64,000 bases of DNA from Erwinia billingiae Eb661 (GTDB lineage Bacteria > Pseudomonadota > Gammaproteobacteria > Enterobacterales > Enterobacteriaceae). The position numbers and the translations under genes were made by a program. Location of the stretch: NCBI RefSeq assembly GCF_000196615.1, contig NC_014306.1:620001-684000 (forward strand), written 5' to 3'. The notes beneath the pieces were generated by a model. It was not told the origin of the DNA and ran no database searches. It saw nothing but the letters and a program-made list of their open reading frames with translations. Shown in pieces: positions 1 to 64,000 of this stretch (positions within the stretch are counted from its first letter, which is position 1; the number at the start of each line of letters is the position of its first letter).

Positions 1-190
1 TCAGGGCAACGCCCAGCGTCGTGCTTTTGTGAACCAGAACAACCGCCTGTTCGGCACGCAGTTCATTATTCTGCCTAACCCGCTGTACGGCGACTGGGAA
101 AGCGGATTGGGCGAAGGCTATAACAAGCTGACGCCAGAGCAGAAGCTGCAAACCCGTGACGCCAACCTCAAGGCGTGGAGCGGTAAATAA
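1..190 (+). CDS. Acid phosphatase / 5'-nucleotidase, lipoprotein e(P4) family (C-terminal fragment)
   Basis: Only the last 62 codons are in the window; reading begins at base 2 and ends at TAA 188-190. The visible residues (FGTQFIILPNPLYGDWE, then a basic tail ending AWSGK) match the C-terminus of the class C, HAD-type acid phosphatases known as lipoprotein e(P4). These are outer-membrane-anchored enzymes that dephosphorylate nucleotides in the periplasm. The catalytic DxDET region and the lipobox lie upstream and cannot be seen. The gene converges on fadH with about 55 bases between stops. The family call rests on the C-terminal motif alone. Confidence 0.7.
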   Translation, partial: QGNAQRRAFVNQNNRLFGTQFIILPNPLYGDWESGLGEGYNKLTPEQKLQTRDANLKAWSGK

Positions 191-244
191 GCCGCTGAAC
201 CGCCAGGCAGGATCGCCTCTGCCAGGCCCGTAAAACGCCGTCGT

Positions 245-2311
<2,067 letters not shown>

Positions 2312-2431
2312 TTAAAGTGTTGTTAACCGGAGTGTGATGTGCCGCCAGGTATTGCGCTTTTTCAGCGGCGTAGCACGAAAGAAGCAACTACACCTAATGC
2401 ATCCTCTGACTCTTTTCTTCAAGGAATTAGC

Positions 2432-3751
2432 ATGCCTGTAACCATCATAGCGGTTGGTGTGATCCTGCTTCTGGTGCTGATGATCGTCTTCAAAGTGAAT
2501 GGCTTTATTGCGTTGGTGTTTGTCTCGGCGGTGGTCGGCGTGGCGGAAGGCATGACGCCGCTGGCGGTGGTGGCCTCGATCCAAAAAGGCATCGGCGGCA
2601 CGCTGGGCAGCCTGGCGATGATCCTCGGGTTTGGTGCCATGCTCGGCAGGCTGGTGTCCGATACCGGCGCGGCGCAGCGGGTGGCCACCACGCTGATAGC
2701 CGCCTTCGGTAAAAAGCATCTGCAATGGGCGCTGGTGGTCACCGGGCTGATTGTCGGTCTGGCGATGTTTTATGAAGTGGGCTTCGTGCTGTTACTGCCG
2801 CTGGTGTTTACCATCGTGGCGGCGGCGCAGATGCCGCTGCTGTACGTCGGCGTGCCGATGGTCGCCGCCCTGTCGGTGACCCACTGCTTCCTGCCGCCGC
2901 ACCCGGGCCCGACGGCGATCGCCACCATCTTTGGCGCCAATATCGGCACCACGCTGCTGTACGGGCTGATCATCACCATTCCGACGGTGATCGTCGCCGG
3001 GCCGATTTTCTCCCGTTTCCTGAAAAGCTTCGAGCGCGAACCGCCGGAAGGCCTGTTCAATCCGAAGATCTTTGAAGAACACGAAATGCCGGGCTTCTGG
3101 ATCAGCATCTTTGCGGCGGTGATCCCGGTGATCCTGATGGCCATCGCCGCGATCTGCGAGCTGACCATGCCGAAAGAGAATGCGCTGCGTCAGTTCTTTG
3201 AATTTATTGGTAATCCGGCCGTGGCGCTGTTTATCTCGGTCGTGGTGGCGGTGCTGACGCTGGGCCTGCGCAACGGCCGTAAGATGGAAGAGGTGATGGA
3301 GATGTGCGGCAGCTCGATTGCCGCCATCGCCATGATTGTCTTTATCATCGCCGGCGGCGGGGCGTTCAAGCAGGTGCTGGTCGACAGCGGCGTTGGCAAC
3401 TATATCGCTGACCTGATGAAAGGCTCGTCGCTGTCGCCGTTGCTGATGTGCTGGACCGTGGCGGCAATGCTGCGCGTGGCGCTGGGGTCGGCCACCGTGG
3501 CGGCGATCACCACCGCCGGGATCGTTACGCCGATTATCGCCATCACCCATACCGATCCTGCGCTGATGGTGCTGGCGGTGGGATCCGGCAGCGTGATCGC
3601 CTCGCACGTCAACGATCCGGGCTTCTGGCTGTTTAAGGGCTACTTCAATCTGACCGTGGTGGAAACGCTGAAAACCTGGACGGTGATGGAAACGCTGATC
3701 TCGTTCCTCGGCCTCGGCGGGGTGTTGATCCTCAACGCCATTATTCACTGA
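2432..3751 (+). CDS. gntT: GntT-like gluconate:H+ symporter (GntP family)
   Basis: 439 residues, about the length of E. coli GntT (438), with very similar landmarks: GGTLGSLAMILGFGAMLGR, FYEVGFVLLLPLVFTI, the PPHPGPTAIATIFGA motif and SHVNDPGFWLFK near the C-terminus. It is an inner-membrane protein with about 12 hydrophobic segments that imports gluconate. I start it at ATG 2432, preceded by AAGGA; the frame is open 31 codons further upstream, but those residues are not membrane-like. The membrane gluconate-dehydrogenase-like complex encoded convergently (3.8-7.2 kb) makes a link to aldonate metabolism plausible. Other GntP members carry other sugar acids, so the substrate is likely but not proven. 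Confidence 0.88.
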   Translation: MPVTIIAVGVILLLVLMIVFKVNGFIALVFVSAVVGVAEGMTPLAVVASIQKGIGGTLGSLAMILGFGAMLGRLVSDTGAAQRVATTLIAAFGKKHLQWALVVTGLIVGLAMFYEVGFVLLLPLVFTIVAAAQMPLLYVGVPMVAALSVTHCFLPPHPGPTAIATIFGANIGTTLLYGLIITIPTVIVAGPIFSRFLKSFEREPPEGLFNPKIFEEHEMPGFWISIFAAVIPVILMAIAAICELTMPKENALRQFFEFIGNPAVALFISVVVAVLTLGLRNGRKMEEVMEMCGSSIAAIAMIVFIIAGGGAFKQVLVDSGVGNYIADLMKGSSLSPLLMCWTVAAMLRVALGSATVAAITTAGIVTPIIAITHTDPALMVLAVGSGSVIASHVNDPGFWLFKGYFNLTVVETLKTWTVMETLISFLGLGGVLILNAIIH

Positions 3752-3759
3752 TGATTCCC

Positions 3760-3790
3760 GCCCGATCTCCCCTCGGTGGGACGATCGGGC
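3760..3790. terminator. Hairpin between convergent gntT and cytochrome c gene
   Basis: GCCCGATC (3760-3767) pairs with GATCGGGC (3783-3790), and an inner TCCC/GGGA pair extends the stem. It lies between two convergent stop codons, so a bidirectional terminator is likely. There is no clear U-tract on either side, so it could also be a processing or attenuating hairpin. Confidence 0.5.
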
Positions 3791-3798
3791 AGTAACCC

Positions 3799-5100
3799 CT
3801 AAGGCTTATCCCCCTGGCCATACACCGGCGGCGAGGCGAGTTTCGCTTCCTGCCGACGTTCAGCCACCTGCTTTGCCGTTACCGACGCAGCCGCCGGATT
3901 GCCGAACTCGCGGCTGACAAAGTTGGCGACGTCGGCCACCTGTTCATCGCTCAGCTCCGGCGCAAACGGCGGCATAAACACTTCGCCCTGGCTCATCTTG
4001 CGGTGGACGCCGTTCAGCACCACCGAAATCAGATTGCGGCTGTCCCACGCGCCGGTGGTGGTGTGGTGGCTGAGCGAAGGATAGGCGCCAAAGCCTGTAC
4101 CCGATCCGCCGCCCGACGCACCGTGGCAGCTGGCACAGTTGCCGGCAAACACCACTGCGCCGGCGTTCTCACGGCGCCAGGCGTCTGAGCTTCCCCGCAG
4201 CTGGCTGACGGTGGCGGTGGGCTGCCCCCAGTCATCGCGAGGCCTGGTCTGCTTATCATCGCCAACCGGCTTCACGCTGCGCAGGTACAGCGCGATATCC
4301 TGCAGGTCACTGTCCGGCAGATATTGCAGGCTGTGCTCAACGGCTTCCGCCATCGGCCCGGAGGCGCTGGCGCGTCCGGCAACAAAGCCGGTTTTCAGGT
4401 AAGTGACCAGCTGCTTTTCGCTCCAGTCACCGATACCGGCGTTTTTATCCGGCGTGATGTTCCACGCCATCCAGCCGCCCAGATCGCCGCCGGACAGCGG
4501 GCTGCCATTATCCATGCCCTTGGTGATATTGCGCGGCGTATGGCAGGTGCCGCAGTGCGCCAGCGCTTCCACCAGATAGCGGCCGTTGTTCCACTGCGGG
4601 CTTTGCGCCGGATCGGGCTTAAGCGCGCCTTTGTCCAGGTTCAGCCATTTCCAGAAGCGCAGTCCCCAGCGCTGGTTGTACGGGAAGCCGAGCTGCGTTT
4701 CCGGCGAGGCGACATGCACGGCGGGCAAGGCGAGCAGGTACGCGCGGATCGCCAGCACATCTTCGCGGCGCATTTTGCTGAAGGCGTCGTACGGCATCGC
4801 CGGATAAAGCTGCTTGCCGCCTTTGCCAACGCCGTCGCGCACCGCCGCGACAAACTCGTCTTCGCTCCAGCTACCGATGCCGTACTCGGGATCGGAGGAA
4901 ATATTGGTGCCGTAAATCTGCCCGAACGGCGTGCTGACCGCAAAGCCGCCGCCAAAGGGTTTGCCGTTGGTCGCCGTGTGGCAGGCCGAGCAGTCAGCCG
5001 CCGTCGCCAGGTATTTGCCGCGCGCGATCTGGGCCGGATCGGCATGGGCGGCAGCGCAGACCGCCGCAGTCAGGGAGAGTGCCAGCAGAGTGCGCTTCAT
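3799..5100 (-). CDS. Tri-haem cytochrome c subunit of a membrane dehydrogenase (gluconate 2-dehydrogenase type)
   Basis: 433 residues with a signal peptide (MKRTLLALSLTAAVCAAAHA) and three CxxCH haem c motifs: CSACH (Cys37-His41), CGTCH (Cys183-His187) and CASCH (Cys322-His326). This is the electron-transfer subunit of the alcohol/gluconate dehydrogenase class, which passes electrons from the periplasmic flavoprotein to ubiquinone. Its ATG overlaps the TGA of the flavoprotein gene in an ATGA (5097-5100), so the two are translationally coupled. It is the last gene of a long minus-strand run that begins with galB. The substrate is set by the flavoprotein and is unknown here. Confidence 0.9.
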   Translation of the reverse strand: MKRTLLALSLTAAVCAAAHADPAQIARGKYLATAADCSACHTATNGKPFGGGFAVSTPFGQIYGTNISSDPEYGIGSWSEDEFVAAVRDGVGKGGKQLYPAMPYDAFSKMRREDVLAIRAYLLALPAVHVASPETQLGFPYNQRWGLRFWKWLNLDKGALKPDPAQSPQWNNGRYLVEALAHCGTCHTPRNITKGMDNGSPLSGGDLGGWMAWNITPDKNAGIGDWSEKQLVTYLKTGFVAGRASASGPMAEAVEHSLQYLPDSDLQDIALYLRSVKPVGDDKQTRPRDDWGQPTATVSQLRGSSDAWRRENAGAVVFAGNCASCHGASGGGSGTGFGAYPSLSHHTTTGAWDSRNLISVVLNGVHRKMSQGEVFMPPFAPELSDEQVADVANFVSREFGNPAAASVTAKQVAERRQEAKLASPPVYGQGDKP

Positions 5101-6710
5101 GCGGTTGCCCCCAGGCTCTTCAGCACCGTATCGGCCATCCGCAGTGCCAGCGCGGTGCCGGTCAGCGTGGAGTTCACCGTCGAGGCCGACGGCATAATGC
5201 CGGTGCCGGCGATATACAGATTCGGGTGATCGTGGGTGCGACAGTCCGCATCCACCACCGAATCTGTCGGATCGCTGCCCATGATCATCGTGCCGGTAAT
5301 ATGCTGATTGTTATCGTAAACGCCGCGCTTGCTGTACACCGCCTCCGTGCCGCCCATCTCTGCCACCATCTTTTTAAAATCCTGCATCGACTGGTCATAG
5401 CCACGGTGAACGTAGTCCGGGAAGCGGTAATACACTTCCAGCCGGGGAATGCCCCAGGCATCCTTTTCGGTTTTGCTCAGCACCACGCGGTTTTCCGGTT
5501 CCGGCAGCATCTCCAGCAGGCATTTCAGCTGCACAAAACGTTCGGCCTGCCAGCGCAGCTTGTCGTTCAGTGCCCGGCCGTAGAAGCCCTGTTTCACCAG
5601 CCTTTCGGTGAGATAGCGCACCGGCGAGGTGTTCGCCAGATCGACACGCAACGCCGAACGATCCTTGCGGAAGTCACCATCACGCAGGTTGTTGATGCTG
5701 CCAGGCCGCATCGGCCCACGGCCAAACCACACCGGCTCGTCGGCATAAAATTCAACGGACGAACCCGGATGATCCATCAGGTTGCGGCCGACCATGCCGG
5801 AGCTGTTGGCGATGCCGTTGGGATAGCGATCGCTGGTGGAGAGCAGCAGCAGTTTCGGACTTTCAATGCCGTTGGCGGTCAGTACGAACTGCTTGCCGGT
5901 GACCCGATGGCTGGCTTTATTGCGGTCAAGGTAATGCACCGCCTGGATCACGCCTTGGTCGTCGGCCTCAATCTTGTAGACCACCGCGTTGGCGATGATT
6001 TTCACCCCGGCATCCAGCGCCTTCCGCGCCGAAATGCCGCCGTGATACTGCGCGTCAATCGGGCAGACCGGCATACAGTTGTTGTTGCCGCAGCAGGCCG
6101 GGCGACCATCGTAAGGAATGCTGTTGCGCGCCTGCGGGCCAATCCCCACGTCGTAGCCCAGCGGCGCCAGACGGGCTTTTAGCCGCTCAAAGCCGTAAGG
6201 CAGCGGAATGCCCGGCAGCGGATAGGGACGCGAGCGCGGCGAGTTGAGATCGTCATCGCCCGACACGCCCATCTGGGCTTCCGCATCGCAATAATAAGGT
6301 TCCAGATCGGCATAGCTCAGCGGCCAGTCGCGCCCGACGCCGTACAGCGTGTTGAGGCGGAAATCGTTGGGCAGCAGGCGAAATGCCTGACCCGCCCAGT
6401 GCCAGGTGGTGCCGCCGGTGCCGCGCAGGTATTGCGCGCGATAAGGATCCGGCCCTTTCTGGATCAGATAGTGATTATCCACCGGGATAAATTTGGGCTG
6501 CGGTGCCCAGGGTTCCGGCGGATAGGGTTCGGTGAAATCGCCCTTGAACGGCGAGTGACGGAAATACTCCACGGCCTGGTCCCGTTTGATTTCCGGGCCG
6601 GATTCCAGCATCAGCACCGAAACGCCCGCCTTGACCATTTTCAGGGCGGCCAGCGAACCGGCAATCCCGGCGCCAATCACCACCACATCTGCGCTTAAAT
6701 TCTCAGCCAT
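5097..6710 (-). CDS. FAD-binding GMC oxidoreductase, large subunit of gluconate 2-dehydrogenase-type complex
   Basis: 537 residues from ATG 6710; this start overlaps the TGA of the small-subunit gene in ATGGCTGA, and the frame above it is not protein-like. The N-terminus carries the FAD Rossmann motif VVVIGAGIAGSLAAL. The GMC C-terminal signature is present (HITGTMIMG, DPTDSVVDADCRTHDHPNLY, then TVNSTLTGTALALRMAD). Family members oxidise gluconate, 2-ketogluconate or sorbitol in the periplasm. The protein has no signal peptide of its own and is presumably co-exported with the Tat-signal small subunit, as in known complexes. The gntT neighbour suggests an aldonate; the gal operon context suggests a cyclic polyol acid such as quinate. 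The sequence does not decide. Confidence 0.88.
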   Translation of the reverse strand: MAENLSADVVVIGAGIAGSLAALKMVKAGVSVLMLESGPEIKRDQAVEYFRHSPFKGDFTEPYPPEPWAPQPKFIPVDNHYLIQKGPDPYRAQYLRGTGGTTWHWAGQAFRLLPNDFRLNTLYGVGRDWPLSYADLEPYYCDAEAQMGVSGDDDLNSPRSRPYPLPGIPLPYGFERLKARLAPLGYDVGIGPQARNSIPYDGRPACCGNNNCMPVCPIDAQYHGGISARKALDAGVKIIANAVVYKIEADDQGVIQAVHYLDRNKASHRVTGKQFVLTANGIESPKLLLLSTSDRYPNGIANSSGMVGRNLMDHPGSSVEFYADEPVWFGRGPMRPGSINNLRDGDFRKDRSALRVDLANTSPVRYLTERLVKQGFYGRALNDKLRWQAERFVQLKCLLEMLPEPENRVVLSKTEKDAWGIPRLEVYYRFPDYVHRGYDQSMQDFKKMVAEMGGTEAVYSKRGVYDNNQHITGTMIMGSDPTDSVVDADCRTHDHPNLYIAGTGIMPSASTVNSTLTGTALALRMADTVLKSLGATA

Positions 6711-7221
6711 GTGCAATGCTCTCCTTGCCTGGCGGTTGCGTCCAGAAGTTGGCTTCACCCGGCGCATAGCTCGGAGGAAGCAACGAGGTCTGAACCACGC
6801 GATAACTGACGATATTCTCAAACGCCACGCATTCCGGCTTCTGGCGGTTCACCACGCCGAGATACCAGCCGGAAACCAGCGTCTGATAGAGTTCCTGCAC
6901 CGCCGCCGGCTGGTCAGCCATCGCCGCCAGCAGCGCATCGCCCTGCAGCGCAGGCTGGCGATTAAGCAGGTCGCTCAGGCCGATCAGCTGGTTGTCCAAT
7001 CCGTCGATCCGCTGATGCAGCCAGCTGTACAGGCGCTGCGCCAGCAGTGCATCAGGCCGATCCATGCCGGTCAGCGTTTGCGACAGCGAGACAAAATTTG
7101 CGGGCACCGTAATGGCCGACGCCAGCGGCGCACGGGCAAATGCGGGCAGCCACTGGCTCAACGCGCCAGCAACCAACAGGCCCGTCGAGCCGACTAACAG
7201 TCGGCGACGTGTAAGCGACAT
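6703..7221 (-). CDS. Gluconate 2-dehydrogenase subunit 3 family protein (Tat signal)
   Basis: 172 residues. The N-terminus has a twin-arginine leader (SLTRRRLLVG, then a hydrophobic stretch to about residue 30), as in the small subunit of membrane gluconate and sorbitol dehydrogenases. In those complexes the small subunit escorts the folded flavoprotein through the Tat pathway. The gene overlaps the flavoprotein start by 8 bases and follows the HbpS-like gene by 26 bases. The order small subunit – flavoprotein – cytochrome c is the classical one. Length and position support the assignment; the C-terminal half is poorly conserved in this family. Confidence 0.85.
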   Translation of the reverse strand: MSLTRRRLLVGSTGLLVAGALSQWLPAFARAPLASAITVPANFVSLSQTLTGMDRPDALLAQRLYSWLHQRIDGLDNQLIGLSDLLNRQPALQGDALLAAMADQPAAVQELYQTLVSGWYLGVVNRQKPECVAFENIVSYRVVQTSLLPPSYAPGEANFWTQPPGKESIAHG

Positions 7222-7247
7222 AAGGTGAAATCCTTTGCGGGTTGCGC

Positions 7248-7697
7248 CTAATTGAGCGCGGTAGCGGCCGACTCTGAGGCCTGATTATCCAGTTCCTGTT
7301 TGGGGGTGCTGACGCCAACCGCACCGACAATCTCACCGTGCAGGGTCAGCGGGAAGCCACCGCCAAGGGCGACCGCCTGCGGGATTGCCAGCACGGTGGT
7401 TTCGCCCTGTTGCAGGCGCTGCATAAACTTCAGCGACGGCGCGTGGTACAGCGCGGAGGTGCGGGCCTTGCCGATTGAGGCGTTCACGCAGCCCGGCGGC
7501 GCGTGATCAAAACGCTGGAAGGCGACCAGCAATCCACTGGCATCGACCACCGCCACACAGCCGGTGCTGTTGGCGGTAGCAAGACTGCCTTTGACGTGGT
7601 TGAGCACCTGGTTAGCCTGGGCGGCATTCAGGCCTGCGGCGGCGCAGGAACCTGCCGAGGCCAGCAGCAGGCTGGCGGCGAAAAATAACGGTTTCAT
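7248..7697 (-). CDS. Secreted HbpS/GlcG family protein
   Basis: 149 residues from ATG 7697, which directly begins a signal peptide (MKPLFFAASLLLASAGSCAAA). The mature part is a GlcG/HbpS-type domain (LNAAQANQVLNHVKG, VAVVDASGLLVAFQRFD, ALGGGFPL, GEIVGAVGVS). Members bind haem or small ligands; the function is often unknown, and genes of this type commonly sit near periplasmic dehydrogenases. It lies 1 base after the DUF1932 gene and 26 bases before the dehydrogenase small subunit, so it physically links the gal genes to the dehydrogenase. Periplasmic location is inferred from the signal peptide. Confidence 0.8.
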   Translation of the reverse strand: MKPLFFAASLLLASAGSCAAAGLNAAQANQVLNHVKGSLATANSTGCVAVVDASGLLVAFQRFDHAPPGCVNASIGKARTSALYHAPSLKFMQRLQQGETTVLAIPQAVALGGGFPLTLHGEIVGAVGVSTPKQELDNQASESAATALN

Positions 7698-7698
7698 A

Positions 7699-8583
7699 TC
7701 AGTCCTTAACGTAAATCCGGTCCAGCGTGTGCTGCCAGACAAAGGGGGTAAGCTGTTGATAGTTGAGGTCACGTTGCGCCAGCGCATCGACCAGCCCTTG
7801 CTGTGTGGTGACGATGCCCTGGCTCATCGCCGGGACCACGTTGACGTCCTGCAGGGTTTGCACCACTTCGCGCATCTCTTCTGCCCGGCGCTGGCCATGC
7901 TCCGCCACCCGGCTAATCAGGTAATCCGGCAGAGCGCCATTCCAGCCCAGCGACGGGAAGCTGGCATGCAGCGAGTCCAGCACCGCCTGTTCCACACCGT
8001 ACTGACGGGCGGCGCTCAGGCATTCGGTGGTCAGCGCTTCCAGCCCTTTGATCATCACGCTGCGGCACATTTTGATCGCGGAGGCTTCGCCCACGTCGCG
8101 GCTGCGGTACTGGCTGTTCATCCCCAGCGAGCGTAGCGTGACGTTCAGGGCTTCCGCCGTTTTGCCGCCAATCAGCAGCGGCGTTTTCAGCCCCGCCGGT
8201 GGCACCGGGGCCATCACCGCCACATCGATATAGTCCGCGCCACGGGCCTCAATCAGCTCGGCGGCCGCCAGTTTGGTGGCCGGTGCCACCGAGTTCAGGT
8301 CGAGGAAGGTCTGGCCGGGGTGCAGATCGGCGGCGGCGGCCATCGCCACGTTCAGCGCTTCAGAAGCGGTGACGGCCGAGAAGATCAGTGCGGCCCCGTC
8401 CAGCGCATCGCCCAGCGAGCGGGCCACGCGCACACCCGCGCCATCGGCTTTCTCCATCATCGCCGCGCGGCATTCGGCGCGATCGAACTTGCGGTCCCAC
8501 ACGGTGACTTCAGCCTGTTTCGCCAGCGCCGCGGCGAGGATCCCGCCCGCTTCACCAAAGCCAATAAAGGTCATTTTTGTCAT
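7699..8583 (-). CDS. NAD(P)-dependent oxidoreductase, DUF1932 type
   Basis: 294 residues with an N-terminal nucleotide-binding fold (MTFIGFGEAGGILAAAL, VTVWDRKFD) like 3-hydroxyisobutyrate/6-phosphogluconate dehydrogenases, and a helical C-terminal domain of the DUF1932 kind. The start codon overlaps the galD stop (TAATG). The known gallate route downstream of the dioxygenase needs no redox step. The enzyme therefore probably acts on a precursor or a side product, for example oxidation of a dehydroshikimate-type compound or reduction of an oxo-acid. That role is inference from context only. Confidence 0.8.
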   Translation of the reverse strand: MTKMTFIGFGEAGGILAAALAKQAEVTVWDRKFDRAECRAAMMEKADGAGVRVARSLGDALDGAALIFSAVTASEALNVAMAAAADLHPGQTFLDLNSVAPATKLAAAELIEARGADYIDVAVMAPVPPAGLKTPLLIGGKTAEALNVTLRSLGMNSQYRSRDVGEASAIKMCRSVMIKGLEALTTECLSAARQYGVEQAVLDSLHASFPSLGWNGALPDYLISRVAEHGQRRAEEMREVVQTLQDVNVVPAMSQGIVTTQQGLVDALAQRDLNYQQLTPFVWQHTLDRIYVKD

Positions 8584-9683
8584 TACAGCGTCTCCTGTGA
8601 TGAGGAAAGCGGCCAGACGGACGCCGGGATCATCACCTCACCGGCAAAAATCAGTCTGGCGGTGCGCAGCAGTCCGGCGCCGGTCAGCTGAAGGCGATCA
8701 TCGCGCTGCAACAGCACGCTAAATTCGCCGCCGGGATGCTCGACGCTCAGCCGCTGATCGCGTGCGGTGCCGACCCGGGCGAGGCCGTTGGCGACGCTGC
8801 CCGCCACCAGGCAGGCGCTGGCAACGCTCACCGCGCCCAGCACGCCAATCGAGGCGTGGCAACGGTGGGGAATAAAGGTGCGGCTGTTGATGGTGCCGCC
8901 CTGGCGTGGTTCCGACAGCAGCGTCATTTTCGGCACGGTGCGCTGGCTGACGTCGCCCAGATTCATTAACGGACCGGCCTGCAAACGGATGGATTCCAGC
9001 CGCTGCTTCAGTTCAGGATCGTTGTCCAGCTGCTCGCGGCTCTCGTAGCCGGTACGGCCCAGATCGGCGGCCCGCAACAGCACCACCGGCATGCCGTTAT
9101 CGATGCAGGTCACTTCGATGCCGTCGAAAACATTGCGCGGCTGGCCGGTTGGCAGCAGCGAGCCACAGCTGGATCCGGCGATATCGCTGAAATTCAGCAG
9201 TACCTCCGCCGCCGTGCCCGGCACGCCGTCGATCTTCAGATCGCCGTCGTAGCAGACTTCGCCGTCTGGCGTGGCGATCTGCGCGACCGCAATCTGCCCG
9301 GTGTTCTGCATAAAGATCCGCACTTCGGTGAGCGGATCGCCGGCCTTAACCAGCCCGCGCTCAATGGCAAACGGACCGACCGCCGCCAGCACGTTGCCGC
9401 AGTTCTGGCCGTAATCGACGATGGCCTTGTCGACGTTGACCTGGGCAAACAGGTAATCGACATCGGCATCGGCGCGTTCGGATCGCCGGACGATCGCCAC
9501 TTTGCTGGTCAGCGGATCGGCACCGCCCAGCCCGTCGATCTGGCGGCTGTCCGGCGATCCCATTAGCGCCAGCAGCACGCGATCGCGACGATCCGCGTCT
9601 GAAGGCAGATCGCTGGCCAGCAGGCAGGCGGCTTTTGAGGTTCCCCCGCGCATCAGCAGGCAGGGCAGGCGGCGCTGGCGCAT
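8583..9683 (-). CDS. galD: 4-oxalomesaconate tautomerase (PrpF family)
   Basis: 366 residues from ATG 9683 (MRQRRLPCLLMRGGTSKAAC), the typical PrpF/GalD N-terminus; P. putida GalD is about the same size. The PrpF fold is a DAP-epimerase-like isomerase; the RGGTSK motif and the NCGNVLAAVGPFA segment are visible. GalD converts the keto form of 4-oxalomesaconate, made by ring cleavage of gallate, into the enol form used by GalB. It starts 1 base after galC and overlaps the next gene, so galBCD plus the dehydrogenase form a tight operon. PrpF proteins also act in methylcitrate metabolism, but the neighbours argue for GalD. Confidence 0.9.
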   Translation of the reverse strand: MRQRRLPCLLMRGGTSKAACLLASDLPSDADRRDRVLLALMGSPDSRQIDGLGGADPLTSKVAIVRRSERADADVDYLFAQVNVDKAIVDYGQNCGNVLAAVGPFAIERGLVKAGDPLTEVRIFMQNTGQIAVAQIATPDGEVCYDGDLKIDGVPGTAAEVLLNFSDIAGSSCGSLLPTGQPRNVFDGIEVTCIDNGMPVVLLRAADLGRTGYESREQLDNDPELKQRLESIRLQAGPLMNLGDVSQRTVPKMTLLSEPRQGGTINSRTFIPHRCHASIGVLGAVSVASACLVAGSVANGLARVGTARDQRLSVEHPGGEFSVLLQRDDRLQLTGAGLLRTARLIFAGEVMIPASVWPLSSSQETL

Positions 9684-9684
9684 A

Positions 9685-10398
9685 TTAGGTCTCCAAATCG
9701 TCAAGGGTGTCCAGGTAGCGCAGGCCTTTCTCGGCCAGCCGTGGGCGCATCTGGTAGATGTCCAGACCCAGTTCGCCCGCCGCCATGCGCACGCGTTTAC
9801 TCTCTTCCAGCGCTTCGCGCTTGCGGGCGCTTTCCGCCACCTGCGCCGCTTCGCCGCGCGCCACCACCACCACGCCATCGTCATCGGCGACAATCACATC
9901 GCCGGGATTGACCAGTTGCCCTGCGCAGATCACCGGCACGTTGACCGAGCCGAGCGTTTCTTTCACCGTGCCTTGCGCAAACACCGCGCGGGACCAGACC
10001 GCAAAGCCCATCTCACGCAGCGTGCGCGAGTCGCGAACGCCGTGATCGGCAATCAGGCCAATCACGCCGCGCGCCTTCAGCGAGGTGGCAAGCAGATCGC
10101 CGAAGAAGCCATCCACGCACGGGGAAGTCGGCACCGCCACCAGAATGTCGCCGGGTTGACACTGCTCAACCGCGACGTGAAACATCCAGTTATCGCCCGG
10201 TGCCAGCAGCACGGTGACGGCGCTGCCCGCCACCGATTTGTTCTGCTGAAGGGGACGGATGGTGTGATCCAGCAGCCCTTTGCGGCCCTGCGCTTCATGC
10301 ACCGTTGCCACGCCGGATGTCGCCAGCGACGCGATATCAATGTTATCCGCGCGCGGGATATTACGCACGACAACGCCTTTTTGACCGATCGCACTCAT
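9685..10398 (-). CDS. galC: 4-hydroxy-4-methyl-2-oxoglutarate / 4-carboxy-4-hydroxy-2-oxoadipate aldolase (RraA-like)
   Basis: 237 residues from ATG 10398; the ATG overlaps the galB TGA (ATGA). The protein has the RraA/HMG-aldolase fold with [40 protein letters not shown] and the metal-binding region [14 protein letters not shown]. It splits 4-carboxy-4-hydroxy-2-oxoadipate into pyruvate and oxaloacetate, the last step of the gallate and protocatechuate 4,5-cleavage routes. The upstream in-frame extension (to 10626) lies inside galB and is not used. Confidence 0.92.
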
Positions 10399-11138
10399 GC
10401 CAGATCCTCCGTCACGCGGGGGAAGATGCTCTGATAGCCCTCGCCGTAAATGATGTCGCGGGCGGCGGTGATACCGACATTGCGTTTCGCCTGCACGCCA
10501 CGCTGCTGGGCCACGCGGGTGTAGTACTCCCACAGGTGCTCCTGCCCGGCCATGCACTGGATTGCCGCGTACTTTTTGTCCCAGACGCGGGTGATATCCA
10601 GCAGCACGTCCGGCTTCCAGTTGCACTGCTCGGGCTGGTGCGGCTCAAAGCAGTACACCGGCGGTGCGGCAACGATCTTCTCGCCCGGACGGTAGCCTTC
10701 GGCCTGGGCGATAATTCGCGCTTCCTGCGCCAGATTAGTCGCCATCGGATGGTCGTAGTTGTAGGGATCCTGCAGGGAATGGGTCAGCACAAAGTGAGGC
10801 TGCACGCGGCGATAGACGTCCGCCAGGCGGAACAGCGTCTCTTTGTCCGCACGCAGCGGGTAGTCACCGAGATCGAAAAATTCGATGCTGGCACCGAGGA
10901 TTTCGGCGGCGGCCTGCGCTTCCGTGCGGCGGGACGCTTTGACCTGCGCTTCGGTCATCGACGGCCCTTTACGCCACAGCTTGGCCGATTCGCCGCGCTC
11001 GCCAAATGACAGGCAGACGATATGCACCTGATAGCCCTGTTGCTGATGCAGCGCGATGGCGCCGCCGGCACGCCAGACGAAATCGGCAGAGTGAGCGCTG
11101 ACCACCAGAGCGGTTTTCGGGGAAGTTAACTCAGTCAT
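10395..11138 (-). CDS. galB: 4-oxalomesaconate hydratase (PIG-L/LmbE family)
   Basis: 247 residues. The Zn-site motif of the PIG-L fold is present as AHSADF (His16, Asp19), together with [17 protein letters not shown]. putida GalB is the non-LigJ type hydratase of this fold, and the galBCD order matches the Pseudomonas cluster. It adds water to 4-oxalomesaconate to form 4-carboxy-4-hydroxy-2-oxoadipate. It is the first gene of the eight-gene minus-strand run to 3799. Its promoter lies in the 127-base gap to the divergent LysR gene. Confidence 0.9.
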
Positions 11139-11265
11139 ATTCGGGTTCCTTTGCGTTTTTTTTCATGCTGTCACGCAGGCGTATCCCCGGATAATTCATT
11201 TGATTGCAGTGGGTATGCGTTTTATTTATAGTTTGGCTTAGATCACAGGTTGAGAAGGAGCGGAA
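11139..11265. promoter_or_regulatory. Divergent galB / galR promoter region
   Basis: 127 bases between divergent starts, the usual place for a LysR-type regulator to bind. On the plus strand TTGATT, a 17-base gap and TATTTA (about 11200-11229) could be the galR promoter. GAAGGAG just before ATG 11266 is a strong ribosome binding site. I cannot define the operator by eye. Confidence 0.4.
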
Positions 11266-12501
11266 ATGGCACAGGAAATCACCCGGCAGGAACTGACAAA
11301 CCTGATGCAAATCAGGGCATTTAGTCAGGTTGTGGTTCAGGGAAGTGTCTCAAAGGCAGCCGATGAATTATTTCGTACCCAGTCGGCGATCACCCGCGCC
11401 ATTCGCGATCTGGAACTCACTTTAGGCGTGCCGCTATTTGAGCGTCATGCGGGCGGTATGCGCCTGACCGACCTGGGAAAATGCATTCTGCCGCGCGCCG
11501 AACGGGCGATAGATGAGCTGCACGCCATCCCGTTATTGCTGAGCAAGCTGCAGGGCAAAGGCGGCAGGGCGGAGTCAGAACCGCTGTGGCTGTTCAACGT
11601 CCGTCGCCTGCAAATCTTCGTCAGGCTGTGCCAGACCCGGCATATGCAGTCGGTTGCTCAGCAGTTGGGGCTCAGCCAGCCGGCGGTCAGCGCCGCGCTC
11701 AAGGTGCTGGAAAACGGCGCGGGCATCGCACTGCTGGAACGCACGCCGCACGGGATGATCCCGTCGCTGGCGGGACGGGAAATCGAGCCGAACATTCGCC
11801 GTGCCCTCAACGAGCTGCGGCATATTCCGGCGGATATTGCCGCCCGCAAAGGGGTGCTGGAAGGGACGGTGCGCGTGGGGGCCTTACCGCTCGGCCGCAC
11901 AAGACTGCTGCCGCAGGCGATCGTGCGGCTGACCGCGCGGTATCCGGGCATCAAGGTGGTTACCAGCGAAAGTGCCTGGGGCATGCTGACGTCTGAAATG
12001 CGATCCGGCGAGATCGACTTTATCTTTGGTGCGCTGCGTAACACCGAAGAGATCAACGATATCAGCAACGAACCGCTGTTTGCGGAAGAGATGGTGCTGG
12101 TGGCCCGACGCGATCACCCGCTGGCGCAGGCACCGGTCAGCACCCAGGCGCTGCGCGAGGCGCGTTGGGTGCTGCCGCGTTCCCATACGCCCGCCCGCAA
12201 TCTGCTGGATAACTGCTTCCTGGCGATGGGCATTCCGACGCCGGACCCGGTGGTCGAGAGCGGCGATCTGGCGCTGGTGCGTGGCCTGCTGCGTGATTCC
12301 GATATGCTGGCCGCCGTCTCCGCGCACCAGCTGGAGTTTGAGCTGGCGTCCGAAGAGCTGGTGGTGCTGCCGATCGCCTTGCCGGATACCCGACGGGCGA
12401 TTGGGCTGAGCTATCGCACCGGCAGCCTGCCGTCACCGGCGGCCGACGCGCTGATCGGCTTTCTGCGCGAGGTGTGCCACGGCAGCGAGCCGCACTTATA
12501 A
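11266..12501 (+). CDS. galR: LysR-type regulator with two tandem HTH domains (gallate cluster)
   Basis: 411 residues, about 100 longer than a standard LysR protein. The extra length is a second winged-helix domain. HTH 1 (about 12-75) reads [42 protein letters not shown] 2 (about 112-172) reads [44 protein letters not shown] (split here). The LysR effector domain follows (about 190-405). The gene lies between the two catabolic operons, divergent from galB and convergent with aroQ, with stops sharing TTATAA (12496-12501). It probably controls both operons; the ligand is expected to be gallate or a precursor. Confidence 0.88.
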
Positions 12502-12927
12502 AGAACGGGCCGCTTCAATCAACGCATAGCGGTAGCCACGAATGCCGTAACCACAAATCACGCCCTGCGCCACATCCGACAGGAACGAGTGATGGCGGAA
12601 GGCTTCGCGCTTGTGCACGTTGGTGATGTGCACTTCCCACAGCGGCAGAGCCACGCCGGTCACCGCGTCGCGGATCGCCACCGAGGTGTGCGTCCAGGCG
12701 GCCGGGTTAATCACCAGCGCATCGGCCTGCAAACGCGCCTGCTGGATCCAGTCGATCATTTCCCCTTCATGGTTGGTCTGGCGAAACTCAAGAGCGATAT
12801 CCAGTTCGGCAGCGGTATCGCGGCAGAGCTTTTCCACCGTTTCGAGCGTGTCGGAGCCATAGGTTTCCGGCTCGCGGGTGCCCAGTAAATTCAGGTTCGG
12901 GCCATTCAGAACATAAATGGTTTTCAT
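12496..12927 (-). CDS. aroQ: Type II 3-dehydroquinate dehydratase
   Basis: 143 residues starting with the family signature [21 protein letters not shown] (split: the catalytic Tyr is in the ETYG end). [16 protein letters not shown] and [17 protein letters not shown] follow, the latter holding the second catalytic region. It interconverts 3-dehydroquinate and 3-dehydroshikimate. Biosynthetic enterobacterial enzymes are usually type I (AroD), and type II enzymes beside aromatic genes are usually catabolic for quinate. It is the last gene of the transporter – dioxygenase – lactonase operon, 9 bases after the lactonase gene. This suggests quinate or dehydroquinate feeds gallate catabolism (inference). 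Confidence 0.93.
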
Positions 12928-12936
12928 GCGTTTTCC

Positions 12937-13761
12937 TCAGTCGTGGAAGCCAAACAGGCGCTTTGGGGTATCCCACAGGATTTTGCGGCGGGTGTTTTCG
13001 TCGGGGATCATTTTCTCCAGCAGCAGCAGCTGGGTGCCCATGTCCATCCGTTCGGTGGCGCGCAGGAACGGCCAGTCGGAACCCCACAGGCAGGCATCTG
13101 CGCCAAAGGCGTCGAGCAGTGCCAGCACATACGGCTGCGCATCGTGCCATGGGTAGCGCTGCTGCGAGAACTTGGCCATGCCCGACAGTTTGACCGACGT
13201 CCGATCCTGACCCGCCAGCGACAGCAGCGCCTGGAACGCCGGCTGCGACAGCCCGGCGTTAACGTCCGGTCGCCCGGAATGGTCGAAGATCAGTTTGGTG
13301 CGGGTGCGGTTCAGCAGCGGCATCAGCGCCAGCAGCTGCTCATCCTGCACCTGGATCTGCGCAAACATCTCCAGCTCTGCCAGCCTCGCCATCAGATCGT
13401 CGAGCTGTAAAAAAGGGCCGGTGCCGAGCATCGCGACATTAAAGGCAATACCGACCACGCCGCGATCCTTCAGGGCCGCCAGCGTGTTGCTGTCGACGTC
13501 ACGCGGCGTCACCGCAATGCCTTTCGCCCGGCCACCGGACTGGCGGATCGCCTCCAGCATGCAGCGGTTATCGAGGTTATAGGCCGACGTCGGGCCGACC
13601 ATCAGCGAATGGCGGATGTTGTAGGCTTCCATCACCGCCTGATAGTAGGCCGGGGTGGCCAGCTCGTGACCGTCCGGGTGGTAGCCGCTGTTGGCATCAT
13701 AGGGAAACTGCGCCGGATCGAATACGTGATGGTGGCAGTCAATAATGGGCAACGAGGTCAT
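12937..13761 (-). CDS. Amidohydrolase, 2-pyrone-4,6-dicarboxylate lactonase-like (LigI type)
   Basis: 274 residues of the amidohydrolase_2 TIM-barrel family. Visible are the N-terminal HHH motif (IDCHHHVFDP), FDHSGRPD near the centre, SVKLSGMAKFS, and LWGSDWPF with the late conserved Asp. LigI hydrolyses 2-pyrone-4,6-dicarboxylate to 4-oxalomesaconate. That pyrone forms by cyclisation after ring cleavage of gallate or 3-O-methylgallate, so the gene would rescue a dead-end branch into GalD/GalB. Its ATG overlaps the dioxygenase TGA (TGATG). Other amidohydrolase_2 enzymes decarboxylate or hydrolyse lactones, so the substrate is inferred from context. Confidence 0.82.
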   Translation of the reverse strand: MTSLPIIDCHHHVFDPAQFPYDANSGYHPDGHELATPAYYQAVMEAYNIRHSLMVGPTSAYNLDNRCMLEAIRQSGGRAKGIAVTPRDVDSNTLAALKDRGVVGIAFNVAMLGTGPFLQLDDLMARLAELEMFAQIQVQDEQLLALMPLLNRTRTKLIFDHSGRPDVNAGLSQPAFQALLSLAGQDRTSVKLSGMAKFSQQRYPWHDAQPYVLALLDAFGADACLWGSDWPFLRATERMDMGTQLLLLEKMIPDENTRRKILWDTPKRLFGFHD

Positions 13762-15020
13762 CAGGACGCTTTCCCCGCAACAGAGTAGAGCACCTGCTGA
13801 TTGCGGGTTTGCTGGAACTCTTCCAGCGACACGCCGCGCATCGCGGAGTAGATATGCAGGTTGGAGACGCCGACCACCGCACCCAGTTTCTCCAGCAGGA
13901 AGAAGCTGACGCCGTAATGGATCATCCCGCGCCAGTCCAGCGAGCTAATCAGCGTGCGCTCTTCTTCGGTCAGTTTTGATTCGTCATACAGCGCCTCGGG
14001 TTCGTTGCGGAAGCGCTCACGCCACGCGGGCTGGATCATCTTGTGCAGGAATTTGTTGATGCGTAATGCCTTCAGGCTGCGCGCCTGAGTGAACGGATAG
14101 GTGCCGGGCAACTTCTCCACGCCGCTGAGCTGCAGGTTGATCTTATCGCGCTGGCGCTGATGCACATCCACCGGCGCTTCCCTCGCCTGGTTTTCAAGGA
14201 TCAGCGTGGCGATGCCGGTCATCGACGGCAGATAATAGGCCTGATGCAGCTTTTCCACGTTGGCAGACAGCGCGCCGCGCATCACCAGCCACATAATCAC
14301 TTCCGACCCTTCCAGCCCGCCCAGCGTGGCGTATTCGGCCAGAGTGATTTCGGTCAGACGCTGCGGATCGTTGACGATCATATCGACAAACTGCGCATCC
14401 CACTCCGGGTTGTTAAAGCCGCAGCGTTCACCGTGCACCTGATGAGAAACGCCGCCGGTGGCGACGACCGCCACCTTCAGATCTTCCGGGAAGCTTTCCA
14501 CCGCGCGGCGCAGCGCCTGGCCGAGTTTGAAGCAGCGGCGGGCAGACGGGATCGGGAATTGCAGCACGCCAATCGCCAGCGGAACCACCTGCATAGGCCA
14601 GCCGTTATCGCAGGGTGCCAGTGCGGACAGCGGTGAGAACAGGCCATGATCCAGCGGCTTGTCCTGGAAGAACGACATATCGAATTCATCCGCCATCAGG
14701 CTGGCACCAATGTGCTGCGACAGGGCCGCATGCCCCTGAACCGGCGGCAAATCGCGCGGGCCGCCGCCTTCATCCGCCACCGCATACTGCTCATCAATGC
14801 CCAGCGTAAAGGCCGAATAGTGATCGAAGAAGAAGGAGGTGACGTGATCGTTAAACACGTACAGCAGCACGTCCGGTTTCTTCTCTTCCAGCCAGCGTTG
14901 CATAGGCGCAAAGCCGTCGAAAATAGGCGCCCAGGCCCCTTCCTGTTGCTTGTTATGGTCGACTGCAAAGCCAATGGTTGGCGTGTGTGAGACGGCCAGA
15001 CCGCCGATGATAGTAGCCAT
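13761..15020 (-). CDS. galA: Gallate dioxygenase (extradiol, fused LigB-LigA domains)
   Basis: 419 residues, the length of P. putida GalA (about 420). The N-terminal LigB-type catalytic domain has the Fe(II) ligands His12 (AVSHTPT), His59 (FNDHVTS) and a Glu in LEGSEVIMW near 237-240. The acid-base His region TGGVSHQVHGERC is also present. The C-terminal part from about 290 is the LigA-like alpha domain. This fusion is typical for gallate dioxygenases, whereas protocatechuate 4,5-dioxygenases usually have separate subunits. It cleaves gallate to 4-oxalomesaconate. Its place between transporter and lactonase genes supports the call. Confidence 0.93.
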   Translation of the reverse strand: MATIIGGLAVSHTPTIGFAVDHNKQQEGAWAPIFDGFAPMQRWLEEKKPDVLLYVFNDHVTSFFFDHYSAFTLGIDEQYAVADEGGGPRDLPPVQGHAALSQHIGASLMADEFDMSFFQDKPLDHGLFSPLSALAPCDNGWPMQVVPLAIGVLQFPIPSARRCFKLGQALRRAVESFPEDLKVAVVATGGVSHQVHGERCGFNNPEWDAQFVDMIVNDPQRLTEITLAEYATLGGLEGSEVIMWLVMRGALSANVEKLHQAYYLPSMTGIATLILENQAREAPVDVHQRQRDKINLQLSGVEKLPGTYPFTQARSLKALRINKFLHKMIQPAWRERFRNEPEALYDESKLTEEERTLISSLDWRGMIHYGVSFFLLEKLGAVVGVSNLHIYSAMRGVSLEEFQQTRNQQVLYSVAGKAS

Positions 15021-15036
15021 AGTTCTCTTCCTTCAC

Positions 15037-16416
15037 TTATCGGTTATTCATACTGCGCGAGAGGGACGGCAGGTCGTTGAGATCAACCCCTTTCAGCTGT
15101 CTTGCCACCTGCGCAGGCTTATGTTGCGTAATCGAGAGCGCCGCCAGCAGAGCCGGGATCGCTAACACAATAAAGATGCTGGTTTGCCCCGGGAACACCC
15201 CGAGCAGCACGCCGCCCAGCGAGGAGCTGATAATCGCGCCGCTGCGGCCAATGCCGTGCATCCAGCACACGCCGGTGGCGCGCATTTCTGTGGGATAAAA
15301 GGCCGGTGAGAAGGCCTGCAGGCCGGTCTGCGCGCCGTTAATACAGAGCCCGCTGACAAACACCAGCAGCGCCAGCATGTCCGGACCAAAGCCCCAGACG
15401 CCCTGAGAGACCAGGCAGAAACAGCCCAGCAGATAAAAGGTCGCGATGACATATTTCGCCTTCAGGCGATCCATCAGGCTTCCGACCAGCAGGCCGCCGA
15501 CGGTGCCACCCAGCTGGAACAGCCCGGCGACGATTGCCGCGCGCTCCAGCGTGACGCCGCCCGACCGCATAATGGTCGGCAGCCAGCCGTTAAGCAGGTA
15601 GATGACAAACAGGCCCATAAAGTAGGTCAGCCACAGCACGATGGTGCCGCCGGCATAGCCCTTGCTGAACAGCTGCAGCACCTGCGCTTTTTTCGGCACA
15701 ATCGGCGTCGACAGCACAAAGGCGGTGGTGGCAGTAAAGGTGCCGCCCATGCGGTTCAGCACCGCGGCAATTTTTTCGCGGCTGACGTTGCGCACCACCA
15801 TAAACATTGCCGATTCCGGTAATACCCAGATCAGCACCGGCAGCATCAGCAGCGGCATCGCGCCACCAAACAGCAGCACCGATTTCCAGCCAAAGTGCGG
15901 CAACATGCCGGCGGCGATAAAGCCGCCCATCCCGGAACCGATATTAAAGCCGCTGTACATCAGGGTGATCATCAGGCTGCGGCGACGTTCCGGCATATAT
16001 TCCGACACCAGCGTCACGCAGTTTGGCATCACCGCGCCAAGGCCCAGTCCGGTCAGAAAGCGCAGCAGCGCCATCTCCATCGGCGAACGGGCAAAGGCGC
16101 TGCCCAGACTGAAGCAGGCAAAGCAGGCAATCGAAATCAGCAGGATCTTCTTGCGGCCAAATTTATCCGACCACGGCCCGGCGACCAGCGCGCCAATCGC
16201 CACGCCGAACATTGCGGCACCGAGGATCGGGCCCATCTCAGCGTGGGAAATGCCCCAGTCTTCAATCAGGGCAGGGGCAATAAAGCCCATTACGGCGGCG
16301 TCATAACCGTCGAACAGGATAATTAAGAAGCACAGGGCCAGGATCAGCCATTGCTTCCCCGAGATGGCGCGGGAATCAATCCATCCCTTTACGTCGACAA
16401 TGTCGTGGTTGCTCAT
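15037..16416 (-). CDS. galT: MFS aromatic acid:H+ symporter (AAHS family), likely gallate transporter
   Basis: 459 residues with 12 hydrophobic segments. AAHS marks are present: the DGYDAAVMGFIAPAL motif in the first segment and GPWSDKFGRKK in the 2-3 loop. Relatives import 4-hydroxybenzoate, protocatechuate, vanillate or gallate. It is the first gene of the operon and precedes gallate dioxygenase by 16 bases, so gallate or a close relative (quinate, protocatechuate) is the likely cargo. The start follows an AT-rich 800-base gap. Confidence 0.88.
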   Translation of the reverse strand: MSNHDIVDVKGWIDSRAISGKQWLILALCFLIILFDGYDAAVMGFIAPALIEDWGISHAEMGPILGAAMFGVAIGALVAGPWSDKFGRKKILLISIACFACFSLGSAFARSPMEMALLRFLTGLGLGAVMPNCVTLVSEYMPERRRSLMITLMYSGFNIGSGMGGFIAAGMLPHFGWKSVLLFGGAMPLLMLPVLIWVLPESAMFMVVRNVSREKIAAVLNRMGGTFTATTAFVLSTPIVPKKAQVLQLFSKGYAGGTIVLWLTYFMGLFVIYLLNGWLPTIMRSGGVTLERAAIVAGLFQLGGTVGGLLVGSLMDRLKAKYVIATFYLLGCFCLVSQGVWGFGPDMLALLVFVSGLCINGAQTGLQAFSPAFYPTEMRATGVCWMHGIGRSGAIISSSLGGVLLGVFPGQTSIFIVLAIPALLAALSITQHKPAQVARQLKGVDLNDLPSLSRSMNNR

Positions 16417-16916
16417 AGGGTACGCTCTCTGTTTTTTTTATTAATCCGTGACCGGGTTAAAAAAAAATCCACTCACCTGGGATTGACGGGTGGTGTTTTT
16501 ATCTGTTTTTGAGGTAAGTCTGTTCTGTTTTTTTATTATAAAACAGCCAGTTATATTGTTGTTGTTTTGTTGTGCCAATACCAACTTAAGCAGGGGCAGC
16601 GGCTTTGTCTGCCATAAAATGGTTATAGAGGCATGAGTTTTATTTATTCTGTGAGGTGTGCCGTAAGATGAAACCGGGGCAGGGCGGCAAATCGACAATG
16701 TAAAGATGTTCAAATATTTCAGTGTGTTTCTGACGTTTATTGATAAATCGCGTTATTACTCGCCAGCGTATTTATTCTTAGAGAAATAAAACCTTTCAGT
16801 GATTTAGCCAGTGGATCTATTTATTCACCCCACAAAAAATAATGATAAAGCGGTATATTAAAGAGACGACCATCCCTTTTATGGCTAATTGAGGCCATAG
16901 GAAAAGCTTATGCTTA

Positions 16917-16941
16917 ATTAATGCATCAGGAATGCATTAAT
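16917..16941. repeat. Perfect 10-bp inverted repeat
   Basis: ATTAATGCAT (16917-16926), loop CAGGA, ATGCATTAAT (16932-16941). A size suitable for a dimeric regulator site; it lies about 290 bases upstream of the carbonic anhydrase start. Confidence 0.6.
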
Positions 16942-16960
16942 AATCATATTATTGATTATT
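16939..16960. repeat. Perfect 8-bp inverted repeat adjoining the previous one
   Basis: AATAATCA (16939-16946), 6-base loop, TGATTATT (16953-16960). It shares three bases with the preceding palindrome, so only one of the two hairpins could form fully at a time. Confidence 0.55.
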
Positions 16961-17233
16961 ATGGGTTTTAATTGATTACTTTAGTTTATTTAATTGGCTG
17001 TAAACGCGTGTACTGAGAAATCAACGGCAAACAGGTTAATTTAATAAAAATTACATTCGCTTATTTCATCTGACTTAAGAATAATCTTAATAATTAATAC
17101 CAGTCTAAAATATCAGAACTTATTACAGCAGATGTGTACATACTTAAACGGAGGCAGTTCCTCTGTTAACACTTATTTCCATTTATTTGGCGCTCAGGTT
17201 TATTCCTGTCGTACTTAAAAGAGAGAATGTATT

Positions 17234-17860
17234 TTGACGACACTAAAACCCCTGTTAGCGAAAAACCGCAGTTGGGCCTTACAGCGCCGCCAACGCAATC
17301 CTCAATACTTTCGCCAAAACGTCGATTCCCAGCAGCCGCACTCGCTGTGGATTGGTTGCTCCGACAGCCGCGTTCCCGCCGAAGTCCTGACCGGCGCGCA
17401 TCCCGGTGAACTCTTTGTGCACCGTAATATCGCCAATATGGTGGTGGCCGGTGACGATAATTTTATGAGCGTGCTGCAATACGCGCTGGAGTACCTGAAA
17501 GTCTCCCGCATTGTACTCTGCGGCCATTACGGCTGCGGTGGCGTGCAGGCGGCGATAGCCTTACCGAATATTCCGTTGTCTGACGAAAACTCGCCGCTCG
17601 CCCGACGCATCACGCAGCTGCGTAACGCGCTGGCACCGGGACTGGCGGACGCCGACGGTATTGAGGATGAAAGCGAAAAGCTGAATAAGCTGGTGGAGGC
17701 CAACGTCCTCGCCCAATTTTCTCACCTGATCGCCGCTGAGCCGGTGCTGAATATCTGGCGATCCGGCGTGGAACTGGATGTGTTTGGCTGCGTGTATGAC
17801 CTGCAGTCCGGGCATCTGAAAGAGTTAATCCAGCAAAGTGCAGAGGGTAAATCGCCATGA
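17234..17860 (+). CDS. can: Beta-class carbonic anhydrase
   Basis: 208 residues. The Zn and catalytic residues sit exactly where they do in E. coli Can: Cys42, Asp44 and Arg46 (CSDSR), His98 and Cys101 (HYGCGG). It interconverts CO2 and bicarbonate. The frame opens at TTG 17234 after GAGAG; no in-frame ATG precedes the conserved part, so a TTG start is the best choice, although rare. The TGA overlaps the ATG of the SulP gene (ATGA, 17857-17860), so the two are coupled and probably work together on bicarbonate supply. Confidence 0.93.
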   Translation: MTTLKPLLAKNRSWALQRRQRNPQYFRQNVDSQQPHSLWIGCSDSRVPAEVLTGAHPGELFVHRNIANMVVAGDDNFMSVLQYALEYLKVSRIVLCGHYGCGGVQAAIALPNIPLSDENSPLARRITQLRNALAPGLADADGIEDESEKLNKLVEANVLAQFSHLIAAEPVLNIWRSGVELDVFGCVYDLQSGHLKELIQQSAEGKSP

Positions 17861-19335
17861 ACTTAAGTCATCTACGTCGGGATATCCCGGCTGGCCTGGT
17901 CGTGTTTCTGGTGGCGCTGCCGCTCTGTCTGGGCATTGCGCAGGCCAGCGGCCTTCCGCCCTTCGTTGGCCTGCTTACCGGGGTGATTGGCGGGCTGGTG
18001 GTCACCACCTTCAGCCCGTCTAAATTCGCCGTCAGCGGCCCGGCCGCCGGTCTGGTGACCATTGTCACCGGCGCAATTGAAACCCTTGGATCGTTTTCCG
18101 CCCTGCTGTTCGCGTTAATCATCGCCGGCGTGCTGCAGTTTATGCTCGGCGTGATGCGCGCCGGACGCTTTATCACCCTGGTGCCAGGCACGGTGATCAA
18201 AGGTATGCTGGCGGCAATCGGTATTTTGCTGATTATGCAGCAGATCCCGGTGGCGCTCGGTGCGGCAGAAGAGAGTGAACTCAGCTCGCTGGTCACCGGC
18301 GGCGCGTTTAGCGTGTCGATCCCGGCGATTGTGGTCTCCGGCATCGGCCTGTTTATTCTGTGGTTCTGGTCGACCAACACCGTCAAAAACATCAAGGTGC
18401 TGAGCTGGGCGCCAGGCCCGTTGGTCGCGGTGCTGTTTGGCTGTATGGCGACGGTGGTCGGCGGCAAAATGTTCCCGGACATCGTCAGCAACCTGCCGCG
18501 CATTTCGTTGCCTTCCTTCGACAGCCTGGCGGCGTTGACCGGTGAACTGGAACGCCCGGACTGGAGCGTCTGGCAGAATCCGGCGGTGTATATGATTGCC
18601 GCGACCCTCGCCATCGTCGCCAGCCTGGAAACCCTGCTTAGCCAGGAAGCGCTGAAAAAGCTGCGTCCACAAAATCCACCGCCGTCGCCGGATAAAGAGA
18701 TGCGCGCGCAGGGTATCGGTAACCTGATCAGCGGCTTCCTTGGCGGCTTGCCGATTACCGCGGTGATTGTCCGCAGCTCGGTCAACGTCAGCGCCGGTGC
18801 GCAGAGCAAGATTTCAATCCTGATCCATGGCGTGTTGCTGCTGGTGTGTGGCCTTTACTTCAGCAATCTGCTGAACGCCATTCCGCTGGCCAGCCTGGCG
18901 GCGGTGCTGCTGTATACCGGGTATAAGCTGGCGACGCCGCGGCTGTTTGTCGAACACTTCCGCCAGGGCGCGCAGCAGGCGGTGCCGTTCCTTGCCACCA
19001 TCGGCGGGATTCTGGTGTTTGGTATGCTGGCGGGGATTGGTATTGGCCTGGCCACGCAGATCCTGTTCAGCATCTATAAGAGCCATCGCGGGGCGATGTT
19101 GCTGACGCGCTACGACGATCACTTTGTGTTGCGCTTCCAGCAGAACCTGACCTTTATGCATAACCCCCGGTTGAAAGGCCTGCTGGCGGAAATCCCGGAA
19201 AACAGCGTGGTGATTGTCGATCATGACAACGCGGAGTACATCGATCCGGATGTCAAAGCGGTGCTGAAAGACTTCGGTGAAGGGGCGCAGAAACGTGGCA
19301 TCGTGCTGAATCAGTGGCCGGTGAAACTCGCCTGA
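17857..19335 (+). CDS. SulP-family anion transporter, probable bicarbonate transporter
   Basis: 492 residues with a SulP core of about 10-12 hydrophobic segments: DIPAGLVVFLVALPLCLGIA at the start, then KFAVSGPAAGLVTIV. A short C-terminal STAS-like domain follows (about 410-490, FMHNPRLKGLL, SVVIVDHDNAEYIDPDV). Family members carry sulfate, dicarboxylates or bicarbonate. Translational coupling to the carbonic anhydrase gene points to bicarbonate, as in known fused or paired carbonic anhydrase/SulP genes. The substrate remains an inference. Confidence 0.88.
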   Translation: MNLSHLRRDIPAGLVVFLVALPLCLGIAQASGLPPFVGLLTGVIGGLVVTTFSPSKFAVSGPAAGLVTIVTGAIETLGSFSALLFALIIAGVLQFMLGVMRAGRFITLVPGTVIKGMLAAIGILLIMQQIPVALGAAEESELSSLVTGGAFSVSIPAIVVSGIGLFILWFWSTNTVKNIKVLSWAPGPLVAVLFGCMATVVGGKMFPDIVSNLPRISLPSFDSLAALTGELERPDWSVWQNPAVYMIAATLAIVASLETLLSQEALKKLRPQNPPPSPDKEMRAQGIGNLISGFLGGLPITAVIVRSSVNVSAGAQSKISILIHGVLLLVCGLYFSNLLNAIPLASLAAVLLYTGYKLATPRLFVEHFRQGAQQAVPFLATIGGILVFGMLAGIGIGLATQILFSIYKSHRGAMLLTRYDDHFVLRFQQNLTFMHNPRLKGLLAEIPENSVVIVDHDNAEYIDPDVKAVLKDFGEGAQKRGIVLNQWPVKLA

Positions 19336-19430
19336 TGTGACAGGCCGTTAAATGAGCGTCAGTCTTTTGTTGCAAATGCGAAATTGCGTTCTATGCTTCG
19401 GGAGCAAAATTGCGCATTAGAGGGACTGAC

Positions 19431-20540
19431 ATGAGATTTAACGGCCTGGCAAAAGGATTTTTCATCCTGATCCTTTTTATCGTAACAGTGGCTTTTCTTG
19501 ATGTACTGGGGCCGTACTACTCTTCGGTATTGTGGGCTGCGATCCTCGCAGTGATCTTCCACCCAATGAAAACAAAACTCCGCCAGATGATGGGTGACCG
19601 TAATGGATTAGCCACCTTTGCCACGCTGGTGGTGATCTGCTTAATCGTCTTCACCCCGTTGGCCATTCTCGTTTCGTCGATGGCGATTGAGTTCAATGTG
19701 GTTTACACCAAGCTGCAGAGCAACAATATGCAGCTGCCGACCATCATGGCTGACGTGATGCAGCATTTGCCGGGCTGGGCCAGAAGCTTCCTGACCGAAC
19801 ACCAGTTGGACACCGCCGCGCAAATCCAGCAAAAGCTTTCACAGGTGGCGATGCAGGGCGGACAGTATCTGGCGGGCAGCGTATTCCTGATCGGTAAAAG
19901 CACCTTCGGTTTCACCGTTGGTTTCGGCATCATGCTGTATCTGCTGTTCTTCCTGCTGAAAGACGGTGCTTACCTGGTCAATCTGATCCTTGAAGCCTTG
20001 CCGCTGTCCAGCTACGTGAAGCATCACCTGTTTATGAAGTTCGCAGCGGTTTCCCGTGCGACGGTCAAAGGCACGGTGGTGGTGGCAGTGGTGCAGGGCG
20101 CGCTGGGTGCGCTGGCATTCTGGATCACCGGCATTGATGGCATCCTGCTGTGGGGCGCACTGATTGCCTTCCTGTCCCTGATCCCGGCGGTGGGGTCGGC
20201 GATTGTCTGGGTGCCTGCGGCGATCTTCTTCTTCGCCTCGGGCGTGTTGTGGAAAGGGCTGTTTATCGTCGGCTTCTTTGTGGTGGTCATTGGCCTGGTG
20301 GACAACATTCTTCGTCCGCTGCTGGTCGGCAAAGATACCAAGATGCCGGATTACCTGATCCTGATCGCCACCCTCGGCGGCATGGAAATCTACGGTATCA
20401 ACGGCTTTGTGATCGGTCCGCTGATTGCCGCGATGTTTATTGCCTGCTGGAATCTGCTTTCCGGTCGCGATAACCGCGAAAACAGCGATGAGATCGATGA
20501 AGAGTTTATTGAAGAAGGGAAAGCCCCGCCGGAAGCCTGA
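19431..20540 (+). CDS. AI-2E family transporter
   Basis: 369 residues from ATG 19431, preceded by GAGGGA. An in-frame TTG upstream at 19410 has no better signal. It has about eight hydrophobic segments and the family's conserved C-terminal half (LLWGALIAFLSLIPAVGS, DNILRPLLVGK, GGMEIYGINGFVIGPL). The tail is acidic (DEIDEEFIEEGK). The group includes YdiK, PerM and TqsA; proposed roles range from autoinducer-2 export to Na+/H+ antiport, and this member cannot be assigned a substrate. A 70-base AT-richer gap separates it from the SulP gene. Confidence 0.88.
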   Translation: MRFNGLAKGFFILILFIVTVAFLDVLGPYYSSVLWAAILAVIFHPMKTKLRQMMGDRNGLATFATLVVICLIVFTPLAILVSSMAIEFNVVYTKLQSNNMQLPTIMADVMQHLPGWARSFLTEHQLDTAAQIQQKLSQVAMQGGQYLAGSVFLIGKSTFGFTVGFGIMLYLLFFLLKDGAYLVNLILEALPLSSYVKHHLFMKFAAVSRATVKGTVVVAVVQGALGALAFWITGIDGILLWGALIAFLSLIPAVGSAIVWVPAAIFFFASGVLWKGLFIVGFFVVVIGLVDNILRPLLVGKDTKMPDYLILIATLGGMEIYGINGFVIGPLIAAMFIACWNLLSGRDNRENSDEIDEEFIEEGKAPPEA

Positions 20541-20560
20541 TCGGCCGGCTGGGTGAAATA

Positions 20561-20588
20561 AAAAAGCAGCGCTCCGGCGCTGCTTTTT
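20561..20588. terminator. Bidirectional rho-independent terminator
   Basis: AAAAAGCAGCGC (20561-20572), loop TCCG, GCGCTGCTTTTT (20577-20588). A strong 12-bp stem with A/T tracts on both flanks serves the convergent AI-2E and ABC transporter genes. Confidence 0.93.
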
Positions 20589-20599
20589 GCTTTATGAGA

Positions 20600-21379
20600 C
20601 TACCCCGCCATTTCCCGCTTAAACACCTCCAGCGTATGGGCTTTGACGCGAATAAATTCCGGATGACTCATGATTTCGGCGGTGCGCGGACGCGGTAATT
20701 TAAACGGGACGATTTCCGCCACCCGCGTCGGACGCCGCGTCAGCAGTAAGATCTCATCCGCCAGGAACACCGCATCCTCCAGATCGTGCGAGACAATCAG
20801 CATCGTCACGCCGGTGGCCTGCTGGACCTGCTGCAGCTTATCGCGGATAAACAGCGTCATTTCAAAGTCGAGCGCCGAGAACGGCTCGTCGAGAAACATC
20901 ACTTCCGGCTCGGTCGCCAGCGCGCGCATGATGCACACCGTCTGCTGCTGGCCGCCCGACAGTTCGTACGGATAGCGCTGCAGATCGAAGCGGATATCAA
21001 ACATCTCCGACAGCTCGGCTACGCGCTTTTTCACCGCACCGGCCTTCATTCCCCGGCGCTTTAGCGGATAGGCAATGTTGTTCCAGGCGGTCAGCCACGG
21101 AAACAACGCATCGCGGTAGTTCTGGAACACATAGCCGATGGTGGTTTCCGCCAGCGTTTTGCCATCAAACAAAATTTGCCCGCGATCGACCGGGATCAGG
21201 CCGGCAATCATATTCATCAGCGTCGATTTACCGCAGCCGTTGGGGCCGAATATCGACACAATCTTGCCGCGCGGGAAGTCGAGATTCAGATCCTGATAAA
21301 GCGGTTGCCCGGCGAAGGTTTTATCCAGCCCGCGGATCGTGACGTGGGTATTGGGTTTAGGGTAGGGAGGATGGTTCAT
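20600..21379 (-). CDS. ABC transporter ATP-binding protein, NitT/TauT/SsuB type
   Basis: 259 residues with Walker A GPNGCGKST, ABC signature LSGGQQQ, Walker B VMFLDEPFSALD and a switch His in IVSHDLEDA. This is the energising subunit of a nitrate/sulfonate/taurine-class importer. Its ATG overlaps the permease TGA by 4 bases (21376-21379). It is the last gene of the three-gene operon binding protein – permease – ATPase. Confidence 0.93.
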   Translation of the reverse strand: MNHPPYPKPNTHVTIRGLDKTFAGQPLYQDLNLDFPRGKIVSIFGPNGCGKSTLMNMIAGLIPVDRGQILFDGKTLAETTIGYVFQNYRDALFPWLTAWNNIAYPLKRRGMKAGAVKKRVAELSEMFDIRFDLQRYPYELSGGQQQTVCIMRALATEPEVMFLDEPFSALDFEMTLFIRDKLQQVQQATGVTMLIVSHDLEDAVFLADEILLLTRRPTRVAEIVPFKLPRPRTAEIMSHPEFIRVKAHTLEVFKREMAG

Positions 21380-22140
21380 GCTTTGCCACTCCAGTGTACG
21401 CAGCGCTTTTCAATCAGCAGAAAGCCCAGATTCAGCAGATACCCAAAGGCGCCGGTAATCAGGATCGACGCGTACATGTCCTTAATGTTGAACAGCTGCT
21501 GTGCGTCGATAATGCGGTGGCCCAGGCCGGTTTCCGAGCCGATAAACATCTCGGCAACGATCACGATCACCAGCGCCATCGACACGCCGGTGCGCAGGCC
21601 GACAAAGGTTTGCGGCAGGCTTTCCATCAGCATGATGTCTTTGAACACATGCCAGCGCGAAACGCCCATCACCTGCGCCGCCATGATGCGGGTCTTTTTG
21701 GCATTCATTACGCCGTACGCGCTGTTAAACAGGATCACCAGCACCGCCGCAAAGGCCGCAATGGCGATTTTATTGGTGTCGGTGATGCCGAAAATCAGCA
21801 TAAACAGCGGGATCAGCGCCGAAGAGGGCGTGGAGCGGAAGAAATCGACCAGGAACTCCACGCTGCGGTACAGGCGTTCGCTGCTGCCGAGCATCACGCC
21901 CAACGGCACACCAATCACCGCCGAGACGAAAAAGGCCATCAGCGTGCGGTACAGGGTGGCACCGATATCCTGATTCATGCTGCCGTCGGCCAGCTTGCTG
22001 AACAGATAGCTGACGGTTTCACCCGGTGAGGGCAGTAACACCGGGTTCAGCCATTTGGCGCTGACCGCCGTCTGCCACAGCAAAAAGAGCAGCAGCGGCC
22101 CGACCAGCGGCAGAAGCTTATAACGCCATGATGACTTCAT
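21376..22140 (-). CDS. ABC transporter permease, SsuC/TauC type
   Basis: 254 residues with six hydrophobic segments. The cytoplasmic coupling loop is seen as AAQVMGVSRWHVFKDIMLMESLPQTFVGLRTG (split: EAA-like motif). It belongs with the ATPase at its 3' end and the binding protein 11 bases upstream. Relatives import taurine, alkanesulfonates, nitrate or thiamine precursors; nothing here singles out one of them. Confidence 0.92.
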   Translation of the reverse strand: MKSSWRYKLLPLVGPLLLFLLWQTAVSAKWLNPVLLPSPGETVSYLFSKLADGSMNQDIGATLYRTLMAFFVSAVIGVPLGVMLGSSERLYRSVEFLVDFFRSTPSSALIPLFMLIFGITDTNKIAIAAFAAVLVILFNSAYGVMNAKKTRIMAAQVMGVSRWHVFKDIMLMESLPQTFVGLRTGVSMALVIVIVAEMFIGSETGLGHRIIDAQQLFNIKDMYASILITGAFGYLLNLGFLLIEKRCVHWSGKA

Positions 22141-22151
22141 CTTGCGGCTCC

Positions 22152-23168
22152 TTATGCTTTGTAGATTAGCGGGGCAACCTGAAGCGGCTTGCTGAAGATC
22201 TTCCGCTCGGTAAAGACGTCATAGAATTTCTGGAACCATTGCTGATTCTCGCCGGTGAGCTGGTCATACATCACAAAGCCCGGCAGCGGCACTTCCTTCA
22301 CCAGCGCGGCTTCGATACCGGTGTAGCCGGCAACATACTGACGCGCGTCGTCCGGGTTTTGCTGAATGTATTTCACCGCTTCGGCATAGGCTTCGACAAA
22401 CTGCGTCGAGCGGGCCTTATCGGCATTAATAAAGCTGCTGGTCAGCGCCGCCGCGCCACCGAACCACGGTGCGTTGGCATCGCCCAGCACGTATTTCGCA
22501 ATCACGCCGGTTTCCAGCACTTTGCCCAGCCCTTTCATCCGCGCGACCGTGCCGGTGGGCTCAAGGGTATAAACGCCGTCGATCTGGCCCGCCGCCAGTG
22601 AAGGCACATGCTGGCCAATCGGCAGTTCGATCACGTTGGTTTCCGTGAAGCCATTCTTTTCCAGAATGATTTTCGCCATGGTGACGTTCTGAATGCCGGG
22701 TCCGCAGGCGATGCGTTTGCCTTTCAGATCGCCGATGGATTTGGCGGTGCTGTTCATCGGTACCAGGAATTCATCCAGCACCATTTTTTCGTTGGACGGG
22801 TTGGAGCAGATTATTTTGAACAGGTCCGGGCTGGTCAGCGCGCCCAGTCCCAGTGCGCCGGTTGCCGTGCCGTTGGCACAGCCATGAATGCGCCCGGTGA
22901 TCATCCCTTCGACCACCTGTTGCGTACTGGCAAATTTCACCGCGCGCACATTCAGGCCCGCCTTTTTAAAGAAGCCTTTCTCAATACCGACATATAAAGG
23001 CAGACCGCCGACAATCGGCCAGTAGCCAATCAGGATCTCTTCGTCTGCCGCCATCGCAGGCAGGCTCCCCAACATGCCACTGAGTGCAACGCCGCCTAAA
23101 GTCAGTGCCGAATACTTCATGATCTGGCGACGCATCGCATCGATAGTCTGTTTGTCTTTGCTGCTCAT
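22152..23168 (-). CDS. ABC transporter substrate-binding protein, NitT/TauT type, Tat signal
   Basis: 338 residues from ATG 23168, with GGGAG 8 bases upstream; a longer frame to 23225 lacks a good start signal. The leader DAMRRQIMKYSALTLGGVAL looks like a twin-arginine signal, ending near AMAADEE. The mature part is a NMT1/SsuA-like periplasmic binding fold (LPLYVGIEKGFFKKAGLNV, QQVVEGMITGRIHG, GKRIACGPGIQNVTMAK, AAGQIDGVYTLEPTG). It delivers the unknown ligand to the permease encoded next. A 12-bp palindrome lies 34 bases upstream of its start codon. Confidence 0.9.
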   Translation of the reverse strand: MSSKDKQTIDAMRRQIMKYSALTLGGVALSGMLGSLPAMAADEEILIGYWPIVGGLPLYVGIEKGFFKKAGLNVRAVKFASTQQVVEGMITGRIHGCANGTATGALGLGALTSPDLFKIICSNPSNEKMVLDEFLVPMNSTAKSIGDLKGKRIACGPGIQNVTMAKIILEKNGFTETNVIELPIGQHVPSLAAGQIDGVYTLEPTGTVARMKGLGKVLETGVIAKYVLGDANAPWFGGAAALTSSFINADKARSTQFVEAYAEAVKYIQQNPDDARQYVAGYTGIEAALVKEVPLPGFVMYDQLTGENQQWFQKFYDVFTERKIFSKPLQVAPLIYKA

Positions 23169-23202
23169 GGCTGATGACTCCCAATGTGGCCCGGTATGCG
23201 GG

Positions 23203-23214
23203 CTTGTATACAAG
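23203..23214. promoter_or_regulatory. Palindrome CTTGTATACAAG, candidate GntR-type operator
   Basis: A perfect 12-bp palindrome 34 bases upstream of the binding-protein start codon. Its TTGTATACAA core resembles operators of the FadR/FCD subgroup of GntR regulators. No GntR gene is in this window, so the regulator would be encoded elsewhere. Confidence 0.45.
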
Positions 23215-23961
23215 TTAGTGATCAACCAATGCAGGAGTTATGCCAGAACGGCAAAGGCAGGCAGGGCAGGCCCTGAACGGGGATTGTGGCGTAAGGTTCG
23301 TTGCGGGTGGTGCGCACGCTGCACCAATCTGGAGAAAATGCCCCTTCATTGCTAGCAGTGCGTTTGTTTTCGTTAGCGTGGCTGCCTGAAAGACGGGCGG
23401 TAAAGGGGCGTTTTCAGACCGGGGTTTTTAGGGCCAGTCATGCCTGCCGGTCGGCATCTCTTTCATTGTGCTCAACTTTATTGTGGGCTTAAGGAACATA
23501 GCTGGGCAGATGTGATCGTCCGCAGGCGGCTTATTTGTGATCGCACGGTCATTTTCAGCGTTAAAAATAACGAAATGATAAAAAACCTGAGGAAAAAGCG
23601 CGGAGTGATAATTTTTTCTAATCAATTCAACCCGATAACTAGCACTTTTTTTTTGAAACGAATGCATGGCGCTTAAATTTTGATCATCCAGAAAGGCAGG
23701 TCTGAAGTAAGGGAACCCGCGATCGGCTTATGTAAATCCTTGTAAAACATGCATTATAAATGAGTCTTTGCCATCGGCCTGGCCAGTCGGAATTTTTCTC
23801 CCTGTTTTTCTGTCGCCGTCACCTGTCCGCCGCTTTCTGTTTAAAGCTCAAACGCCTGCTATATTTTCAACGGACTCGACGGCGAATTTGGCTTACGGGC
23901 ATCTCAGAGGGTGACGTTCTTCTCTCTCCGGCACTATCCACTAAATGACCAGGGATGTTGC
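23215..23961. other. About 750-base intergenic region upstream of aspT genes
   Basis: Divergent region between the ABC operon and the AspT/AspD operon. No convincing gene is seen; several frames of 60-93 codons have no family likeness. TATAAA at 23755-23760 could be a -10 box for the antiporter operon, but no good -35 is placed with it. Confidence 0.6.
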
Positions 23962-25662
23962 ATGTCTGGTACTTTATTTCCCTTTATCACTCAGGCGTTA
24001 CAGTCAGTTCCTGGACTGGCTATCTTTCTGGCCCTGACATTTGGCTATGCCATCGGGCAGATCCGCCTTGGGCCGATCCAGCTGGGTGGCGTCTGCGGCA
24101 CGCTGATTGCCGCGCTGCTGATTGGTCAGCTGAATATTCCCGTCGATACCGGTATCAAAAACATCTTCTTTATGATGTTCATTTTTGCGCTGGGTTACAG
24201 CGGTGGCCCGCAATTCTTCGCCAATCTGAATGCCAAAGGCATCCGCCTGGGCGTGTTCTGCCTGATTGAGGTGGTGGCAGTGCTGGCGCTGGTGCTGACC
24301 GCCACGGCGGTGATGCATCTGGATCCGGGCACTGCGGCGGGGATGATGGCCGGTGCCGCGACTGAATCTGCCGTGGTCGGCACCGCCACCGACGCCATTT
24401 CCCGCCTGGATTTGCCTGCCAGCGACATTCTCCGCCTGCAGGGCAACGTCGTGACCGCCTACTCCATCACCTATATCTGCGGGCTGATCACCATCGTCAT
24501 CGTCACCAGCCAGCTCTTTCCGTTGTTCCTGCGCGTTAACCTGCGCGAGGAGGCGGACAAACTGTGGCTGGAAATGGGCGGGCGGGTCGAAACCGACGGA
24601 CAGTCTGCGGCACCAACCATCGTCGGACGCGGTTATCGGGTGGATGCCGGCGCCGGTTATACCGTGGCGGCGATCCAGCAACGGCTGGGCCAGCAAAGCA
24701 GCATCGTGCGGGTGCAGCGTCATGGCCGACTGCTGGCGCTGACACCCGAGCTGAAGCTGCGCCGGGACGATCGCGTGCTGCTGGTGGGCTATCGCGGATC
24801 GCTGATTGAGACCGCCGCAATGCTGGGCCAGGAGATGCCGGACACCACCTCGATGGCCGCTGCGCTGGAAACCTACCATGTGGTGCTGCTGGCACCGGCG
24901 ATGGCCAACCGGCCTTTGCAGGAGGTGACCTTGCCCGCTGGCCTGCATGTGGCCGCCATTCAGCGCGGTGACGCGATTATGCCGGCCTTACCCGCAACCC
25001 GCTTACAGCTTCATGACATCCTGCAGATTTACGACACCACGCCAGGCGGTGGCCGCAGCTCGGGCGCCCAGCTCAGCCATATCGGCAAAAGGATGCCCGA
25101 CAAGCTCGCCAGCAACCTCGGCATTGCCGGGCTGGCGATTGCCCTCGGCACTCTGCTGGGCAGCTTTAGCCTCAACATCGGCGGCATTCCGTTCTCAGCC
25201 GGGACCGGCGGCGGCGTGCTGGTGGTCGGACTGGTGCTGGGCTGGTATCACGCCCGTCGTGCCGATCTGCATACGGTGAATGCCGATGCGCTGGCGCTGA
25301 TGAAGGATTTGGGCCTGGCGGGCTTTATTGCCGGGGTTGGCCTGTCATCGGGTCCGCAGGCGATGGCGCTGATTATGCAGTACGGCTTTAGCTTGCCGCT
25401 GCTGGGCATTGCCATCGCGGTGATCCCGGCGTCTCTCTCCCTGTTGGTTGGGCACTTTTGGCTCAAACTCAGCGCCCCGGTGTTACTCGGGGCCATTGCC
25501 GGGCAACAGTGCAGCACGCCTGCACTGAGTGCCATCCAGAGTGCCTGTGGAAATTCCACGCCGCTGCTGGGTTACACCATCACCTACGCAATTTCGAATG
25601 TCGTGCTGCCCCTGATGGGGCCGTTAATTGTCGGGCTGGCCAGTTCTCTCCAGCCTGTTTAG
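23962..25662 (+). CDS. AspT-like aspartate:alanine exchanger family protein (copy 1)
   Basis: 566 residues from ATG 23962 (AGGGA upstream). It has the AspT layout: about five hydrophobic segments, a large soluble loop (about 205-370) with RCK_C-type repeats, then about five more segments. Conserved repeats are visible (LGGVCGTLIAALLIGQ near 40; AGTGGGVLVVGLVLGW near 420). In Tetragenococcus, AspT exchanges external aspartate for internal alanine made by AspD, generating a proton motive force. It lies 38 bases before a second AspT-like gene and then aspD. It looks more diverged than copy 2, so it may prefer another substrate or form a heteromer. Confidence 0.86.
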   Translation: MSGTLFPFITQALQSVPGLAIFLALTFGYAIGQIRLGPIQLGGVCGTLIAALLIGQLNIPVDTGIKNIFFMMFIFALGYSGGPQFFANLNAKGIRLGVFCLIEVVAVLALVLTATAVMHLDPGTAAGMMAGAATESAVVGTATDAISRLDLPASDILRLQGNVVTAYSITYICGLITIVIVTSQLFPLFLRVNLREEADKLWLEMGGRVETDGQSAAPTIVGRGYRVDAGAGYTVAAIQQRLGQQSSIVRVQRHGRLLALTPELKLRRDDRVLLVGYRGSLIETAAMLGQEMPDTTSMAAALETYHVVLLAPAMANRPLQEVTLPAGLHVAAIQRGDAIMPALPATRLQLHDILQIYDTTPGGGRSSGAQLSHIGKRMPDKLASNLGIAGLAIALGTLLGSFSLNIGGIPFSAGTGGGVLVVGLVLGWYHARRADLHTVNADALALMKDLGLAGFIAGVGLSSGPQAMALIMQYGFSLPLLGIAIAVIPASLSLLVGHFWLKLSAPVLLGAIAGQQCSTPALSAIQSACGNSTPLLGYTITYAISNVVLPLMGPLIVGLASSLQPV

Positions 25663-25700
25663 CTGTCAGAACTCTTCATTTTGGTAACTGAGGTAGGCAT

Positions 25701-27386
25701 ATGAACTGGTTGCATGAGTTGTTCCAAAAGTCTCCCGAAATCGCGCTGTTTCTGTCGATTGCGGCGGGGTATTACCTCGGCAAGATCAAATTTGGCAAGT
25801 TCCAGCTGGGCGGGGTGGCGGGTTCGCTGCTGGTTGCCGTGCTGGTCAGTCAGGTGGGCGTGGAGATCGATGCGGGGGTGAAATCGGTGATGTTTGCCCT
25901 GTTTATTTATGCGGTGGGGTACGAGAGCGGGCCCGATTTCTTCCGATCCTTAGGCAAGCAGTCGATCAAAGAGATCATTCTGGCGGCGGTGCTGGCGATT
26001 ACCGGGCTGCTGACGGTGGTGGTGTTAGCCAAAGGCTTCGATCTGGATAAAGGGCTGGCGGCTGGCGTCGCGGCGGGGGCATTAACCCAGTCTGCGATTA
26101 TCGGGACCGCTGGTGACGCCATCACCAAGCTGGGGCTGGGGGCCGATGAGGTTCAGCGCTTACAGGGCAATGTGGCGATCGGCTATGCGGTCACCTACGT
26201 CTTCGGCTCCTTCGGCGCCATTCTGGTCTGTGTGAATTTGCTGCCGAAGTTTATGGGCCGCAGCATCAAAGAGGATGCGTTAAAGGCCGAAAGCGCCATC
26301 CAGTCAGGCGTGCAGGTGTACGGACCGGGGCAGGAAGCCGCCGCGCCCGATCTGGTTGGCAGGATCTTCCAGTTGCCACCAAATACCGCCACCACGATTT
26401 CCGCCCTGGAGAATGCGTCAGATCTCCCGATCACCATCGAACGGGTGAAGCGGGAAAAACAGGTGATGGAGCCGACGCCGGACCTGCAGTTGCTGGGCGG
26501 GGATATTGTGCTGGTGGTCGGCAAACGTACCGCCGTGGTCACCATCGCCCCCAGCCTCGGCAAAGAGCTGCACGCCGAGGAAGGCATGGAACTGACCATG
26601 CAGCGGCGTGAAGTGGTGATCACCAGCAAGAAACTTGAAAACCGCACCTTTGGCGATATTCGTGCTGCCGCCGCGCAGGACGTGCGTCATGGGATATATG
26701 TCTCGCAGATTACCCGCCAGGGTAAAGCGCTGGCGCTGGAGCCGGAAACGGTGCTGATGCTGGGCGATGTGGTCACGGTATTTGGCGCGGAACAGGACGT
26801 CAAACGCGTGGTGGACCTGATTGGTCATGCGATTGTGCCGAGCGCCAAAACTGACTTCGTTTATATGGGTGCAGGCCTGGTGGTTGGCCTGCTGGTGGGA
26901 TTACTGACCGCCAGAATCGGCTCGATTCCGCTGACGTTAGGCAGTGGTGGCGGGGCATTGCTCTCCGGCCTGCTGTTTGGCTGGTTCCGCTCCCGTCGGC
27001 AGTCCTTCGGCTATATGCCGTCCGGCGCGGTGCAGATCCTGAAAGATCTGGGTCTGGCGGCATTTGTGGTGGTGGTCGGGATCTCTTCCGGCCTGCAGGC
27101 GGTGCAAACCGTCGAAAGCCAGGGGCTGAAGCTGCTGTTGATCGGTGTTGTGGTGACCATCCTGCCATTAGTGCTGACCATGCTGTTTGGCCGCTACGTG
27201 CTGCGCTACAACAACACCGCCATTTTCGCTGGGGCGCTTAGCGGCACCCGCAGCGCTAACCCGGCCTTTGGTGAGGTGCTGGATAAAGCCGAAAACACCG
27301 TGCCAACGGTGCCGTTCGCCATTACCTACGCGCTGGCCAACGTGTTCCTGACCCTACTGGGGCCGCTGGTTGTTGCACTGGTTTAA
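25701..27386 (+). CDS. aspT: Aspartate:alanine antiporter (copy 2)
   Basis: 561 residues, with the full AspT architecture: N-terminal membrane half (FQLGGVAGSLLVAVLVSQVG), central RCK_C-type soluble domain (about 200-380), C-terminal membrane half (GSGGGALLSGLLFGWFRSR) and the FAGALSGTRSANPAF motif. Family knowledge assigns electrogenic aspartate/alanine exchange in the inner membrane. It sits 84 bases before aspD in the same direction, so it is the likelier functional partner of the decarboxylase. GAGGTAGGC precedes the ATG. Confidence 0.88.
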   Translation: MNWLHELFQKSPEIALFLSIAAGYYLGKIKFGKFQLGGVAGSLLVAVLVSQVGVEIDAGVKSVMFALFIYAVGYESGPDFFRSLGKQSIKEIILAAVLAITGLLTVVVLAKGFDLDKGLAAGVAAGALTQSAIIGTAGDAITKLGLGADEVQRLQGNVAIGYAVTYVFGSFGAILVCVNLLPKFMGRSIKEDALKAESAIQSGVQVYGPGQEAAAPDLVGRIFQLPPNTATTISALENASDLPITIERVKREKQVMEPTPDLQLLGGDIVLVVGKRTAVVTIAPSLGKELHAEEGMELTMQRREVVITSKKLENRTFGDIRAAAAQDVRHGIYVSQITRQGKALALEPETVLMLGDVVTVFGAEQDVKRVVDLIGHAIVPSAKTDFVYMGAGLVVGLLVGLLTARIGSIPLTLGSGGGALLSGLLFGWFRSRRQSFGYMPSGAVQILKDLGLAAFVVVVGISSGLQAVQTVESQGLKLLLIGVVVTILPLVLTMLFGRYVLRYNNTAIFAGALSGTRSANPAFGEVLDKAENTVPTVPFAITYALANVFLTLLGPLVVALV

Positions 27387-27470
27387 CGAGATGTCGTCTT
27401 ACAGGTAGCCTGCCCGGGCGATCCCGGAAGGGCAATTTGCTTTGTCAATGATGCTTCAAGGAGTAGTGAC

Positions 27471-29144
27471 ATGAATTTTAGCGACCCGGAAAAGCTCGCG
27501 CTGTTGAGCCCTTTTGAACTGAAAGATGCTCTGATGCAGCGGGCGGTTCAAAGTAACCAGTTGATGTTGAACGCTGGCCGTGGGAACCCCAATTTTCTGG
27601 CTACCACCCCGCGCCATGGTTTTTTCCAGTTTGGTTTGTTTGCAATGACCGAAGCCGAACGCTCCTACATGTATATGGATCATGTCGGCGGCTTTCCGAA
27701 ACGTGAGGGCATCGAAGCGCGGTTCGAACTGTTTGCCAAGCAGCATGAAAGTGTCCCAGGCGTGCGTTTTATCGAATCGGCCGTGTCGTATATTCGCGAC
27801 CAGATGGGCCTGAATGCCGGCGATTTCATTTATGAAATGTGTGAGGCCATTTTGGGCTGTAACTACCCGGTACCGGACCGCATGCTCAAGATGAGCGAAG
27901 AGATTATCGGTAAGTACATCCACACCGAAATGATCGGCACCTATCCGTTTGTCGGTAAGTTCGATATGTATGCGCTGGAAGGCGGCACGGCGGCGATGAC
28001 CTATCTGTTTGCCAGCCTGAAGGCCAACCATGTGATCAATGAGGGCGACACCATCGCGCTCGGTATGCCGATCTTTACCCCGTACATTGAGATCCCCGAG
28101 CTTAGCGATTACAACCTCAACACCATCCATATTGACGCGCCGCAATCCAATAAATGGCAGTACACCCACGAAGAGCTGGATAAGCTGCTGGACCCGAAAG
28201 TGAAGGCGTTCTTCCTGGTGAACCCAAGCAATCCACCGTCGGTGAAAATCGATGAGGACACGCTGCAATATATCGCCGAGATCGTGAAGAAGCGGCCTGA
28301 CCTGATCATTCTTACCGATGACGTGTACGCCACCTTCGCCGACAACTTTGTCTCGCTGTTTGCCATCTGCCCGTATAACACCATCCTGGTGTACTCCTTC
28401 TCGAAATACTTCGGTGCCACCGGCTGGCGCATGGGGGTTGTGGCGACCCACGAAGACAATATTATCGACGCGGCGATTGCCCGGTTACCGGAAGCCAAAA
28501 GTAAGCAGCTCGACAAGCGCTACAGCTCGATAACTACCGATCCGCGTAGCCTGAAGTTTATCGATCGCCTGGTCGCCGACAGCCGTACGGTGGCGCTGAA
28601 CCATACCGCCGGGCTGTCGACGCCGGTGCAGGCGCAGATGACGCTGTTCTCGATTTTCTGCCTGATGGACGAGCCTGGCGCTTATAAAGCCGAAATGAAA
28701 CGCATCGTGCTGCGCAGGAAAGAGGCGCTGTATCGCGAACTGGGCCTGCCGATGCCGTATGACAACAACTCGGTGCGTTACTACCATCTGCTGGACCTGG
28801 AAGAGCTGGCCGAGCAGATGTACGGTGCCGAGTTTGTTAAATGGATGCTGGGTCAGTTGAAGCCGAATCAGGCCCTGTTCCGCCTGGCGGAAGAAACCGG
28901 GGTGATCCTGCTGCCGGGCCGCGGGTTCGGCACACCGCACCCGTCATGGCGCGTGTCGCTGGCTAACCTGAATGAGTATGATTACGCCAATATCGGTAAA
29001 GCTATCCGCAGGCTGTCTCTGGAATATTATGAGAAGTTTGTCGAAGCGACCCATGCCGACGTCCCGTCGCCTGCCGCAAAAGCGGTAAAAACGGTGAAAG
29101 CGACCGGCGCAACCCCGAAACCTAAGGCGAAGAAAAAGTCATAG
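27471..29144 (+). CDS. aspD: Bifunctional aspartate aminotransferase / aspartate 4-decarboxylase
   Basis: 557 residues of fold-type I PLP enzyme. The PLP lysine is Lys312 in SFSKYFGATGWRMG; NAGRGNPNFL near residue 34 and LVNPSNPPSVK near 250 are the substrate and cofactor regions of the AspD/AsdA family. It removes the 4-carboxyl of aspartate to give alanine and CO2, consuming a proton inside the cell; with AspT this yields proton motive force. The last 25 residues are an Ala/Lys/Pro-rich basic tail (KAVKTVKA, PKPKAKKKS), which I would not expect in the catalytic core. AAGGAG stands 6 bases before ATG. A strong terminator follows. Confidence 0.95.
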   Translation: MNFSDPEKLALLSPFELKDALMQRAVQSNQLMLNAGRGNPNFLATTPRHGFFQFGLFAMTEAERSYMYMDHVGGFPKREGIEARFELFAKQHESVPGVRFIESAVSYIRDQMGLNAGDFIYEMCEAILGCNYPVPDRMLKMSEEIIGKYIHTEMIGTYPFVGKFDMYALEGGTAAMTYLFASLKANHVINEGDTIALGMPIFTPYIEIPELSDYNLNTIHIDAPQSNKWQYTHEELDKLLDPKVKAFFLVNPSNPPSVKIDEDTLQYIAEIVKKRPDLIILTDDVYATFADNFVSLFAICPYNTILVYSFSKYFGATGWRMGVVATHEDNIIDAAIARLPEAKSKQLDKRYSSITTDPRSLKFIDRLVADSRTVALNHTAGLSTPVQAQMTLFSIFCLMDEPGAYKAEMKRIVLRRKEALYRELGLPMPYDNNSVRYYHLLDLEELAEQMYGAEFVKWMLGQLKPNQALFRLAEETGVILLPGRGFGTPHPSWRVSLANLNEYDYANIGKAIRRLSLEYYEKFVEATHADVPSPAAKAVKTVKATGATPKPKAKKKS

Positions 29145-29167
29145 TGGTTTAGGGCTAAAGTGATGCT

Positions 29168-29196
29168 GGCAGCTCCATGTGGGGCTGCCTTTTTTT
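29168..29196 (+). terminator. Rho-independent terminator of the aspT-aspD operon
   Basis: GGCAGCTCC (29168-29176), loop ATGT, GGGGCTGCC (29181-29189) with one G:U pair, then seven T. It ends inside the last codon of the convergent gene at 29195. Confidence 0.92.
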
Positions 29197-29620
29197 ATGG
29201 GGTGCGGGAGGTGAAATCAATTGATGGCGTCATCGCAATGCCGTCTGAGGTGTAAAAGACCGAGCTGGTGAACTGGTAGACCTTGCCGCTGAGGTTGATA
29301 CTGACCCGGTTTCCCCATTTGTTGACCTTGGCATCCGCGGTATCCGCCGTCAGGAAGGGGGCAATATGGCCGAGTGCTTTTAGCGGCTCGGTTTTTAATT
29401 CCGCTGAAAGGTAGTAACGGTAGACATCTGACACCGTCGCGCCGCCCTGATACTCCGTAATATAAAGCCAGCTGTCCGGGCCGATCTGTTTCGCTGATAG
29501 CAATGCATCGTCATAAGGCGGGCCCATTGTGCGCTGATAGGCGAAATAGCCAAGGACTAATAGCAATAGGAGAAGCGTCAGGATTCGGTGCGTCCATTTA
29601 ATAACCGTGCTGGGTGACAT
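29195..29620 (-). CDS. Membrane-anchored protein, probable immunity to the toxin-44-like effector
   Basis: 141 residues of no family I recognise. One N-terminal hydrophobic anchor (RILTLLLLLLVLGYFAY, about 12-28) is followed by a soluble domain of about 110 residues that would face the periplasm. Its ATG lies 23 bases inside the end of the toxin gene, so the two are co-translated. Position right after a type VI cargo toxin, small size and membrane anchoring fit an immunity protein, and suggest that the toxin acts in the periplasm or at the envelope. That is inference; no conserved catalytic motif is seen. Confidence 0.6.
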   Translation of the reverse strand: MSPSTVIKWTHRILTLLLLLLVLGYFAYQRTMGPPYDDALLSAKQIGPDSWLYITEYQGGATVSDVYRYYLSAELKTEPLKALGHIAPFLTADTADAKVNKWGNRVSINLSGKVYQFTSSVFYTSDGIAMTPSIDFTSRTP

Positions 29621-29990
29621 AATCTATTCCTTGAATTATCCATCGCTGATCCAGAGGATCATCTCCATGGGGGGATTGGCCGTGCCAGTCTCCCCATTCA
29701 GGCTTGGTTGTTCCCGCCCGACTTTGCGCAAACCCTGCTCCCATTAACAATATCTCGGCAGGAATACCGGCGGTATAACCAGTCGCACCATAATTGAAAT
29801 TTCCAAAGTCAGCCCAAGCTCTGTTTCTTTGCTTGTAATCCCATGGCCCACGGTTTCTTACTTTGAGATAGAACCAGTAGTAAGTTGATGGTGTTGCCAT
29901 ATTTCGACTTGAACCACGACTTTTGGCTTCCATGATATTACGATAAATTAGACTAAAGCCCCCCGGGGGCATGATAGGTATTATAGCCAT
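29598..29990 (-). CDS. Toxin-44-like (Ntox44) type VI effector
   Basis: About 130 residues from ATG 29990, which has AGGGA 7 bases upstream; the frame also allows starts at 29996 or 30020, overlapping hcp. The pattern matches the polymorphic toxin 44 domain as I know it: PPGG near the start, then YYWFYLKVRNRGPWDYKQ, FGNFNYGATGYTAG, AGTTKPEWGDW and GDDPLDQRWIIQGIDY. The gene lies directly behind an orphan hcp and overlaps a membrane protein, the usual effector/immunity layout. Small effectors of this kind travel inside the Hcp tube. The biochemical activity is not asserted; one would test peptidoglycan or nucleic-acid cleavage. Confidence 0.72.
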   Translation of the reverse strand: MAIIPIMPPGGFSLIYRNIMEAKSRGSSRNMATPSTYYWFYLKVRNRGPWDYKQRNRAWADFGNFNYGATGYTAGIPAEILLMGAGFAQSRAGTTKPEWGDWHGQSPHGDDPLDQRWIIQGIDYVTQHGY

Positions 29991-30000
29991 CAGCATGTCC

Positions 30001-30492
30001 CTAAGCCGTTTTACGTTCATTCCATGAATCGGAAAAAATCAAATTGCCATCACAATGTTTCCATGTGATTTTTTCGTATCTTAATTCAATGTTTTCAATA
30101 TGGTTTTGATGTTGTGCGGCCGGATCTTTACAGTCATGCATAATCGGGGAAACTGAAACTACTTTCACATTTTCAAGTAGCATATTGAAGTATTCTGCTT
30201 CTTGCCCAGCATCATTGATTTTGTACCACTTCAATTCAGCAGATTTTAATGTTTGGCCTGAAGCTACCGCTTTGTACAGATAGGTAGATGAACTATCAAA
30301 TTCTTTTTCGAGGATAAAAGCGCCATGTATGCGATTTCCAGTGATTTTCCCTGTGTTATTATCCGTAGGGGTATAAACACGATGAGTAAAAGCATTTATC
30401 TCAATACTTCCTTCCCTGTAACGTACGTCCACAGAGCCTTTAATGTCTGCGCCACCATCGTCTTTCAGCCATAAGTAAGCTGGAATTGCCAT
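30001..30492 (-). CDS. hcp: Hcp family type VI secretion tube protein (orphan)
   Basis: 163 residues with the enterobacterial Hcp pattern: MAIPAYLWLKDDGGADIKGS, GNRIHGAFILEKEFDSSSTYLYKA, LKSAELKWYKINDAGQE and a C-terminus ending EKITWKHCDGN, FSDSWNERKTA. Hcp forms the hexameric rings of the T6SS tube and carries small effectors in its lumen. AAGGAG precedes the ATG by 7 bases. It is encoded away from the structural cluster at 56-64 kb and heads a three-gene cargo unit. Low GC compared with the flanking genes suggests acquisition. Confidence 0.92.
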   Translation of the reverse strand: MAIPAYLWLKDDGGADIKGSVDVRYREGSIEINAFTHRVYTPTDNNTGKITGNRIHGAFILEKEFDSSSTYLYKAVASGQTLKSAELKWYKINDAGQEAEYFNMLLENVKVVSVSPIMHDCKDPAAQHQNHIENIELRYEKITWKHCDGNLIFSDSWNERKTA

Positions 30493-31103
30493 TTAAAAAC
30501 TCCTTTTATAAACAATTCTCCTGAAGCTACCCTCGAAAAACTTTATGTTAATTGACTTGAATCAAGTTAAATGCGCTGAGCTATTAAAATGTTTGTAGGC
30601 ACCGTGATACCAAGTTCGTTAGTGGTTATTTTGTTTTGTTCAGATTTGTATATAAATTAAATTAATGTTAATTGTGTTATAAAAAATTCTTCCATAACAA
30701 ATATTTTTGGATGGTTGAAGTTATTGTTTTAACTTACTCTTAAAATGAATTAAATAATTTCACCATCATTTTTAATTTCAAGAATTTCTCGCTAAAAATG
30801 AAAGTCACTTTATCGGCTAGTTTAAGTCTTAATACTCGTGCGACATCATATTTAAGTTCGGTAGCTCTAGTTTTCCCGATAAGTGCAAGGCACGCTTTTC
30901 TCTTAACCTATTGACCCTCAATATTTTTTTGAAATAACTTCGGTTAAAGTACTCACCTCACTCAGTGATAAAAAAATCATAAATCTCCAGAAATTATACT
31001 GTGTTTATTTGCAGTTCTTCTGGCTCTGAAGGATGAAATGGAGGACGCTGGGCAGCGTATGCCTGTAAGGTCGATACCATCATCAGCTGTCAGGAAAAAG
31101 ATT
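30493..31103. other. AT-rich intergenic region between hcp and decayed prophage
   Basis: About 610 very AT-rich bases without a convincing gene. A near-perfect palindrome TTGACTTGA-A-TCAAGTTAA lies at 30552-30570, about 60 bases upstream of hcp, and could be part of its promoter or operator. The last 80 bases (from about 31025) read like the end of a phage lysis or tail gene in pieces (ALKDEMEDAGQRMPVRS), too short to name. Confidence 0.55.
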
Positions 31104-31548
31104 ATGAACAAGTAGCAGCCCTTACTTTACTTAGCGCTCTGAATAAGTCCATCCCTTACGTGGCTGACAACCCGGACCACTTGCCCTTGTTCGTAGACAG
31201 CGGTCAGCTGGTTGCAATGTTTGCTGCGTCCATGTCGTGGGGATAACGCTAGACGCTGAATGTGGTGATCACCGACTTCACCAGTGACCAGAACCTGCTG
31301 ATGGCCCAGTGCTCTTGTGGCTGCGGGAAAATCAGTCCGACCCGCTGCAGAACAGGGAGACGCGCGTAAAGCTGATTTCGTTTGCGGTAGATATTCTGGC
31401 TAATGACCGCGGCGACATCAGCAGGTATCTAAAGGTGACCGAACTCCTGAGAGCAACCGTTGATTGCAGTAAGGCCAGTATTGAAGCGGTGCTGGAACCG
31501 GACTTACCGGAGGAATACTGGACGGTGAAGTATGGCAGAACTGAATGA
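31104..31548 (+). pseudogene. Decayed P2-like tail completion protein R
   Basis: Frames joined across stops and shifts read NPDHLPLFVDSGQLVAMFAAS, then TLNVVITDFTSDQNLL, then LLWLRENQSDPLQNRETR, then FAVDILANDRGDIS. They align with P2 gpR (FIDSGQLVAT..., TLNLVITDF..., AWLREHQPDLL..., FEAEILDND...). Early stop codons (for example TAG in the fourth codon) and at least one frameshift disrupt it. The longest intact piece is 31309-31548, 79 codons. gpR caps the tail during assembly, and this copy cannot be functional. Confidence 0.8.
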
Positions 31549-31700
31549 AGTGGATGTCTGACTGACCGAGTTACTGTTGCAACTGGAACATGCGTCCCGG
31601 AAAAAGATGTAGCTAGAAGTGGTGCGCAATGTCCGAAGCATTCATCATACAAACATGACGTCACAGCGTGCACCCGACGGTAGTACATGAGAACTTAGGC
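31532..31700 (+). pseudogene. Decayed P2-like tail completion protein S (5' fragment)
   Basis: The ATG at 31532 overlaps the end of the R remnant, as S overlaps R in P2-type phages. The reading MAELNEVDV-stop-LTELLLQLEHASRKKM-stop-LEVVRNVRSIHH...APDGSTY follows P2 gpS (SELxxLxxRLxxLLxxLSPAxRRKM..., xxNPDGTPY). Two in-frame stops and a truncated 3' end show decay. The remnant stops where the two AT-rich cargo genes begin. Confidence 0.72.
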
Positions 31701-32000
31701 GCGTGACTGCCCGGGCAAAATCGGGGGTGCATAAAGCGTAAAATGTTTGTGAAACTCAAAACAGCAAAATACCATGAAATGAATGTTAAAAAAGATCAGG
31801 CAGAAATTTTTTCAACAAAAGATGTTTTTCAGATAGCTCGGAACCATCATTACGGTTTGAGATAAATGGTGAAAAAACGAGGAAAGTTAGTCAAGTACTC
31901 CGAACGCAGACTTTTAGGTTTTAGTTCCGGGGTGGTGGATCATATCAGATACCTCATGCTACATTATACTACCCTTTACAAATAAATTTTGAGGTCAGTC
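31701..32000. other. AT-rich spacer upstream of the DUF262-HEPN genes
   Basis: 300 bases that should hold the promoter of the two-gene module. TATACT at 31965-31970 is a fair -10 box with no clear -35. A 40-codon frame at 31743-31865 has no recognisable likeness and I do not call it a gene. Confidence 0.5.
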
Positions 32001-33086
32001 GTGGAAATTCAAGTCGAGCTTAAAGAAGCTAAAAGAGAGATAGTTAAAGATAGTTTTGATATGTCAATTGGTGAATTGACAAGAATATATGAAAGAGATG
32101 AACTAATTATAAACCCCGTTTATCAAAGATTATTTCGATGGGATGAGTCACAAAAGACACGTTTTATAGAGTCAATTCTCTTAGGTATTCCACTGCCACC
32201 TATATTTGTTTTTACCGATGAGAATGGACGATGGGAAGTAATCGATGGCCTGCAGAGGCTATCAACTATCTTTGAATTTGTAGGGTGTTTGAAGAAAGAT
32301 GATACTATAGCTCCTGCATTTATACCTTCCGGCACCCACCTTTTACCATCTTTAGACGGGATGAGTTGGAGTGATAATGACGACGCGAGAAAGACAATGC
32401 CACTCGCTGTTAAATTGGACTTTGAACGCTCACGTTTAAGAGTGGAAATATTAAAAAAAGAGAGTGATGAAAAGACAAAATATGAACTATTTGAACGTTT
32501 GAATACAGGCGGCTCAATTCTAACTGAACAAGAGGTTAGGAATTGTGTCATGATAATGTTAAATAAAGAATTGTTCGACTTATTCACACTGTTAAGTGAG
32601 CACCCTGAGTTTAAGCAAATAACTTTGCAAACTGAGAAGTCGATTTCAGAACAAAAGCCATTGGAGTTAACTCTAAGGTTTTTAGCTTATAGGTATTCCC
32701 CATTCGACAAAAGTACTGATATTAATGAATGGCTAAATACTATATCAAGAGCTATCGCAAGCGATCCGGATTACAACATAGAAAGAGAATCTGCAATATT
32801 TAAGCGAACTTTTGATCTTTTGGCTAGAAAAGTAGGTACTGACGCTTTTAAGAAATTTGATGGTCAAGTTTTTTCAAGAGGTTTTTTGATTTCGGCTTAT
32901 GAAGTTATAACTCACGGTGTTTCTAAAAATATCGACGTATTAGAAAGTGTAGATGATGGTTATTTAGTCGAAAAAATAAAAGAGCTATGGAGTAATGACG
33001 GTTTTACAAAGTATGCTCGTGCTGGTGTAAGTGGGCCAACAAGGCTAGTAAATACCCTTCCAAATGCGGAAGTTTGGATGCGCTGA
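32001..33086 (+). CDS. DUF262 (GmrS/SspE-type, ParB-like) protein of a two-gene module
   Basis: 361 residues from GTG 32001 with GAGG six bases upstream; a TTG at 31989 also opens the frame. The DUF262 core is clear: YQRLFRW at 41-47, IDGLQR at 81-86 (the DGQQR-like nucleotide-handling motif, with Leu for the usual Gln) and LNTGGSILTEQEVRN near 168. DUF262 proteins use NTP and serve in anti-phage systems such as GmrSD and SspE. Here the usual C-terminal DUF1524 HNH nuclease is absent, and a HEPN gene follows 1 base later. GC is far below the flanking chromosome. A defence role is inferred from family and location. Confidence 0.85.
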   Translation: MEIQVELKEAKREIVKDSFDMSIGELTRIYERDELIINPVYQRLFRWDESQKTRFIESILLGIPLPPIFVFTDENGRWEVIDGLQRLSTIFEFVGCLKKDDTIAPAFIPSGTHLLPSLDGMSWSDNDDARKTMPLAVKLDFERSRLRVEILKKESDEKTKYELFERLNTGGSILTEQEVRNCVMIMLNKELFDLFTLLSEHPEFKQITLQTEKSISEQKPLELTLRFLAYRYSPFDKSTDINEWLNTISRAIASDPDYNIERESAIFKRTFDLLARKVGTDAFKKFDGQVFSRGFLISAYEVITHGVSKNIDVLESVDDGYLVEKIKELWSNDGFTKYARAGVSGPTRLVNTLPNAEVWMR

Positions 33087-33087
33087 A

Positions 33088-33762
33088 ATGGAAATTAGAA
33101 CGGTTGATAAATTAGTTAGAGAATTATCTAATGAGCTATCATGGCGAACAAAGGAAATCTCTCACTTGAGAGTCGAAGCTAAAGCTAAAAATGGTAGCTT
33201 AAAAGATACGATTTTACGTTCGGGTGTGGCAATAACATATTGCCACTGGGAGGGTTTTATCAAAATAGCTACAGAGCTTTTTCTCAATTATCTAAATTAT
33301 CAAAAGATTTTGATTTCCGACCTTCAATTAGTTTATGTTACTCATGCAATGAAAAAAGAGATTCACTCTTTTTCTGAAACAAAAAGTGTTGATGCCTGTA
33401 TAACATTTTTGAATGCTCTTTTTGTGCGTCAAAGTTCAGTTGCGGAAATAAAACATGAGAACTACGTTGACACTCAATCAAACTTGAGTTCGACAGTATT
33501 TGACAATATCGCAAAATCAATCGGGATCGACACTACACCTTATAAAGATTACTACCCTTACATAGATGAGAACATTGTTAATGCTAGGAATGATATTGCT
33601 CATGGTCAAAAGTTGATGATTGATGAAAAGGTTTTTGACCAATTGGCCGATAAAGTTTCTAATTTATTAAGAATGTATAAGGATGATATAGAAAATATAG
33701 TGGCTTTGAAAAGTTATCTTCTTGTTTCTCATCAGAAAGTTGAACCGTCTAACACACAATAG
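33088..33762 (+). CDS. HEPN-domain protein, MAE_28990/MAE_18760-like (candidate RNase)
   Basis: 224 all-alpha residues. The HEPN catalytic motif RX4H is present as RNDIAHG (Arg167, His172), and an upstream YCHWEGFIKIA helix (51-61) is typical for the MAE_28990/MAE_18760 group. HEPN proteins with an intact RX4-6H motif are usually metal-independent RNases in toxin and abortive-infection systems. The start ATG follows the DUF262 stop by one base with no strong ribosome site of its own, so it is translationally coupled. I propose that it is the effector switched on by the DUF262 sensor. This is untested inference. Confidence 0.82.
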   Translation: MEIRTVDKLVRELSNELSWRTKEISHLRVEAKAKNGSLKDTILRSGVAITYCHWEGFIKIATELFLNYLNYQKILISDLQLVYVTHAMKKEIHSFSETKSVDACITFLNALFVRQSSVAEIKHENYVDTQSNLSSTVFDNIAKSIGIDTTPYKDYYPYIDENIVNARNDIAHGQKLMIDEKVFDQLADKVSNLLRMYKDDIENIVALKSYLLVSHQKVEPSNTQ

Positions 33763-33804
33763 CCACATCTTTAGTGTTTGTGTTTTTTATTTAATCATTA
33801 AGAC

Positions 33805-34367
33805 ATGAACACTAAACTCACCGAAATCATGTGCCTTATGACCTCTGAACTGCCCCGGGGCAGTCTCGGAAGTGGATAAGGATAAATAGCTGTTCCGGGT
33901 GATAACGGGCGACCCTGAAACCAACTGGATTAACTGGCTGAAATTACGCGCAGGTAATCCTGCACCTGGTGGAAACCTTCACGAGGTGAGCGGGTAGTGC
34001 TCCTGAGTATCTGGAAACCGCCTTCGGGCTGGCCGCCGTTTATTACGATGCTTTCCCACCACCTTCAAAATAAGAAGACGGCAGCGTGGCGGAGTACCCA
34101 GACGGCGACTGGCTTGGGTATGAACCTGCCACCAGGCGCTGGTTGATAAAAGGCATTAAGAGCGTGCTGATTGAAGCTTCGGGCTGCAAAGAGCTAAGAA
34201 CAGGCGCGTTCATAGTCACTACTGACCAGACGCAAATTAAGAGTGAGGTTGTCATCAATGGTGGCGTGACGCAAGGCGGCTCGATGTCTTCCTACGGCAT
34301 CGTGGCGGACGTGCGCACACATGATGGAGCTCAGAAAGGTAGCGCAAATACCGGAGGGCCGTGCTGA
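33805..34367 (+). pseudogene. Decayed P2-like baseplate spike protein V
   Basis: It opens MNTKLTEIMCLM, breaks in stops, then shows NWINWLKLRAG and, in another frame, CTWWKPSRGERVVLLS. These match P2 gpV (TDWLQWLTHRAG, TWWAPSVGEQVLIL). The 3' half is open (34086-34367): FPDGDWLGYEPATRRW-like start, then GGSMSSYGIVADVRTHDGAQ, matching gpV's C-terminal GGELSSNGKVLHTHKHPG. The histidine metal-binding tip is partly lost (VRTHDG for HTHKHPG). gpV is the membrane-piercing spike; this copy is dead. Confidence 0.78.
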
Positions 34368-34441
34368 TGATGTATCTGGCCAGGAGCCGGGACACCGGCG
34401 AAGCTATTACCGATATGATCCCTCACAAATCAACCCGCTAA
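34367..34441 (+). pseudogene. 5' end of P2-like baseplate gene W
   Basis: ATG 34367 overlaps the V stop (TGATG), as V and W do in P2-type phages. The 24 codons MMYLARSRDTGEAITDMIPH... match the gpW N-terminus (YLGMxRxxGxxITDLEHIxQS). A stop follows and the rest of the tail operon (J, I, H) is missing, so the deletion endpoint lies here, about 120 bases from the tRNA. Confidence 0.62.
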
Positions 34442-34504
34442 GCCAAGTTCTTAATTACCAGTAAATCTCTGCTGCCATTTTGCTGCCACTTATATCACAC
34501 CAAC

Positions 34505-34532
34505 AAAAAAGCCACCCTCTAAAAGGTGGCTT
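34505..34532 (-). terminator. Rho-independent terminator behind tRNA-Ile2
   Basis: On the minus strand AAGCCACC, loop, GGTGGCTT, then a T-run (the A-run 34505-34510 on the plus strand). It lies 27 bases past the tRNA 3' end and fits as its terminator. Confidence 0.85.
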
Positions 34533-34558
34533 AATATCCTGAATTAACAGGGAAAATT

Positions 34559-34635
34559 TGGTGGCCCCAACTGGACTTGAACCAGTGACCAAGCGATTAT
34601 GAGTCGCGTGCTCTAACCAACTGAGCTATGGGGCC
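34559..34635 (-). tRNA. tRNA-Ile2 (anticodon CAU, lysidine type)
   Basis: 77 bases including encoded CCA. The cloverleaf is clear: acceptor GGCCCCA/TGGGGCC, D-arm AGCTCAGTTGGTTAGAGC, anticodon loop CTCATAA, T-arm GGTTCAAGTCC. The close match to E. coli ileX/ileY (GGCCCC... CGACTCATAATCG) marks it as the AUA-reading isoleucine tRNA, in which C34 becomes lysidine, and not an elongator Met tRNA. A decayed prophage lies on its 3' side, so it is a likely old integration site. Confidence 0.93.
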
Positions 34636-34646
34636 TGAGGCGCAGG

Positions 34647-34652
34647 ATTATA
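34647..34652 (-). promoter_or_regulatory. -10 box of tRNA-Ile2
   Basis: A perfect TATAAT on the minus strand 12 bases before the tRNA 5' end, followed by the GC-rich stretch CCTGCGCC typical of stable-RNA promoters. The -35 is weak (TGGATT at 17 bases). Confidence 0.5.
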
Positions 34653-34829
34653 ATGTAACTCGGTGGTGCAATCCAGCAGTTATCATCCGGTTGGCTAATT
34701 TCCAACCAGGAAAACGGGTGGAATAACAACCTCTTCGCCCCTTAACCTTGTCCCGACAACGGTTTTCGCTACGTCACTAAGCCACAGCTATCCCCATTCA
34801 GGGTACTCGTTCCCCGCACCCAGCATCCC

Positions 34830-35627
34830 TTAGCGATAGCGAGATGCAGACTGGCTCAGCGATAAATCCGGCAGCAGCGCGGCGCGGGCGGCATCGTAGG
34901 CTTCCCAGTTTTCATATTTCTCCAGCGATGGGATGGTCACGCTCTCGCCTAAATCCAGCCCGGCCAGTGCCGCATCCACCATGGTGTCGACTTCCATCAG
35001 CATATGCGCCGGCAACTCATCGGTGGAACGGCCGGAGCGTTCGAAGATTTCGGTGCGGGTTAACCCTGGTAACACGGCCTGCACACGTACGCCGTGAGGT
35101 TGCAGCGACGCTTCCAGCGAACGGCTGAAGTTCAGCACGAAGGATTTGGTGCCGTTATACACGCCGTTAGACATTTCATGCACCAGCGAAAGCACCGACG
35201 CGATGTTGATAATCGTGCCCTGTTTGCGGTCCTTAAAGGCGTTGGCCGCCGCATGCGCCAGTCGGGTAGGGGCGAGCACGTTAAGGATGATCATCCGCTG
35301 TACGCTGTCGATGTCGTTATCCAGGAAGTCGCCGGCGACGGTCATGCCTGCGTTATTCACCAGCAGCGTGATGTTGGCATCGCTGCTCAGCCGTTGTTCG
35401 ACGCGCGCCAGATCCTGTTGATCGATCAGATCGGCGGCCAGCACCTCGGCTTTCACGCCGTAATCTGAGGAAAGTTTTGCGGCCAGCGCCTCAAGTTTCG
35501 TTTTGTCGCGTGCAATCAGCAACAGGTCATAGCCGCGCTGCGCCAGGCGTTGTGCGTAAAAAGCACCAATCCCTGCCGATGCGCCGGTGATCGCTGCTGT
35601 GCCTTTAGATGCGTTCGAATGGGTCAT
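34830..35627 (-). CDS. Short-chain dehydrogenase/reductase (SDR) family oxidoreductase
   Basis: 265 residues with the SDR cofactor motif TGASAGIGAFYA, an NNAG motif and the catalytic YNGTK (YxxxK). ARDKTK after the second strand suggests NADP(H) preference. Substrate unknown. It is divergent from the TetR gene, and four copies of a TATGATGGTCATCATA-like palindrome lie in the 304-base gap, so TetR control is very likely. Confidence 0.9.
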   Translation of the reverse strand: MTHSNASKGTAAITGASAGIGAFYAQRLAQRGYDLLLIARDKTKLEALAAKLSSDYGVKAEVLAADLIDQQDLARVEQRLSSDANITLLVNNAGMTVAGDFLDNDIDSVQRMIILNVLAPTRLAHAAANAFKDRKQGTIINIASVLSLVHEMSNGVYNGTKSFVLNFSRSLEASLQPHGVRVQAVLPGLTRTEIFERSGRSTDELPAHMLMEVDTMVDAALAGLDLGESVTIPSLEKYENWEAYDAARAALLPDLSLSQSASRYR

Positions 35628-35640
35628 GATGCTCTCCTGA

Positions 35641-35834
35641 ATATGATGGTTATCATTTGGTGTTGAGGCTTAATATGATGGTCATCATATTTGCTGTCAA
35701 TAGACCCAAAATGCCGCTTTATCCCGTGCTTCATCCATCCAAAAAATTTTATCTAGCGCTTTCATCAAGATAGGCGCTCACCGCCCAACGCCACATTGAA
35801 TATGATGGTCATAATAATTATTATGATAGTCATA
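35641..35834. promoter_or_regulatory. Array of four TetR-type operator palindromes
   Basis: Related palindromes with the core ATGATGGTCATCAT occur at 35641-35656 (partial), 35673-35690 (best, ATATGATGGTCATCATAT), 35799-35815 (partial) and 35822-35834 (TATGATAGTCATA). Two lie by the SDR start and two nearer the TetR start, as expected for a repressor that controls both itself and its divergent target. Confidence 0.75.
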
Positions 35835-35931
35835 TCCTGTTAAGCGCTGAGCTAAACTGCCTGTATCTGGCTCACGCGTTCAGCCGCACAATTCAGCGCA
35901 AGCCGATTACCGATCCCGTCCCGGAGGCCCC

Positions 35932-36531
35932 ATGTCAGAAGTCATCCCCCATAAAGAACGCACCCGTCAGCGAATCCTGGACGAAGCGGCCGCCATCATG
36001 CGCGTCGTGGGCACTGAGGGCATCGGTGTGGCGGCGCTGATGAAGCGCGTTGGGCTGACGCACGGCGGGTTTTATGCGCACTTCACCTCGCGTGATGATC
36101 TGGTGGCGAACGTTATCGACCGGATGTTTAACGAAACCGGCGAACGGCTGAATGCCTTGTCGCCGCTGCCGGAAGGCGCTGCGCGGCTGACTCGCCTGAT
36201 CGATCTCTACCTTTCCCCTGAAGCCCGCAACGCACCGGAGCACAATTGCCCGATGCCTTCGCTGGCGGGGGAAGCCAGCCGTTTGCCGGACGAGGCGCGG
36301 GCACGCTTTACGCTGGGCATTCAGGAAATGCAGGCGCTGATTGCCCGTTCGCTACAGGCGATGGGGCATGCACAGCCGCAGTCTCTGGCCTCCTCGGCGC
36401 AGGCCGAGTTGATTGGCGCGATGGCGATGGCGCGAGCGATTCAGGATGACGCGGTGGCTGAGCAGTTGCTGGCGGATTCCCGCAGCCAGCTCAAGCTTAG
36501 GCTGGGCCTGAACGGTGATGCGCATGGCTGA
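35932..36531 (+). CDS. TetR/AcrR family repressor
   Basis: 199 residues with an N-terminal HTH (RTRQRILDEAAAIMR..., VAALMKRVGLTHGGFYAHFTSRDDL, about 10-55) and a helical ligand domain. It is divergent from the SDR at 34830 and its 3' end overlaps the AraC gene. The operator array upstream suggests autoregulation. Inducer unknown. Confidence 0.9.
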   Translation: MSEVIPHKERTRQRILDEAAAIMRVVGTEGIGVAALMKRVGLTHGGFYAHFTSRDDLVANVIDRMFNETGERLNALSPLPEGAARLTRLIDLYLSPEARNAPEHNCPMPSLAGEASRLPDEARARFTLGIQEMQALIARSLQAMGHAQPQSLASSAQAELIGAMAMARAIQDDAVAEQLLADSRSQLKLRLGLNGDAHG

Positions 36532-37459
36532 ACATCAGGCGTTGAAAACCGAGCAACGGCGCAAGAAAATGGCGGCGCTGATTACCCGGCTGGCCCCCAA
36601 TAACGGCTATACCCGCTCCGCGCTGGATGATGTGCGCCTGCTGCGTTCCGACCGGCCGCTGGACCATACGCCGGTGCTGTATGAACCCTCGATTGTCATC
36701 GTCTGCCAGGGCTGCAAGCGCGGTTATTTGGGGGATAACGTCTATATTTACGATGCTCAGCATTTTCTGGTGGTCGCGGTACCGCTGCCGTTTATCAGCC
36801 AGACCGACGCCAGTGCGGATGAGCCGATGCTGGCGGTGGCGCTCAGGCTGGATTTTACGGTGCTGGCCGATTTGCTGCTGACCTTAAAATTGCCGGTTCC
36901 CCGCCGTCATGACGCAGTCAGCATGCTCTCTTCGCCGCTGGATGAGGCGTTGGGTGACAGCGTCATCCGTCTGCTGGAGGTGCTGAGTTCGCCGCAGGAA
37001 AGCCAGGTGCTGGGCGCGGGGATCGTGCGGGAGATTTACTACCGGGTGCTGGTCGGCGATCAGGGCGGCACGTTACGTGCGGCGCTGGCGCAGCAGGGGT
37101 ATTTTGCGCAGATTGCGCGGGCATTACACATCCTGCAAAACCGTTATAGCGAACATTTTGAGGTGGCCGATCTGGCAAGCGAAGTGGGCATGAGCGTGGC
37201 TACTTTCCATGCCCATTTCAAAACGGTGACCCAAAGCTCACCCATTCAGTACCTGAAATCCACCCGACTGCATCAGGCCCGACTGTTGATGGTGCGTGGC
37301 GGAATGTCTGCGGCCACGGCTTCTGCGGAAGTGGGTTACGAAAGTCCTTCGCAGTTCAGCCGCGAGTTTAAGCGCTTCTTTGGTCGCAGTCCGGTGCAGG
37401 AAGCGCTGTATATGAAAGAAATCCTGCGTCTGGAACCGGCCATTGAGATGGCGGGTTAA
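36518..37459 (+). CDS. AraC-family regulator with AraC_N cupin domain
   Basis: 313 residues from ATG 36518, or 311 from ATG 36524 in the ATGGCTGA overlap with the TetR stop. The N-terminal domain (about 20-180; TPVLYEPSIVIVCQGCKRGYLG) is the AraC_N type found in regulators of SDR/aldo-keto reductase genes. The C-terminal double HTH (about 205-300) has VADLASEVGMSVATFHAHFK and SAEVGYESPSQFSREFKRFFG. It is cotranscribed with tetR and converges on an SDR gene. A metabolic-aldehyde-type signal is possible but not shown. Confidence 0.9.
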   Translation: MRMAEHQALKTEQRRKKMAALITRLAPNNGYTRSALDDVRLLRSDRPLDHTPVLYEPSIVIVCQGCKRGYLGDNVYIYDAQHFLVVAVPLPFISQTDASADEPMLAVALRLDFTVLADLLLTLKLPVPRRHDAVSMLSSPLDEALGDSVIRLLEVLSSPQESQVLGAGIVREIYYRVLVGDQGGTLRAALAQQGYFAQIARALHILQNRYSEHFEVADLASEVGMSVATFHAHFKTVTQSSPIQYLKSTRLHQARLLMVRGGMSAATASAEVGYESPSQFSREFKRFFGRSPVQEALYMKEILRLEPAIEMAG

Positions 37460-37463
37460 GCCT

Positions 37464-37492
37464 AAAAAAAGCCCGCCCGTTACGGCGAGCTT
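37464..37492 (-). terminator. Rho-independent terminator of the SDR gene at 37501
   Basis: On the minus strand AAGCTCGCC, short loop, GGCGGGCTT, then a T-run (plus-strand A-run 37464-37470). It sits 9 bases past the SDR stop and between convergent genes. Confidence 0.8.
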
Positions 37493-37500
37493 GAAGCGGA

Positions 37501-38235
37501 TCAGTAGGGGCTGGCGGTGGGACGCACCACGATCTCGCTGACATCCACGTCCGCCGGTTGCTCAATGGCATACACCACGGCACGCGCGATGGCATCCGGT
37601 TCCAGCGCTACCCGCCGGAAGGCTTTCATCGCTTCGCGCGCCGAGTCATCGCTGATGCTGTCTGCAAGTTCCGACGTCACCACGCCCGGTGAAATCACCG
37701 TCACCCGCAGTTTATCCGTCTCCTGACGCAGCCCATCCGATAAGGCCCGCACCGCGAACTTGGTGGCACAATACACCGCCGCCGTTGGCGAGACGCTCAG
37801 TCCACCAATCGACGAAATGTTGATGATATGGCCGTGCTGCTGCTGTTCCATCAGCGGTTGTGCGGCTGCAATGCCGTAGAGAACGCCACGGATATTGACG
37901 TCAATCATGCGATCCCACTCGTCCACTTTACGGGCCGAAAGCGGCGATAGCGGCATCACGCCAGCGTTGTTAATCAGCACATCCAGTCCGCCAAAATGCT
38001 GTTGTGCTTCGGCGATAAAGCGCTCCATCTCGCTGAGGTTGGTGACGTCAAGCGAGGTGAAATGCGCTTCGCCGCCAGCGGCACGGATCTCTGCAACCAC
38101 CGTCGCCAGACGATCGGTACGGCGCGCGCCAAGCAAAACACGCGCGCCTTTGGCCGCCAGCAGTCGGGCGGTGGCTTCGCCAATACCACTGCTGGCACCG
38201 GTGATCGCCACGATTTTATTGTTCAGTTCAGACAC
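37501..38235 (-). CDS. SDR family NAD(P)-dependent oxidoreductase
   Basis: 244 residues of classical SDR: TGASSGIGEAT near residue 14, LINNAGVMPLSPL, SSIGGLSVSPTAAVYCATKFA with the catalytic Ser-Tyr-Lys, and the GARRTD strand that hints at NADP(H). It converges with the AraC gene. Close in style to enzymes annotated as YdfG-like or ketoreductases; substrate not assignable. Confidence 0.92.
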   Translation of the reverse strand: MSELNNKIVAITGASSGIGEATARLLAAKGARVLLGARRTDRLATVVAEIRAAGGEAHFTSLDVTNLSEMERFIAEAQQHFGGLDVLINNAGVMPLSPLSARKVDEWDRMIDVNIRGVLYGIAAAQPLMEQQQHGHIINISSIGGLSVSPTAAVYCATKFAVRALSDGLRQETDKLRVTVISPGVVTSELADSISDDSAREAMKAFRRVALEPDAIARAVVYAIEQPADVDVSEIVVRPTASPY

Positions 38236-38359
38236 AGGACTCTCCTTACCAGGGCTTGCTGAACGGCTTGTCCGTCAGCGAAGTTCAGGGTAAAGCCTTA
38301 TCCCCTGGCTGCGAATATCCGGGCCTCTCTCAAGCTTGCCTGTTCCTCTGAAATGCCGA

Positions 38360-39175
38360 TCAGCGGCCCACATCGGTCGAAAAGGCGATCTCTTTCTGCG
38401 CTTCCAGCGCCGCCAGTCGTTCGGTCAATGCGGCATGAACCAGCGTGTATGCATCGCTTCCCAGCGTCAGTCGGCGTGGTGCAGGGGAGCGATCGACGGA
38501 GGCAATCATTTCGCGCACCATCTTTTTCGCCTCGCCGACGGTTGGCCAGTTCTCCATCAGCTGCCGCATCGGGCTCCGATCGTAAGCCGCAAGCGGTTCT
38601 GCCATCTCCATTCCCTGGGTAAACCCCGTCTGGGCGGTGCCTGGCTCAACCAGCGTGAATTCAATATTGAATGCCGCCACTTCCTGCGCCACCGTTTCGA
38701 CAAAGCCTTCCATCGCAAATTTGCTGGTGTGATAGAGGCTCAGTCCCGGGAAGGTAATCTGCCCGCCCATCGAAGAGAGCTGCAGGATGCGGCCACCGCC
38801 TTGCTGGCGCAGATGCGGTAAGGCCGCGCAGATCAGCTGGATCGAGCCGAGCACATTGGTGTCCAGCAGGCGTTCAATCTGCGCATCCGCCAGCTCTTCG
38901 GCGGCGCCGCCCAGACCGTAGCCCGCGTTGCTGACTACCACATCAATGCGGCCTAATTCCGCAAAGGCCCGATCGACGACCATGCGCACGCTTTCGGCGT
39001 CGGTCACATCCAGCTGCGCCAGCCACAGCTGCTCGCCATAACGCGCTTTCAACGCCTGTAGCACGGCGGGTTTGCGCAAGGTGGCCGCCACGCGGTCGCC
39101 GCGTTCCAGCAGGCGTTCAGTCATTTCCAGGCCGAAGCCAGATGAGGTGCCGGTAATAAACCAGGTTTTAGACAT
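38360..39175 (-). CDS. SDR family oxidoreductase
   Basis: 271 residues with TGTSSGFGLEM as cofactor motif, VVSNAGYGLGG, and the catalytic YHTSK. It is divergent from the LysR gene (92-base gap) in the familiar LysR/target layout. It lies 124 bases downstream of the other SDR start, so it is probably its own transcription unit. Confidence 0.92.
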   Translation of the reverse strand: MSKTWFITGTSSGFGLEMTERLLERGDRVAATLRKPAVLQALKARYGEQLWLAQLDVTDAESVRMVVDRAFAELGRIDVVVSNAGYGLGGAAEELADAQIERLLDTNVLGSIQLICAALPHLRQQGGGRILQLSSMGGQITFPGLSLYHTSKFAMEGFVETVAQEVAAFNIEFTLVEPGTAQTGFTQGMEMAEPLAAYDRSPMRQLMENWPTVGEAKKMVREMIASVDRSPAPRRLTLGSDAYTLVHAALTERLAALEAQKEIAFSTDVGR

Positions 39176-39267
39176 GGGGTTTCTCCTGTTGAGTGTCAGG
39201 TAACCTTACGCCGCTGGAATTGATGCTACTATCCGTCCAATCATGCATGAGTTGGTGAAAATGACCC

Positions 39268-40179
39268 ATGAATAGCAAACCCGATCTCTCCGCGCTGCAG
39301 GCCTTTGTGCTGGTCGCCACCCGCCGCAGCTTTCGTCAGGCGGCCGACGAGCTGGGATTATCGCCGTCCACCCTCAGCCATATGCTGCGCGCGCTGGAAG
39401 AGAAAATGGCGGTGCGGTTGCTGCACCGCACCACCCGCAGCGTCTCGACCACCGAAGCCGGCGAGCAGTTGCTTAACCAGTTGAAGCCGGTGCTGCAAGG
39501 GCTGGAGAGTGCGCTCAGTTCGGTGGAGGCATTTCGCCAGCAGCCGACCGGCACCTTGCGGATCAATGCCAGTGAGAGCGCTGCCCGTCAGCTGTTGCAG
39601 CGGGTTGTGCCGCTGTTTTTGCAGCGCTATCCGGCCATTTCGCTGGATGTGGTGACCGAAGGGCGGTTGATCGATATCGTCAGCGAGCAGTTTGATGCCG
39701 GCGTGCGGCTGCTGGAGGATGTGCCGCAAGATATGGTGGCGGTGCCGTTTGGCGGCGATCTGCGCTTTATTGCCGTGGCCTCGCCCGCTTATGTCGCGAA
39801 AAGCGGCGAACCCGCCACGCCCGACGATCTGTTAACCCATCAATGTATTCGCTTCCGCTTACCCAGCGGCAAGCTCTATCGCTGGGAGTTCTCGCGTCGT
39901 GGCGTGGAGCGGCATATAGAGGTGAAAGGCACGCTGATGCTGGATCATCTGGAACTGATGGTCGAATCAGCGGCGCAGGGGTTGGGTATCGCCTATGTCC
40001 CGAGCAGCGTGGCGGAGCCGTGGCTTCAGAGCGGCAAGCTGCAAATCGTGCTGGAAGAGTGGAGTCCGCCTTCGCCGGGGCTGGCGCTTTACTATCCTGG
40101 CCATCGCCATGTGCCTGCGGTGTTAAGCGCCTTTATCGAGGTGCTGAAGTCGCCCGTTACAGCATTCCCGGCGGAATAA
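39268..40179 (+). CDS. LysR-type transcriptional regulator
   Basis: 303 residues with the LysR HTH at about 8-65 (LQAFVLVATRRSFRQAADELGLSPSTLSHMLRALE, here split by its conserved Ser-Leu turn) and an effector domain that keeps the dimer-interface pattern. The group with TTRSVSTTEAGEQLL is the AaeR/DmlR-like one. It is divergent from the SDR at 38360, probably its target. Its 3' end overlaps the convergent phosphatase gene by 23 bases. Confidence 0.92.
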   Translation: MNSKPDLSALQAFVLVATRRSFRQAADELGLSPSTLSHMLRALEEKMAVRLLHRTTRSVSTTEAGEQLLNQLKPVLQGLESALSSVEAFRQQPTGTLRINASESAARQLLQRVVPLFLQRYPAISLDVVTEGRLIDIVSEQFDAGVRLLEDVPQDMVAVPFGGDLRFIAVASPAYVAKSGEPATPDDLLTHQCIRFRLPSGKLYRWEFSRRGVERHIEVKGTLMLDHLELMVESAAQGLGIAYVPSSVAEPWLQSGKLQIVLEEWSPPSPGLALYYPGHRHVPAVLSAFIEVLKSPVTAFPAE

Positions 40180-40726
40180 CCGGCGGATGATAAATGGCGG
40201 CGCTCCAGTGCCGGCTGCTGGCATGTTTCTCCGCCAGCCAGCCCTCTTTACGCAGATGGCGGGCGATCATTTTATTCATGATGCCGTGGCCCAGCAGCAG
40301 CACGTTGCCATGCTCCGACAGGGAAATCAGTCGGTTAGCGGCCTGACTGGCGCGCAGTTCCGCCTGCTGGAAGGATTCGACCGATCCGGCATAGCCGCAC
40401 AGCCACATCAGGCGCAGTAACGAAAGCCACAGCGATGGAGGAAGGTGGGGATAGGCAAGGCGCATGGTAGGCAGGGACACTTCGCTGAATACCGCATCGA
40501 TGCAGGCCGGTTCCAGCCCCAGCTTTTGCAGTGACGAGCGCTCGCGGGGAAGGGGACTGGTCACCACGTAGTCGGCCATCGCCGCCACCCGAATACTCTT
40601 ATCCGGCGGACCATCCTGCACGTTCGACATATCATAGGCTTCACACCACTCTGTCATCGCCAGCGCCGGTAAGCGGCCGCCCACCGTATGGTCCGGCTTA
40701 CCGTGACGCATCAGAATTATGGTCAT
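40157..40726 (-). CDS. Histidine phosphatase family protein
   Basis: 189 residues. The phosphohistidine motif is LMRHGKPDH (His8), and the second catalytic His is in LLGHGIMNK. Members dephosphorylate small metabolites or phosphoproteins; the short length and lack of other marks give no substrate. Convergent with, and overlapping, the LysR gene by 23 bases. Confidence 0.85.
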   Translation of the reverse strand: MTIILMRHGKPDHTVGGRLPALAMTEWCEAYDMSNVQDGPPDKSIRVAAMADYVVTSPLPRERSSLQKLGLEPACIDAVFSEVSLPTMRLAYPHLPPSLWLSLLRLMWLCGYAGSVESFQQAELRASQAANRLISLSEHGNVLLLGHGIMNKMIARHLRKEGWLAEKHASSRHWSAAIYHPPVIPPGML

Positions 40727-41320
40727 TACCTTCCCTCAGGTGTTTTTTTCAAGAGTAAGCTGACGTTCAGGTTAAGACAAATAAGCGGGCTGATTTTAAG
40801 ATTTGCCCGGCAATGGGCGAGGATTCATCTGACTGCAATAATCTGCCGTTTAGAATGCCCACGACTGAGCCAGTCAGACGTGAGTGAAAACTGAACTTTA
40901 GTACAGTTTATTCGGTGTATTGTAGTGCAATATCAGAGCGATAAATTAAGTTATTAATTCAAGTTAATGTATTTTATCGCTTTTATCTGGAGTTGCGCTT
41001 TCCAAATGTGAAGTGACACTAATTTATTTGCGCAGATCTATTGCAAAATCTACGCGCGTAGATACAATAGCCCTCGTAGTAAAAATTCGCGACGCATGAT
41101 GCTTATCTGCCCAGTGAAGGTCACTTTGTTTCACCGTATGGATGCGATTGGTTACTTAAAACCGACGACCGGGAAACGAATATAACTCTCCCAACACCAG
41201 GGAACCTGTTCTGACCTTAACCATGGCTCAGCAAAAGAGCGTCCTAACTTGCGAATTTTTCCTGACTCTCAGGACACGCCAGGGAAGGCAAATTAGCACT
41301 CTGTATTTCAGGGAACTTTC
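40727..41320. other. 594-base intergenic region with promoter and long leader of the MHS-LacI-nucleosidase operon
   Basis: No gene seen. It holds a well-formed operator/promoter at 41041-41068 and then about 250 transcribed bases before ATG 41321. A long-range inverted repeat (AGCGATAAA ... TTTATCGCT, from about 40940 to 40985) lies upstream. I recognise no riboswitch class in the leader. Confidence 0.6.
41041..41068 (+). promoter_or_regulatory. Promoter with LacI-type operator between -35 and -10
   Basis: TTGCAA (41041-41046), 16-base spacer, TACAAT (41063-41068). The spacer is filled by the perfect palindrome ATCTACGCGCGTAGAT (41048-41063), which has the central CG typical of LacI-family operators. 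The LacI gene two positions downstream is the obvious candidate to bind it and repress by steric block. Confidence 0.65.
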
Positions 41321-42715
41321 ATGTCCACTCCTCAAAGCACTCAGCATGAGGCTTCACGTTCCGCATCCTCTGCGGCAGATGAACGCCTGACTACCCCAGA
41401 AGGCCGTAAAGATTTTTGGCGCGCCACCTTCTCCTGTTGGCTTGGCACCGCGATGGAATATGCGGACTTCGCCCTCTATGGTCTGGCCGCCGGTATTATC
41501 TTTGGCGACGTCTTCTTCCCCGAATCCACCCCAACCATGGCGCTGCTGGCGACCTTTGCCACCTGGTCCGTTGGCTTTATTGCCCGACCGATTGGTGCAC
41601 TGTTCTTCGGCTGGCTTGGCGATCGTAAAGGCCGCAAAGTGGTGATGGTGTCGACCATCATTCTGATGGGCGCGTCGACCACATTGATCGGCGTTATCCC
41701 GAGCTATGCGTCTATTGGCCTGTGGGCACCGGCCTGTCTGGTGGTGTTGCGCTTCAGTCAGGGCTTTGGTGCTGGCGCCGAGCTGTCTGGCGGCACGGTG
41801 ATGCTGGGTGAATATGCCCCGGCAGAAAAACGCGGCCTGGTCTCCTCGATCATTGCGCTGGGATCCAACAGCGGCACGCTGGTGGCCTCGCTGGTGTGGC
41901 TGGCGGTGGTGCAGATGGATCAACAGCAGCTGCAGGATTGGGGATGGCGTATCCCGTTCCTCTGTAGCTCGCTGATTGCGCTGGTGGCGCTGTGGATCCG
42001 CCGTCATCTGAAAGAAACCCCGGTATTTGAACGCAAGAAAGCGGAACTGCTGGCGCAGCGTGAAAGCTCACGCGTTGCTCAGCCGTTGCCGGTCGATACC
42101 CGCAGCTTCTGGAAACGCAGCCGTTCGTTCTTTGTGATGGTTGGCCTGCGTATCGGTGAGAACGGCCCTTCGTATCTGGCTCAGGGTTTTATCATCGGCT
42201 ACGTGGTGAAAGTGCTGGCTGTCGATAAGTCGGTTGCCACCACCGCCGTGTTCCTTGCCTCTCTGCTCGGCTTCCTGATCATTCCTTTCGCTGGCTGGCT
42301 TTCTGACCGCTTTGGCCGCCGCATTACCTACCGTTGGTTCTGCCTTTTACTGATCCTTTATGCCTTCCCGGCCTTTATGTTGCTGGATTCTCGTGAGCCA
42401 GTGATTGTGATCTCGACTATCGTTGTCGGTATGGGTCTGGCGTCACTCGGTATTTTTGGTGTGCAGGCGGCGTGGGGCGTTGAGATGTTCGGCGTGCATC
42501 ACCGCTACACTAAAATGGCGACGGCGAAAGAGCTGGGATCGATTCTCTCTGGCGGAACAGCTCCTCTGGTTGCTGCTGCGCTGTTGTCATGGACTGGCCA
42601 CTGGTGGCCGATCGCCACTTACTTTGCGGCGATGGCGGCCATTGGCTTCCTGACCACGTTTGTTGCCCCGGAAACCCGTGGGCGAGACTTAAATGACCCG
42701 GATGACGCGATCTGA
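41321..42715 (+). CDS. MFS transporter, metabolite:H+ symporter (MHS) family
   Basis: 464 residues with 12 hydrophobic segments. MHS marks: GTAMEYADFALYGLAAGI in the first segment, FGWLGDRKGRK in the 2-3 loop, GFGAGAELSGGTVMLGEY in segment 5, RRHLKETPVFE in the central loop. Relatives carry shikimate, proline/betaine, citrate or 2-oxoglutarate. Co-location with a LacI repressor and a nucleoside hydrolase suggests a nucleoside or related cargo (inference). Confidence 0.9.
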   Translation: MSTPQSTQHEASRSASSAADERLTTPEGRKDFWRATFSCWLGTAMEYADFALYGLAAGIIFGDVFFPESTPTMALLATFATWSVGFIARPIGALFFGWLGDRKGRKVVMVSTIILMGASTTLIGVIPSYASIGLWAPACLVVLRFSQGFGAGAELSGGTVMLGEYAPAEKRGLVSSIIALGSNSGTLVASLVWLAVVQMDQQQLQDWGWRIPFLCSSLIALVALWIRRHLKETPVFERKKAELLAQRESSRVAQPLPVDTRSFWKRSRSFFVMVGLRIGENGPSYLAQGFIIGYVVKVLAVDKSVATTAVFLASLLGFLIIPFAGWLSDRFGRRITYRWFCLLLILYAFPAFMLLDSREPVIVISTIVVGMGLASLGIFGVQAAWGVEMFGVHHRYTKMATAKELGSILSGGTAPLVAAALLSWTGHWWPIATYFAAMAAIGFLTTFVAPETRGRDLNDPDDAI

Positions 42716-42772
42716 CGGGACCCAGGCGAACCGTCGATCGCTCGGCGGTTTGCCTCTGGAAAAGGCAATAAT

Positions 42773-43810
42773 TTGGTAAAAAGCACCGTAAATCGTGCCA
42801 CCCGCAGCGATGTCGCCAAAGAAGCGGGCACCTCGGTCGCCGTGGTGAGCTATGTGATGAACAATGGTCCGAGGCCGGTTGCGGAAGCAACGCGGCTTCG
42901 CGTGCTTGAGGCCATCAAGAAAACCGGATACCGGCCCAACAGCGTGGCCCGTGCTCTGGCGTCGGGTACCACGAAAACCTACGGACTGGTGGTGCCCAAT
43001 ATTTCCAACGCGTTTATCGCGTCATTTGCCCATGCGTTGCAGCAGGAAGCGTTGAGCAACGGCATGGTGATGCTGTTGGGCGATGCAGGTGACAGCCGTC
43101 AGCGCGAGCTAGAGCTGATCAACAATCTGCTGAGCCGTCAGGTCGATGGACTGTTTTATAACAGCGTCGATCGCCACCCTTATATCGATGTGATTCAGGC
43201 CACCGGCACGCCGCTGGTGATGCTGGACCGGGTCGATCCCAGCCTGAAAGTGAATATTCTGCGCGTGGACGAGCGCGAGGCTGCCCGTCAGGTGACCTCG
43301 CATCTGTTGAGCCACGGCTACCAGGAAATCGGCATTATCTGCGGTCCGCTGGAGCGTTTTAACACCCAGGATCGTCTTGCGGGCTGGCGTCAGGCGCTGG
43401 CCGACTTTGGCATTACCGAACGGCCAGAGTGGATATTCCCAACGACCTATACCCGCGAAGGCGGTTATGAGGCCGGACAGCAAATGCTAAAAAACGACGC
43501 GTTACCTCGCGCGCTGTTTGCCAGCAACGAAGCACAGGCCATTGGCTGTATTCGGGCGCTGTCGGAACACAACATTACGGTGCCAGAGCAGGTTGCTCTG
43601 GTCTGTTTTAACGGAACGGACCAATCAGCGTTTCATGTCCCTTCATTAACCACCGTGCGACAGCCGGTAGGGGAAATGGCAAAAAGGGCCATCGCAATGC
43701 TGACAGCCCCGGAAGGCGAGGCACAGCTGAGTGAGTTTGCGCACCAGCTGGAAATAGGCGAATCCTGTGGCTGTTGCTTTAACGACAGCCGCAACGCCGC
43801 ACAAAAATGA
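42773..43810 (+). CDS. LacI-family transcriptional repressor
   Basis: 345 residues. The N-terminal HTH reads ATRSDVAKEAGTSVAVVSYVMN, followed by a hinge helix (NSVARALASGTT) and a periplasmic-binding-like ligand domain. The only plausible start is TTG 42773 (AAGG eight bases upstream); there is no ATG in the HTH region, so a weak start would keep repressor levels low. It lies 57 bases after the transporter and 10 bases before the nucleoside hydrolase. It probably binds the palindrome at 41048-41063. Confidence 0.92.
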   Translation: MVKSTVNRATRSDVAKEAGTSVAVVSYVMNNGPRPVAEATRLRVLEAIKKTGYRPNSVARALASGTTKTYGLVVPNISNAFIASFAHALQQEALSNGMVMLLGDAGDSRQRELELINNLLSRQVDGLFYNSVDRHPYIDVIQATGTPLVMLDRVDPSLKVNILRVDEREAARQVTSHLLSHGYQEIGIICGPLERFNTQDRLAGWRQALADFGITERPEWIFPTTYTREGGYEAGQQMLKNDALPRALFASNEAQAIGCIRALSEHNITVPEQVALVCFNGTDQSAFHVPSLTTVRQPVGEMAKRAIAMLTAPEGEAQLSEFAHQLEIGESCGCCFNDSRNAAQK

Positions 43811-43820
43811 TAATAAAAAA

Positions 43821-44795
43821 ATGAAAAGATTGATTATTGATTGTGACCCAGGAAACGGCATCGTCGGTGCCAACGTTGATGATGGTCTGGCCATAGCGCT
43901 TGCGCTGGGGTCACCCAATATCTCGCTCGAGTTGATTACCACGGTCGCCGGCAACACGCCGTGCGAGCAGGGATTCAACGTAGCGAAAGATTTGATTGAA
44001 AATTTAGGCCTGACTATTCCGGTGTTGAAAGGGGCGACCCAGGCACTGGCCGAACCGCCACAGCCGTGGCGTGACGCGCTGGACAATCGGGTGCATGGCA
44101 ACAAACTGGCGCATTTGTGGCAGGGCGTTCGTCAGCCGGAGGCCTTTGTGGCACCGGAAGAGGACGCGGCCGATGCTATCGCCCGGCTGATTTGTGCCAA
44201 TCCCGGCGAGATTACCCTGGTGGCGATTGGGCCGTTAACCAACGTGGCGCTGGCGATGGAACGCTATCCGGAGATGGTGGAAGCGGTGCAGGAGATCGCC
44301 ATTATGGGCGGCGTGTTTGCGCTGGATGACTATATCAAGGACACCAATTTCGGCCTCGATCCTGAAGCCGCGCACAAGGTGCTGAACAGCGGTGCGAACA
44401 TCACCTTAGTGCCGATGGACGTCACCACCCAGACGCTGATGACGCACAGCGATCTGGACCGGATTGCCCGACTGAACACGCCGCTGGCGCGCTTTGTCAC
44501 CGAAACGCTCAGGCCGTGGATGGATTACTCGATACAAACCCGCAATCTGCCGGGCTGCTGGATCCACGATGCGCTGGTGGTGGCCTGGCTGCTGAATCAA
44601 CAGGTTGCCAAGGCCGCGGATTACTACGTCAATGTGGAGTTGCGGCCGGGACAGACGCGCGGGAAATCATGGCGCTATCGCCCGCCATTGCGGGTCGACG
44701 TGGCGATTGAGCCTTCAACGGCGGGACTGGTTCACGTACTGCAAACGGTGGATAACCGCCTGCTGCTCTCGATGCTGGAAAAAGCGCTGGCTTAA
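43821..44795 (+). CDS. Nucleoside hydrolase (IunH family)
   Basis: 324 residues from ATG 43821. The Ca-binding N-terminus is DCDPGNGIVGANVDDG, a longer-loop version of DxDxxxxDD found in a branch of the family. LVAIGPLTNVALAM and EIAIMGGVF are further marks; the active-site His in WIHDALVVAW is present near the C-terminus. It hydrolyses ribonucleosides to base and ribose. The ATG follows the LacI stop by 10 A-rich bases without a clear ribosome site, so coupling is likely. Confidence 0.9.
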   Translation: MKRLIIDCDPGNGIVGANVDDGLAIALALGSPNISLELITTVAGNTPCEQGFNVAKDLIENLGLTIPVLKGATQALAEPPQPWRDALDNRVHGNKLAHLWQGVRQPEAFVAPEEDAADAIARLICANPGEITLVAIGPLTNVALAMERYPEMVEAVQEIAIMGGVFALDDYIKDTNFGLDPEAAHKVLNSGANITLVPMDVTTQTLMTHSDLDRIARLNTPLARFVTETLRPWMDYSIQTRNLPGCWIHDALVVAWLLNQQVAKAADYYVNVELRPGQTRGKSWRYRPPLRVDVAIEPSTAGLVHVLQTVDNRLLLSMLEKALA

Positions 44796-44801
44796 GGCTG
44801 T

Positions 44802-44827
44802 GCTCCCCGTCGCGGAAGACGGGGAGC
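44802..44827. terminator. Hairpin between convergent nucleosidase and PepSY genes
   Basis: GCTCCCCGTC (44802-44811), loop GCGGAA, GACGGGGAGC (44818-44827). A perfect 10-bp stem between convergent stops; the T-tract is poor on both sides. Confidence 0.65.
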
Positions 44828-44840
44828 CAGTTCATTTGAC

Positions 44841-46355
44841 TCAGGCGACCTTCACCGCACGCTGCCAGCGAATGGCATCAATCACCAGCATCACCACCAG
44901 ACTGATGCCCATCAACGGCAGGCTCAACGCCAACGCCACGGTAACCACCGACACCGCAAAACGGCCGCTAAGCGACAGCTGTCGCCAGTGATAAATCAGC
45001 GTTTCTGCCGGATGCGGGCCTTGCCCGGCGGCCGGACGGCGCAGCCACCATAAGCGATATCCCATCACAATCATTACGCATAATCCCAGCGCAAAAGCCG
45101 CCAGAATCAGCTGGTTCGGCAGGCCAAACAACACCCCCATATGGGCATCGACGCCCCAGCGCGTGAGTTTGGCCAGCAGGCCAAATTGCGCAAACTCCAC
45201 CTTATCCAGCAGGGCATAGCTGCGCGGATCGACCGACACGCTGTCGACCTGGGTTGGCCAACGGCGGTCAATCTCGCTGACGGTCCAGGCCTTATCGGCG
45301 CGGGTGGTGGGACGGATTTCAATCTTGCCGGCTGAAATCCCCGCCGCGCGGGCGGTATGCACCACCGCATCAAACTGCTCCGGTGAGATGCTGACCGACG
45401 CCGCCGGATTGTCCGGCTTCTTTATGCCTGACTGTATGTGTTCAGCATGTTCATCGGCAGGCATAGCGTGTCCGGCGTGCTCATCGGCAGGCATGTTCAT
45501 CCCTGACATCGCCTGATCGGCATGTGCATCAGCAGGCATGATCATACCCGGCATGCTGTCATCGGCCGCTTCCGCGTTTGGCGTCAGCGCGGTATTCACC
45601 GCAGGCGTCAGCCAGCCAAAGTGGGCACGCATCGACGAAATATTGTCGCCCGCCCAGCGCGACCAGGTCAGGCCGGTGGCCGAGAAGAAGATCAAACCCA
45701 GCAGCAGCGCCACGCCCAGCGTGCTGTGCCAGTAGCGGCTTCGCAGCAGGCTTTGTCCGCGAGAACGGCGGCCTTTTTTGATCCGGCCCGGCGCCCGGCT
45801 GGTGGCCCACAACAGCAGTCCGCCTAATGATGCCACCCATAACCAACTGGCGGCCAGCTCGCTGTAGTTCCGGCCAACGTCGCCCAACAGCAGATTCTGA
45901 TGCAGATAATCCAGCCAGGTGCGCAGCGGCAGCACGCCGCTGGTGCCGTAAACGTTCAGCATGCCGCGTACTTCTAAGGTCTGAGGATCGACGAATACCG
46001 CGGTGGTGGCACTGCCGCCGTCTGGCGTGGTGAACATCACTCGCGTGGTTTCCCCGGCAGCGGGCGCCGGGCGCAGGGCGGTGATTTTCGCCTGTGGGCC
46101 AATAAACGACTCAGCGACCCGAACCTGATCGGCAAGAGAGCGTTCCGGCCCCCGGCTGTCGGTGAACAGCTGATGTGAGTAGAGCGCGTTTTCCAGCTGC
46201 GGCGTCATCACGTACAGCGTGCCGGTGAAGGCTGCGACGAAGATAAACGGACCGATAAACAGCCCGATATAGAAATGCAGACGACGCAGTAATGGCAGCA
46301 GGGCGCTGCGCGATTGTTCGGCGCGTGCAGACTGCGCCAGGATTTTTTCTGACAT
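44841..46355 (-). CDS. PepSY-associated membrane protein with Met/His-rich insert
   Basis: 504 residues of the PepSY_TM (PiuB-like) kind, with hydrophobic segments near 27-50, 170-185, 212-230, about 400-425 and 465-495. Such proteins go with siderophore or metal uptake and may reduce or transfer metal at the inner membrane. Between segments 3 and 4, residues 267-307 form a Met/His/Asp-rich stretch with repeated MPADEHA units (MIMPADAHAD, MNMPADEHAG, MPADEHAEH), which looks like a copper- or other soft-metal-binding loop. The next gene upstream has a similar Met-rich stretch. Confidence 0.85.
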   Translation of the reverse strand: MSEKILAQSARAEQSRSALLPLLRRLHFYIGLFIGPFIFVAAFTGTLYVMTPQLENALYSHQLFTDSRGPERSLADQVRVAESFIGPQAKITALRPAPAAGETTRVMFTTPDGGSATTAVFVDPQTLEVRGMLNVYGTSGVLPLRTWLDYLHQNLLLGDVGRNYSELAASWLWVASLGGLLLWATSRAPGRIKKGRRSRGQSLLRSRYWHSTLGVALLLGLIFFSATGLTWSRWAGDNISSMRAHFGWLTPAVNTALTPNAEAADDSMPGMIMPADAHADQAMSGMNMPADEHAGHAMPADEHAEHIQSGIKKPDNPAASVSISPEQFDAVVHTARAAGISAGKIEIRPTTRADKAWTVSEIDRRWPTQVDSVSVDPRSYALLDKVEFAQFGLLAKLTRWGVDAHMGVLFGLPNQLILAAFALGLCVMIVMGYRLWWLRRPAAGQGPHPAETLIYHWRQLSLSGRFAVSVVTVALALSLPLMGISLVVMLVIDAIRWQRAVKVA

Positions 46356-46437
46356 GATATTTTTCCATCCGCCTGTTTCCAGGCATGAGCAGGTGCCTGC
46401 CGCTATAACGACAGGATATTTTTAGTGTTTAACCGGC

Positions 46438-46866
46438 TCAGTAAGTGGGTGGGGCGCGCGGATGGAAAAACTGCGGAATAAACCGTGCCACAGCAGGGCG
46501 GAACGGCGGTGAATCGGGAAGCCTGGCGGCCTGAAGTGAAGACCACAGCACCGGGAAGTTGGTCAAATCTAACGGCAGGTGCGCCAGTAACACGCAGTAG
46601 CCACAGGCGCTGTCATCCATCATCGACATCGGATGGTGCTGCATCATGCGGGCATGTTCAAGCGGCGACATCGTGGCCATGTTCATGCCGTCCATCGGCA
46701 TCTCATCATCCATCGCCATGTCATGATCCATGGCCATTCCCGGCATCATCATCGAATCACGCGCAGCATCACTCACCAGGGATTTGGAAATCACCGGAGC
46801 AATAAACAGCAGCAAAATGGCCACCACCGCCAGCCAGGCCGCAAAGCGGTTGGGCGAACGGTGCAT
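46438..46866 (-). CDS. DUF2946 family protein, Met/His-rich
   Basis: 142 residues from ATG 46866 (a TTG at 46881 also opens the frame). One N-terminal hydrophobic segment (AAWLAVVAILLLFIAP), then a Met/Asp/His-rich run (MMMPGMAMDHDMAMDDEMPM and onward to about residue 70) and the CGYCVLLAHLP motif of DUF2946. The family is of unknown function, often beside TonB receptors and PepSY proteins and linked to copper. It precedes the PepSY gene by 82 bases in the same direction, so they likely act together. Confidence 0.78.
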   Translation of the reverse strand: MHRSPNRFAAWLAVVAILLLFIAPVISKSLVSDAARDSMMMPGMAMDHDMAMDDEMPMDGMNMATMSPLEHARMMQHHPMSMMDDSACGYCVLLAHLPLDLTNFPVLWSSLQAARLPDSPPFRPAVARFIPQFFHPRAPPTY

Positions 46867-47136
46867 CTGAATCAGCGACAAGCCTTGAACATCCTGGTCA
46901 AAAATCCACGGCGGGAGTGTAGCAAATAAACAATTAGCGCCGAAGCATTAACATCGCGGCAGCACCTTACCTCGGCTAACTATCAGGCGGGTAATGAAGT
47001 GTTACGCCGGTTTACAGCTTGAATCTTGCGCTGACAAAGACGCGAAGATCGCTATTTACTTACATGCTATAAACAAATAGTTAACATTTCTTGACCCGAT
47101 ATCCGGGCCTTGGCCGCAGCAAGACAGGATAACCCT

Positions 47137-48366
47137 ATGTTCAACTGGACTTCGACCCAGCGCAATGTGGCTTTCGCCAGCTTTGCCAGCTGGACGCTGG
47201 ACGCGTTCGACTTTTTTATACTGGTCTTCGTGTTGAGTGATATTGCTACCAACTTCCACACCGAAATTTCGCACGTCTCGCTGGCGATCATGCTGACGCT
47301 GGCGGTGCGACCGATTGGCGCGCTACTGTTTGGCCGCCTGGCCGAACGGTTTGGTCGTCGACCCATTCTGATGGTCAACATCCTGATGTTCTCGATTTTC
47401 GAATTGCTGTCCGCCTGGTCCCCGACCCTCGGCACCTTCCTCGCCTTCCGGGTGATCTACGGTATTGCGATGGGCGGCGTCTGGGGCGTGGCCTCATCCC
47501 TGGCGATGGAAACCATTCCTGACCGTTCGCGCGGGCTGATGTCGGGGATCTTCCAGGCGGGTTATCCCTGTGGCTATCTGCTGGCGTCGATTATCTTCGG
47601 CCTGTTCTATGCCTCCGTCGGCTGGCGCGGCATGTTCCTGATCGGCGCGTTGCCGGTGCTGCTGCTGCCGTTTATCTATTTCAAAGTCCCTGAATCGCCG
47701 GTATGGCTGGCGGCACGGGAACGTAAAGAGAGCACCGCGCTGATGCCGGTGCTGCGCAGCCACTGGAAGCTGTGCGTCTATCTGGTACTGCTGATGGCCT
47801 GCTTTAACTTCTTCAGCCATGGCACGCAGGATCTCTATCCCACCTTCCTGAAGGTACAGCACGGCTTCGATCCGCATACCGTCAGCATCATCGCTATCTG
47901 CTACAACATCGCCGCGATGCTCGGTGGCGTGTTCTTTGGCACGCTGTCAGAGAAAATTGGCCGTAAGAAAGCGATGATGATTGCCGCCTGCCTCGCGCTG
48001 CCGGTGATCCCGCTGTGGGCATTCTCAACCGGTTCGGTGATGATCGGGCTGGGCGCGTTCCTGATGCAGTTTATGGTCCAGGGCGCATGGGGCGTGGTGC
48101 CAACCTACCTGACCGAGCTGGTGCCGGCCAATACCCGCGCGGTGCTGCCAGGCTTCGTTTATCAGCTGGGTAACCTGATTGCCTCAGTCAATGCCACGCT
48201 GCAATCATCGATAGCGGAAGCGCATGGCAACAACTATGGCCTGGCGATGGCGATTGTCGCCGGCACCGTGGCGGTGTTGATCTGTGTGTTGGTGGCTTTC
48301 GGCAGGGAAACGCGCGGGGTGGAGATATCGTCCTCACCCGGCAAGGTGAGCGAGCAGTCCCGCTAG
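47137..48366 (+). CDS. MFS transporter, SHS (sialate/lactate/pyruvate-type) family
   Basis: 409 residues from ATG 47137 (AGGA eight bases upstream). Twelve hydrophobic segments; SHS marks LDAFDFFILVFVLSDI in the first segment and FGRLAERFGRRP in the 2-3 loop. Relatives include NanT, YjhB and Jen1-type monocarboxylate carriers. No catabolic gene lies beside it, so the substrate is open. A strong terminator follows. Confidence 0.88.
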   Translation: MFNWTSTQRNVAFASFASWTLDAFDFFILVFVLSDIATNFHTEISHVSLAIMLTLAVRPIGALLFGRLAERFGRRPILMVNILMFSIFELLSAWSPTLGTFLAFRVIYGIAMGGVWGVASSLAMETIPDRSRGLMSGIFQAGYPCGYLLASIIFGLFYASVGWRGMFLIGALPVLLLPFIYFKVPESPVWLAARERKESTALMPVLRSHWKLCVYLVLLMACFNFFSHGTQDLYPTFLKVQHGFDPHTVSIIAICYNIAAMLGGVFFGTLSEKIGRKKAMMIAACLALPVIPLWAFSTGSVMIGLGAFLMQFMVQGAWGVVPTYLTELVPANTRAVLPGFVYQLGNLIASVNATLQSSIAEAHGNNYGLAMAIVAGTVAVLICVLVAFGRETRGVEISSSPGKVSEQSR

Positions 48367-48377
48367 GGGAGTAAGCG

Positions 48378-48406
48378 AAAAGGGCGGTTCTCAGAGCCGC
48401 CCTTTT
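48378..48406. terminator. Bidirectional rho-independent terminator
   Basis: AAAAGGGCGG, loop region TTCTCAGAG, CCGCCCTTTTTT. It follows the SHS permease stop by 12 bases and also faces the convergent YbaK-like gene. Confidence 0.9.
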
Positions 48407-48415
48407 TTGTTGCCG

Positions 48416-48883
48416 TCAGGCAGGGATCTCGCAGACGTCGACCCATTTGGCGTCGGTCAGTTGCGCCAGCATCTCGGGCGAAATACGCACGGCGCTGTTA
48501 ATCGATCCGGCTGCAGGCAGCACTTCTTCATAACGCTTCAGCGAGATATCGCACAGGATCTGTAAAGGGGTTTCCAGTCCGAACGGGCAGACGCCGCCGA
48601 CCGGATGACCGGTCCAGTTCACCACTTCATCAGTGCTGAGCATGCGCGCTTTGGCACCCAACGTCGCTTTCAGCTTACGGTTATCCAGGCGGGCATCGCC
48701 GCGAGTCACAATTAATACCACCCGATCTTTCACCTTCAGCGACAGGGTTTTGGCAATCTGGCCAGGCTCCACATGGTGTGCCCGTGCCGCCAGAGCGACC
48801 GTTGCCGTGCTCTCGGCCAACTCGATAATGCCAATATCAGGGGCGCGCTCGGCAAAGAACTGCCGTACAGACTCCAGGCTCAT
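48416..48883 (-). CDS. YbaK/EbsC-family aminoacyl-tRNA deacylase-like protein
   Basis: 155 residues from ATG 48883 (GGGAG seven bases upstream; the frame extends 9 codons further). The editing-domain marks are ALAARAHHVEPGQIAKTL, VTRGDARLDNRKL and the GGVCPFGL loop. Relatives clear mischarged tRNA such as Cys-tRNAPro or Ala-tRNAPro. Which substrate this member takes cannot be read from the sequence. Confidence 0.88.
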   Translation of the reverse strand: MSLESVRQFFAERAPDIGIIELAESTATVALAARAHHVEPGQIAKTLSLKVKDRVVLIVTRGDARLDNRKLKATLGAKARMLSTDEVVNWTGHPVGGVCPFGLETPLQILCDISLKRYEEVLPAAGSINSAVRISPEMLAQLTDAKWVDVCEIPA

Positions 48884-48955
48884 GCTTTTCTCCCACATAA
48901 CGAAGCGCATAAAGTTGCCACAGAGCAGACTGACTGTAAACGGGAAGGCGTTAAT

Positions 48956-49744
48956 TTAGCTTAGCGTGCAGTTTCCGCAGCGCTCAACTTCCGGCAGGCG
49001 ATAGCGCTGGCAGCAGGTACGTCGCTGCATTTCACCGTCACGCGGGAGCATGGTGCGATAGAAAGGGTTGTCGGAACCGTCCAGCAGGGTTTTGCTGAAG
49101 AAGAAGGCGTGTTCGAGTTCGGCGTGCAGGGATTTGCCCAGCAGAGGGGCCAGTTCACCGAGGAACCAGTGCACGGCGAAGCCGGTGTTGCTCCAGATAA
49201 GCTTGCCGTTGATATCACCGTGCTGCTCAATGGCGCGCACCGCCGGGATCAGATGCTGTTGGATCAGGCGATCCATACGACGTTGTGGGCTAAGGAAACG
49301 GGCTTCTTCATCTTCGCGCACGTCAAACCAGAAGGTTGCCGGGCGGCCGGTTTCATGGAACTCAACGTGGCAATGCTCGGGTGAGCAGTCCAGCGGGCGG
49401 TTTTCAATCAGCAGTGCCATCATCATCGGCGGCAGCACCAGGCCGAAATACCACTGCGCCCAGAGCGACTGCAGCGGCTTGTTTTCGCGTTCCATCTCGC
49501 CCTGCTCACGGTAGATATAGTCACCGTACTGCGCGTTAAGGCGGGCGAAATTCTCCGGTGTCGACCAGCGGTCCAGCGTCATGCTGCTGGCGGGCGCTTC
49601 TTCCCCCAGCTTCACGCTATCCAGGAAATAAGCACGGTGTTCACTGAACAAGGCGCGCAGCGAAGACGCCAGCGAACGATTGCTCTGCAAAAAGATCAGC
49701 GGATGTGAACCATACTCAACTGCCTGACGGACGATGGTGGCCAT
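48956..49744 (-). CDS. fhuF: Siderophore-iron reductase FhuF
   Basis: 262 residues from ATG 49744, exactly the E. coli length; the frame above it is not conserved. The 2Fe-2S cysteines are in the family's C-terminal pattern CC-x10-CxxC (CCQRYRLPEVERCGNC). FhuF reduces iron in hydroxamate siderophores such as ferrioxamine and ferrichrome in the cytoplasm. A Fur-like box lies about 30 bases upstream. In E. coli fhuF neighbours yjjZ, as here except for an inserted diguanylate cyclase gene. Confidence 0.95.
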   Translation of the reverse strand: MATIVRQAVEYGSHPLIFLQSNRSLASSLRALFSEHRAYFLDSVKLGEEAPASSMTLDRWSTPENFARLNAQYGDYIYREQGEMERENKPLQSLWAQWYFGLVLPPMMMALLIENRPLDCSPEHCHVEFHETGRPATFWFDVREDEEARFLSPQRRMDRLIQQHLIPAVRAIEQHGDINGKLIWSNTGFAVHWFLGELAPLLGKSLHAELEHAFFFSKTLLDGSDNPFYRTMLPRDGEMQRRTCCQRYRLPEVERCGNCTLS

Positions 49745-50230
49745 GGGATTTCCAGCGTAAACCGAATACAAAAACAAATGATAATCGTTCTTGATTCTAT
49801 CTGAGGCCATACGCACAAACAAGCAGCAAATTGTGCGCCGGGTCTGGAAGGCAATTGATAAGCAACCTGGCTGAATTTTGATCGCATTGGCCATAATAAC
49901 AGCAGGGATTACGCTGTAGATTAACAGGCAGGCGTTATTGACGGCTTTATAGCAGCTTATTCCATAACCGGGACGTTTCCCGGCATTGTAGAGTTAATTC
50001 CAATTATAGGGAATAACAATGGCTGGGTTATTTGCTGTTATCACCTCCGCCGAAGAATGCATTATTGCCATTTTTTATTAACAACAATTTTTCATTCATC
50101 GGCTTAATGAATAGGGAATAAAAGCGCAGGTCATTATGCCAAATAAACCCGTCAGGCCTGGGATTTGTATTAAGGAGAGCGATAAATTAATTCAACGTAT
50201 TGGCCCGGGCGTCCGGGCCAGTTAAAAATA
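49745..50230. other. 486-base intergenic region between the cyclase gene and fhuF
   Basis: Contains the fhuF promoter with its Fur box on the right of the fhuF start. A perfect hairpin TGGCCCGG-GCGT-CCGGGCCA lies at 50201-50220, 11 bases past the cyclase stop; it may end that transcript although no U-run follows. Otherwise nothing recognised. Confidence 0.6.
49774..49792 (-). promoter_or_regulatory. Fur box upstream of fhuF
   Basis: The stretch around AAATGATAATCGTTC matches about 13 of 19 positions of the Fur consensus GATAATGATAATCATTATC. It lies 30 bases before the fhuF start. Iron repression of fhuF is known in E. coli. Confidence 0.75.
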
Positions 50231-51331
50231 TCACATTGCATCTGCGGGGTGGTTAAGCGGACTTTTCGTTATGTCTTCAAAGGAGAGGATCGTATTACGT
50301 CCACGGCCTTTTGCCAGATAAAGTGCGCGGTCGGCATTGGCCAGCGCCGTATCGAAATCTTCTTCGATTAAGGGCGCAAACCCGGCGCTGATGGTGACGT
50401 GGGTAGCGACCCGGTCATTAAACAGATGCGGGATCTCCAGATTCAGCACGTACTGGCGGATGCGCTCCGACAGCTTACGGGCAATCGACTCATTGACGTT
50501 GGTCAGCAGCACCAGAAACTCTTCGCCGCCATAGCGGGTCACAATGTCCCTTGAACGCACCGCATCCCGTATCGCCACCGAGACACGCGCCAACGCCTGA
50601 TCGCCCATCGCATGGCCGTAGTTGTCGTTGTAGGCCTTGAAGTTGTCGATATCCAGCAGCAGTACGAAGTGGCTGCCCGCGTGGTTCTCGAGGATGTTCT
50701 CCAGCCGGTTTTTCAGCCCACGGCGATTGTACAGGCCGGTCAACGGATCGAGCATGCTGAGGTCGCTGTAGGTCTCTTTCTCTTCATACAGCTGACGCAT
50801 CAGGCGCAGGGTAAAGTTGTCCCTGCGGCGCTGCATCAGGTGGTGCAAGGTGAAGCCAATCAGCGGCAGCGCAATGGTAAACAGGATCAGCAGCGTGTTC
50901 TGCCCGTGGTCCAGCACCAACACCGCGACGGAAGGCGGAGCCGTATGCAGGCAAAATGCCAGCAGATGGTCGCCCAGCGCGATGGCACTGATAAAAAACA
51001 CGCTAATCAGACTGATTACTAAAAAGCTGCCGTCGAAATAAAATACCCTTTCGTACTTATCGTAAATTTGCCACGTCCACAGCAAACCGGTAATTACCGC
51101 GACCAGATTTAATATCGGAAATTTCCCTGACGGCTTTAAAAGCATCCACGCGATGATCACCGCACAAAATAGTGCGATGGCAACCGTGGGAATTGAAAAC
51201 TGAACCTGTCCCAGTTTCCCTTTAGTGCTACATAAACAAAATAAAGATGTTGCTGTGTTTAAAAAGAGAAAGAGCATCAGCGACAGCCGATGCTTGCTGT
51301 TAAGCAATTCATCATAGCTTTGTAATTTCAT
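50231..51331 (-). CDS. Membrane-bound diguanylate cyclase (GGDEF)
   Basis: 366 residues. About six hydrophobic segments in the first 165 residues form a sensor domain I cannot name, followed by a coiled linker and a GGDEF domain. The active-site motif is GGEEF (268-272) and the product-inhibition I-site RxxD (RSRD, 259-262) is intact five residues before it. So the enzyme should make c-di-GMP and be feedback-inhibited. It is inserted between fhuF and yjjZ, which are adjacent in E. coli. Confidence 0.93.
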   Translation of the reverse strand: MKLQSYDELLNSKHRLSLMLFLFLNTATSLFCLCSTKGKLGQVQFSIPTVAIALFCAVIIAWMLLKPSGKFPILNLVAVITGLLWTWQIYDKYERVFYFDGSFLVISLISVFFISAIALGDHLLAFCLHTAPPSVAVLVLDHGQNTLLILFTIALPLIGFTLHHLMQRRRDNFTLRLMRQLYEEKETYSDLSMLDPLTGLYNRRGLKNRLENILENHAGSHFVLLLDIDNFKAYNDNYGHAMGDQALARVSVAIRDAVRSRDIVTRYGGEEFLVLLTNVNESIARKLSERIRQYVLNLEIPHLFNDRVATHVTISAGFAPLIEEDFDTALANADRALYLAKGRGRNTILSFEDITKSPLNHPADAM

Positions 51332-51592
51332 TATTTTCTACTCGTGACTGCAATGAATAAACCCGCACCATTAACCTAAATTGGCGGACTACATTCGCGC
51401 GTGGAATAGTTTCTTTCTGTTATTATTTGGAATTTCTTAATAGTGAACGCTGCCAATTTACCACTTAACATTCGGAGTGTCATCAGCGCGGGCAAAGTTT
51501 CAACAGCGGCTCGGTAAATTATGCTGCAAAGTGATAAATATTCTTATATGCTATTGGTAATCATTATCATTTGAAAGGGTGTGGGTACGACA
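51332..51592. other. Divergent region between cyclase and yjjZ
   Basis: 261 bases with the yjjZ promoter and its Fur box at 51554-51573. The cyclase promoter should also lie here, so iron could influence both genes. No other feature recognised. Confidence 0.55.
51554..51573 (+). promoter_or_regulatory. Fur box upstream of yjjZ
   Basis: TTGGTAATCATTATCATTTG is, on the minus strand, CAAATGATAATGATTACCAA, a good match to the Fur consensus. It lies 20 bases before the yjjZ start. Confidence 0.8.
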
Positions 51593-51877
51593 ATGCTGAT
51601 AGCACTGGTCACCGCATGTGGACTTTGGGGGGTAAGCTGGATGTTCGGAAAAAAACTGGATAGCGCCTGGGGCGTGTTGCTGCCCTGTGCAGTGATGCCG
51701 CTTATCGCCCTGATGAAACTGTCATTCAGCGAATGGCGGGTGATCATGGTGATTGCGCTGTTGGCCACCGTGGCGATGCTCTATCACAAACGTCTGCGTC
51801 ATTACCTGCTGTTACCTTCCTGCCTGGCACTGGCGGGCGGCATGGCGGCCATATCCGTCAATTTCGGCATGCTTTAA
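51593..51877 (+). CDS. yjjZ: DUF1435 family inner-membrane protein YjjZ
   Basis: 94 residues from ATG 51593 (a GTG at 51581 is also possible). Three to four hydrophobic segments and the DUF1435 pattern LDSAWGVLLPCAVMPL, MLYHKRLRHYLLLPSCLALAGG. The gene lies between fhuF and the tRNA-Leu/rsmC block as in E. coli and has a Fur box. The function is unknown; iron limitation should induce it. Confidence 0.8.
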   Translation: MLIALVTACGLWGVSWMFGKKLDSAWGVLLPCAVMPLIALMKLSFSEWRVIMVIALLATVAMLYHKRLRHYLLLPSCLALAGGMAAISVNFGML

Positions 51878-52027
51878 CAGAACAGGGGACGGTGAGTCGC
51901 AAAGGAACAGCGGATCAAACAGATGAAAATCGGATTGCAGCGTGAAAACAGAAAGTGATTCAGAGAAAGGCCGTGCAGAGATAATCGGGGAGATGATGCA
52001 GGGAAAAGCAGTGAGCCAGTTTCAACG

Positions 52028-52114
52028 TGGTGCGAAGAGAGGGACTTGAACCCTCACGTCCGTAAGAACACTAACACCTGAAGCTAGCGCGTCTACCAAT
52101 TCCGCCACCTTCGC
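52028..52114 (-). tRNA. leuV: tRNA-Leu (CAG), third in the array
   Basis: 87 bases with encoded CCA, long variable arm and anticodon CAG in CTTCAGG. Nearly identical to E. coli leuQPV products. The acceptor is GCGAAGG/TCTTCGC. Transcribed from the right together with the next two. Which E. coli gene name each copy matches is not certain. Confidence 0.93.
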
Positions 52115-52152
52115 ATTCTGTTGAACTTAACTTTTTATTCATATCACCGCAT

Positions 52153-52239
52153 TGGTGCGAAGGGAGGGACTTGAACCCTCACGTCCGTAAGAACACTAAC
52201 ACCTGAAGCTAGCGCGTCTACCAATTCCGCCACCATCGC
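52153..52239 (-). tRNA. leuP: tRNA-Leu (CAG), second in the array, acceptor mismatch
   Basis: 87 bases, anticodon CAG. It differs from its neighbours in the acceptor stem: GCGATGG on the 5' side against CCTTCGC on the 3' side, giving a T·T mismatch at pair 5:68 and a G-C at 7:66. The rest of the cloverleaf is intact. Confidence 0.92.
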
Positions 52240-52272
52240 TCGAATGCTGCGTAATATGAACAACGTGATTTA

Positions 52273-52359
52273 TGGTGCGAAGAGAGGGACTTGAACCCTC
52301 ACGTCCGTTAGGACACTAACACCTGAAGCTAGCGCGTCTACCAATTCCGCCACCTTCGC
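52273..52359 (-). tRNA. leuQ: tRNA-Leu (CAG), first in the array
   Basis: 87 bases, anticodon CAG, acceptor GCGAAGG/TCTTCGC. The variable arm is GTCC/GGAC, perfectly paired, where the other two copies have GTTC/GGAC. It is promoter-proximal. Confidence 0.93.
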
Positions 52360-52402
52360 ATACCATCAACACAGGTAAACTGTATTGCAACCACGGAGGC
52401 GC

Positions 52403-52430
52403 ATTCTAGAGATTTTCCAGTCTACGTCAA
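52403..52430 (-). promoter_or_regulatory. Promoter of the tRNA-Leu operon
   Basis: On the minus strand TTGACG (52425-52430), 16-base spacer, TAGAAT (52403-52408), followed by the GC-rich discriminator GCGCCTCC expected for a stringently controlled stable-RNA promoter. It lies about 45 bases before the first tRNA. Confidence 0.8.
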
Positions 52431-52512
52431 CAGTTATTTAGCCACCTTCCCGATGAACGCTGTAAAAAGCGACGTTATCACGGCCAGGTTGGCGAATCAG
52501 GCACTTGCTAAG

Positions 52513-52540
52513 CAAAAAGCGGCGAAATAATCGCCGCTTT
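52513..52540 (-). terminator. Rho-independent terminator of rsmC
   Basis: AAAGCGGCGA, loop AATAA, TCGCCGCTTT with a T-run on the minus strand (plus-strand A-run from 52514). It ends 6 bases past the rsmC stop. Confidence 0.9.
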
Positions 52541-52545
52541 ACGGA

Positions 52546-53580
52546 TTAACGCTTGGCTTTCGCCGCGCGCTGCAACACGGCACGGTAAACCTTAAAACGG
52601 CCATTTTGTAACAGCACTTCATGGCTGCCAAACGTCTCATCCAGAATCTGCGGATAAGGCAGGAAGGCGTTGGCCACGATGCGCAACTCGCCGCCCATGT
52701 TCAGGTGCTTCACCGCACCGCGGATCAGCGTCTGTGCTGCGTCCAGGCTGGTTTGCATGCCATCGTGGAACGGCGGGTTGGAGATAATCATGTCGTAACG
52801 CCCGTTGACGTCGGAGTAGACGTTACTGGCAAACACTTCACCTTCCAGATCGTTCGCTGCCAGCGTCGCTTTACTGGCTTCGATTGCCGCTGCATTTACA
52901 TCAGTCATAAACAGGCGAACTTTCGGCGAGAAGCTGGCGAGCATGGCGGAGAGCACACCGGCGCCACAGCCCATATCCAGCACTTTGCCTTTCATATGGG
53001 GTTTCAGCGTGGAGAGCAGCAGGTTGCTGCCGGCATCCAGACCGTCACGGCTGAACACGCCTGGCAGGGTTTTGATGGTCAGAGGGCCGAGCGGATATTC
53101 GTCCCAGTACTGCTCAACATCAAAGGTCGGCTGAACATCCAGGCTGCCATGATACAAACCACAGCGACGTGCGCTGTCGATTTTGTTCATTTTTGCCCAC
53201 GGCTCCAGCATCTGTTCTGCACTGCGAACGCCGCTGCGGTTTTCGCCGACCACGAACAGATCGGTGCCCACCGGCAGCAGCGACAGCAGGTTTTCCAGCT
53301 GGAACAGCGCTTCCGGTTTGTTCTTCGGCCAGAAGTAGATCAGCGTGTCGCACTCTGCAACGTCGTCGGCTGTCGCCACCAGTCCGTAGCGCGCGTTGTC
53401 TTCCAGCGTGCGGCTCAGGATCTGCCAGTGATGATATTGTTGGGTATGCACCCGACTCAAAACGGTGTCCAGTTGGGCGGGCAGGTCATCCTGCAGATCG
53501 CCAGCAAACAGTACGCGGCGTTGAGTAAATTCATCACTGTGGCGCAGTATCACTTCACTGGCCGGGCTAAATGCAGACAT
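52546..53580 (-). CDS. rsmC: 16S rRNA m2G1207 methyltransferase RsmC
   Basis: 344 residues from ATG 53580 (E. coli 343). The C-terminal half is the methyltransferase: SAM motif [16 protein letters not shown] and the catalytic NPPF in [13 protein letters not shown]. The N-terminal half is the degenerate copy that binds rRNA. It methylates G1207 in the 30S subunit. The divergent neighbour is holD, as in E. coli. Confidence 0.97.
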
Positions 53581-53759
53581 CGGTGGCTCCTTACGAATCA
53601 GAGCGGCGATTATACCCAAATTAGCCAGAGTTGCAGCACTGCCCGCCGCATTCCGTTGTTTTGTGCTGTCAGCCGGCGTGCGAAGGGTGGCTTTGTTGGC
53701 GCAGAACCGATGGGTTTGCTAGCATAGCGACGCAATCGGGCGACCAGACAGGAATAAAG

Positions 53760-54179
53760 ATGTCCTCCAGACGTGACTGGTTATTACAGCAAATGGGCAT
53801 AACGCAGTATACGCTGCGGCGTCCGCGTGCCTTACAGGGTGAGGTTGCGGTGTCACTGCCGGAACAGACTCGCCTGCTGATTGTGGCGGAAGTGCCGCCT
53901 CTGCTCTCAGATCCGCTGATTAGCGATGTGCTCCGCGCGATGCTGATGCGCGAGCAGGAGGTGGTGGTGCTGACCCCGGAACAACTGGCGATGCTGCCAG
54001 ACGATACCCGTTGTGCGAGCTGGTGTCTGGGTGTAGAACCCGCCGCCATGCCTGACGGTTCACAGATCGCTTCGCCTGTTCTTGCGGAGCTCTATCATAA
54101 TGCCGGTGCCAAACGCGCGCTGTGGCAGCAGATCTCCCACTATGAATCAGATTTCTTTACTGACCCCGCACGATCTTGA
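53760..54179 (+). CDS. holD: DNA polymerase III psi subunit
   Basis: 139 residues from ATG 53760 (CAGGAATAAAG upstream); the longer open frame is not conserved. The N-terminus SSRRDWLLQQMGITQYTLRRP is the chi-binding peptide of psi (split before its end). Psi links the clamp loader to chi and SSB. It overlaps rimI by 38 bases, the same arrangement as in E. coli. Confidence 0.96.
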   Translation: MSSRRDWLLQQMGITQYTLRRPRALQGEVAVSLPEQTRLLIVAEVPPLLSDPLISDVLRAMLMREQEVVVLTPEQLAMLPDDTRCASWCLGVEPAAMPDGSQIASPVLAELYHNAGAKRALWQQISHYESDFFTDPARS

Positions 54180-54582
54180 GACCGCTTTTGCCATTGAGCA
54201 GCGCAGTCATGCTTTTCCCTGGACAGAAAAAACCTTCTCCAGCAATCAGGGCGAACGTTACCTGAACTATCAGCTGACCGTCGGTGAGCAGATGGCGGGA
54301 TTTGCCATTACTCAGGTGGTGCTTGATGAAGCCACGCTGTTTAACCTGGCGGTGGATCCGGCTTTTCAGCGCCAGGGCATTGGCCGGGAACTGCTGGAGC
54401 ATGTGATCGTCGAACTCGAATCACGCGGCATCCAGACGTTATGGCTGGAAGTGCGCGCCTCAAACCGTCCAGCGATTGCGCTCTATGAGCAGCTGGATTT
54501 CAACGAAGTGTCGGTGCGCCGTAATTACTACCCAACGGCGGACGGCAAAGAAGATGCCATTATTATGGCGCTGACGTTATAA
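54142..54582 (+). CDS. rimI: Ribosomal protein S18 alanine N-acetyltransferase RimI
   Basis: 146 residues from ATG 54142 inside the end of holD. The GNAT marks are clear: FNLAVDPAFQRQGIGRELLEH with the acetyl-CoA loop, and WLEVRASNRPAIALYEQLDF. RimI acetylates the N-terminal Ala of S18. The sequence is very like E. coli RimI (EKTFSSNQGERYLN). Confidence 0.97.
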   Translation: MNQISLLTPHDLETAFAIEQRSHAFPWTEKTFSSNQGERYLNYQLTVGEQMAGFAITQVVLDEATLFNLAVDPAFQRQGIGRELLEHVIVELESRGIQTLWLEVRASNRPAIALYEQLDFNEVSVRRNYYPTADGKEDAIIMALTL

Positions 54583-54596
54583 GGACCGACTGAAAG

Positions 54597-55277
54597 ATGC
54601 TTAAAGACTGGGATTGGATCTTATTTGACGCTGACGATACGCTGTTTCACTTCGATGCGTTTGCCGGTTTACAGCGTCTTTTTCAGCAGTATGACGTGGC
54701 CTTTTCTACGGCCGATTACGATGATTATCAGGCGATTAACAAGCCGCTGTGGGTTGATTATCAGAATGGCGCCATCAGTGCCTTGCAGCTGCAGCATCAG
54801 CGCTTTGAAGGCTGGGCCGCGAAGCTGCAGGTGACGCCGCTGGACCTTAACGAAGGCTTCTTAGCTGCGATGGCCGAGCTGTGCGTGCCGTTGGCCGGCG
54901 CGGTAAACCTGCTTAACTCGCTTAAAGGCAAGGTGAAGATGGGCATCATCACCAACGGCTTTACGGCATTGCAGCAGGCACGGCTTGAACGGACGGGGTT
55001 CCTCGGCTATTTCGACCTGTTGGTGATCTCGGAGCAGGTTGGCCACGCTAAACCGCATCCGGCCATCTTTGATTACGCGCTGGATCAGATGGGCAATCCT
55101 CCGCGTGAGCGGGTGATGATGGTTGGCGATAACCCGGATTCGGATATTCTCGGCGGCATTAATGCCGGTCTGGCGACCTGCTGGCTCAACGCCGACAATC
55201 GTCCACGTCCTGAAGGCATCCAGCCTGGCTGGCAGGTAAAAACGCTACAGGAACTGGAAGTGATTCTAAATACTTAA
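54597..55277 (+). CDS. yjjG: Pyrimidine 5'-nucleotidase YjjG (HAD family)
   Basis: 226 residues. HAD motif I is [12 protein letters not shown], motif [14 protein letters not shown], Lys in AKPHP, and motif [14 protein letters not shown]. The E. coli enzyme removes non-canonical nucleotides such as 5-fluoro-dUMP (house-cleaning). In E. coli prfC follows; here a type VI cluster does. Confidence 0.96.
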
Positions 55278-56233
55278 GTTTGATATTTTTGGTCAAAAAC
55301 ACCCTCACTCTCTGAATGCCAGCACAAATCGCTGGCATTCAGCTAAATAACCCCATTTTTAGATATAAAAACCTGTAGACTCCTGTCTCAAAAACCCCAC
55401 CCGATAAAATCCTAAAAATTAGTGCCAATCGATAATTTTACTTTATGATATTTGGTTATTAAAGATATTATTTATATTCCATATTGTTTTAAAAAAGCCA
55501 AATATTGAGCGAACTCCTGGAAATGTCCTGGGTTTTTTCGCCTGAATATGCAGAATTTTCCTTAATTTTGTAACATTAGATTTTCTTACGTTAGTGGCAG
55601 CGTCTGCGTAGCGTTGAATAATCGATTGGACTCTGTAAACTTGCCGAAAATTTCACAATAAACTGTAACCAATGTCACGGGCGTTTTGCGTTTGCATCAG
55701 CTCGTGCGGTAGCTATGGTAGTAGGCCTGTTTTTTAATCTATATATAACAGGCAATTAAAGTGAAATGTTATTGAAACAAGTAATGAGTATAGGGACTTT
55801 GCGTAAGAAGAGTGGAGTAATTCACTACAGTATTATTCACTTCTTTATGTAGGATATTTGGAAAGGGCTTGTAGGGTAAACGGAGTTTAACCCCATTTTT
55901 GTTCGATAAGTGAGCGATATGGTCGGCTGAATCGATCCTGTTGCTACACTATTAACCTGCTAATAAAGCCCTTCATCTCGTTTCAATGTTACTCAAGTGA
56001 ATAATCTGCGTTACTAAGCTGTGAAGCGTGCTTTCGGCTATAAAGTGAAACGGATAAATGTTGACCTGTTTTAATGACTGGTCCAGTTAAGCCGTGCTTC
56101 ATTTGCCTGCCTCGCTCTTCCTGCTTGTCGTTACGGTCTGCTTCCTGCTGACCCAGACACCCTCTCTATTCTGTACACGCGTATTTCTGAGTTGTCGTAC
56201 GCCTTTCATTCCAAAAAAAACTTCATGAGGATC
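55278..56233. other. 956-base AT-rich region upstream of the T6SS cluster
   Basis: No convincing gene. A perfect 12-bp hairpin CTGAATGCCAGC-ACAAATC-GCTGGCATTCAG lies at 55312-55342, likely the end of the yjjG transcript although no U-run follows. A second repeat GCCTGTT ... AACAGGC spans 55725-55753. The long AT-rich stretch (about 55340-55660) would suit H-NS silencing of the secretion genes and must contain their promoter. Confidence 0.6.
55312..55342. repeat. Perfect 12-bp hairpin after yjjG
   Basis: Twelve paired bases with a 7-base loop, 35 bases past the yjjG stop. Terminator-like stem without a U-tract. Confidence 0.7.
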
Positions 56234-56731
56234 ATGGTGAAAATTCGAATTGCACTGAGTCTGCTCTTTGTCCTGACCGTTGCAGGTTGTAAAGCGCCAC
56301 CGCCAGCAATGACGGATGACACGATTATTTCCAGCACTGTCGATGGTGTGAAGCTGACTTACCGTCACGCCGTTCAGCCGCCGACGTCGTTCACGCCGGT
56401 GAATGAAGAGTACCGCGCGCTGTATGACGCGTCGGTGATGAACCGTCCTGACTTCGGCGGCAAGCTGGTGAGCAATCTGGAGAACGGCAAGCCTTATACC
56501 GTGCTGGGCTCGGTCGAAAACAACTGGTTCGCCATTGCCGAGCAGGGACAGGAGCAGCTGATTGGCTACGTTCCGCTGCGTGCCGTGGTGAAGAGCGATC
56601 TGTACGACAAAACCGTCAAAGCCGACTCCCGCCGTAAGCGTGTGCGCGCCGCGAGCAAAAAAACCTGCGTTGCCGCGGGTGACAGTAAAGCGTGCCAGAA
56701 CAGCAACAGCGGCACCTGGATCATCGACTGA
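56234..56731 (+). CDS. SH3-domain lipoprotein of the T6SS cluster
   Basis: About 165 residues. The start could be ATG 56225, ATG 56234 or GTG 56237; GAGGA overlaps the first. The leader ends in a lipobox TVAGC, so the mature protein is a lipoprotein. A bacterial SH3-like stretch follows (ALYDASVMNRPDFGGKLVSNL, GSVENNWFAIAEQGQEQLIGYVPLRAV). It lies 24 bases before tssJ. SH3 lipoproteins of this sort occur in some T6SS clusters; a role in anchoring to peptidoglycan is a guess. Confidence 0.8.
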   Translation: MVKIRIALSLLFVLTVAGCKAPPPAMTDDTIISSTVDGVKLTYRHAVQPPTSFTPVNEEYRALYDASVMNRPDFGGKLVSNLENGKPYTVLGSVENNWFAIAEQGQEQLIGYVPLRAVVKSDLYDKTVKADSRRKRVRAASKKTCVAAGDSKACQNSNSGTWIID

Positions 56732-56755
56732 TAACGGGTTAATGGCCGCCTGACT

Positions 56756-57259
56756 ATGAAAAGACATTCATTTTTGCGCCTGAGTCTTCAGGCGCTTTTT
56801 CTGATAGCAGTCAGCCTTGTTGCTGGCTGTGGTTCGTCTACACACAGCAATCCTGCTCACTACAACCTGGTTTTCCAGGCGCATCCGCAAATCAATGACG
56901 GCGCTCCGCTCAAGATCAGGGTGCTGTTAATGAAGTCGGATGCGGATTTCATGTCTGCCGACTTCTATTCGTTGCAAAACAGCGCGCCCGCTCTGCTGGG
57001 CAACAACCTGATCACCAGCGAGCAGTTTTTCCTGATGCCAGGTCAGCTGAATAAAGTCCTCCAGGGGCAAACCACTTCAGAGGCGCGTTATATCGGGATC
57101 CTCGCGGAGTATCAGTCTCTGGATGGCAAAAAATGGCGTATCTCATTGCCGCTGCCGGTACCCAATGACCATTCCTACGCATTCTGGCAGGGGTCTTCTG
57201 ACGAACTGAAAGCCGACATCATTGCTGACATCAGCGGTCTGCGCACCGTGAAACCGTGA
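56756..57259 (+). CDS. tssJ: Type VI secretion lipoprotein TssJ
   Basis: 167 residues with a lipobox (SLVAGC, Cys25) and the TssJ/VasD transthyretin-like fold: LKIRVLLMKSDADFMSADFYSL, FFLMPGQLNKVLQG and YIGILAEYQSLDGKKWR. TssJ sits in the outer membrane and binds the periplasmic end of TssM. Followed by tssK after 25 bases. Confidence 0.93.
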   Translation: MKRHSFLRLSLQALFLIAVSLVAGCGSSTHSNPAHYNLVFQAHPQINDGAPLKIRVLLMKSDADFMSADFYSLQNSAPALLGNNLITSEQFFLMPGQLNKVLQGQTTSEARYIGILAEYQSLDGKKWRISLPLPVPNDHSYAFWQGSSDELKADIIADISGLRTVKP

Positions 57260-57284
57260 GCATTGCCTGACAACGGAAGCCATT

Positions 57285-58628
57285 ATGAATAAAGCAGAAA
57301 AAGTGGTCTGGACCGAGGGCATGTTCCTGCGTCCACACCATTTCCAGCAAGCAGAGAGCTATCAACAAAGCGCGCTTCGTAACTGGGGACTGACCCAGCG
57401 GCCTTATCTCTGGGGCTTTTTAGATTATGAAATCGACGAAGCGATGTTGCGGCAGGGGAAAGTTGCCCTCAGCTCCGCCAGTGGATTGCTGCCTGACGGC
57501 ACCTTTTTCTCTTTCCGCGATGCGCGTAACGGGCCGCCGCCACTGGCTATCCCGGATAATCACGTCAATGAGTTGGTGGTGCTGGCCCTGCCTGCCCGCC
57601 GTAATGGCCGTGAAGAGGTGATCTTCAGCGAGTCGGCGGATTCGCTGGCGCGTTATGTCACCTTTGAACAGGAAGTGGATGACTTCAATGCGCTGTCGGT
57701 GGGCGGCGCTGCCGTGCAGTTCGGCAAGCTTCGTCTGCGGTTGATGCTGGAAAGCGAGCTGTCAGCGGAATGGACGGCGATGGCCACGTTGCGCATCACC
57801 GAGAAGCGCAGTGATAACCAGGTTCGGCTGGATGAAAACTTCATTCCGCCGATGCTTAACTGCGTCGCGCACAGCAAGCTGTATGAGTATCTCAGCGGCA
57901 TGCATGGGCTGTTACAGCAACGCAGCCAGGAAATCGGCCAGCGTCTGCAACAGCCTGGCCGCTTTAATTCGGCCGATATGGTCGACTTTATGCTGCTGGC
58001 GCTGGTTAACCACCACGTTGGCCACGTCAGCCATCTGAAAGATCTGCCGCTGCTGCATCCTGAACAGCTGTTTTCCACCTGGCTGGCCTTTGCGACAGAA
58101 CTGGCCACCTACACGCCTCAGCGCTTCCCGGACAGCGAACTGCCGACCTATGACCATGACGATCTGGCCTTTTGCTTCGGCAAACTGATGCTGATGCTGC
58201 GTCAGGGGCTGTCGCAGGTGATGGAAGAGAACGCCGTTCAGCTGATGCTGACCGAACGATCGCACGGGCTGAACGTCGCCACCGTGACCGAAACCTCGAT
58301 GGTCCGTGAGTTCGGCTTTGTGCTGGCGGTGCGCGCCAATGTGCCCGGCGAGGCGCTGCAAACGCACTTCCCGGCGCAGATGAAGATTGCGCCGGTGACC
58401 AAAATTCGCGATCTGGTGCAGCTGCAGCTGCCGGGCATGGTGCTGCGGCCGTTGCCCGTCGCGCCGCCGCAAATTCCCTGGCACACCGGTTACAGCTACT
58501 TCGAGCTGGAGAAGGGCAGTGAGCTGTGGCAGGAGATGGAAAAATCCGGCACCTTCGCGCTCCATCTGGCAGGGGATTTCCCCGGTCTGAAGATGGAATT
58601 CTGGGCTATCCGTAACCACTCAGTCTGA
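57285..58628 (+). CDS. tssK: Type VI secretion baseplate protein TssK
   Basis: 447 residues starting NKAEKVVWTEGMFLRPHHFQQ, the hallmark of TssK, and ending in the KMEFWAIRNHSV region. TssK trimers link the baseplate to the TssJLM membrane complex in the cytoplasm. It is followed after 17 bases by tssL. Confidence 0.97.
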   Translation: MNKAEKVVWTEGMFLRPHHFQQAESYQQSALRNWGLTQRPYLWGFLDYEIDEAMLRQGKVALSSASGLLPDGTFFSFRDARNGPPPLAIPDNHVNELVVLALPARRNGREEVIFSESADSLARYVTFEQEVDDFNALSVGGAAVQFGKLRLRLMLESELSAEWTAMATLRITEKRSDNQVRLDENFIPPMLNCVAHSKLYEYLSGMHGLLQQRSQEIGQRLQQPGRFNSADMVDFMLLALVNHHVGHVSHLKDLPLLHPEQLFSTWLAFATELATYTPQRFPDSELPTYDHDDLAFCFGKLMLMLRQGLSQVMEENAVQLMLTERSHGLNVATVTETSMVREFGFVLAVRANVPGEALQTHFPAQMKIAPVTKIRDLVQLQLPGMVLRPLPVAPPQIPWHTGYSYFELEKGSELWQEMEKSGTFALHLAGDFPGLKMEFWAIRNHSV

Positions 58629-58645
58629 CGCAGGGAGCGAGCAAC

Positions 58646-59884
58646 ATGCAGCAACAACAGGCTTTTGCCCAGGGCGATGTGTTCTCGGGCGCCAGCAATA
58701 ACAATCCTCTGGTGGCCGCGGCGAACGGGTTATTAAATTCGATTCCGCAAATCCGCCATTCGGTCAGCCATGCCGATCCGGCCGCGTTACGCCAGCGTTT
58801 GATCGACGAAATGCGCCAGTTCGAGATGAACTGCCAGCGGGCCGGACTGGCTTATGAAGTGATTATTGGCGCGCGCTACTGCTTATGTACCGCACTGGAT
58901 GAAGCCGCTGCGCTCACGCCCTGGGGCAGTCGCGGCGTCTGGCCCGGCCAGGGATTGCTGGTCACCTTCCACAATGAAACCTGGGGCGGCGAGAAGTTCT
59001 TCCAGCTGCTGGCCAAACTTTCACAGAATCCGCGTGAACAAATCGTTCTGCTGGAGCTGATCAACTACTGTCTGCAACTGGGCTTTGAAGGGCGCTATCG
59101 CGTGCTGGATAACGGCCGTTCCCAGCTGGAAACCATCAAACAGCGCCTGCTGCAGATGATCCACTCCGTGCGCGGTGGCTATGCGCCGCCGCTTTCACCG
59201 CATCCTGAAGATCATCCGGTCACGCGCAAATTGTGGCGGCCGGTGGTGCCTTTGTGGGCCTGCACGGCGCTGGTCGGCTTCCTCGCCTGCCTGTTCTATA
59301 TCCTGCTGAACTGGCGGCTGGGCGATGTCACCTCGCCGGTGCTGGCTGCGGTCTACCAAACGCCGTTACCGGAAATCACCATTCATAACCCGGCACCGCC
59401 GCCGCCAGCGGCGTTGAACCTTAAGGCGTTCCTGCGTCCTGAAATCGAACAGGGCCTGGTGGCGGTAAAAGATGAAGCCGACCAAAGCGTGGTCACGCTA
59501 AAAGGCGACGGTCTGTTTACCTCGGCGTCCACCTCGGTTCGCGGGCGTTATGAAGAGGTGCTGGATCGTATCGCTCAGGCGATGAACAACGTTAATGGCC
59601 GCATTCTGGTGATTGGCTACAGCGATAACGTGCCGATCCGCAGTGCGCGCTTCGCCTCTAACTATGAGCTTTCGCTGGCCAGGGCACAGTCCGTGCAGGA
59701 GCGTCTGCAACAACATCTGTCACAGCCGCAACGCGTGAAAGCGGAAGGGCGCGGAGAGAGCAATCCTCTGGTGCCGAATACCACCGCCGAAAATCGCGCC
59801 CGCAATCGCCGGGTGGACATCACGCTGTTAGTTTCGCCGCAGAACACCCGCGCGGAAGTTAACGGTTTGCAGCAAGGAAATTAA
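58646..59884 (+). CDS. tssL: Type VI secretion protein TssL with OmpA-like C-terminal domain
   Basis: 412 residues: a cytoplasmic DotU domain (about 20-185; ARYCLCTALDEAAALTPWG), one transmembrane helix (200-223) and a periplasmic OmpA/MotB peptidoglycan-binding domain (about 275-400; VIGYSDNVPIRSARFASNYELS, ENRARNRRVDI). This extended TssL carries its own peptidoglycan anchor. It ends 3 bases before tssM. Confidence 0.96.
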   Translation: MQQQQAFAQGDVFSGASNNNPLVAAANGLLNSIPQIRHSVSHADPAALRQRLIDEMRQFEMNCQRAGLAYEVIIGARYCLCTALDEAAALTPWGSRGVWPGQGLLVTFHNETWGGEKFFQLLAKLSQNPREQIVLLELINYCLQLGFEGRYRVLDNGRSQLETIKQRLLQMIHSVRGGYAPPLSPHPEDHPVTRKLWRPVVPLWACTALVGFLACLFYILLNWRLGDVTSPVLAAVYQTPLPEITIHNPAPPPPAALNLKAFLRPEIEQGLVAVKDEADQSVVTLKGDGLFTSASTSVRGRYEEVLDRIAQAMNNVNGRILVIGYSDNVPIRSARFASNYELSLARAQSVQERLQQHLSQPQRVKAEGRGESNPLVPNTTAENRARNRRVDITLLVSPQNTRAEVNGLQQGN

Positions 59885-59887
59885 CGG

Positions 59888-62800
59888 ATGCTGAATATTC
59901 TATTTTCCATCATGACCAGCCGTCTGATGTGGGGTTTTATCGGCATCACCGCGCTCTCCTTTATCATCTGGGTGATTGGGCCGGTGTTCTCGATTGCGGA
60001 TTCTCGCCCACTGGAGCCGGAAGTGAACCGCCAGATCAGTATCGGGCTGCTGTACGTGGCGTGGGGACTGAGCAATCTGGTGCCGCGCCTGTATAACGCC
60101 TGGCTGAACCGCAAACTGATGGGCAGCCTGAAAACCACGCCGGGCGAAGAGGGCAGCGCTGACAACAAGCGTCTGACCAGTGAAGACCGCGTGCTGTCCG
60201 AGCGCTTTACCGAAGCCGCCGAGATGCTGAAAAAGGCCCACTTCAGCGGCGCGGGCAATAAGCGCTGGACCCAGCGCTTCAGCCGTCAGTATCTGTATCA
60301 ACTGCCGTGGTACGTGATTATCGGCGCACCGGGCGCGGGCAAAACCACCGCGCTGGTCAACTCCGGGCTGAAGTTCCCGCTGGCCGACCGCTTTGGTAAA
60401 GCGGCGCTGCGCGGCATTGGCGGCACCCGCAACTGCGACTGGTGGTTCACCAATCAGGCGGTGCTGCTGGATACCGCCGGACGCTACACCACCCAGGAAA
60501 GCGAGCAGCAACAGGATGCCAGCGAGTGGGGTAACTTTGTTGGACTGCTGCGGAAATATCGCGGTCGCCAGCCGATCAACGGCGTGATTGTCACCATCAG
60601 CGTCTCCGATTTGCTAACGCAATCGGCTGAAGCGTCGCGTCAGCAGGCGCTTTCGCTGCGACAGCGTCTGATGGAGCTGCATGAGCAGCTGGGTATCCGT
60701 TTCCCGGTTTACGTAATGGTCACCAAAACGGATTTGCTAAAAGGCTTCCGTTCGTACTTTGCCCGTTTTGATAAGGCGCAGCGCGATCAGGTCTGGGGCT
60801 TCACCTTCCCGTGGGAACGCTCGAAGCTGGCCGATTTCGATCTGTTAAGCGCCTTTACCCAGGAATATGCTCTGCTGCAACAGCGGCTGGATGCCGGTCT
60901 GCCGGACACGCTGTTACAGGAAAGCGACGGCAAAGCCCGGGCCGAAAGCTACCTGTTCCCGCAGGAGTTTGCGGCGCTGCGCCCGCTGCTGAATGACTAT
61001 CTGGAAACCGTCTTCAGCCGCTCCAATTTTGAAACGCAGTTCTCGCCACGCGGCATCTACTTTGCCAGCGGCACTCAGGAAGGTCTGCCGTTTGACCGGG
61101 TGATGGGCGAACTGAACCGCGCGCTGAATCTGCCGCAGGAAGAGGGCGGCAACAGCAAAGCGTGGGATCAGGTGGATAAAGCCGCGCCGATCCCGGCCAA
61201 CAAAGGGCAAAGCTACTTCCTGAAAGACCTGCTGCAAAACGTCATTTTCCAGGAAGCCGGGCTGGCGGGCAGTAACCGCTGGTGGGAGCTGCGCAATCGT
61301 GCCGTTCTGTGGTCCGGCTATCTGCTGCTGGCCGCAGCGCTGATCGTGGCCGGCGTGCTGTGGATCACCAGTTACAACAATAACAAAGCCTATTTGCAGG
61401 AAGTGCAGGCGAAAGTGCCGCAGGTGGTGAAGCTCAGCCAGAACCTGCAGGCCAACGATCTGACCGATCTGTATGCGCTGCTGCCGTTCCTCAATGGCGT
61501 GCTGCATCTGCCGGAGAGTGAGGACTTCGATCTGAACGATCCGCCGATCACCCGCCGGATGGGGCTGTATCGCGGTGTGGAAGTCAGTGATGCGACGTTG
61601 TCGCTGTACCAGAAATCCCTGAAGCAGCTGCTGATGCCGCAGGTGGCTCAGCTAATCACCACCTGGCTGCGTAATGACAACGGCAGTGATGCGGATTACA
61701 GCTACGAAGCGCTGAAAGCCTATCAGATGCTGTACCAGCCAAAGCATTACGACGGCAAATTCCTGCACGCCTGGCTGATGCTGAATATTCAGCGCAACCA
61801 GCCGCAGAACATCACCCAGCAACAGATCAAGCAGCTCGACTGGCATCTGATGCAGCTGCTGGAGACGCAAATTCAGGCGTCGCCGTATGCGCGGGATGAT
61901 GCTCTGGTAAAGCGCGAGCAGGCGCTGATTAATCAGATGCCGCTGTCGCAGCGGGTCTATGGACGCCTCAAGCGCCTGCTGGAAAGGGATGATGCACTGA
62001 AGTCGGTATCGCTGGCTTCACTCGGGGGGCCACAAAGCGAACTGGTCTTCTCACGTAAAAGCGGCAAGTCGATTGGTGAAGGCATTCCGGGGCTGTTTAC
62101 CCCAGACGGTTACTGGAACAGCTTCGACAAAAACATCGACAGCGTCACGGCGGCTTTGCATGACGATGACCAGTGGGTGCTGGGCGGACAGGTGCAGGGC
62201 GAGACAAAGGAGCAAACCGATCTGGCCGTCCGCCAGCTCTATATGGCCGATTACATGCGTCAGTGGGATGGCTTACTGCAGGACATCCAGCTGAACAACA
62301 GCGCGGATTTATCGCAACGCATCAATGCGGCGCGTCTGCTTTCCAGCAGCAATTCGCCGCTGCGCAAACTGGTGATTAACCTCAGCCACTATCTGGTGCT
62401 GGAGAAAGCGGCCCCGGAAGAGGATACGGCGAAGGCCGGCGAGGACAAGCAGGAGAGCAGCGCCAGCAGCACGCTGAGCGCGCTGTTCCGCTCACGCCAG
62501 GCCAGCACCGCCGCCAGCCAGCAGCAGCAAACGCCGGAGCAGTCAGTAACCGCTCACTTCGCACCGGTGATTGAACTGGCTCAGCCACTGGAGAAAGGCG
62601 GCAAAACCATCGCCTTCGATGATTTCCTTAAGCAAATCGACGACCTCTATCGCTACCTGACCGCGGTGCAGGATGCGGCCAACAGCGGTATGCCGCCGCC
62701 AGCCAGCGATTCAATCAGTCGTCTGCAGGCCAGCGCCGGTCGCCTGCCGGGCTCACTGCAAAACATGTTCACCAGCATGGCGGTGGGTGCCAGCAGTGAT

Positions 62801-63508
62801 ACCCAGCGTCGCGATCTGGATAACGTGCGCAAGCGGATCAATGTCGAAGTGGGCAGCTTCTGCCGTCAGGCGATTGCCGGGCGCTATCCGCTCTCCCGCA
62901 GTGGCCGTTCTGAAGTGACGCCTGACGATCTGGCGCGGATGTTTGCACCGGGCACCGGTTTGATGGACAGCTTCTTCCGCGACAATCTCGCCAACAAGGT
63001 CGATACCACGCAGTCGAGCTGGCGCTTTACGCCGGGCATCGACGGCAAGACCTTGCCAGGCGGCGAAAGTGTGCTGCGCCCATTCCAGCAAGCGCAAAGT
63101 ATTCGTGATGCCTTCTTTGCCAATGGCGCGACCACGCCTTCATTCCGCGTCACTGTCCGCACCGTGCAGATGGATAACAACATCCTGACCTTAACGCTGG
63201 ATGTGGATGGACAGCTGCTGCGTTACAGCCACGGGCCGCAGGCGGTCCAGCTGATGAACTGGCCGGGCCCCGGCGGCACCAACCAGGTGCGTATGCAGCT
63301 GGGGCTGGCGGATGGCACCACCGCCACGCTGGTCACCAACGGCGCATGGGCACTGAATCGCTTCTTTGACCGCGCCGAACTCTCGCGCGGCAGCAGCAGC
63401 CTCAGCCGCCAGGCGGCCTTTAACGTCAATGGTCATCGGGTGACGCTGGAGTTCACGCCAAACAGTATCCGTAATCCGTTTCAGCTTCCCGGGTTCTCAT
63501 GCCCCTAA
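59888..63508 (+). CDS. tssM: Type VI secretion protein TssM (IcmF)
   Basis: 1206 residues. Two N-terminal membrane helices (about 12-33 and 50-66), a cytoplasmic NTPase-like domain with an intact Walker A (GAPGAGKT, 146-153) and LLDTAGRYTTQ, a third helix near 470, and a large periplasmic part. Full length and uninterrupted, so the membrane complex should be functional. tagF follows after 21 bases. Confidence 0.97.
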   Translation: MLNILFSIMTSRLMWGFIGITALSFIIWVIGPVFSIADSRPLEPEVNRQISIGLLYVAWGLSNLVPRLYNAWLNRKLMGSLKTTPGEEGSADNKRLTSEDRVLSERFTEAAEMLKKAHFSGAGNKRWTQRFSRQYLYQLPWYVIIGAPGAGKTTALVNSGLKFPLADRFGKAALRGIGGTRNCDWWFTNQAVLLDTAGRYTTQESEQQQDASEWGNFVGLLRKYRGRQPINGVIVTISVSDLLTQSAEASRQQALSLRQRLMELHEQLGIRFPVYVMVTKTDLLKGFRSYFARFDKAQRDQVWGFTFPWERSKLADFDLLSAFTQEYALLQQRLDAGLPDTLLQESDGKARAESYLFPQEFAALRPLLNDYLETVFSRSNFETQFSPRGIYFASGTQEGLPFDRVMGELNRALNLPQEEGGNSKAWDQVDKAAPIPANKGQSYFLKDLLQNVIFQEAGLAGSNRWWELRNRAVLWSGYLLLAAALIVAGVLWITSYNNNKAYLQEVQAKVPQVVKLSQNLQANDLTDLYALLPFLNGVLHLPESEDFDLNDPPITRRMGLYRGVEVSDATLSLYQKSLKQLLMPQVAQLITTWLRNDNGSDADYSYEALKAYQMLYQPKHYDGKFLHAWLMLNIQRNQPQNITQQQIKQLDWHLMQLLETQIQASPYARDDALVKREQALINQMPLSQRVYGRLKRLLERDDALKSVSLASLGGPQSELVFSRKSGKSIGEGIPGLFTPDGYWNSFDKNIDSVTAALHDDDQWVLGGQVQGETKEQTDLAVRQLYMADYMRQWDGLLQDIQLNNSADLSQRINAARLLSSSNSPLRKLVINLSHYLVLEKAAPEEDTAKAGEDKQESSASSTLSALFRSRQASTAASQQQQTPEQSVTAHFAPVIELAQPLEKGGKTIAFDDFLKQIDDLYRYLTAVQDAANSGMPPPASDSISRLQASAGRLPGSLQNMFTSMAVGASSDTQRRDLDNVRKRINVEVGSFCRQAIAGRYPLSRSGRSEVTPDDLARMFAPGTGLMDSFFRDNLANKVDTTQSSWRFTPGIDGKTLPGGESVLRPFQQAQSIRDAFFANGATTPSFRVTVRTVQMDNNILTLTLDVDGQLLRYSHGPQAVQLMNWPGPGGTNQVRMQLGLADGTTATLVTNGAWALNRFFDRAELSRGSSSLSRQAAFNVNGHRVTLEFTPNSIRNPFQLPGFSCP

Positions 63509-63529
63509 CCGCAAGGCAAGGATTTGATA

Positions 63530-64000
63530 ATGAACCAGACTCCTGCGATTGGCTGGTACGGGAAATTGCCCAGTGCCGGTGACTTTCTTAAGCGCCGTTT
63601 TCCCGAAACGCTCTGGCAGCAATGGACCCACTGGTTTCAGGTGGGCTTGCTGAACTGGCAGCAAAATGAAGATCAACGCGCCGACGGAGACCGATCGTTC
63701 AGCGCCGCGCCGGTGTGGAATTTTGTGGTGCCGCCGATGCTGGGCAGTCAGCTGGTGCAGATGGGCTGCCTGCTGCCCGCGCGTGACAACGTGGGCCGAC
63801 AGTATCCGGTCTGCGCCTTGCTGACCTTTTCCCCGCAGAGCTGGACGCAACCGCAGCTGGCGCTGGCAGGAGAATGGTATCAGCAGGTGGGGCGCACGCT
63901 GCTGAACGCGGTGCGCAACGCGTACAGCGCTGAGCAGCTGGATCAGGCGTTGCTGTCAATTCCCGCACCGGTGCTGCCTGCCGCAGAGTCGCGCTCCGAC
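63530..64000 (+). CDS. tagF: Type VI secretion-associated protein TagF (ImpM), 3' end outside the window
   Basis: 157 codons are visible from ATG 63530 and the frame is open to the window end. The start NQTPAIGWYGKLPSAGDFLKRRFPE is the TagF/ImpM signature (split after its core), with WNFVVPPMLGSQLVQMGCLLPARDNVGRQYP. TagF represses T6SS firing post-translationally in Pseudomonas. Some TagF proteins are fused to a PppA phosphatase domain, which could lie beyond the edge. Confidence 0.92.
   Translation, partial: MNQTPAIGWYGKLPSAGDFLKRRFPETLWQQWTHWFQVGLLNWQQNEDQRADGDRSFSAAPVWNFVVPPMLGSQLVQMGCLLPARDNVGRQYPVCALLTFSPQSWTQPQLALAGEWYQQVGRTLLNAVRNAYSAEQLDQALLSIPAPVLPAAESRSD

Follow-up and report, generated by a model that had tools for sequence, protein, structure and literature searches.

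The stretch of DNA analysed here, a window of 64,000 nucleotides from contig NC_014306.1 of Erwinia billingiae Eb661, carries two forward-strand genes that are separated by a single base. The first (32001-33086, +) begins with a GTG at 32001, with a GAGG at 31991-31994, six bases upstream, ends with a TGA at 33084-33086 and encodes a DUF262 (GmrSD_N) protein of 361 amino acids with the motifs YQRLFRW, IDGLQR and LNTGG. The second (33088-33762, +) runs from an ATG at 33088 to a stop codon at 33760-33762 and encodes a HEPN protein of 224 amino acids with the motif RNDIAHG (R167, H172) and a conserved E55. A mechanical listing of open reading frames gave longer starts for both, at 31989 for the DUF262 gene and at 33064 for the HEPN gene. 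Public records already name products of this kind as a DUF262 domain-containing protein and a MAE_28990/MAE_18760 family HEPN-like nuclease. An earlier note, written from the letters alone, had described two intact and very AT-rich genes one base apart, and this is what we find: both are full length, and their GC content is 35.1%, while the whole window has 56.5%. Its residue numbers for the DUF262 aspartate (D82) and the HEPN arginine and histidine (R167, H172) are likewise correct.

In searches against Pfam, the DUF262 protein matched PF03235 (GmrSD_N, E=4.8e-27) and no further family up to E=1, hence no DUF1524/HNH domain, as the earlier note had judged by eye; NCBIfam returned no DUF262 match. 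Its IDGLQR fits the (I/V)DGxQR of GmrSD-type proteins. The motif of the HEPN superfamily is R-x4-6-H, and the second protein belongs to this superfamily by motif and by profile, matching PF18737 (HEPN_MAE_28990, 8.8e-29) and PF18735 (HEPN_RiboL-PSP, 7.6e-28). Besides HEPN families it gave weak matches up to E=1, all of them to non-HNH families, so that a DUF1524/HNH domain or partner of the kind found in GmrSD is absent from both proteins at this Pfam threshold. Within its own genome PF03235 matches at the window locus only. A search of 37 genomes of the genus found the window HEPN in its own genome and in 0 of the 36 others, so the pair may have arrived recently or may be a rare acquisition.

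The pair is flanked by broken phage genes. Upstream lies a remnant of a P2-type gpR (tail completion) gene in three frames (31059-31536, +), which tblastn with the gpR of viral contig L094 resolves into segments at 31059-31124, 31124-31306 and 31303-31536; an open reading frame within this region, 31309-31548, matches P2_Phage_GpR (E=1.6e-8). It is followed by a P2-type gpS remnant in two frames (31532-31982, +) and, on the far side of the pair, by a gpV (baseplate) remnant, also in two frames (33845-34361, +; segments 33845-33958, 33857-33982 and 34011-34361), both detected with the proteins of L094 and of a second viral contig, L096. These three broken genes are all that we find of the prophage in the window: five further L096 phage proteins, which we take from their positions to be two baseplate proteins, a tail fibre, a lysozyme and a capsid protein, had no tblastn match there at E≤1e-3. 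Two features lie nearby. A tRNA-Met gene (34559-34635, -) sits 0.2 kb past the gpV remnant and is a possible old integration site, and some 0.6 kb ahead of the prophage remnant an Hcp gene of type VI secretion (30001-30492, -) overlaps the Ntox44-type toxin gene that comes after it (29598-30020, -).

The nearest relative of the locus is L094, which is 82% identical over 2958 bases (window 31031-33977) and has the gene order gpR, gpS, DUF262, HEPN, gpV. The pair also occurs, with a DUF262 protein that is 73% identical, in six more viral contigs (L095-L100), and in the four of these whose genes were listed (L095, L096, L097, L099) it again sits between gpS and gpV. In phage P2 itself this position is occupied by the non-essential orf30, and fun(Z) lies elsewhere, after gene G. 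The proposal that the pair fills a prophage cargo slot can therefore be made more precise: it occupies the gpS-gpV (P2 orf30) slot of a P2-like prophage. As far as the available text of the two papers describes them, the A-Q hotspot of Rousset et al. (PMC9122126) and the second hotspot described with fun by Vassallo et al. (PMC9519451) are different sites.

The P2 orf30 slot behaves as a cargo site for defence-type genes in other prophages too (L174-L185, L095-L097, L099, L173:1368-2309). The S-V region DNA of L096 matches 824 E. coli records, and we hand-picked 12 prophages from the 10 best of these rows and another 14 taken at even intervals. The slot was empty in four; two held a TIR gene, two an AAA ATPase with DUF4435 (one of them rearranged on the S side), one a GmrSD-domain gene, two hypothetical genes and one DUF6216 with IS1. 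Defence-type genes thus occupy the slot in 5 of the 12 prophages inspected. The AAA and DUF4435 combination presumably represents the PARIS architecture.

The earlier note had proposed a search for the gene pair across genomes, and the pairing proves to be conserved. With a profile (A1) made from DUF262 sequences only, some of them from known pairs, we collected 158 loci, comprising 78 on viral contigs and 80 in species genomes, the latter being the best 80 of at least 322 confirmed DUF262 relatives. A HEPN profile (A2) matched the open reading frame just downstream of DUF262 in 142 of the 158 (76/80 genome loci, 66/78 viral loci), and in 140 of these 142 pairs a possible HEPN start lies within 30 nt of the DUF262 stop. 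Among the 16 loci without a match, the contig ends within 200 bases of the DUF262 stop in seven; at L159 and L161 a small R-x4-H protein beside DUF262 falls under the profile threshold; and at L045, L068, L082 and L088 the HEPN profile test found no partner. At L164-L166 a DUF262 of the same extended family is followed by an ATPase, L166 being a Menshen locus (PADLOC NsnA, NsnB, NsnC), which suggests exchange of effectors behind the DUF262 sensor.

Selection from the HEPN side gave a matching picture, with DUF262 upstream in 23/23 viral contigs found through HEPN (for the most part ones that DUF262 had also selected) and a DUF262 match alongside the HEPN match in 6/6 plasmid records, one of whose matches crosses the record start. 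Among 149 genomes of the family, PF18737 occurs in five, and DUF262 adjoins it in four (the window's own, L010, L011 and L012); the fifth, L013, has a weak PF18737 match and no DUF262 seen within 3.4 kb. By their record titles, the genomes with DUF262 relatives come from Pseudomonadota, Actinomycetota, Bacteroidota, Cyanobacteria, Bacillota, Planctomycetota and other phyla. More distant DUF262 and HEPN pairs are found on conjugative E. coli and Klebsiella plasmids (L005, L006, L007); the pair of L007, an IncX1 plasmid, has replication genes on one side and transfer genes on the other. Complete E. coli genomes held no close match to the window DNA, phage records gave no HEPN match and 23 DUF262 matches, all under 60% identity, and a single-sequence scan of genome contigs found no relative; the relatives came with alignment-based searching.

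The two proteins have also been inherited together. For 129 pairs (the window and the 128 loci that remained once incomplete, short and identical ones had been removed), the DUF262 and HEPN distance matrices correlate with r=0.88, a value that none of 999 permutations reached (maximum 0.13). Common descent by itself pushes a correlation of this kind upwards, and the value shows co-inheritance rather than contact. The pairing in 142/158 loci, the co-inheritance and the 23/23 HEPN-selected contigs together rule out chance neighbours.

We also surveyed the neighbours of the pair by sampling 28 of the best 80 genome loci, 27 of which gave 106 open reading frames of 200-900 amino acids. Against PADLOC at E≤1e-30 these matched 28 families, with 0/36 open reading frames of the window matching as a control. 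The 25 that are listed include type II/IIG and type I methyltransferases, REase_II, DpdF, AriA and PsyrT, with 1-2 members each. We make no claim of a defence island from this survey, because a DndA/SspA match among the neighbours may be an ordinary cysteine desulfurase, the members are not listed singly and the control is small.

In a hand-chosen alignment (A4) of 128 sequences, made up of 19 proteins and 109 of 132 locus HEPNs, the mean column identity is 22% and the only invariant positions are E55, R167 and H172, all three of which are also present in 129/129 sequences of the pair alignment. The HEPN motif RNDIAHG is intact in the window, as the earlier note had said. In the DUF262 protein, D82, G83, Q85 and R86 are invariant in 82 sequences (alignment A5, which contains 13 proteins plus 69 of the 132 DUF262 sequences taken from the loci). 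In the pair alignment the same four, together with P39, Q42, E57, F164, R166, N168 and R180, are found in 129/129 and R43 in 128/129. The structure model of the DUF262 protein (pLDDT 88.9) has BrxU, SspE, DndI and ParB as its nearest folds, and a profile search of solved structures found three DUF262 sequences for it; the protein is predicted to combine a ParB/Srx-fold NTP-binding domain with a helical domain. The best structural matches of the HEPN model are HEPN toxins and RNases. Foldseek gave no match for this model at E≤0.001, and the profile search found no solved structure for the HEPN protein.

The earlier note had hinted that the pair was without precedent, and here it needs correction. 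In the available text of a review (PMC10952713), PD-T4-2 is entered under both DUF262 and HEPN (PF18735). According to the text available of Vassallo et al. (2022, PMC9519451), T4 formed plaques far more readily on ECOR65 once PD-T4-2 had been deleted, and the system protects K-12 against T4. At locus L172, which matches PADLOC PD-T4-2_A (6.3e-159) and PD-T4-2_B (1.3e-62), a DUF262 gene is followed by one for a 167-amino-acid protein with RNRVAH, whose match to PF18735 (E=0.0017) is below the Pfam cut-off. The window pair has the same order of an adjacent DUF262 and a HEPN with R-x4-H; however, its DUF262 is 27% identical to that of L172, and its HEPN has 224 rather than 167 amino acids. With PD-T4-2_A the window DUF262 gives 3.7e-39 (132.8 bits), a lower score than it has with NsnA (1.3e-57), and the L172 protein gives 6.3e-159. 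The window HEPN has no PADLOC match up to E=1. Likewise, PD-T4-2_B was matched by 0/128 HEPN relatives (E≤0.01) and is absent from the 24 PADLOC families that were matched; it occurs in 0 of 149 genomes of the family and 1 of 274 of the class. We rejected filing the pair as PD-T4-2 on the ground of this second component. Menshen was rejected on the same ground: its NsnA component, a DUF262 protein, is what the window DUF262 matches best in PADLOC (1.3e-57), but its partners, as at L166, are a DUF3696/AAA ATPase (NsnB) and NsnC, whereas in the window DUF262 is followed by HEPN and then the gpV remnant.

A second precedent is the computational survey of Anantharaman et al. (2013, PMC3710099), whose table gives Ribo L-PSP-HEPN as an 'operon with ParB' and MAE_28990 as 'in operon with a ParB nuclease and DNA methylase genes'. 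In the portion available, its text names DUF262 once and says that most HEPN toxin domains are RNases. The earlier note's view that this exact pair has no characterised mechanism agrees with the open literature searched, where we found none and recognised no experimental study of this HEPN clade. With the PD-T4-2 architecture and the ParB/HEPN operons known, and this HEPN clade unmatched, the pair is a variant of a known architecture and probably a real defence module.

The reading we favour, with a probability of about 0.7, is that the pair forms a two-gene anti-phage module in which DUF262 acts as sensor or regulator and HEPN as an effector RNase, restrained in a complex and released to cleave RNA upon infection. 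What we observe by computation is intact genes of these two families, invariant catalytic residues, pairing, co-inheritance, placement in a cargo slot and the architecture of PD-T4-2.

The HEPN fold is close to that of the MntA-HepT toxin and shares R-x4-H with it and other HEPN toxins, and the pair could accordingly be a toxin-antitoxin-like unit, with DUF262 neutralising a HEPN toxin, persistence by addiction and defence absent or secondary. Tight two-gene coupling and co-inheritance, the presence of the pair on plasmids and its persistence in a decayed prophage are all consistent with this. A typical antitoxin, however, is small; the DUF262 protein is larger than its HEPN partner and keeps a full NTP-site motif. 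The partner is also DUF262 rather than a nucleotidyltransferase. The motif of HepT is RX4HXY, but in the window the place of the tyrosine is taken by Q174, and 117/129 sequences have E, R, Q, D, N or K there. Lacking both the nucleotidyltransferase and the motif tyrosine, the pair was rejected as a HepT-type system. PD-T4-2, moreover, shares the architecture and has been shown to defend against phage, and we consider addiction an unlikely account of the pair.

Slightly less probable again is a role like that of type IV restriction, in which DUF262 would act on phage DNA as an NTPase or nuclease and HEPN would be a binding or assembly subunit with no RNase activity. The nearest solved DUF262 folds (BrxU, SspE, DndI) lend themselves to this idea, as do the name 'ParB nuclease' given to the partner in the available part of the 2013 survey (PMC3710099) and the GmrSD-domain gene in the same slot of one of the 12 E. 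coli prophages. GmrSD, BrxU, SspE and DndI share the N-terminal DUF262 fold with the window protein, and the available text of the review (PMC10952713) links DUF262 in the first three to NTP binding or hydrolysis and to recognition of modified DNA; by the same text these three carry DUF1524, whereas the window pair has no HNH/DUF1524. The HEPN catalytic residues, moreover, are invariant, which would be needless in a purely structural subunit. We also rejected a split GmrSD that has lost its HNH gene, since the second gene is a HEPN with invariant catalytic residues.

Least probable of all is that the locus is an intact-looking, unexpressed relic that no longer works, as the broken gpR, gpS and gpV around it and the 0/36 count in the genus might suggest, since neither gene is truncated, their motifs are conserved and dN/dS relative to L094 is low. 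The earlier note had been right that the flanking phage genes are decayed and had argued that two genes still open among them imply selection; the dN/dS values of 0.067 (DUF262) and 0.051 (HEPN) agree with selection, but they average over both lineages and do not prove it for the time since the prophage decayed.

Returning to the anti-phage module, DUF262 most likely senses infection with the help of NTP and then sets the HEPN RNase to work; the complex, the use of NTP, the trigger, the RNA target and an abortive outcome are the parts that we infer. The pair is carried by P2-like prophages, plasmids and chromosomes. In a resting cell, the two proteins would probably sit in a complex that keeps the HEPN site inactive. 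A signal from the phage, which may be modified or foreign DNA, would be read by DUF262 with NTP, and would free or assemble an active HEPN dimer. The dimer would then cut RNA and halt the infection, probably sacrificing the cell in an abortive response.

A broader proposal, to which we give somewhat less than even odds, is that this pair belongs to a large immune class crossing phyla, in which an NTP-gated DNA sensor of the DUF262 family drives a HEPN RNase and not a DNase. PD-T4-2 and the present clade would be branches of this class, and DUF262 would be a general sensing part that can be coupled to different effectors, which are HNH in GmrSD, an ATPase in Menshen and HEPN here.

PADLOC names only the DUF262 half of the pair. 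The DUF262 family is widespread, with at least 322 relatives in species genomes and HEPN coupling in 76 of the best 80, and the pair is easily cloned. The gpS-gpV slot of P2-like prophages is a place to seek more defence genes. If the proposed function is true, then DNA sensing would be linked to RNA cleavage, with detection on DNA and killing on RNA, and a role of DUF262 beyond GmrSD-type nucleases would become directly testable.
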